IMG/VR virus record: IMGVR_UViG_3300044630_000596
Location: 1 to 24,440 of that record
Length of the DNA: 24,440 nucleotides
DNA from: a virus
Reading direction: 5' to 3' (one strand)
The notes under the pieces were generated by a model that saw only the letters and a list, made by a program, of their open reading frames with translations, did no database searches and was not told the origin of the DNA. Both the position numbers and the translations under genes were made by a program. Every line of letters starts with the position of its first letter. Position 1 is the first letter of the stretch. Below are positions 1 through 24,440 of this stretch, one piece after another.

Positions 1-540
1 GGCCGTTTATTCGGTGAAGCAATCGCTAAAAAGATTGACACAGACCTATTGGCTCTATTCTCAGGTTTCGCAACAGGTGTAGGCGGTGCAAGCACAGCAA
101 TGTCAGCGGCTCTAGTAGCCAACGCAGTGGCTCGTCTTCGTGCTAATGCAGTGCCAGGCGATCAATTGGCCTGCGTATTGAACCCATATGTGGCCTATGA
201 CTTGAAGTCAGCATTGACCAACACATTTGCAAACCCAAATGCTGGTATCATCCAGAACGAAGCAATGCAGACTGGCTATGTTGGCACACTATTTGGTGTT
301 CCAGTATTTGAATCCAGCAACATCGCTAACACTGGCACTGCTGGTGACTATGTTGGTGCTGTGTTCCACCGTGATGCACTAGGCCTAGCAATGATTGGCG
401 ATATCACAATCGAAACACAAAGACGTGCTTCGTTTGTTGGTGACGACATCGTGGCAAGTTGCCATTATGGTGTTGGCGAACTTTATGACTTATACGGTGT
501 TAAAATCACTGCAGACAGCTCATTAGTTGATCCTGCTTAA
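1..540 (+). CDS. Major capsid protein, C-terminal part (5' truncated)
   Basis: The frame is open from the first base, so only the last 179 residues are present. It forms the icosahedral head shell. The visible part has the pattern of HK97-fold phage capsid proteins: an N-terminal helix region (GRLFGEAIAKKIDTD), an Ala-rich helix (AALVANAVARLRANA), then a beta-rich domain with GTLFGVPVFESSNIA and AMIGDITIETQRR. These resemble capsid proteins of uncultured marine phages as I remember them. A TTG at 49 could be read as a start, but the coding pattern continues upstream without a break, so it is internal. A strong terminator follows within 30 bases of the stop, as expected for a highly expressed capsid transcript. 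The alternative is another major head protein. The structural role is fairly secure from sequence style and its position ahead of connector and tail genes. Confidence 0.75.
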   Translation, partial: GRLFGEAIAKKIDTDLLALFSGFATGVGGASTAMSAALVANAVARLRANAVPGDQLACVLNPYVAYDLKSALTNTFANPNAGIIQNEAMQTGYVGTLFGVPVFESSNIANTGTAGDYVGAVFHRDALGLAMIGDITIETQRRASFVGDDIVASCHYGVGELYDLYGVKITADSSLVDPA

Positions 541-566
541 TCCAAAGTAGTTTCTTTGCAAACTAG

Positions 567-600
567 AGAAGAGGGCTCACAAGGCCCTTTTCTTTTGGCT
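567..600 (+). terminator. Rho-independent terminator after the capsid gene
   Basis: A ten-pair stem (567-576 with 584-593, one G-U pair, loop TCACAAG) has an AGGGC/GCCCT core and a T-rich strand continuing TCTTTT. It lies 27 bases after the capsid stop codon. Its last 15 bases recur in the terminator at 1194-1228. Confidence 0.8.
586..600 (+). repeat. 15-bp direct repeat, left copy (cassette flank)
   Basis: CCTTTTCTTTTGGCT occurs here and again at 1214-1228. In both places it forms the 3' strand and tail of a terminator. The two copies bracket exactly the segment carrying the promoter and two small genes, consistent with insertion by recombination at terminator sequences. Confidence 0.7.
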
Positions 601-610
601 GTTTTTCACA

Positions 611-626
611 TTGACAAATCAGTCAA
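611..626. promoter_or_regulatory. Inverted repeat TTGAC-N6-GTCAA overlapping the -35 box (possible operator)
   Basis: TTGAC at 611-615 and GTCAA at 622-626 form a perfect inverted repeat separated by six bases. One arm is the -35 hexamer itself. A dimeric repressor bound here would occlude polymerase. Because TTGAC is part of the consensus -35, the symmetry could be partly coincidental. Confidence 0.35.
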
Positions 627-639
627 ACGGTGCTATTAT
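611..639 (+). promoter_or_regulatory. Sigma70-type promoter of the lipoprotein cassette
   Basis: A perfect -35 box TTGACA (611-616) is followed after 17 bases by TATTAT (634-639), with TG at 631-632 giving an extended -10. Predicted start of transcription is around 646, about 25 bases before the first cassette gene. This is the only strong host-type promoter I see in the window. Confidence 0.75.
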
Positions 640-670
640 TATACTATGATTAACACACAGAGGCTGCAGA

Positions 671-841
671 ATGAACTTCAATGAACTAACTAAACATATT
701 AGGCAGTTGAACGAACGTGAACAAGTCAAACACCACCAACGAGCGAAGGAGGCAATTGCGAGAATCCAAGAACTCCGCAGAATCGCAAGGTCACAGCAGG
801 AAACTACTGCCAGTGCGGACACCTCTGGGCGAGTTTGCTAA
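671..841 (+). CDS. Small charged helical protein, unknown function (56 aa)
   Basis: This short gene starts at ATG 671 with AGAGG at 659-663 seven bases upstream, and lies directly behind the sigma70 promoter. The protein is rich in Arg, Glu, Gln and His, with heptad-like stretches (NELTKHIRQLNEREQ, AKEAIARIQELRRIARSQQE), so it should be one or two long helices, probably a coiled coil. A basic helical protein of this size could bind nucleic acid or act as a small regulator, but no family is recognised. Its stop overlaps the region just before the lipoprotein start, so the two are likely co-transcribed. A longer competing frame at 717-953 on the same strand has weaker start context and less protein-like composition. 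Confidence 0.6.
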   Translation: MNFNELTKHIRQLNEREQVKHHQRAKEAIARIQELRRIARSQQETTASADTSGRVC

Positions 842-846
842 TTCAT

Positions 847-1131
847 ATGTGGCCGCCAAACATCACAAAATCACGCTTTGGACATTCTGGGGTAAGGTCA
901 TGGATCCTCGTGATAATGGCTTTGAACTTGTCAGCCTGCGGGACCCTGGATAAGTTTGTCTGCACTGGCACAGGCACTTGTATGGCCAATGGTCAAATGC
1001 CCGCCAACGCCGCAGCCTGGGTGTCGCCTACACCACAGACCATTATCACCAACAACGGCACATACATGATCAACCGTAGTCAATCAACAGGTGCCATAAA
1101 CAGCATCAATCAAGTGAGCCGTGGTAAATAA
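847..1131 (+). CDS. Small predicted lipoprotein (possible moron, superinfection-exclusion candidate)
   Basis: A 94-residue protein from ATG 847 has a type II signal peptide: basic N-region (KSRFGHSGVR), hydrophobic core (WILVIMALN) and lipobox LSAC with Cys at residue 31. After cleavage about 64 residues would remain on the host envelope, rich in Thr, Asn, Gly and Ser with one further Cys pair. Known phage morons in late regions include lipoproteins (lambda Bor, T5 Llp, TP-J34 Ltp), some of which block superinfection; there is no visible homology to them, so a similar role is inference. It follows the 56-residue gene by five bases and is closed by its own terminator. The Shine-Dalgarno is weak, so coupling to the upstream gene is likely. 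TTG 835 is an alternative but poorer start. Confidence 0.65.
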   Translation: MWPPNITKSRFGHSGVRSWILVIMALNLSACGTLDKFVCTGTGTCMANGQMPANAAAWVSPTPQTIITNNGTYMINRSQSTGAINSINQVSRGK

Positions 1132-1134
1132 ATT

Positions 1135-1182
1135 TAACAGAGTTTGTGACCATACCCTGTTATGAATTAGTTCTCCACTAAT
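1135..1182 (+). other. Two small hairpins in the 3' UTR of the lipoprotein gene
   Basis: TAACAG (1135-1140) can pair with CTGTTA (1157-1162), and ATTAGT (1166-1171) with ACTAAT (1177-1182, loop TCTCC). They lie in series ahead of the terminator hairpin. They may protect the 3' end or form a small processed RNA. Each stem is only six pairs, so support is modest. Confidence 0.35.
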
Positions 1183-1193
1183 CAAGACCTCTG

Positions 1194-1228
1194 GAAAGGA
1201 CCCGTTAAAAGGTCCTTTTCTTTTGGCT
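1194..1228 (+). terminator. Rho-independent terminator closing the cassette
   Basis: GAAAGGACC (1194-1202) pairs with GGTCCTTTT (1211-1219): eight Watson-Crick pairs plus one G-U, with an eight-base loop, followed by a T-rich tail. The tail is identical over 15 bases to that of the capsid terminator. Confidence 0.8.
1214..1228 (+). repeat. 15-bp direct repeat, right copy (cassette flank)
   Basis: Second perfect copy of CCTTTTCTTTTGGCT (first at 586-600), forming the tail of the second terminator. Confidence 0.7.
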
Positions 1229-1232
1229 CTGC

Positions 1233-1240
1233 TAAATATA
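1233..1240 (+). promoter_or_regulatory. T4-late-like promoter candidate (TAAATATA) before the connector gene
   Basis: GCTAAATATA contains the TAAATA core shared with the T4-type late -10 octamer TATAAATA. It sits immediately after the cassette terminator and 48 bases before the next start codon, where a promoter restarting the tail operon is needed. Activity is inferred from position only. Confidence 0.4.
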
Positions 1241-1288
1241 TCATGAGAAGAAGGACTTCTCAATCTTATTATTCGTGAAGGACACGCT

Positions 1289-1726
1289 ATGGCTTATGCA
1301 ACTTTTGACGACCTCAAACAGGTCGAACCAACGATTGACCAATATGGTGTATTGGATTGGGATGCAGAATTAGCCCGTAGCGAAACCGAAATCAACAGAG
1401 TGCTGAAAGTTCGTTGGTATCAAGCATACCAAAAGGCACATCCCTCAATATTAACTGCTGACATGGATACCACATTGCTGGATTCCACTCAGTTCAAGCA
1501 GGCCACTGTTTACCACGCATTGGCCTACCACATTGCCCCTAAACTCACACAGTTCTCAGGTGGCGAACCAGACAAATTCCAAATGATGATGACCTACTAT
1601 CAAGGTCGCTTTGAACACGAGATGGATCTTGTGCTTCGTGAAGGTGTTCGCTATGATTTGGATGATGACAACACATATGAAAGCAGTGAAGTCAAATCAG
1701 TGACTCCTTTTAGATTGGTTAGATGA
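1289..1726 (+). CDS. Head-tail connector / adaptor protein (gp6- or gp36-like)
   Basis: This 145-residue protein starts at ATG 1289 with GAAGGA six bases upstream. The N-terminus MAYATFDDLKQVEP, a helical segment (ELARSETEINRVLKVRW) and a second helix pair (QFKQATVYHALAYHIAP) fit the compact all-helical adaptor proteins that sit under the portal (HK97 gp6 or DUF1320/Gp36 style). Such adaptors are encoded between capsid and tail terminator genes, as here. The C-terminus is acidic (YDLDDDNTYESSEVK). Its stop overlaps the next start (ATGA), so translation is coupled. Assignment rests on length, position and general pattern rather than on an invariant motif. Confidence 0.6.
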   Translation: MAYATFDDLKQVEPTIDQYGVLDWDAELARSETEINRVLKVRWYQAYQKAHPSILTADMDTTLLDSTQFKQATVYHALAYHIAPKLTQFSGGEPDKFQMMMTYYQGRFEHEMDLVLREGVRYDLDDDNTYESSEVKSVTPFRLVR

Positions 1727-2172
1727 TGGCACAGAATATTCGCCAACAGGTAGCAGAAAACATTGTTCAAGTGCTCAAGGACATGACTGATCCACGTCCA
1801 GTGTTTGTGACTCGTGAACCAGTGGTGATCCAAGAATTGGCCATCACACAATTTCCTGCCATATTCGTGCAGCCAACAGTGGAAGATAGAGAAACTATCA
1901 CAATGGGTAACTCGGGAGCGGGTCGTCGTATGGGCCGGATTGAATACTCAATCCGTGCCTATGTTAGAGGTGTTGAATTAGACCGTCAGCGTAATGATCT
2001 CATAGAACGCATTGAAGAAGCTCTAGACAGCGATCGTTACAGAGAACTAATCTCAAGTGGTGTCACAGACAGTCAAATTACAAGAGTGGAGATCATAGAT
2101 CGCCAACCACCACTGGCTGAATTCTTAATTACCTATGCAGTGACCTACAATTATCTAAGAGGATCAACGTGA
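1723..2172 (+). CDS. Probable tail terminator / tail completion protein
   Basis: This 149-residue alpha/beta protein starts with a helix (IRQQVAENIVQVLKDM), followed by strands containing FPAIFVQPTVED, then RIEYSIRAYVRG, a helix (RQRNDLIERIEEALDSD) and terminal strands. This order matches lambda gpU-like tail terminators, which form a hexameric ring capping the tail tube and joining it to the head. Position between the adaptor and the tube genes agrees. Two adjacent Met codons (1723 and 1726) are possible starts; 1723 overlaps the upstream stop in the ATGA arrangement. A neighbouring minor neck protein is the main alternative. Confidence 0.55.
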   Translation: MMAQNIRQQVAENIVQVLKDMTDPRPVFVTREPVVIQELAITQFPAIFVQPTVEDRETITMGNSGAGRRMGRIEYSIRAYVRGVELDRQRNDLIERIEEALDSDRYRELISSGVTDSQITRVEIIDRQPPLAEFLITYAVTYNYLRGST

Positions 2173-2384
2173 AAATACACTTAACAAAGAAAGGCATGAC
2201 AAGATACTGTCAGCCTAATGAACTAGAACTAATGCAATCAGCAGGATGGCAAGAATCAAATGCCAAACCCGTTGAACCAGAACAGGCAGGAGAAGAGGTT
2301 ATTCGTCTCAAGCCCCCGGTGAAGTCTAAGGCGACCGTAACAGCCGTAGAAGCAGCCAATATTAAACAACAAGGAGACGAATAA
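2169..2384 (+). CDS. Small protein of unknown function in the tail operon (71 aa)
   Basis: GTG 2169 overlaps the preceding stop (GTGA), and AAGAGGA lies just upstream. The 71-residue product has a short ordered N-terminal part (KKGMTRYCQPNELELMQSAGW) and a charged, Lys/Glu/Pro-rich tail that is probably disordered. Its stop shares one base with the start of the first tube gene, so it is embedded in the coupled tail operon. The N-terminal pattern resembles small helical modules seen next to phage tail tube genes, but I cannot name a family. A minor virion or assembly role is the natural guess from context. Confidence 0.6.
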   Translation: MKIHLTKKGMTRYCQPNELELMQSAGWQESNAKPVEPEQAGEEVIRLKPPVKSKATVTAVEAANIKQQGDE

Positions 2385-2809
2385 TGGCCATATTAACAGG
2401 TAACAACGGCGTCATAAAACTAGACGCATCAGTAGGTGGTTCAGTAGCAACCATTGCCGCAGTGCGTAATTTTTCAATTGAACTCACTCGTGATACTATT
2501 GAGACAACCACAATGGGTGTGGATGTTCGCACATACTTCACAGGATTAAGTTCTTGGTCAGGCTCAGCTGATATCTATTTTGATCCAGCAGCCTCTACAG
2601 GAACCATTGCCACTCACGCAGTGCTGAATCCAACTTCAGGAACTGTGGGTCAAGCAACATTGACCTTTGAAGGTTATCTTGCAGACACAGCAGGCAAGTT
2701 CTCAGGTGAAGTTATCATCACTGGATTCACAGTAAGTGCAAGCATGGACGGAATGGTAGAGGCTTCAATCTCTTTCCAAGGTTCTGGTGCTTGCACATAC
2801 ACAGCCTAA
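2384..2809 (+). CDS. Major tail tube protein, copy 1
   Basis: This 141-residue, beta-rich protein builds the hollow tube of the phage tail around the tape measure. It is paralogous to the next gene: both share GNNG near the start, VRNFSIE.TRDTIE, a TMG.DVRTY block, GLSS.SGSAD.YFD, and a C-terminal DGMVEASISFQG. These match the TP901-1/lambda gpV-like tube family pattern (IE.T..G, tube-forming beta sandwich) as I remember it. It starts at ATG 2384, sharing one base with the upstream stop. Compared with copy 2 it has a Ser/Gly insertion near residues 13-20 and a different central loop (residues 69-95). Either copy could be the main tube subunit. Confidence 0.75.
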   Translation: MAILTGNNGVIKLDASVGGSVATIAAVRNFSIELTRDTIETTTMGVDVRTYFTGLSSWSGSADIYFDPAASTGTIATHAVLNPTSGTVGQATLTFEGYLADTAGKFSGEVIITGFTVSASMDGMVEASISFQGSGACTYTA

Positions 2810-2822
2810 TTAGGAGACCACG

Positions 2823-3245
2823 ATGGCTACAATAACAGGAAATAACGGTGCTATTACAATTGATAGCGTATCAGTATTATCAGTTCGCAATTTCTCAATT
2901 GAAATGACACGTGATACTATTGAAACAAGCACAATGGGCACAGATGTTCGCACATATATAACTGGCTTGAGTTCATTCTCAGGTTCAGCAGATGTTTATT
3001 TTGATGCTTCAGACTTTGACACCAACGAAGCCAAATTCAATCCTACTGCTGGATTGGTAGGTGTTAGTGGTGTTGCAGGCAAGTTTTATCTTGAAGAAAA
3101 CTATTCATCTACATCAGACTATGCGTTCACAGGCAATTTAATTGTGACTGGCTACACAGTCAATTCATCATTTGATGGTATGGTAGAAGCTTCAATCAGT
3201 TTCCAAGGAACTGGTGCTGCCACTTACTCAACCAATGCTGTATAA
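2823..3245 (+). CDS. Tail tube protein, copy 2 (tandem paralogue)
   Basis: This 140-residue protein is clearly homologous to the preceding gene over its full length, with nearly identical N-terminal and C-terminal blocks (SVRNFSIEMTRDTIETSTMG and FDGMVEASISFQGTGAATY) and a divergent middle (residues 60-100). ATG 2823 has AGGAG six bases upstream, a stronger site than most neighbours. The two genes probably arose by tandem duplication. The second copy may form a mixed tube, cap or initiate the tube, or carry a surface loop. Its stop shares a base with the next start. Confidence 0.72.
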   Translation: MATITGNNGAITIDSVSVLSVRNFSIEMTRDTIETSTMGTDVRTYITGLSSFSGSADVYFDASDFDTNEAKFNPTAGLVGVSGVAGKFYLEENYSSTSDYAFTGNLIVTGYTVNSSFDGMVEASISFQGTGAATYSTNAV

Positions 3246-3544
3246 TGAATCTTAAGATAGAGGTTCGCGGTGTGTCAGATACCATGAAACAGGTAGAGGC
3301 AGATTACCGCGGCTTTCTGGAGCGAGTAGCAGATACGATTGTCACAGAGGCACCCAAGTTCACACCCAAACGCACTGGCCGAGCTGCCAAGGGTTGGGAA
3401 AAGAAGATGGAGAAGGATAACTTCACTGTTGAGAACAAAGTGCCTTATGTGGGCTACCTAGAAAAACCGTATGTCAAGAGCAAACAAGCCCCAAGGGGTA
3501 TTATTGGCCCCACACTAACCTCTGTCAAAGGAAAATTAAAATGA
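3245..3544 (+). CDS. HK97 gp10-like tail/neck completion protein
   Basis: This 99-residue protein follows the HK97-gp10-like pattern: an N-terminal VRGV start, a helix (VEADYRGFLERVADTIVTEAPKF, residues about 18-40), TPKRTGRAAKGW, and NKVPYVGYLEKPY near the C-terminus, corresponding to the family's AP..TG.L and N..PYA..VE blocks. Members act in neck or tail completion. It is usually encoded before the tail terminator; here it lies after the tube genes, an unusual order. Its final TGA overlaps the chaperone start (ATGA). Confidence 0.62.
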   Translation: MNLKIEVRGVSDTMKQVEADYRGFLERVADTIVTEAPKFTPKRTGRAAKGWEKKMEKDNFTVENKVPYVGYLEKPYVKSKQAPRGIIGPTLTSVKGKLK

Positions 3545-3891
3545 GTAAAGTATTAGATAACGCAACCAGCCACTTCCGTGAAAAGATCAGTGGTGAAATG
3601 AAAAAGATCACAGTTCCTGAATGGTCCTGTGACATCTATTTCAAACCAACCCTTACGCTAAAAGAACAAGGCAAACTCATAGAGTTGGCCAGTCAAGGAA
3701 AACAAGTAGAGGCTCTAGTAGAAAGTCTAATTGTCAAAGCCCGTAACATAGACGGCTCCAAGATGTTCAATTTCGCTGACAAGGCTGCATTGCTGAATGA
3801 AGTAGATCCAAGTGTTATCATTCGTGTTGTTGGTGAGATCAATTCTGCCAATGATGAAGAAACTGATTTGGAGAAGGTAGAAAAAAACTAA
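3541..3891 (+). CDS. Tail assembly chaperone, short form (gpG-like)
   Basis: This 116-residue protein starts at ATG 3541 with AAGGA eight bases upstream. It lies between the tube genes and the tape measure, the fixed place of the tail assembly chaperone in siphophages. The sequence MKKITVPEWSCDIYFKPTLT then helices (KEQGKLIELASQG, QVEALVESLIVKARN) fit this group, which coats the tape measure and recruits tube protein. Just before the stop the zero frame reads GAA AAA AAC TAA, containing the slippery heptamer A AAA AAC, so a fraction of ribosomes should make the longer form listed separately. Confidence 0.75.
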   Translation: MSKVLDNATSHFREKISGEMKKITVPEWSCDIYFKPTLTLKEQGKLIELASQGKQVEALVESLIVKARNIDGSKMFNFADKAALLNEVDPSVIIRVVGEINSANDEETDLEKVEKN

Positions 3892-4058
3892 TAGGAGATC
3901 CAGACCTCATGTTTGCCTGCCGTTTGGCAAAAGACCTGGGTCTCACATTAGAGCAGGTGTTTGAAATGACCACTATAGAATTTCGCACATGGGTGGCATT
4001 CTATAATTGGGAACACAAAGAAATGAAGAAAGCACAACAGAAATCAAGGAGCAGATAG
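3541..4058 (+). CDS. Tail assembly chaperone, frameshifted long form (gpGT-like, 172 aa)
   Basis: A -1 shift at 3882-3888 continues from CTA 3888 in the other frame to TAG 4056-4058, adding 56 residues: L-I-G-D-P-D then MFACRLAKDLGLTLEQVF, EMTTIEFRTWVAFYNWEHKE and a basic end (KKAQQKSRSR). This extension has no start codon of its own in a good context, encodes a compact helical domain, and ends by sharing a base with the tape measure start. That is the arrangement of lambda gpGT and many other siphophages: the T domain binds the tape measure while G keeps tube subunits soluble. The frame is inferred; the product would have to be seen by mass spectrometry. Confidence 0.75.
3882..3944 (+). promoter_or_regulatory. 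Programmed -1 ribosomal frameshift signal
   Basis: Slippery A AAA AAC (3882-3888) in the correct phase is followed by a six-base spacer and a nine-pair stem, GAGATCCAG (3895-3903) with CTGGGTCTC (3936-3944), with one T-G pair. Inside its loop TTTGCC (3912-3917) pairs with GGCAAA (3926-3931). Heptamer, spacing and stem all fit the classic -1 signal. Confidence 0.8.
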
Positions 4059-6694
4059 TGGCAGAAACCAACATTAAGATCACGGCGGATACTCGAAGTG
4101 CTGAACGTGCCATTAACAACCTTGAGTCTGCACTACAAGACCTAGACAAGGTCAGTGGTGTTGTTGGCGGTGCGTTGGCTGCACTCACTGCCGCAGGTGC
4201 TGGTGTGGCCATAGCATTTAAGTCAGTGGCAGACAGTGTAGGTGAACTGGCTGACATTGGCAAAGCCTTGGGCATGACAGCACAGCAGTTGGGTTATCTA
4301 AGACAGTCAGCACAGTTAGCAGGTGTTGGTGCAGATGAACTCAATGGAGCACTGTTTAGACTGCAGGGCAACATAGGTGATGCACTGCTGAAAGGCACTG
4401 GTCCTGCCACTGATGCCTTAGAAAGACTGGGACTCAGCGTTCGTGAACTGTCAACACTGCCTGCTGATCAGCAGATAGCCAAGATCACAGAACAACTGAG
4501 AGAGATACCCAATCCAGCAGAGCGTTCAGCACTGGCCATTGATCTACTGGGCAAACAAGGTCCAAGACTATTGGAAGTCGCTGACAATGCGGCTCGTATC
4601 GCTGAAGAAGCCAAGAAGATGGGCATTGCACTCAGCGATCTTGATGTTCGTAATTTTGAGAAAGCAGGTGATGCCATTGATGAACTCACGTTCATCGCAC
4701 AAGGTGTGTTGAAATCAGCATTGGCAGAACTGTCACCTTATATCATTGCCATAGCACAGAGTCTAAGTGAAGCGGCCAAAGAAGGTGGAGGCCTAGGCAA
4801 CATCATCCGTGAGCGTGTGATACCTACTATTAGGATCGCCACACAGGCCATGGCCATATTGGCTGCTTACTTTGTGGCAGCAAGATTAACAGCAGGTGTG
4901 ATTGCTGCCACCACAGCCATGATCAAGATGTATCAGGCCATTAAGGTAGCCACCACAGCCGCTGCCATGTTGAATGCTGTGTTAGGTAAGAATCCATTAT
5001 TAAAGATCGCAGGTGCTGTGGCAGGCCTAGTTGGTGCTGCCGTAGTAGTGGATAAGATAGGTGATCAGTTTGATGAACTAGATAAGAAAGCCGCTGCCAT
5101 CAATGCCAACACACAGACTGAACTGAAAAAAGAAGCAGAACTAAGAAAGCAGGTTGGTGTGGAAGCAGAAAAGCCCAATCAAGAACAGCAAAAGGCTCTC
5201 AAGGCTCTTGAACAGACTATTGTCAAACTAGAACAAAGTGCCAAGTTTGAACAAGAAAAATTGTCTCTTGGTGAAGCACAGGCCAACATCAACAAACTGA
5301 TCCGTGAAGAAGAAGAAAAACTTGCATTGGTAAAAGCAAGTATGAGTTCCAAAGACAAACAGAGAATCACGGATGCTTATCTGGCTCTTGAAGCAACCAA
5401 ACAACAGGCTTCAATGACCAAGACTCTAGAAGGATTAGAAACAGAAAGACTGGGTCTAACCATTGAAGACAAAAATCAAAGACAGATCACATTGGCCATC
5501 CGTGCCAAAGAATTAGAGTTTGGTCGCACACTCACAGCACAAGAACGCGAACAACTGACCACTGCTATACAGAAAAATCAATTGGCAGATCAAACACGTC
5601 AGATCAACACTGCTCTCAAGTCCTTGGACAATGAAAGACTGTTATTGGCTATCTCTGACAAAGACCAGCGTGAAGAACAACGTCAGATCATGACACTGCA
5701 AGAGCAGTTGGGTAGAAACCTTACTGCCACTGAACGCGAAAGATTATCCAATAGCATCAAACTCACACAACAGGCTCGTGAACAGGCTGCTATCGCTGAA
5801 GCCATAACCAACTACACCAGAGAACAAACTGAATTAGAAAAGATCAATCGTGGTATCAATCTACAGAAAACACTGGGTGGTGGCATGTTAGGTGGTGTTA
5901 CCAGCGAAAAAGAATATCAGCGTGATCAAGATGCACTACAGGCCATGCTGGATAACAAGTTGATTAGTGAACAACAGTATTATGCTCAGCGTGAAGAATT
6001 GGCCAGAGCCTATAATCTCAAGATTCAAGAACTTGAACTCAAACGCATTGAAACTGTGTTAATGAAAGAAAGATCAGGTATGGCCGCCACAATGAGTGAC
6101 AAAGATCGTGCCATACTGCAACAAGTTGGTGCCAATGAACGTCAGAAGGCCATTGTTGACGAACGCATCAAGTTTGAAAAGCAAAGTGAATTACAAAAAA
6201 CGCAGTTTGTTCTTGAACAAGGTGCCACAATATTCAACGCCCTGGGAGCACAGAACAAGAAAGCATTTGAAGCAGCCAAGGCATTCAACATTGCCAATGC
6301 CATAATGAACACCTACATGGCGGCTACCAAAGCCCTGGCCACTTATCCATTCCCATTCGGCTTGATCGCTGCCGCTGGTGCAGTGGCAGCTGGTCTTGCA
6401 CAGGTGGCACAGATCCGCAGTCAAAACTATTCAGGAAGAGCACTGGGTGGACCTGTGATGGGTGGCAAGAGTTATATCGTTGGTGAAAGCGGACCAGAAC
6501 TGTTCACACCCTCTACCACTGGTAGCATAACTAGAAATGGAGACCTACAAGGTGGCGGTGTAACCAATGTGAATTTCACAATCGTGGCCAATGACACCAC
6601 AGGCTTTGATCAATTGCTGGCATCACGCAAAGGTGTCATACAACAAATTATCTCTGACGCTATGTTAGAAAAAGGTAGAAGGAGCATGGTATAA
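4058..6694 (+). CDS. Tape measure protein (878 aa)
   Basis: This protein fills the tail tube lumen, sets tail length and is ejected into the host envelope. GTG 4058 is chosen because AAGGAG (4046-4051) lies six bases upstream and the start shares a base with the TAG of the long chaperone form; the open frame extends upstream to a TTG at 4007 that has no such support. Hydrophobic segments lie near residues 35-54, 262-291, 315-335 and 768-785. The middle is long helical coiled coil with an internal repeat of about 63 residues (about 456-518 and 519-582, sharing ER..L.I.DK.QR and the block TA.ERE.L). The C-terminus has GGPVMGGKSYIVGESGPELF, a frequent tape-measure ending. No peptidase or lysozyme domain was seen. 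At about 1.5 angstrom per residue the length suggests a tail of roughly 130 nm. Confidence 0.88.
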   Translation: MAETNIKITADTRSAERAINNLESALQDLDKVSGVVGGALAALTAAGAGVAIAFKSVADSVGELADIGKALGMTAQQLGYLRQSAQLAGVGADELNGALFRLQGNIGDALLKGTGPATDALERLGLSVRELSTLPADQQIAKITEQLREIPNPAERSALAIDLLGKQGPRLLEVADNAARIAEEAKKMGIALSDLDVRNFEKAGDAIDELTFIAQGVLKSALAELSPYIIAIAQSLSEAAKEGGGLGNIIRERVIPTIRIATQAMAILAAYFVAARLTAGVIAATTAMIKMYQAIKVATTAAAMLNAVLGKNPLLKIAGAVAGLVGAAVVVDKIGDQFDELDKKAAAINANTQTELKKEAELRKQVGVEAEKPNQEQQKALKALEQTIVKLEQSAKFEQEKLSLGEAQANINKLIREEEEKLALVKASMSSKDKQRITDAYLALEATKQQASMTKTLEGLETERLGLTIEDKNQRQITLAIRAKELEFGRTLTAQEREQLTTAIQKNQLADQTRQINTALKSLDNERLLLAISDKDQREEQRQIMTLQEQLGRNLTATERERLSNSIKLTQQAREQAAIAEAITNYTREQTELEKINRGINLQKTLGGGMLGGVTSEKEYQRDQDALQAMLDNKLISEQQYYAQREELARAYNLKIQELELKRIETVLMKERSGMAATMSDKDRAILQQVGANERQKAIVDERIKFEKQSELQKTQFVLEQGATIFNALGAQNKKAFEAAKAFNIANAIMNTYMAATKALATYPFPFGLIAAAGAVAAGLAQVAQIRSQNYSGRALGGPVMGGKSYIVGESGPELFTPSTTGSITRNGDLQGGGVTNVNFTIVANDTTGFDQLLASRKGVIQQIISDAMLEKGRRSMV

Positions 6695-7308
6695 TGGCTG
6701 ACTTAGCAACGCAATATCCAGCAAGCCCCAGTTTTGAATCAATCAACTTCAAGACCAACACGCCTACTCAGGTCACAGGCACCATGAGTGGCAAGGTTAG
6801 AAGAATTGGCATGGGCACAAGTTTTTATTCTTGGGAAGTAAAATATCCCAACCTCAATAGACTAGACGCAGGCACAGTCAAAGGTTATTTGGCACAGGCA
6901 TTGGGACCACAGTTTAGTTTTGAAATCGTGTTGCCTAGACTAAGTTATTCAGCCTTGGCCACACAGACTGCAAGTGTGCCAAGACTATCAGCCACAGCTG
7001 CCATAGGTTCAACATCTGTGACATTAACAAATTGTGGAAACACACAGTCAGTGTTGGCTTCAGGTGATTACTTCAAGTTCAACAACCACACCAAGGTCTA
7101 TCAGTGTGTGAGTCCATGCACAAGCAATTCAGGAGGCACAGCCACTCTGTTCTTTTCAGGACCATTGGTCAGTGCTGTGCCATCATCAACCAATTTGACA
7201 ATTACTGCTGTGCCATTTACTGCAATTCTAGCAGGTCCTGAACAAGAGTTTGATGTAGGATATGGTGGTATCACTGCAATGTCAGTGTCAATGAGAGAAA
7301 CCTGGTAA
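6694..7308 (+). CDS. Minor tail protein after the tape measure (gpM / distal-tail-like)
   Basis: This 204-residue beta-rich protein immediately follows the tape measure with a TAATG junction. The N-terminal MSGKVRRIGMGTSFYSWEVK and the run containing YPNLNRLDAGTVKGYLAQALG suggest a tail-tip adaptor. The middle (residues 95-175) is Thr/Ser-rich with two paired Cys positions (C-V-S-P-C) and resembles an inserted beta domain. It probably sits where the tube meets the tip complex (lambda gpM or distal tail protein position). No catalytic motif is visible. Function is assigned mainly from order. Confidence 0.5.
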   Translation: MADLATQYPASPSFESINFKTNTPTQVTGTMSGKVRRIGMGTSFYSWEVKYPNLNRLDAGTVKGYLAQALGPQFSFEIVLPRLSYSALATQTASVPRLSATAAIGSTSVTLTNCGNTQSVLASGDYFKFNNHTKVYQCVSPCTSNSGGTATLFFSGPLVSAVPSSTNLTITAVPFTAILAGPEQEFDVGYGGITAMSVSMRETW

Positions 7309-7931
7309 TGAAAGCATTTGCATCAACAGCCAACAAAGACGAATACTATCGCGATCATACCATATCAGTTGATTGTGTAGAACTGCATCTCAAGACCACT
7401 GCTGGTGGCAGTGACACCTTGTATTTGTGCAATGGTGGCTTTGATGTCACATTTGACTCTGCCACTGCTCCAGACGCAGGCAACAACACATATCTAGCAC
7501 AAGGCAACTTTATTGGCTTTGGTGGTATGAGTGAAGAGATGGAAGTCAAGGTGGGCAAGTTCACAGTAACACTATCAGGCATTTCAAATGGCTATGTTAG
7601 CAAATTCATCAACTATGAAGTTGAAGGTGCAAGAGTTGTGATCTACAAGGCCTTTCTAAGTTTTGGTCCTACTGGAACAGATCCATTGAGTCTAGTGGCA
7701 GCACCTATAATGATGTATGATGGCACCATATTCAACTTCTCCATTCAAGAAACTGCCAACACCTGCCAACTCAGTGTGGACTGTTCCAGCCTATTTGCAG
7801 ACTTTGAAAGAACCAATGGACGCAAGACCAACAATTGGTCAAACTGGTTGTTCCAAGGTGTGCAATACGACAAGGCCTTTGAAAAGTCAGGTTGGGTTGG
7901 ACAAACAGAATTCAAATGGGGTCGTGCATGA
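7308..7931 (+). CDS. Minor tail protein, DUF2163-like (lambda gpL position)
   Basis: This 207-residue protein has an N-terminal domain with VDCVELHLKT and TLYLCNGGFDVTFD, a central FTVTLSGISNGYVSKFINYE then VVIYKAFL, and a C-terminal segment CSSLFADFERTNGRKTN followed by WLFQGVQYDKAF. This layout recalls DUF2163-type minor tail proteins, which pair with the tail tip protein. The C-terminal segment corresponds to the family's metal- or Cys-binding end, but only scattered Cys are present. It overlaps the next gene by ATGA. Confidence 0.5.
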   Translation: MKAFASTANKDEYYRDHTISVDCVELHLKTTAGGSDTLYLCNGGFDVTFDSATAPDAGNNTYLAQGNFIGFGGMSEEMEVKVGKFTVTLSGISNGYVSKFINYEVEGARVVIYKAFLSFGPTGTDPLSLVAAPIMMYDGTIFNFSIQETANTCQLSVDCSSLFADFERTNGRKTNNWSNWLFQGVQYDKAFEKSGWVGQTEFKWGRA

Positions 7932-8380
7932 TAATCAGAGCCATGGAGCCAAGAGAATTAGATGTGGTGTTGAATCTATTCAACTACTACTGTGAAGCCG
8001 CTGCTATCAGTGATGAACAGTATGATCAAGATCGTGCTAGAGAAACTGTGCGTGAATACTGCATCAGACCCAATCTATTTTTTAGAATAGCAGTCAACGG
8101 TCAACGCCCTGTGGGCTTGATTGGTGGTTTCATTTCACAAGATCCAGTAGAGACACAGGTCACTGCTACCATACAGTTTTTGTATTTGATTCCAGAATTT
8201 GATGACATCAACAACTATGAATGTCTAGTAGATGAATTCACTGCATGGAGCCAACAATTCAAAGTCACACAGGTCAGAGCCATTGACATTGGCAACAAAC
8301 TAGATAGACTACACGATGTCTATGATGAACTAGGATTCTCTCCAGTTAGAGTGTCTATCATGAACAAGGAAATTGCATAA
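7928..8380 (+). CDS. GNAT-like acetyltransferase-fold protein in the tail module (150 aa)
   Basis: Start ATG 7928 overlaps the previous stop in the ATGA pattern; an upstream GTG-frame extension to 7892 would overlap the preceding gene and is not needed. The opening MIIRAMEPRELDVVLNLFNYY, the central VNGQRPVGLIGGFIS followed by a hydrophobic strand (ATIQFLYLIPEF) and the closing DELGFSPVRVSIMNKEI fit the GNAT fold order. The acetyl-CoA pyrophosphate loop (R-G-x-G-x-A/G) expected after the fourth strand is not visible; the chain there reads DDINNYECL. It may therefore be a degenerate or structural GNAT. It occupies the place where lambda encodes gpK/gpI and is followed directly by the tail tip gene. 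Confidence 0.5.
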   Translation: MIIRAMEPRELDVVLNLFNYYCEAAAISDEQYDQDRARETVREYCIRPNLFFRIAVNGQRPVGLIGGFISQDPVETQVTATIQFLYLIPEFDDINNYECLVDEFTAWSQQFKVTQVRAIDIGNKLDRLHDVYDELGFSPVRVSIMNKEIA

Positions 8381-11300
8381 TGGGATTTTTCAGTAGTCTT
8401 GTAGGCGGTGTAGTTGGCTTCTTGGTTGGTGGACCAGTTGGTGCCATTATTGGTGCTGGTATTGGTGCTACCAAGGTAGGTGAAAAGGTTGTCAACACAG
8501 TCATGGACTTTGTTCTACAGCCGTTCATGCCCAGCATACCAGACATGGGCAACAGTGAAGCGGCTGCTCAACGTGAACAAGGTGTTCTAATCCAAAGACA
8601 AGGCAGCACCAGTCAGATTCCAGTGGTTTATGGTTATCGTAAACTAGGAGCTGCCATATCATTTGCTGAAACAGGTAGTGCTTCTAACAAATACCTCTAT
8701 GTGGCCTATGTGTTGTGTGAAGGCACCATAGAAGGTCTACGTGAAGTCTACATTGATGATTGGCAACTGCCAGTGGATCAAGTAGGTGCTCTCAATGGTG
8801 GATCATTGGTTACAGTGAACGCAGATCGCTACAAGGATCGTGTGCAACTGCGTTTCTTCCCAGGTGTGAACTTTGCCAATCCTAGAAGCAGTCCAGTAGG
8901 CACCACAGTCAAAGGTGACATATTTGCAGAAGCACCAAGTTTCACTTCAGACATGGTCTACAATGGCTTGGCAGTGATCTTTGCCAGATATGAATGGCGT
9001 GAAATTAAAACACAGGCAGATGCAGATGCCAATCCATTCTCAGGTAACATCCCACAGTTGACCGCTGGTCTGTTAGGCAAGCGTGTGGCCAGCCTGTTAG
9101 TAGACACAACACAAACACAGGATTATGATACCAATCCTGTGCGTTATTCCACAAATCCAGCAGAATGTTTGCTAGACTATCTACGCAATCCCCGATACGG
9201 CAAAGGCTTGGTCAATGATGACATTGACTACACCACATTCAAAGCAGCCGCAAGAAAATGCAATCAAACAGTGACCTATCTAGCCACACAAGGTATTCAA
9301 GGTCCTATCCTCACACTCAACATGGTGGTAAACACAGACACCACTCTGATGAGCAATGTCAAAATGATGTTGCAGAACTTTCGTGCATACATGCCATATG
9401 TGCAGGGCAAATACAAACTACGCATTGAAGATGCAGGCAATGACACAGACATCTTGTCAGGGGCAGCTACCATAGTGCAGACCATGACCAAAGACGACAT
9501 TGTCAGTGATGTTACATTCACAGGCATTGACCGTTCATCAAAATACAATGTGGTGGCAGTGACCTATGTGGATCCAGATCAAAAGTTCTCTACACAGACT
9601 GTGATCTATCCAGAAACAGAAGCGGAACGTCAGGTCTACATCAATCTTGATGGCGGACGTGAAAACAAATATGAAACCACACTGAGTGGTATCACCAACT
9701 ATGCCATTGCCAAAGACTTTGCAAGACTGATATTCAACAAACAACGACGTCAAGAATCCTGTGTGTTCACTGCCACAAGCCGTGCATTGGAATTAGAGCC
9801 AGGTGACAGCATACGCATCAATTCAAATATTCTAAACTTTGGCACAGATCCATGGCGTGTGGTCAGCATCAAGATCAACAATGACATGACAGTGGATCTT
9901 GGTTGTGTGCGTAATCCAGATGACATCTATCCTTATACCAGAGTTGGTGAAGAAGATATTGTGTTGCCAACCTATGTGCCCAAGGGATCAATAATTTACT
10001 TCCCAGGTTCATTCAATGCCAATCCACTGGGCTTGGTGCCGCCAACCAATGCGGTGTTTCCAGTCACCATAACACCAGTGATTACAAACCCACCTGCTAC
10101 TGATCCCACAGCACCTGAATTTACCAATCCAGGACCTATCACAGTAGATCCAACCACACCGCCTACTGTGCCTTTGGATCCTATAAATGTGGTGCCAACT
10201 CCACCTCCACCACCTCCGCCATTTGCGGCTGTGCTGGCATTTAAGAACGTGGTCTACACTCGCAGTGACGCCACATCAGGTGTGTTTACCATAAACTTCA
10301 CACAGCCCAGTGATGGACTCTATGACTACGCACTATTTTGGTGGAGACCAAATCAATACAGTGGCTGGACTTCAGTGAGATTTGATGCCAAGCCTGGTCC
10401 AGGTGGTCTCATAAGCACCACCATAGGTCCATTAAGCAATCTTGGCCAGTATGAATACTATGTCAGAGCCTATGCCACAGATGGTCGTGCCAGTTCTAGT
10501 GTGGTCACAGGTTATTTCCGTGCTGTGCAGAGTCAAACTGTGCTTGGTGAATTGTTGGGCACTGGTGCTGGTTCTACTCTGTCAGTGCAGAGTGCATGGC
10601 AACCACCTGCCAGTCTAACACCTACTGCTCCTGTGTATGATGACAACATAGACTTTTTAGAGATTCGTCCTAAACTATCAAGTGGTGTGCCACAGAATCC
10701 AAGACGCATGACTGTGAACATGACACAGTTGTTGTATACTTTTACTTCGCCTACAAATCCTTTGATAGAAGGCATTTTTGTCTACTACAAATACAAGGAT
10801 GATACCTATTGGCAGCGTGAAGAATTATTGATACCAGCAAACAAAAGTGTGGTGTCAAGTATATCATGGGATCTTGCAGGAGACTTTGGTGCACCAATAT
10901 ATCCAATCACAGGCATTGATGCCATAACATCGCCTGTGATATTTCAGTCCTATGATTTCATAGTGAGATTGAAATACAAAGATGGCACCACTGCTCTAAA
11001 GCAGATTGGACCATTGAGAGGCCCTGTGGAAATCAACGGCACTGGTCTTTATGATTTTGTGTCAGTGGGCACAGAAGGCACAGCCAGTTCGTCAGGCAAG
11101 AGTCAATTGTTGCCCAAGCCCAGTGAAATAGCATTGGCCAGTCAACAAGACCCAGCTAAGATTTATGCCAGCGGTGCGGCTCTGTTGCCTAACTTCCATC
11201 ATATTAGACCGTCACCAACAGAAAACAAACTGTTCTTCCGTTTTAATCCACCAAGCAACACTTCATTCAGAGGCTATCGCATAAGATACAGGGAAGTCAT

Positions 11301-12453
11301 ACCTGGTGCTGATCCAGATTTCAAGACTGTGGATGTGGGTCGTGTGCCATTAGGTGATGGCTATGTGTTTCATGAACTGTCAGGCGATTATAGACATGGC
11401 ATCAAATACGAATGGCAGGTAGTGGTAAAATATTCAGCAGCTGGTGTTGAAACAGAATCTACCAATTGTTTCTATTGCAGAGCCAGCATACCTATGGGCA
11501 GTGCTTCAGGCCTTGATCTCAACAACAGTGCGTTCAACTGGGAAACCAAAGACACCAAAACTGTGTTGGCAGAGGTCACTGCGGCATTCCCTGCTGTGGC
11601 CACTATCATACCACAAAAGTGGACCAAACGACAACTGGCCAAATACAATTCTTCAGATAGTTCGTTTTTGCCTGCCAATGGTGCTACCACACTAGGTGGC
11701 CACGAAACCAAAAGAGACTCAGCGTTACAGCCAAGACTCAATGCATGGTTTGAACTAACATTTCAAGCACCTAATCAAACATTCACCAGTCTTGTTTGCT
11801 ATCGCAGAGTCTACAGTGGGTCAGGTGCTGCCAGAACCACTGCAGGACAATTGGCCAAATATTATGGTCTAGGTGCTTGGGAAAAAGTCACCATACCCAG
11901 AGGCAGTCTAACACATCAAGGTTCAGGAGTTTATGTAGTGAACCTTCGTGGACCTATCAGTTATTATGTGTTTAACAGTTCACCTACAGGTGGCGTGTTC
12001 AAAAGCATATATGGCCCAACTGGAGCGTATCCAGGACCAGGTTATGGTTCACTGCTACAACTCAGTCTCATGTATCCTTATTTTGGTGTTGGCAATGGCA
12101 ACATCATTTACCCTGCAGAATATCTGTTTGTGTTGAATGATGGTGGTGAAGGTGCCAAGGCTGTGAGACTCACAGATTTCTACACAGATGTTGCTGGAGT
12201 CACAAACGCAGGTTTCAAAACAGAAGTAGATGGCATACAATCTGCCAATCAACCCAGAGATGACTACAGATTGATCAGTGATTACAATACTTTTGATGCT
12301 GGCTTTTATAGAAACATTAATGAAGCACTGACCAATGTCACTGTGAGTCAATTGACCAACGAAGATTTCGGCCGTGGATTTCCAAGAATCAACAGCAGTT
12401 ATACCAATTATAGTTTTTACCTTGCCAATCCAGTTGGCGTAACAGTATATTGA
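8380..12453 (+). CDS. Tail tip / central tail protein, gpJ-like (1357 aa)
   Basis: This large tip protein closes the tail tube and probably contacts the receptor. The N-terminus (residues 1-45) is a Gly-rich hydrophobic segment (FFSSLVGGVVGFLVGGPVGA), then IPVVYGYRKLGAAISF and LYVAYVLCEGTIEGLREVYI, the opening of gpJ-type central tail proteins. The hub part runs to about residue 540. A Pro/Thr-rich linker with eight consecutive Pro-rich residues (about 560-613) leads into fibronectin-III-like domains (one about 614-716, ending YEYYVRAYATDGRASSS; another about 940-1045, with YRIRYREV and YEWQVVVKYSAAG). The remaining 300 residues have no recognised domain and are the likely receptor-binding end. 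It is one of the longest genes here and its order after the minor tail genes is diagnostic. Confidence 0.8.
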   Translation: MGFFSSLVGGVVGFLVGGPVGAIIGAGIGATKVGEKVVNTVMDFVLQPFMPSIPDMGNSEAAAQREQGVLIQRQGSTSQIPVVYGYRKLGAAISFAETGSASNKYLYVAYVLCEGTIEGLREVYIDDWQLPVDQVGALNGGSLVTVNADRYKDRVQLRFFPGVNFANPRSSPVGTTVKGDIFAEAPSFTSDMVYNGLAVIFARYEWREIKTQADADANPFSGNIPQLTAGLLGKRVASLLVDTTQTQDYDTNPVRYSTNPAECLLDYLRNPRYGKGLVNDDIDYTTFKAAARKCNQTVTYLATQGIQGPILTLNMVVNTDTTLMSNVKMMLQNFRAYMPYVQGKYKLRIEDAGNDTDILSGAATIVQTMTKDDIVSDVTFTGIDRSSKYNVVAVTYVDPDQKFSTQTVIYPETEAERQVYINLDGGRENKYETTLSGITNYAIAKDFARLIFNKQRRQESCVFTATSRALELEPGDSIRINSNILNFGTDPWRVVSIKINNDMTVDLGCVRNPDDIYPYTRVGEEDIVLPTYVPKGSIIYFPGSFNANPLGLVPPTNAVFPVTITPVITNPPATDPTAPEFTNPGPITVDPTTPPTVPLDPINVVPTPPPPPPPFAAVLAFKNVVYTRSDATSGVFTINFTQPSDGLYDYALFWWRPNQYSGWTSVRFDAKPGPGGLISTTIGPLSNLGQYEYYVRAYATDGRASSSVVTGYFRAVQSQTVLGELLGTGAGSTLSVQSAWQPPASLTPTAPVYDDNIDFLEIRPKLSSGVPQNPRRMTVNMTQLLYTFTSPTNPLIEGIFVYYKYKDDTYWQREELLIPANKSVVSSISWDLAGDFGAPIYPITGIDAITSPVIFQSYDFIVRLKYKDGTTALKQIGPLRGPVEINGTGLYDFVSVGTEGTASSSGKSQLLPKPSEIALASQQDPAKIYASGAALLPNFHHIRPSPTENKLFFRFNPPSNTSFRGYRIRYREVIPGADPDFKTVDVGRVPLGDGYVFHELSGDYRHGIKYEWQVVVKYSAAGVETESTNCFYCRASIPMGSASGLDLNNSAFNWETKDTKTVLAEVTAAFPAVATIIPQKWTKRQLAKYNSSDSSFLPANGATTLGGHETKRDSALQPRLNAWFELTFQAPNQTFTSLVCYRRVYSGSGAARTTAGQLAKYYGLGAWEKVTIPRGSLTHQGSGVYVVNLRGPISYYVFNSSPTGGVFKSIYGPTGAYPGPGYGSLLQLSLMYPYFGVGNGNIIYPAEYLFVLNDGGEGAKAVRLTDFYTDVAGVTNAGFKTEVDGIQSANQPRDDYRLISDYNTFDAGFYRNINEALTNVTVSQLTNEDFGRGFPRINSSYTNYSFYLANPVGVTVY

Positions 12454-12461
12454 GATAAACC

Positions 12462-13241
12462 ATGCCAATTCAATCAGCACAAGCAGCCTTAACAGTCACA
12501 GCATCAATGTTGCCTATCACAGGATTTATACCCTACACAGATGGCACATTAGATTCACAGTCTGCCACGATCAAAGCACAGGGTCGCAGTTCTTGGTCAA
12601 GCCTCACTGGCACTGATTGGAATCAATACACCAATTACATACAGACCTTTAATCTACTGCGTTGGACAGCACCATTGATAGATCTAGGTGCTGTGCAGTA
12701 TTTCACATTGAACATAGAAGCAGAGTTTCAAGGCAGCTTGGACTATCTTATCCATGTCAGTGACACAGGAGTGTTTGGTGGTGAAGAAACAGAATACTAT
12801 CTAGAAGATGGCAACTTGAACATTCCAGGCTTCTATGGCAGATACTGCTATGTCACTGCCGTGCTTCAAGGATCTGAACTTATCAAGATCTTGATCACTG
12901 CCAACACCACTGTGAAAGAATATCGCATACCCAATGTGGTCACCAGCACACTCAGCGGCACCAACACCAATAGAATCATAGCACTGCCTACACCAGTGAG
13001 CCTGATCAAAGACATTCACATTCAACCCAAGAATGCCACCAGTTATGCAGTAAATCTCTATGTGTCTGACACTGCCAATTCAGAGATACTGATACCTGTG
13101 GTCAAATCCAAATCCAGTTCAGCACCCAGTTTTGCTTTATATGGCATAGACAATGATCCTAGAGATGGCGTGGTTGATATCACCATAACAGCACTGCCAA
13201 GACAGGCAATGTTTGGTGGTAATCTAGTGGTTCTGGAATAA
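12462..13241 (+). CDS. Tail-associated structural protein, unknown function (259 aa)
   Basis: The gene begins nine bases after the tip gene at ATG 12462 with a weak GAGATAA upstream. The product is beta-rich and Thr/Ser/Asn-rich: GFIPYTDGTLDSQSATIK, a Trp/Tyr-rich part (WNQYTNYIQTFNLLRW), then YFTLNIEAEFQGSLDYLIHV and repeated short strands to the end. No signal peptide, membrane segment or enzyme motif is visible. Composition and position suggest a protein decorating or extending the tail tip, for example a fibre base or tip accessory protein. I do not recognise a family. Confidence 0.55.
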   Translation: MPIQSAQAALTVTASMLPITGFIPYTDGTLDSQSATIKAQGRSSWSSLTGTDWNQYTNYIQTFNLLRWTAPLIDLGAVQYFTLNIEAEFQGSLDYLIHVSDTGVFGGEETEYYLEDGNLNIPGFYGRYCYVTAVLQGSELIKILITANTTVKEYRIPNVVTSTLSGTNTNRIIALPTPVSLIKDIHIQPKNATSYAVNLYVSDTANSEILIPVVKSKSSSAPSFALYGIDNDPRDGVVDITITALPRQAMFGGNLVVLE

Positions 13242-13245
13242 ACAG

Positions 13246-13253
13246 TTTAAATA
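13246..13253 (+). promoter_or_regulatory. T4-late-like promoter candidate (TTTAAATA)
   Basis: TTTAAATA matches TATAAATA at seven of eight positions and lies in the 28-base gap before the next gene. The predicted start of transcription, about six bases downstream, would leave a short leader containing GAGGAAG. Position is suggestive; function is inferred. Confidence 0.4.
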
Positions 13254-13269
13254 TACAGAGGAAGAAAAA

Positions 13270-13755
13270 ATGACATTTCCAACAGGAACAGTAATATCAA
13301 CAGCCAATCTAGACAGTGGAGATGATGATCCTAGTCTTGCTCGTGTTGACTTATACAACATGGCAGTGGCAGTAAATGCTATCATAGCATCTGCCAATGC
13401 TTCACAGGGTGTGCTGATCTTAGATGGCAGCGGCAAAATCCTAGGTAATCTACTGCCTGCCACATTTTTTACCAATGCAGGCAATATCACTCTGCAGCCA
13501 GCTTCTGGAGTTGTGAGTCTACAGAAGGTATTGAGACTGTCACAGATAGTCACTGCTGATTTGGGCACAGCTACTGGCACTACATCACCTGTGGCAGGTG
13601 ACATGGCATATCTCACAGATGGTGATGCAGGACAAGCCTGTCTAGCAGTATATGATGGCACCAAATGGCGTGTGGTAAGATTAATGACACAGGCGGGCGA
13701 TGTTGGTGCTGCCTTGACCAGTGCCTTTACTCTAACAGCAACAGCGGTGGCCTAA
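13270..13755 (+). CDS. Fibre-like virion protein (161 aa)
   Basis: This 161-residue protein has a purine-rich ribosome site (GAGGAAG) upstream. It opens with FPTGTVISTANLDSGDDDPS then a helix ARVDLYNMAVAVNAIIASAN, an N-terminal pattern I associate with short tail fibre or virion proteins of marine phages. The middle (GNITLQPASGVVSLQ) and the C-terminal CLAVYDGTKWRVVRLM recall the beta-sheet ends of trimeric fibres, where a short G.....Y....W segment closes the fold. It is followed two bases later by the small membrane protein. A short side fibre or tip fibre is likely; receptor specificity cannot be read. Confidence 0.55.
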   Translation: MTFPTGTVISTANLDSGDDDPSLARVDLYNMAVAVNAIIASANASQGVLILDGSGKILGNLLPATFFTNAGNITLQPASGVVSLQKVLRLSQIVTADLGTATGTTSPVAGDMAYLTDGDAGQACLAVYDGTKWRVVRLMTQAGDVGAALTSAFTLTATAVA

Positions 13756-13756
13756 C

Positions 13757-13945
13757 ATGACTATCAAAGAGTTAGCCAAGGAAATTGAAATAATCAAAAA
13801 CAATCACTTGGCTCACATGGCTGAAGACATTGACCGTGTGGAAACCAAAGTGGATAAAATTGACAACAGAATCTGGGCCATATTGATTATTCTCTGTGGT
13901 GCTACATTTTTACCTATGGTCATAGAGTTCGTGAAGAAAATTTAA
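13757..13945 (+). CDS. XhlA-like coiled-coil membrane protein (possible holin component)
   Basis: This 62-residue protein has an amphipathic N-terminal helix (residues 1-15), a heptad-patterned segment (DIDRVETKVDKIDNRI, about 24-39) and one C-terminal membrane segment (WAILIILCGATFLPMVIEFV, about 40-59), ending in KKI. This coiled coil plus single membrane helix is the layout of XhlA-type lysis proteins and of small phage holins. It starts one base after the preceding stop region (TAACATG) and has no strong Shine-Dalgarno, so it may rely on coupling. No endolysin is seen nearby, so the lysis role is a context-free guess. A membrane-anchored accessory tail factor is the alternative. Confidence 0.55.
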   Translation: MTIKELAKEIEIIKNNHLAHMAEDIDRVETKVDKIDNRIWAILIILCGATFLPMVIEFVKKI

Positions 13946-13968
13946 GAGCCATCTAGAAAAATCACTGA

Positions 13969-14008
13969 AAAAAAACGCTGTTTGCGACATCAACAACAGC
14001 GTTTTTTT
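13969..14008 (+). terminator. Strong Rho-independent terminator (probably bidirectional)
   Basis: Fourteen perfect pairs: seven A then CGCTGTT (13969-13982) with AACAGCG then seven T (13995-14008), with a 12-base loop. A-run on one side and T-run on the other allow use in both directions. It ends the long tail operon 23 bases after the last stop. Confidence 0.92.
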
Positions 14009-14015
14009 GTGGGCT

Positions 14016-14030
14016 CAAAATAGAATTTTG
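14016..14030. repeat. Short inverted repeat CAAAAT-AGA-ATTTTG
   Basis: Perfect six-base arms (14016-14021 and 14025-14030) around AGA, just after the terminator. It could be a protein-binding site; it is too AT-rich and short to weigh heavily. Confidence 0.25.
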
Positions 14031-14090
14031 CATTTGTAGACCATCTAATACATACACCAGTCCACGCCACATCTCGCTGACAAATAAGAG

Positions 14091-14107
14091 CCATATTTTA
14101 AATATGG
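14091..14107. promoter_or_regulatory. 17-bp palindrome abutting the start of the AT-hook gene (possible operator)
   Basis: CCATATTT-T-AAATATGG is a perfect inverted repeat with a single central base. It contains TTTAAATA (14097-14104), a seven-of-eight match to the T4-late octamer, and ends one base before ATG 14109. A dimeric regulator bound here would block both polymerase and initiation. The downstream gene encodes a predicted DNA-binding protein, so autoregulation is conceivable. If the octamer were an active late promoter, transcription would begin at the start codon, giving a leaderless message, which weakens that reading. Confidence 0.45.
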
Positions 14108-14108
14108 T

Positions 14109-14642
14109 ATGACCAAAGACGAACTCAAACAAAAACTTGCTGAAGTGGCTGAATGGCGTATGCCCAAAATATCTATCAGTGATGTCAAACGCGGTGAACA
14201 AAAAGCCAGAGGCCGTGGCCGTCCCTCACGTGAAGAAATGTATGAAGAAGAGCATGAACAAGTGTTTGCTGAGCTTTTCAAAGGCATCAATCCCACACAC
14301 GCACCTGAATTGGTCAAGGTCAACATCAAACCTGTGGACTGTGAAGACTGTGGGCGGCACTGTGAAAATGGACGGCAGATGGAGATCAAGTTCTATTATC
14401 AACAGCCACGCCACATAGCACATCGTAGAACTCGCTGCCTAGTCTGCAACAAATACAAGGATCCCTACACAGGTGAGTTCACACTGCCACAGGGTCCAGC
14501 CAGTCAGGTATTTCTAAATTGGGCTGCTGGAGAGTTCACAGCCAAATACAAAAAACCCCCACAACAGGTCAAACAAGAATCACCCGAACAAGACCCAGGC
14601 GTGATCACAAAATACCCTGATACAATGAATTCAAATAAATAG
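14109..14642 (+). CDS. AT-hook and zinc-binding protein, probable DNA-binding (177 aa)
   Basis: After a helical N-terminus (ELKQKLAEVAEWRMPKI) comes KARGRGRPSREEM (about residues 33-45), whose RGRGRP core is an AT-hook that binds the minor groove of AT-rich DNA. A Cys pair CEDCGRHC (about 78-85) and a second pair CLVC (about 109-112) can form a four-Cys zinc site. The C-terminal 40 residues are Lys/Pro/Gln-rich and probably flexible. It lies alone after a strong terminator and before a structured RNA element. A transcription regulator, nucleoid-type protein or packaging factor would all fit; I do not recognise the family. ATG 14109 has no visible Shine-Dalgarno. Confidence 0.65.
   Translation: MTKDELKQKLAEVAEWRMPKISISDVKRGEQKARGRGRPSREEMYEEEHEQVFAELFKGINPTHAPELVKVNIKPVDCEDCGRHCENGRQMEIKFYYQQPRHIAHRRTRCLVCNKYKDPYTGEFTLPQGPASQVFLNWAAGEFTAKYKKPPQQVKQESPEQDPGVITKYPDTMNSNK
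14634..14641 (+). promoter_or_regulatory. T4-late-like promoter candidate (AATAAATA) before the structured RNA
   Basis: Seven of eight matches to TATAAATA, overlapping the stop codon of the AT-hook gene. Transcription six bases downstream would begin within two bases of the closing stem of the structured element at 14645. Confidence 0.4.
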
Positions 14643-14644
14643 AT

Positions 14645-14747
14645 CTAGCAGGCACACAATATTTTCCTGGTAAGATAATGTTGGGCTGTCGAGTTCTACT
14701 GCCATTGGACTCAAATGCCTGTTAGAAGCCCCCATCCGTGGGGCTTC
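14645..14747 (+). ncRNA. Predicted structured RNA: three-way junction plus GC-rich hairpin
   Basis: Hand folding gives four stems. P1: CTAGCAGGCA (14645-14654) with TGCCTGTTAG (14716-14725), ten pairs with one G-U. P2: CAATATT (14657-14663) with AATGTTG (14677-14683). P3: GAGTTC (14691-14696) with GGACTC (14707-14712). P4: GAAGCCCC (14725-14732) with GGGGCTTC (14740-14747), loop CATCCGT. P1 to P3 form a three-way junction with short linkers (CA and AAA). GGGCT at 14683-14687 could also pair with AGCCC at 14727-14731, so an alternative fold or pseudoknot exists. It lacks the T-arm and D-arm of a tRNA. P4 has no U-tract, so it is not an ordinary terminator. It may be a phage small RNA or a leader acting on the operon at 14831. 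Confidence 0.6.
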
Positions 14748-14784
14748 GCCTTGACCAAGCCAAATTCACGTTTTGGGGTTGATT

Positions 14785-14801
14785 TTTAGTCGCAGACTAA
14801 A
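14785..14801 (+). promoter_or_regulatory. 7-bp hairpin / palindrome overlapping a late-promoter-like TAAATA
   Basis: TTTAGTC (14785-14791) is perfectly complementary to GACTAAA (14795-14801) around GCA. The right arm runs into ACTAAATATACTAT, whose TAAATA (14798-14803) is the core of the late-type octamer. It could be an operator over that promoter, or a small hairpin in a read-through transcript. Confidence 0.4.
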
Positions 14802-14803
14802 TA
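14796..14803 (+). promoter_or_regulatory. T4-late-like promoter candidate (ACTAAATA) of the small-gene operon
   Basis: The TAAATA core is followed by TACTAT. Transcription about six bases downstream would give a leader of some 22 bases containing AGGAG before ATG 14831. This is the best spaced late-type candidate for the operon. Confidence 0.4.
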
Positions 14804-14830
14804 TACTATATGAACTTACCAGGAGAACCT

Positions 14831-15196
14831 ATGGCAATCACACAGCCCTATTTTGTTGTATCACAAGAACACAAGACCAGTAAATTTGGCACAGAGATGG
14901 TGCAGATAACCCTACTGGGCATCAAAGACCGCAAGCAGTATACCACCTATGTGGACAAGCCCAATCACAACTACAAGAACTGGCAGCACGTCATTGACAA
15001 CGCCAACGATGGATTTGTGTTGGATAATTTAAAAACCAAAACACACAAAGACAAGGTTTTGATCAATGCAGACAGCAAAGTCATCATTGCTTGGCAATGC
15101 GAAGACAAGAATGTGATAATTGATCAGATCAATGATATTTGGAATGAAGAAGATCGCCGAGCATCAGCAGGCACATTTAGGGATCTATTTGAATGA
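14831..15196 (+). CDS. Unknown protein with OB-fold-like pattern (121 aa)
   Basis: Start ATG 14831 is chosen over ATG 14810 because AGGAG (14821-14825) lies six bases ahead of it. The 121-residue product begins with strands (YFVVSQEHKTSKFGTEMVQI, TLLGIKDRKQYTTYVDKPN), a helix region (KNWQHVIDNANDGFVLDNL), then further strands (LINADSKVIIAWQ) and an acidic helical end. Five or so strands with a helix between resemble an OB-fold and could bind single-stranded nucleic acid; I recall similar sequences as hypothetical proteins in marine T4-like phages. First gene of a coupled run of small genes; overlaps the next by ATGA. Confidence 0.65.
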   Translation: MAITQPYFVVSQEHKTSKFGTEMVQITLLGIKDRKQYTTYVDKPNHNYKNWQHVIDNANDGFVLDNLKTKTHKDKVLINADSKVIIAWQCEDKNVIIDQINDIWNEEDRRASAGTFRDLFE

Positions 15197-15351
15197 TCAC
15201 CAAACTTAACAAACACGACACTCATGCTGTGAGTGTTCACCTAACCAAACCAGGCAGCAAGCACTATGCCGCATTGCGATGTGTAGAATGCAACAAACAC
15301 ATTCAATGGCTGTCACAGCAAGATGCAGAAAAATTATCAGGAGTAAATTAA
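15193..15351 (+). CDS. Small CxxC protein, possible zinc ribbon (52 aa)
   Basis: ATG 15193 overlaps the preceding stop (ATGA) and the gene ends right before the next ATG. The 52-residue product is basic at the start (MITKLNKHDTHAVSVHLTKP) and has CVECNKHIQWLS in the middle, with several His residues (positions 8, 11, 16, 24, 37) that could complete a metal site. It ends with QQDAEKLSGVN. The size and motif resemble small zinc-binding proteins of marine phages. Function unknown. Confidence 0.6.
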   Translation: MITKLNKHDTHAVSVHLTKPGSKHYAALRCVECNKHIQWLSQQDAEKLSGVN

Positions 15352-15990
15352 ATGGCAACTGCAAAAGATATCCTCAATCAGATAACAATGATTAATAACA
15401 TCAAATACAATAATAACAATAACAACACAAGCATAGTCTCTAAAGAGAACAATGAGGAAGAAGTGATGACTTCGTCTTCTAGTGGCATCGCTACGCTCTC
15501 ATTTGAAGAGGCTTTAGCCTCAAGTGGAACCCTGCCCGCCAATTGGAGAGGTGTGAAATTAGATTTATTTGCCAATCCAGGGCACACCCTCAAAATTACA
15601 ATTATTAGGCATGATGGCACTCGTTTTGCCTGTTCAGCCAATCTTAATAGTCCAAGGAGTTATGTGTTTAGAGGTAGAGAAACACAAGGAAGCAAAAGTC
15701 ATTGGCGTTTGGTAGAATATCTTATGGAACTACGTGATGACTATGAATACAAAATATCCAAAGTAGGCAAACCAAAGAAATCAGGCACACTCTTAGATTT
15801 TGCCGCAATGATTTATTTTACACAGGAAGTTTGGAATGTGGATCTAGTTTATGAACATAAGATTTGGAATTTTAAGTTAGACAAAGAAACATCACCAGCA
15901 TTTACAAATAAAAATGGCATAGCCACTGGATATCACGGCATTACAGGATATACAAAACCCTGGCAAGATCCCAAGGAGTTAGGCATATGA
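15352..15990 (+). CDS. Unknown protein with N-terminal Asn run (212 aa)
   Basis: ATG 15352 follows the previous stop directly, with AGGAG ten bases ahead. The first 45 residues are low complexity (six Asn at 20-25, then an acidic and Ser-rich stretch) and probably disordered. The ordered part (about 50-212) has ANWRGVKLDLFANPGH, strands LKITIIRHDGTRFACSANL, a helix SHWRLVEYLMELRDDYEY and a Trp/Tyr-rich end (YHGITGYTKPWQDP). No catalytic motif is recognised. It is translationally linked on both sides, so it is likely made with its neighbours. Codon use looks like the rest of the phage. Confidence 0.6.
   Translation: MATAKDILNQITMINNIKYNNNNNNTSIVSKENNEEEVMTSSSSGIATLSFEEALASSGTLPANWRGVKLDLFANPGHTLKITIIRHDGTRFACSANLNSPRSYVFRGRETQGSKSHWRLVEYLMELRDDYEYKISKVGKPKKSGTLLDFAAMIYFTQEVWNVDLVYEHKIWNFKLDKETSPAFTNKNGIATGYHGITGYTKPWQDPKELGI
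15409..15426 (+). repeat. AAT/AAC triplet run encoding six Asn
   Basis: A tract of six AAT or AAC codons within the preceding gene. It is prone to slippage and length change and encodes a flexible N-terminal segment. Confidence 0.6.
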
Positions 15991-16427
15991 TCAACTACAA
16001 GCGAAAAATTGAATTACAAAAACAAAATGATGCTTGGTATATCCAGTCAGACAAAGGAGATCGTTATGAATGTTTTGCCATTGATAACACAAAGACACCT
16101 TGGACCAAGTGGTGGGAAATGCAACATCAAAGTGATCTTAGACTTTGGCAAAAAGAAATCATCAGAGACTTTGGCAGCAAATGGGCTGACATAGTGCCCT
16201 ATATAGTCTATAAAAGAAATGCTGGATACAGTCAACCACATGACATTTGTCTAGCACACAGTGAAATAAACAAAGTTTGGATCTTATCCACTGAAAGAGA
16301 TTTTTGGTTTGTGCAAAGCAACTATGGTCAAATTGAGTTTCACATAGACAACAGCATGGGCAGTATTTTAGAACAACCATCAAGATTGGAGATGGGCAAA
16401 CTTCGTGATGCCCTAGTATATCAATGA
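15987..16427 (+). CDS. Unknown Trp-rich protein (146 aa)
   Basis: ATG 15987 overlaps the previous stop (ATGA); AAGGAG sits about ten bases ahead. The product is unusually rich in Trp (ten or so) and aromatic residues, e.g. NDAWYIQSDKGDRYECF, TPWTKWWEMQHQSDLRLWQ, WADIVPYIVYKRN, VWILSTERDFWFVQSNYG. Alternating aromatic strands suggest a compact beta domain, perhaps ligand or protein binding. No signal peptide or membrane segment. The family is unrecognised; the coupled arrangement suggests a joint function with the flanking genes. Confidence 0.6.
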   Translation: MINYKRKIELQKQNDAWYIQSDKGDRYECFAIDNTKTPWTKWWEMQHQSDLRLWQKEIIRDFGSKWADIVPYIVYKRNAGYSQPHDICLAHSEINKVWILSTERDFWFVQSNYGQIEFHIDNSMGSILEQPSRLEMGKLRDALVYQ

Positions 16428-16657
16428 AACAAAAAATACTTGATCAAGAATTCAATGACAAAAACTTTTGGAGCATGTTCAATCCCAATGACGCTTTGGA
16501 ATACTTCATACCAGGCTACAAGCAATACGAACCTGACATCACATTCACTATCCAAGACACCAACCTGCATGACAAATACATGCGGCACATAGAAATTTGG
16601 GCAGAAGGCAGTGAACTGGCTCTTTTTACCATGCATCTCAAGGGCTTTAATAAATAA
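16424..16657 (+). CDS. Small unknown protein (77 aa)
   Basis: ATG 16424 overlaps the previous stop by ATGA. The 77-residue acidic product contains KNFWSMFNPNDALEYFIPGY, DITFTIQDTNLHDKYMRHIE and a C-terminal strand (ALFTMHLKGFN). Like its upstream neighbour it is aromatic-rich. It looks like a single small alpha/beta domain. No known family. It ends in the TAATAAATAA sequence that also forms a late-promoter-like octamer. Confidence 0.55.
   Translation: MKQKILDQEFNDKNFWSMFNPNDALEYFIPGYKQYEPDITFTIQDTNLHDKYMRHIEIWAEGSELALFTMHLKGFNK
16649..16656 (+). promoter_or_regulatory. T4-late-like promoter candidate (AATAAATA)
   Basis: Seven of eight matches to TATAAATA at the end of the preceding gene. 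Transcription six bases downstream would coincide with ATG 16662, giving a leaderless message. The sequence also encodes the C-terminal Asn-Lys-stop, so coincidence is possible. Confidence 0.3.
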
Positions 16658-16661
16658 CACT

Positions 16662-17009
16662 ATGCCACAACTAGGACCAAGACCACACTGCCGTCGTTAC
16701 CCAGATCCCATAGACCACAAATTGTTTATGGACTGTATGAGAGCCAGAGCACAGGCCAAATACTTTGATCAGGCCTGGACTATTTCACCAGATGAATACA
16801 TTGAGTTATGGAGACACAATGATCTCTATCGTGAGAAAGGACGTCACAATCATCAATACTGCCTGGTTCGCAAAGACTATGAAAAGGGCTGGCATCTAGA
16901 CAATGTTCACATCATAACCAGAGGTGAACACTACAATATCTGTTCAAGAGAAAAGATTGGCAAGTTTGCACTAAGACGTAAAAACAAAAAGGAGATGGCT
17001 CTTGTTTGA
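16662..17009 (+). CDS. Unknown basic protein with HNH-like segment (115 aa)
   Basis: ATG 16662 is the natural start, four bases after the preceding stop; the frame extends upstream to 16611 only by overlapping that gene. The basic 115-residue product begins MPQLGPRPHCRRYPDPIDHK, has a helix (LFMDCMRARAQAKYFDQAW) and an end containing YCLVRKDYEKGWHLDNVHI followed by ITRGEHYN. The W.LDN..I.TR.EH pattern resembles the beta-beta-alpha part of HNH-type or homing-nuclease-associated domains of phage genomes, but the first His pair is not clear. Nuclease activity is therefore uncertain. No Shine-Dalgarno is visible. Confidence 0.55.
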   Translation: MPQLGPRPHCRRYPDPIDHKLFMDCMRARAQAKYFDQAWTISPDEYIELWRHNDLYREKGRHNHQYCLVRKDYEKGWHLDNVHIITRGEHYNICSREKIGKFALRRKNKKEMALV

Positions 17010-17223
17010 CAACTCATTTGATCCCTATCAAGCCATGATCAACATGGACAAAAACATACAGGCCCTGATCACAGCACACAACCTATTGGCCAAGCGTGTA
17101 GAAGAACAAGGTCATACCATAGACATTTTAATCCAAGGCCTGAATAATTCCAACAAGGCCAATGAGCATCTCATGCGTGAAATGCTCTCAAACATTAATG
17201 AAAAAACCAAGGAAATGAGATAA
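17002..17223 (+). CDS. Small coiled-coil protein with TTG start (73 aa)
   Basis: A TTG start at 17002 is supported by AAAGGAG at 16988-16994, seven bases upstream; it overlaps the preceding gene by eight bases. The product is almost entirely helical: NMDKNIQALITAHNLLAKRV, EEQGHTIDILIQGLNNSNKA and HLMREMLSNINEKTKEM, with leucine/isoleucine heptads, so a trimeric or dimeric coiled coil is likely. It is directly fused in operon sense to the first long fibre gene (TAATG junction), so it could be a fibre chaperone, connector or assembly factor. Family unknown. Confidence 0.6.
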   Translation: MFDNSFDPYQAMINMDKNIQALITAHNLLAKRVEEQGHTIDILIQGLNNSNKANEHLMREMLSNINEKTKEMR

Positions 17224-18062
17224 TGGCCAAACCCGCTATAACAAAAAGAGCAGTAAAAGCAGCCGCACTGACCTATGCAGAACTAGACACCAACTTTCAG
17301 AATCTTGCTGATGCCACACTAACCCTTACAGCAGGCACAGGTGGCACACAGGTCACAGCTGATCTCAATGGCACCATAACATTGGTAGCGGGCACTGGTA
17401 TCACGCTCACAGGCAACAACACTGCTAAAACAGTGACAATCACAGGTGCTACCACAGGACTGGTGAATGTGGTAGAAGATACCACACCACAGTTGGGTGG
17501 TGCCTTAGATGTTAATGGACAAAACATTGTTTCTACAGGCAATGGCGACATTGAACTAAATCCTGCAGGCACTGGTCAAATACGATTGATTGCAGACACC
17601 ATAGTTGTAGGAGATGGCTCAGGCACAGTGACCATAGACACAAATTCAGGGCAGGGTCTGCAACTGCGAGATCCATTGGTTGATCCCACTGCTATAGGCC
17701 TAGGCAGCACCAATGTCACTGTCTACGGTAATTTGGCCGTGACGGGTGATAGAATAACGCTATCAGGTGCAGGTGGGTCACAAAATTACATAACCACAGA
17801 CGGTGATGACAGTATCACTCTAAGAACCGATGGCGTATCAAGTGGAAGGGCCTCAGTGTTTGTCAGTGGTGGTGCAAATGGAGGAGTTGGATTGGTAGCA
17901 GTTGGCACAGGATATGTGTATGCAAATGCTGCCTTTAGACTGTTTACTATTGATACCACAGACAGAGATGCCTTGACCGCGGTGAATGGCATGATCATCT
18001 ACAATACAAGCACCAACAAGTTTCAAGGTCGTGCTGGTGGTGCTTGGGTAGATCTACATTGA
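17223..18062 (+). CDS. Tail fibre protein 1 (279 aa)
   Basis: The 279-residue product is built of Gly/Thr/Asn-rich short beta repeats (TLTLTAGTGGTQVTADLNGT, ITLVAGTGITLTGN), typical of trimeric fibre shafts. The N-terminus MAKPAITKRAVKAAALTYAE followed by LDTNFQNLADAT is shared with the fibre gene at 18638 and is the likely tail-attachment module. The C-terminus, GMIIYNTSTNKFQGRAGGAW then VDLH, is a very common phage fibre ending that folds into the trimer tip. ATG 17223 shares one base with the preceding stop. No reverse transcriptase or template repeat was found, so there is no sign of a diversity-generating element. Confidence 0.78.
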   Translation: MAKPAITKRAVKAAALTYAELDTNFQNLADATLTLTAGTGGTQVTADLNGTITLVAGTGITLTGNNTAKTVTITGATTGLVNVVEDTTPQLGGALDVNGQNIVSTGNGDIELNPAGTGQIRLIADTIVVGDGSGTVTIDTNSGQGLQLRDPLVDPTAIGLGSTNVTVYGNLAVTGDRITLSGAGGSQNYITTDGDDSITLRTDGVSSGRASVFVSGGANGGVGLVAVGTGYVYANAAFRLFTIDTTDRDALTAVNGMIIYNTSTNKFQGRAGGAWVDLH

Positions 18063-18095
18063 TTTTGTAGTTTTCCAGCGTTTTTTAAATTTTTC

Positions 18096-18103
18096 TATAA
18101 ATA
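18096..18103 (+). promoter_or_regulatory. T4-late-type promoter octamer TATAAATA (perfect)
   Basis: TATAAATACTCAT matches the T4 late -10 octamer at all eight positions plus the following CT. It lies in the 116-base gap after fibre 1. Transcription about six bases downstream would give a leader of about 70 bases containing the alternative hairpins at 18125-18161. One perfect hit could occur by chance in 24 kb, but its intergenic place is apt. Confidence 0.55.
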
Positions 18104-18124
18104 CTCATAGTCCAACATGGACCA

Positions 18125-18161
18125 CAGACAACCATATGTTGTCTGCCTAATGACAACATAT
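18125..18161 (+). promoter_or_regulatory. Leader with two mutually exclusive hairpins (candidate RNA switch)
   Basis: Hairpin A: CAGACAAC (18125-18132) with GTTGTCTG (18138-18145), eight perfect pairs, loop CATAT. Hairpin B: ATATGTTGTC (18134-18143) with GACAACATAT (18152-18161), ten perfect pairs, loop TGCCTAAT. They share 18138-18143 and cannot coexist. Hairpin B ends five bases before the AAGGAG at 18167-18172 of the next gene. The sequence behaves like a triplicated GACAAC/GTTGTC module, i.e. a bistable leader. Confidence 0.55.
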
Positions 18162-18178
18162 CTATCAAGGAGACATTC

Positions 18179-18577
18179 ATGTCAGCAGCTTCCAATTATT
18201 TAGAGAACAAGATTCTCGATCACGTTTTAACAGCCACAGCATACACACAGCCATCACGCTTCTTGGCTCTTTACACAGCCAGCCCAGGCGAAGCAGGTAG
18301 CCACACCAATGAAGTTTCTACTTCTGGCACAGCCTATGCTCGCCAAGCAGTGACATTCGCAGCCGCAGCCAGTGGTAGTTCTGCTACCAACGCTACTGTG
18401 ACATTCCCAACTGCTACTGCAAACTTCGGCACTATCACTCACGTGGCAGTGGTTGACAGCGATGTAGAAGGTTCAGGCAATGTGCTATTCTATGGTGCAG
18501 TAACAACTTCCAAGACCATCGAAACTGGCGACACCTTTCAAGTAAGTTCTGGCAATTTGACCATCAGCCTAGACTAA
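18179..18577 (+). CDS. Short fibre-like virion protein (132 aa)
   Basis: ATG 18179 has AAGGAG six bases upstream. The 132-residue protein has an N-terminal helix (SNYLENKILDHVLTATAYTQ), then FLALYTASPGEAG, EVSTSGTAYARQAVTFAAAA, a Ser/Thr-rich strand region and GAVTTSKTIETGDTFQVSSG near the end. This pattern (LENKILDH, LALYTA.P, E.S...YAR, G.L..SK.I..GD...) recurs in many tailed-phage genomes beside fibre genes and is usually labelled tail fibre or structural protein. It has its own promoter-like octamer, structured leader and strong terminator, so it is a separately controlled and probably abundant protein. Confidence 0.65.
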   Translation: MSAASNYLENKILDHVLTATAYTQPSRFLALYTASPGEAGSHTNEVSTSGTAYARQAVTFAAAASGSSATNATVTFPTATANFGTITHVAVVDSDVEGSGNVLFYGAVTTSKTIETGDTFQVSSGNLTISLD

Positions 18578-18586
18578 TTGGCTCAC

Positions 18587-18618
18587 AGAGGGTGTTAGTG
18601 TTCTAGCACCCTCTTTTT
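18587..18618 (+). terminator. Rho-independent terminator after the short fibre gene
   Basis: A 12-pair stem, AGAGGGTGTTAG (18587-18598) with CTAGCACCCTCT (18603-18614), has one T-G pair and loop TGTT, and runs directly into TTTT. It ends nine to ten bases after the stop codon region. The next gene starts 20 bases further on with its own AAGGAG, so some read-through or a promoter within the terminator region is needed for it. Confidence 0.92.
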
Positions 18619-18637
18619 ACTTACAAGGAGAGTTTCA

Positions 18638-19867
18638 ATGGCTAAGCCAACAATCGTTACAAGAGCGGGTAAAGGCTCAGCACTGTCTTTCGTTGAAGGT
18701 GATGCAAATTTTACTAATCTACAAAATGCTACCATATCAGTAGCAGGTGATTCAGGCACCACACAGAGCTTGGATCTCAATGACACCATAACAATTTCAG
18801 GTGGCACTGGTCTTTCATCAGCAATGACCACTGACACAGTTACACTTAATTTAGACAATACCGCAGTCACAGCAGGTTCATACACCGCAGCCAATATCAC
18901 AGTTGATGCACAAGGTCGTATCACTGCCGCAGCCAATGGCACAAGTGGTATGACTGATTTCACCGTGGCAGGTGATAGTGGAACAAGTCAAACTGTCAGC
19001 AATGGCAACACCTTGACCATCAGTGGTGGCACCAATTTAAATTCAGTGGCATCAGCAACTGATACTGTTACAATTAATCTTGACACCACAATCACTGGAC
19101 TAACCAGCGTGACATCAACCACAGTGGTTGCTGGCACAGTTACAACCAGTGGTGCTACAGATCTCGTATTGCATACCAATGCCAATACTACCAGTGGTGT
19201 TATCACCATCCAGGATGGTGTAGATGGAGACATCACTGTGGTGCCCAATGGAACTGGCAAGGTGCATTTTGAAACTTCAGAAACTCGTGTAGGTATCAAT
19301 AACACCAATGCAAAGATCACTACTAAAGGCACTGGCGATCTCACATTAGATACTAATTCAGGCACCAACTCAGGAAGTATTGTAATTCTAGATGGTGCCA
19401 ATGGTAATATCACAGTGACACCCAACGGCACAGGCAGCATCGTTCTAGATGGTCAGAACTGGCCACAAGCAGATGGCACAGCCAACTTTCTATTAAAAAC
19501 CAATGGTTCAGGTCAATTATCATATACTGATACCATAGATGGCACAAATAAAATAGGTTATAGAGTTTTGCCACCAGTAGGCACCAAAACCAGTTCATAC
19601 ACATTGGCCGTAGGTGATGTGGGTGAATATGTTCAAGTAGGTTCAGGTGGATCAATTACCATTCCTAATGCTACATTTGCAGAAGGTGATGTTGTTGTAA
19701 TTGCCAACAATCATTCTGCAGCCATAACCATTACCTGCACCATTACCACTGCCTATATTGCAGGCACTGACACTGACAAGGCCACTGTGAGTCTTGCAAC
19801 TCGTGGACTCTGCAACATTTTATTCTTGTCAGGCACAGTCTGCATTATTTCTGGGAATGTATCATAA
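18638..19867 (+). CDS. Tail fibre protein 2 (409 aa), paralogue of fibre 1
   Basis: ATG 18638 has AAGGAG upstream. The N-terminus MAKPTIVTRAGKGSALSFVE followed by GDANFTNLQNAT matches fibre 1 (MAKP.I..RA.K..AL...E.D.NF.NL..AT), so both likely attach to the same tail site. The shaft consists of Thr/Gly/Asn-rich beta repeats with recurring GDSGT, TVTINLD, and two copies of a D-G-x-x-G-x-I-x-V-x-P-N-G-T-G motif (about residues 195-208 and 254-267). The C-terminal 110 residues (from about YRVLPPVGTKTSSYTLAVGD) form a different beta domain, the presumed tip. Last base of its stop is shared with the next ATG. Confidence 0.75.
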   Translation: MAKPTIVTRAGKGSALSFVEGDANFTNLQNATISVAGDSGTTQSLDLNDTITISGGTGLSSAMTTDTVTLNLDNTAVTAGSYTAANITVDAQGRITAAANGTSGMTDFTVAGDSGTSQTVSNGNTLTISGGTNLNSVASATDTVTINLDTTITGLTSVTSTTVVAGTVTTSGATDLVLHTNANTTSGVITIQDGVDGDITVVPNGTGKVHFETSETRVGINNTNAKITTKGTGDLTLDTNSGTNSGSIVILDGANGNITVTPNGTGSIVLDGQNWPQADGTANFLLKTNGSGQLSYTDTIDGTNKIGYRVLPPVGTKTSSYTLAVGDVGEYVQVGSGGSITIPNATFAEGDVVVIANNHSAAITITCTITTAYIAGTDTDKATVSLATRGLCNILFLSGTVCIISGNVS

Positions 19868-22593
19868 TGAGTGGCTTTCTATGTTCAATGGTTGGTGCTT
19901 CATTTACAGTAGCCGCTGCGGCACAGGTCCTGCGATCTAAGAAAGGAATCACTGCTGTAGGTAATGCACAGGTTGATACAGCACAATCAAAATTTGGTGG
20001 TTCTAGTGCTCTATTTGATGGCACTGGGGATTACCTAGTTCCATCTCCTAATACAGATCTTGCATTTGGCACAGGCGACTTTACTATAGAATTTTGGTTG
20101 AGAGTTACCACAGTGTCAGGCATTAAAGTTATATATGATTCTAGACCATATCCTACGAACGGAGCATATCCTGTAATCTATCTTGATGGATCAACATTGA
20201 TCTATTTTGTTAGCAGTGCTTCTAGAATTACCACTACTATCGCTGCCAATACCTGGTATCATATCGCGGTAAGCCGTTCAGGAACTTCTACAAGATTATT
20301 TGTAAATGGAACGCAAGGTGGCAGCACTTACACTGACACCACAAACTATTCTACAGGCAATGTTATTATTGGTGCAGATCATACACCTGGCGGCAACGGT
20401 GTAATTGGACATATGGATGAAGTTCGTGTTTCCAACTCTGCTCGTTACACCACAACATTCACACCAAGCACCACACCCTTTGTCAATGACGCCAACACCC
20501 TGCTATTGATACACGCTGACGGCACAGATGGCTCAACATTCTTTGAAGATGACAATGGCATTGGACGCAGTCCTACACCTATTATTGCTCAAGGCACAGC
20601 GGCAGTTTCTACTGCACAAAGTCAGTTTGGTGGTTCTAGTATTCTTGTAGGATCAGCAGGAACAAATCTCAATGGTATCTATGTGCCAACCAATGCAGAC
20701 TATTTTGGCACAACCAGTCCTACATATCCCTTTGTCAATTGGAATTCATATGCTGGCGGTTTCACAGTTGAATTATGGGTTAGATATACTTCATTAGACG
20801 CAATTGATGATTCAGGACTTTCAACAATAGGCATTATGGATAGAGGTGATTATCCTGCACAATGGTCCTTTGGTTCTACTAGAAATGGTGCTTTGTCATT
20901 TGAATATTATAATGGTTCTACTACCCCTGTGCTTTCAAGTGCTAACAGTCAAATTGCCATTAACACTTGGTATCACATAGCAATGGTAAGAAATGGAACT
21001 AATATCAAAATATATCTTAACGGCGTAGAAAAAGGCAGTGCTACCATTAGTGGGACTCCTAGTGTGGTTGCTAGAGATTTAAGTATAGGCAGTCATTATC
21101 GTGTGGGTTCACGATCCTATGTTGATGAAATTCGTATTTCAAGCACAGCAAGATATACTGCGGGATTTACTCCATCAACCACGCCATTTGTCAATGATGC
21201 AAACACACTATTATTGATCCACGGTGACGGAACCAACGGAAGCACAGTAGTGCGTGATGACAATGGAGCATTAGCCAACCGCCAGCCTAAATATATTACT
21301 GCTGTAGGCAATGCACAGGTAGACACAGCACAATCAAAATTTGGTGGTGCCAGTGCTCTATTTGATGGCACAGATGATTATCTACGCATTAGCCAATCAT
21401 CAACTTTAAATTTAGGAACAGGTGATTTTACTATTGAATTTTGGGTCAGAGCAAATGCCCTTGGTGCCAATAACTGTATCCTAACTACAGGCACAAGTTT
21501 TGCCGCAGGTGCCTTAGGTATTGCAGGCGGATCTAGTGGTAATGGTATGCGATACTTTGACTATAATTATAATTCAAGTGGTAGTGCTCTTGTTGGTGAT
21601 CCAACAGCTTTAACTACGGGTGTATGGTATCACTATGCAATTACAAGAACTGGCAGCAGTTGGAAACTATATCGTGATGGAACCAGTGTATCAACAGGCA
21701 CCTATGCTGGAGCGGTAAATCTTGCCCATACTGATACACTTATAGGAGCCGCTGGTTGGGATATTTCTAACACTGATTGGAACGGTTGGATAGATGAACT
21801 TCGTATCTCAAACTCAGTTCGTTACACCTCTAACTTCACACCCGCAACCACAGCATTTGTCAATGATGCCAATACGCTGCTGTTAATGCATATGGATGGT
21901 GTTGATGCTTCAACCCAATTCTTTGATGACACAGCCAACAGAACGCAGAAAGGCATTAGTGCCATTGGCAATGCACAGGTAGATACTGCACAAAGTCAGT
22001 TTGGTGGCACATCAGCCCTGTTTGATGGCACAGGTGATGCACTTAATATTTCTGCTGATAGCATATTCAATTTTGGCACCAGTGATTACACAGTTGAATG
22101 TTGGATTAGATCTAGTTCATTAGCAGCCACTAGAATTATTGCGGATTTAGGTCAATATACACAGAATTCAAGACCTGTGTTTTATGTGTCCACAGATGGT
22201 AAGATCAATATCTATACAGCAGCCACAGGAGCAGTTTCAAGTGCTGGCAGCACAATCCTTATCAATACTTGGTATCATGTGGCATTGGTAAGATCAAGTG
22301 GAACCACCACTATCTATGTAGATGGTGTTAGCAAAGCCTCAACTGCAACTTCTTATAATATGTCCACCACTGCCTATTTAAATGTTGGAGCAGAAAATGT
22401 CACAACCAATAGTTGGAATGGTTGGATTGATGAGTTCCGTGTTTCAAATATTGCCCGTTATACCGCAGCCTTTACACCATCAACCACACCATTCCAGAAT
22501 GATGCCAACACCTTGCTGTTGTTGCACATGGATGGCACTGATGCCTCAACTGCGTTCTTTGACGACAACGGTATAGCACCCTACACACCTTAA
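19867..22593 (+). CDS. Large adhesin with four LamG-like (concanavalin A-like) repeats (908 aa)
   Basis: After a short N-terminal hydrophobic segment (residues 1-23) come four tandem domains of about 205-235 residues, at roughly 27-231, 235-466, 476-690 and 695-908. Each has the opening VDTAQS.FGGSSALFDGTGD (degenerate in the second), a DFTIEFW strand, the hallmark W-Y-H..(V/I)..(S/T/R)...G in the middle, an (I/V)DE.R(I/V)S...RYT turn and a closing NDANTLLL(I/M/L)H.DG(T/V)D linker. This is the Laminin-G/concanavalin A-like jelly roll that binds glycans, so a host-surface binding fibre is likely. Repeats 1 and 3 are very close at DNA level around their starts. ATG 19867 shares a base with the preceding stop. 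Confidence 0.8.
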   Translation: MSGFLCSMVGASFTVAAAAQVLRSKKGITAVGNAQVDTAQSKFGGSSALFDGTGDYLVPSPNTDLAFGTGDFTIEFWLRVTTVSGIKVIYDSRPYPTNGAYPVIYLDGSTLIYFVSSASRITTTIAANTWYHIAVSRSGTSTRLFVNGTQGGSTYTDTTNYSTGNVIIGADHTPGGNGVIGHMDEVRVSNSARYTTTFTPSTTPFVNDANTLLLIHADGTDGSTFFEDDNGIGRSPTPIIAQGTAAVSTAQSQFGGSSILVGSAGTNLNGIYVPTNADYFGTTSPTYPFVNWNSYAGGFTVELWVRYTSLDAIDDSGLSTIGIMDRGDYPAQWSFGSTRNGALSFEYYNGSTTPVLSSANSQIAINTWYHIAMVRNGTNIKIYLNGVEKGSATISGTPSVVARDLSIGSHYRVGSRSYVDEIRISSTARYTAGFTPSTTPFVNDANTLLLIHGDGTNGSTVVRDDNGALANRQPKYITAVGNAQVDTAQSKFGGASALFDGTDDYLRISQSSTLNLGTGDFTIEFWVRANALGANNCILTTGTSFAAGALGIAGGSSGNGMRYFDYNYNSSGSALVGDPTALTTGVWYHYAITRTGSSWKLYRDGTSVSTGTYAGAVNLAHTDTLIGAAGWDISNTDWNGWIDELRISNSVRYTSNFTPATTAFVNDANTLLLMHMDGVDASTQFFDDTANRTQKGISAIGNAQVDTAQSQFGGTSALFDGTGDALNISADSIFNFGTSDYTVECWIRSSSLAATRIIADLGQYTQNSRPVFYVSTDGKINIYTAATGAVSSAGSTILINTWYHVALVRSSGTTTIYVDGVSKASTATSYNMSTTAYLNVGAENVTTNSWNGWIDEFRVSNIARYTAAFTPSTTPFQNDANTLLLLHMDGTDASTAFFDDNGIAPYTP
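19945..22590 (+). repeat. Four tandem approximately 620-720-bp coding repeats
   Basis: Unit boundaries lie near 19945, 20569, 21292 and 21949. The opening segments near 19970 and 21315 share CACAATCAAAATTTGGTGG and TCTATTTGATGGCAC with few differences between. Such similarity allows recombination that changes repeat number. Confidence 0.7.
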
Positions 22594-22602
22594 GGACCTA
22601 CA

Positions 22603-24440
22603 GTGGATCAACTTTATTTTGAAGAAGGTTATCTAGAAGCCAGTTACTTCACAGTGATCCGTGAGGCTGAGGCCGCATTGCCTATGGCTGTGACAGTGAG
22701 TGCTCAAGGTGATATTGCTGATGTCACTGGCTACTACATACCTGATTACATAGCCACAGACTATTTTGAGAGTGGTGGACAACTGCTTGAAGCAGAAGCC
22801 GCATTCATCTTGTCTGCAACACAGGCTGTGATAGTTGAACGCATCACACAGGCCGTGGCCACAGTGTCTGTGACAGTGACCAAATCTTGCACAGTCACAC
22901 GCATTAGAGATTCAGAGGCTGCATTTACGGCAGCATTTGCACCTACACTCACAGCAGACGCATTCAAGAATCACACAGCGGTTCTAGACTCAGTGAGCAC
23001 AATGTCAGTGGATGCCGTGGCCAACAGATCAGCCAATGTTCTACTGGAGCACATCGCTGACCTCAATGCCATGGCGGCCAAGACAGTGGATGTCGTCAGC
23101 ACAGCCTCAACCACAGCCACTCAATCTACCACAGCAGTAAAAACAGCATCACCCTCAATTAACCTATCAAGTTCAGCCGCATTGGCCTGCATACTTGGTG
23201 AAGTTCATTCAGCACAGTCACAATTAACATCAGTATCTTCACTGACAACCAGTAGATACTTTGGCAAGAATCGTCCAAGAAACATTGTTGACTACAATGA
23301 AAATCCATACTTTAACTTCTTCAACAGTGGTCTAGCAGGCGGTCAAGGCATCAGCACTGGTGCTACCAGTCCTGTGATCTTTGCTGGGCCTCTCAGTGAT
23401 ATTTCACCAGGTGCCAACGAAAGTTGGGCGTTAACATTCACGTATAACAATGATGGAACCACCACAGCAAGAAGTTTCTTTTATACTTTTCTAAACGGCT
23501 CAGGCAGTGAAAGATTCCTGCGTCTAGCCACTACAAATACCACAGGCACTGGATTCCAATTAAATCTGTTCAAGACTGGGCAGAGCACAGTCACTCAGAC
23601 CTTTACAACAAGTGGGTCAGTGACAAAAATAGCCATTTCCTATCACAATGGCTATGCGGCTGTGTTCTTAGATGGTCAAAGACAGGCCTTGATCAATCTC
23701 ACAGCCACCACAGGTGTTACCTGGACTGGCTTCAATGAATTAATACAAACACGCTGGAGTCTTGGTGCTAACACATCCATAGATGAATTCCATTATAGCC
23801 GTGGCACTTTCTTAGAATACAATCCGCAGAGCACCACAGTCTCTGACACAAATCTACAAGTGAATTCGCCAACAACCACAGAAGTGCTGTGGCATTTTGA
23901 TGGCAATGGACTGGATGACATTTCAGTAACTGAATCTGCTGCCGCAGCCCTGCAGTCAGCTTTCACACAACAGACCATTGGCAGCGGCACCTTTGTGCCA
24001 AGATCTGCAGATGCATCATTGTCAAGCACTGCCTCTGTGTCTGCACAAGGTGACAAGCCAGCATCAGCCACAGCCAACCTTGCCACTGTGTCTACACTGA
24101 GTGTGGTCATAGGCAGTGTCAAAGACAGCATCACACTGAATGCAGGTGCGTTCACAATCACAGCACAAGAATCAAGACTGCGTGGTGCGGCATCTAGTAT
24201 CACATCAGCATTTGCACCTACATTGACTGCAACTGTGACTAGAGGTGGTGACATCACACTGACCAGTGTGTTCGCAATGTCAACAGATGCAACGTCATTC
24301 ACTGACAGCACAGCAGACATATCGGCTGTGTTTAGTGTCAACTGTGTTCCAAGTGTGGATTTTCAAGCAATTGGATCATTACAGTCTCAAGCAAACATCA
24401 ATGTATTAGGTGGAAAATTAAAGTTATTCCAAGCAGATTT
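22603..24440 (+). CDS. LamG-containing virion protein, 3' truncated (at least 612 codons)
   Basis: GTG 22603 with AAGGA (22592-22596) six bases upstream opens a frame that stays open to the end of the window; I read it through without a stop. Residues 1-240 and 445-612 are Ala/Ser/Thr/Val-rich short repeats, with SAFAPTLTA or AAFAPTLTA recurring near residues 112 and 536. In between (about 265-405) is a single LamG-like domain: ESWALTFTYNND, FLRLATTNTTGTGFQLNLF, KIAISYHNGYAAVFLDGQRQ and RWSLGANTSIDEFHYSR. It continues the adhesion gene cluster and is probably another fibre or tail-surface protein. The helical-looking repetitive parts are the least secure. A reverse-strand frame within it (23793-24341) is a shadow. 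Confidence 0.7.
   Translation, partial: MDQLYFEEGYLEASYFTVIREAEAALPMAVTVSAQGDIADVTGYYIPDYIATDYFESGGQLLEAEAAFILSATQAVIVERITQAVATVSVTVTKSCTVTRIRDSEAAFTAAFAPTLTADAFKNHTAVLDSVSTMSVDAVANRSANVLLEHIADLNAMAAKTVDVVSTASTTATQSTTAVKTASPSINLSSSAALACILGEVHSAQSQLTSVSSLTTSRYFGKNRPRNIVDYNENPYFNFFNSGLAGGQGISTGATSPVIFAGPLSDISPGANESWALTFTYNNDGTTTARSFFYTFLNGSGSERFLRLATTNTTGTGFQLNLFKTGQSTVTQTFTTSGSVTKIAISYHNGYAAVFLDGQRQALINLTATTGVTWTGFNELIQTRWSLGANTSIDEFHYSRGTFLEYNPQSTTVSDTNLQVNSPTTTEVLWHFDGNGLDDISVTESAAAALQSAFTQQTIGSGTFVPRSADASLSSTASVSAQGDKPASATANLATVSTLSVVIGSVKDSITLNAGAFTITAQESRLRGAASSITSAFAPTLTATVTRGGDITLTSVFAMSTDATSFTDSTADISAVFSVNCVPSVDFQAIGSLQSQANINVLGGKLKLFQAD

What the first reader, a model, noticed from the sequence alone, without database searches (positions are those of the whole stretch)
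586..1228. Moron-like cassette with its own host promoter, helical protein and lipoprotein between capsid and connector genes
Two terminators sharing a 15-bp tail (CCTTTTCTTTTGGCT) bracket a sigma70 promoter (TTGACA, 17 bases, TATTAT), a 56-residue basic helical protein and a 94-residue predicted lipoprotein with LSAC lipobox. Promoter, gene and terminator inserted between late structural genes is the known signature of morons, and phage morons that encode lipoproteins (lambda Bor, T5 Llp, TP-J34 Ltp) can alter host surface or block superinfection. The flanking repeat suggests the route of insertion. Neither protein is recognised.
Basis: partly seen in the sequence, partly recalled or inferred. 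Interest (0 to 1): 0.72.

Follow-up and report, generated by a model that had tools for sequence, protein, structure and literature searches.

The report
Swappable phage cassette with surface lipoprotein
Between its shell gene and its tail-connector gene this lake-type bacterial virus carries a small swappable gene cassette with its own host-type promoter and a predicted surface lipoprotein, plausibly used to keep rival viruses out, and just beyond it lies a conserved, apparently undescribed RNA control element.

Summary
Two intrinsic terminators bracket an 11/12 sigma70 promoter and small genes in the gap between capsid (1-540) and connector (1289-1726). In 64 distinct relatives with both flanks, this gap is a variable site: 39 have 25-329 bp and no accepted gene, 25 carry 538-3149 bp of cargo. 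Homology to relatives breaks exactly at 600 (end of terminator 1) and resumes at ~1195-1209 (terminator 2). A promoter follows the capsid gene in 23/25 cargo loci versus 4/39 short ones. In 23/25 cargo loci a small secreted protein is the last co-oriented gene; about 14 have a lipobox. That is moron behaviour.

Corrections: the 15-bp repeat is the U-tract of two terminators; a third, purifying-selected NUMOD-like gene (756-953) overlaps both others; the lipoprotein's signal peptide is overprinted on it. The mature lipoprotein is under purifying selection (dN/dS ~0.2) but matches no known family. Superinfection exclusion in the Llp/Cor/Rtp45 manner is the best guess, untested.

Outside the coordinates, 1233-1288 holds two tandem AGGA-loop hairpins with strong covariation, once per genome, in front of this connector gene or (one lineage) its neighbour. 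They have no Rfam match and are probably the more novel feature.

The parts
1..540 (+). 3' part of the major capsid protein gene, left flank of the site
   Evidence: PHROG 267 major head protein E 8e-21; 57-59% identical to the MCP of Pelagibacter phages HTVC026P/111P/112P
565..600 (+). Terminator T1 with tail CCTTTTCTTTTGGCT; left boundary of the exchangeable segment is its last base (600)
   Evidence: fold z -3.0; homology to L003, L008 ends at +60 after the capsid stop
611..639 (+). sigma70-type promoter TTGACA-17-TATTAT with TG before the -10
   Evidence: 11/12; promoter of 10/12 or better in 23/25 cargo loci vs 4/39 short junctions, background 4.5% of 220-bp windows
660..674 (+). GAGGCTGCAGAATGA: codes E-A-A-E-stop across the next start codon, likely the 3' remnant of an upstream cargo gene
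   Evidence: upstream cargo genes in relatives end in EAAE/EVAE/KVAE directly before this gene; inference for the window
671..841 (+). 56-aa basic helical-looking protein gene
   Evidence: conserved in about a dozen relatives; dN/dS 0.17 over codons 1-28; no family match
756..953 (+).
   Evidence: open in 11 relatives, dN/dS 0.21 downstream of 841; no Pfam match itself, longer cargo relatives show NUMOD1/NUMOD3 and HNH_3
847..1131 (+). 94-aa predicted lipoprotein, lipobox LSAC (Cys31), mature part 64 aa with Cys39/Cys45 and a predicted C-terminal beta-hairpin; start probably coupled to the 841 stop
   Evidence: mature part dN/dS 0.19-0.23; hydrophobic segment and lipobox; strands predicted at 64-92, pLDDT about 74-78
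1166..1182 (+). Small hairpin ATTAGT-TCTCC-ACTAAT upstream of T2; TTCTCC-type loops also seen in several relatives
   Evidence: folds; relatives read by eye
1193..1228 (+). Terminator T2 with the same tail; right boundary of the exchangeable segment (homology resumes at 1195-1209)
   Evidence: fold z -2.8
1232..1238 (+). CTAAATA, element like a T4-type late promoter (TATAAATA in other relatives)
   Evidence: present in 71 of 72 leaders; the exception is a truncated contig
1244..1262 (+). Leader hairpin 1, TGAGAAG-AAGGA-CTTCTCA
   Evidence: 97.6% of cells paired, 4 of 5 pairs with compensatory changes
1274..1286 (+). Leader hairpin 2, CGTG-AAGGA-CACG; the loop is the Shine-Dalgarno sequence of the connector gene
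   Evidence: 98.4% of cells paired, 4 of 4 pairs with compensatory changes
1289..1726 (+). Connector-position gene (145 aa, no library match), right flank; followed by the tail terminator gene 1723-2172
   Evidence: position; neighbour matches PHROG 4204 tail terminator

Best explanation
Positions 601 to about 1194 are an exchangeable accessory (moron) cassette sitting in a variable site of a siphovirus-type late operon. Shown by comparison: the insert starts right after terminator T1 and ends at terminator T2, is present in some relatives and absent in others, and its promoter goes with its genes. Inferred: T1 stops late transcription after the capsid gene; host RNA polymerase reads the cassette from the sigma70 promoter independently of late control; T2 stops that transcript, and a late-promoter-like CTAAATA restarts the connector and tail genes. 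The last gene, the constant part of the site across relatives, makes a small exported protein that here would be lipidated at Cys31 and, with no Asp at +2, go to the outer membrane. Most likely role (about 0.4): it binds an outer-membrane protein from the periplasmic side and blocks adsorption of competing phages, as Llp does with FhuA and Rtp45 with LptD. The two small intracellular proteins are probably passengers (a NUMOD-type DNA-binding fragment and its partner). Cassettes would be swapped by recombination in the conserved flanks, including the terminator tails.
For: Gap 25-3149 bp in 64 distinct relatives with gene-free forms; breakpoints at 600 and 1195-1209; L012 and L016 share 96% DNA identity over the capsid 3' end but have gaps of 202 and 1647 bp; presence/absence needs 15 changes on the capsid tree, at least 10 forced by supported branches, and 6 on the connector tree. 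Promoter 23/25 vs 4/39, Fisher 3e-11. Small secreted protein in 23 of 25 cargo loci, the last co-oriented gene; 21 of those 23 proteins exceed hydropathy 1.9 while 3 of 65 other cargo proteins exceed 2.0. Mature lipoprotein dN/dS about 0.2. Where the signal frame leads into a secreted domain it reads WILVIMA or similar (8 of 8); where it does not it reads WIPEIMA/WTQEIMA/WTPEIMA (3 of 3). Size, cysteine pair and hairpin parallel Rtp45 and Llp (PMC12685063, PMC9586334).
Against: No sequence or fold match to any exclusion protein: Cor (PHROG 1119) is hit only through the signal-peptide region (E 0.061, and 0.0036 for a relative), PDB searches give nothing, and the model is poor (pLDDT 61.5). No transcript data. 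The signal-peptide region shows no constraint in its own frame (dN/dS 1.17), so export could be weak or recent. Host and lifestyle unknown; the nearest complete relative, DSL-LC06, was predicted virulent (PMC10611076), so a benefit to a lysogen is not evident. Some of the 25 cargo loci are close relatives, so counts are not fully independent, and short junctions offer less sequence in which to find a promoter.
Confidence: 0.62

Rival explanations
1. It is a mobile or selfish cassette driven by homing-endonuclease relatives; the lipoprotein is a hitch-hiker. NUMOD/HNH proteins cut empty junctions and spread the segment.
For: NUMOD-like gene overlaps both other genes here; HNH_3 or NUMOD proteins in L045, L084 and L117 cargo; DSL-LC06 and L103 carry an HNH gene on the minus strand in the same slot.
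Against: The window's NUMOD-like ORF has no nuclease domain and many cargo loci lack HNH; a secreted protein, not a nuclease, is the constant trait (23/25).
Confidence: 0.15
2. The lipoprotein is an outer-membrane spanin (o-spanin) or other lysis factor.
For: Small lipoprotein; very weak Rz-like spanin hits for relatives (E 0.06 or worse); no lysis gene identified in the window.
Against: More than half of the relatives lack it; no inner-membrane partner (the 56-aa protein has no hydrophobic segment); own host-type promoter; several relatives make non-lipidated exported versions.
Confidence: 0.08
3. The secreted protein alters the host surface or metabolism during infection (envelope stress, nutrient uptake, grazing) without excluding phages.
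For: The complete relative DSL-LC06 is rich in glycan and LPS enzymes; exported proteins are diverse in sequence.
Against: Fast turnover with a constant export trait fits phage competition at least as well; nothing distinguishes the two here.
Confidence: 0.2
4. The 94-aa ORF start is wrong and the protein is not exported; only a cytoplasmic or leaderless form is made.
For: Over 845-922 selection acts on the NUMOD frame, not on the signal frame; weak SD before 847.
Against: Relatives with the same mature domain have ordinary signal peptides with a lipobox (L035 LTGC, L045 VTGC); charge pattern of the signal frame; hydrophobic core and lipobox correctly spaced.
Confidence: 0.12

Closest known systems
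Phage morons (lambda Bor type; Ltp of Streptococcus phage TP-J34)
   Same: Promoter, small gene(s) and terminator inserted between phage genes, absent from relatives; an exported lipoprotein; Ltp has been argued to be a moron (PMC3952083).
   Different: Ltp lies in the lysogeny module of a temperate Gram-positive phage; this cassette is between capsid and connector genes of a phage of unknown lifestyle; multigene and multi-allelic; no sequence relation found.
Llp of phage T5 and Cor of T1/phi80 (superinfection-exclusion lipoproteins)
   Same: Small lipoprotein, mature 61 aa (Llp) against 64 aa here, internal cysteine pair, predicted to sit at the outer membrane (PMC9586334).
   Different: Only the signal-peptide region resembles Cor; cysteine spacing differs (Cys11-Cys58 in Llp against positions 9 and 15 of the mature protein here); Llp lies next to the receptor-binding protein gene.
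Rtp45 of phage Rtp
   Same: About 6 kDa lipoprotein with closely spaced disulphide cysteines (Cys30-Cys38) and a long partly beta-stranded hairpin (PMC12685063).
   Different: No detectable sequence or fold match; a structural parallel from description only, not a test.
NUMOD-bearing homing endonucleases
   Same: TPLGxFxNSYxAAxxH-type motif; HNH and NUMOD proteins among the cargo of relatives.
   Different: The window's ORF is 65 aa, without nuclease domain and without a Pfam hit of its own.
CsrA/RsmA target hairpins (for the adjacent leader)
   Same: A GGA in each of two hairpin loops, one of them the Shine-Dalgarno sequence (general knowledge of CsrA sites).
   Different: No CsrA gene in 20 records searched; first loop position is T in 12 of 55 leaders; host CsrA unknown.

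Membership tests
Moron | Insert present in some and absent in other close relatives, with a defined boundary | tested here: met
   39 of 64 junctions short and without accepted genes; boundaries 600 and 1195-1209
Moron | Own promoter and terminator | tested here: met
   by sequence only; no transcript data
Moron | Atypical base composition relative to neighbours | tested here: not met
   GC 0.43-0.48 across the cassette, as in the flanks; a common but not required trait, and cargo may come from related phages
Moron | Expressed from the prophage / benefit to the lysogen | not testable with these tools
   no integrase identified in the window, host unknown, no expression data; no capsid relative in genome contigs
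Superinfection-exclusion lipoproteins (Llp/Cor/Rtp45) | Sequence homology to the family beyond the signal peptide | tested here: not met
   PHROG 1119 hit covers residues 20-42 only, E 0.061; no PDB sequence or fold match
Superinfection-exclusion lipoproteins (Llp/Cor/Rtp45) | Small lipoprotein with lipobox and no Asp at +2 | tested here: met
   LSAC-G in the window, rule-based script; no SignalP
Superinfection-exclusion lipoproteins (Llp/Cor/Rtp45) | Blocks adsorption to an outer-membrane receptor | not testable with these tools
   needs an experiment
o-spanin | Adjacent or nested inner-membrane spanin partner | tested here: not met
   56-aa and 65-aa partners have no hydrophobic segment by reading their sequences
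NUMOD domain protein | Pfam NUMOD match | tested here: inconclusive
   no Pfam hit for the 65-aa ORF; L084 cargo protein matches NUMOD1 (E 0.0019) below the cut-off
CsrA-regulated leader | Two GGA hairpin loops, one over the SD | tested here: met
CsrA-regulated leader | CsrA present in phage or host and binding shown | tested here: inconclusive
   none in the phage records; host unknown, binding not testable

The most novel reading that the evidence does not exclude
The junction combines two new things: (1) a dedicated cassette dock whose constant cargo is a fast-diversifying family of exported or lipidated proteins, here with a signal peptide overprinted on a NUMOD-like gene; and (2) directly downstream an undescribed family of cis-regulatory RNA, tandem AGGA-loop hairpins over the connector gene's ribosome-binding site, once per genome, acting as a translational operator of the tail operon.
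Probability: 0.5. Interest if true: 0.65.

Novelty: new variant of a known kind. Interest (0 to 1): 0.5.

Why it matters
It identifies a site in a widespread group of uncultivated aquatic phages where small exported proteins are swapped, so candidate superinfection-exclusion or surface-altering proteins can be listed by locating the site rather than by homology, which fails for them. The overprinted signal peptide is a worked case of a secreted protein whose export signal lies in another gene's alternative frame. The neighbouring leader RNA is well supported by covariation and gives a directly testable question: what binds two AGGA hairpins in front of the connector gene.

Tried and rejected
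Megablast of window 1-4000 against phage records: nothing. tblastn of the lipoprotein against phage records: nothing. Lipoprotein profile and capsid in bacterial genomes, to find a host or prophage: nothing. AlphaFold of the lipoprotein from a 4-sequence alignment: pLDDT 61.5, PDB fold search meaningless. PADLOC for defence functions in the cargo: nothing convincing. Phage-encoded CsrA as a binder of the leader: none in 20 records. Rfam: nothing at gathering scores in the window, only sub-threshold chance hits in 540-1400. Insertion by target-site duplication: rejected, since the repeat is terminator tail and tail-like sequences also stand at gene-free junctions. dN/dS on the signal-peptide frame does not show constraint, so it was not used as support. 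A common C-terminal motif (GxY...VIQTSRGK) links several exported types but not the AYNGGKNTWYPG type, where profiles align only over the signal peptide.

Full report
What the window is. The window is an IMG/VR linear virus record of 24,440 bp. Its capsid protein is 57-59% identical to Pelagibacter phages HTVC026P, HTVC111P and HTVC112P; it has a tail terminator, tail tube, tape measure and lambda-J-like fibre gene, so it is siphovirus-like. Host and lifestyle are unknown: no relative of the capsid was found in bacterial genome contigs.

The observation. The promoter is the only plus-strand 11/12 match in the window. Terminators were predicted by folding (z about -3 each) and are not proven.

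Comparison. I fetched relatives by capsid and by connector protein and measured the gap from capsid stop to connector start in distinct junctions. Of 64 with both flanks, 39 have a gap of 25-329 bp (the longest, L139, with only one minus-strand ORF call that I discarded) and 25 have 538-3149 bp with genes. The window itself is represented in this set by L001, which is identical to it over the junction (gap 748 bp). Pairwise alignment shows where homology breaks: against L003 and L008 it runs to +60 after the capsid stop, which is base 600, and resumes at about 1195; against gene-free L012 it resumes at about 1209. These are the ends of T1 and T2. On the capsid tree presence or absence of cargo changes at least 15 times, 10 forced by well-supported branches; on the connector tree 6 times. 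The cassette is therefore exchanged often and follows the connector side more closely.

Promoter. A sigma70-like match of 10/12 or better lies within 220 bp of the capsid stop in 23 of 25 cargo loci and in 4 of 39 short junctions; 4.5% of all 220-bp windows have one. Short junctions offer less sequence, and some loci are near-copies, so the Fisher value (3e-11) is indicative.

Genes. Frame-by-frame selection over 11 relatives: the 56-aa ORF is constrained (dN/dS 0.17 before the overlap); from 845 to 922 the +1 frame is constrained (0.21), which is a NUMOD-like ORF starting at TTG 756 behind a strong SD; the lipoprotein frame over the same bases is not (1.17), while its mature part is (0.19-0.23 in two comparisons). 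The lipoprotein's signal peptide is thus written over the end of another gene. Supporting use of that frame, the eight relatives in which it leads into a secreted domain have no charge in the hydrophobic stretch, and the three in which it does not have a glutamate there. Sequence GAGGCTGCAGAATGA at 660-674 looks like the end of a lost upstream gene.

The constant cargo. In 23 of 25 cargo loci a small protein with an N-terminal hydrophobic segment is the last co-oriented gene before T2 (in L103 a minus-strand HNH gene follows it); about 14 of these proteins have a lipobox and the others look like signal-peptidase-I substrates (rule-based, no SignalP). Several types share a C-terminal motif. The rest of the cargo varies: NUMOD and HNH proteins, an AAA-type ATPase (PHROG 1250), a glycosyltransferase-like protein, many unknowns. 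DSL-LC06 has a minus-strand HNH gene in the same slot.

Function. Nothing identifies the lipoprotein by homology. By build it resembles Llp and Rtp45: a short mature part, a cysteine pair and a beta-hairpin. I put superinfection exclusion at about 0.4, other envelope effects at 0.2; steps from promoter to export are inferred.

The leader downstream. Between T2 and the connector start, 71 of 72 relatives have TAAATA (the exception is truncated). Most then have two hairpins with loop (A/T)AGGA, the second over the Shine-Dalgarno sequence. On 49 sequences 97.9% of pair cells are standard pairs against 67.5% in shuffles, covariation score 0.796 against 0.203, with all slid versions far lower. Stems vary freely while the asymmetric loop is kept, which argues for RNA rather than a DNA operator. 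A covariance model finds one strong copy in each of 19 virus records and in DSL-LC06 (most of these records also contributed to the model, so the finding is that there is no second strong copy). In one lineage (L143) the hairpins sit instead before the next gene, a connector-like protein. A pattern scan of 2.9 million viral contigs gave 63 stretches; of 48 distinct ones 45 are followed by a relative of the connector gene, down to 31% identity, and the other 3 run off the contig end. Rfam has no match. A protein-bound translational operator is the likeliest reading; a CsrA-type binder is possible but none is phage-encoded.

Noticed in passing
1233-1288, and the same leader in about 60 relatives: Tandem AGGA-loop hairpins with strong covariation before the connector gene; no Rfam match; one per genome.
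   Followed up: yes
1232-1238; L190 (DSL-LC06) 4441, 9013, 11271, 16729, 18925: TAAATA/NATAAATA elements like T4 late promoters, several 30-71 nt before gene starts in DSL-LC06; not tested against chance.
   Followed up: partly
L011, L034, L051, L121 junctions: T1, a consensus -10 and T2 with no ORF between: an emptied cassette or a small non-coding RNA.
   Followed up: no
L046, L016 junctions: The promoter's -35 TTGACA lies inside the loop of terminator T1.
   Followed up: no
1166-1182 and relatives: Hairpin with TTCTCC-type loop just upstream of T2; possible anti-Shine-Dalgarno motif.
   Followed up: no
19867-22593: 908-aa protein with four Laminin-G-like lectin domains, adhesin-like.
   Followed up: no
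L190 (DSL-LC06, complete 29.8 kb): No annotated replication, lysis or integrase gene but several glycan and LPS enzymes.
   Followed up: no
18096 and 18179-18577: TATAAATA about 80 bases before a second head-protein gene (PHROG 240, E 1.6e-28) far from the capsid gene.
   Followed up: no
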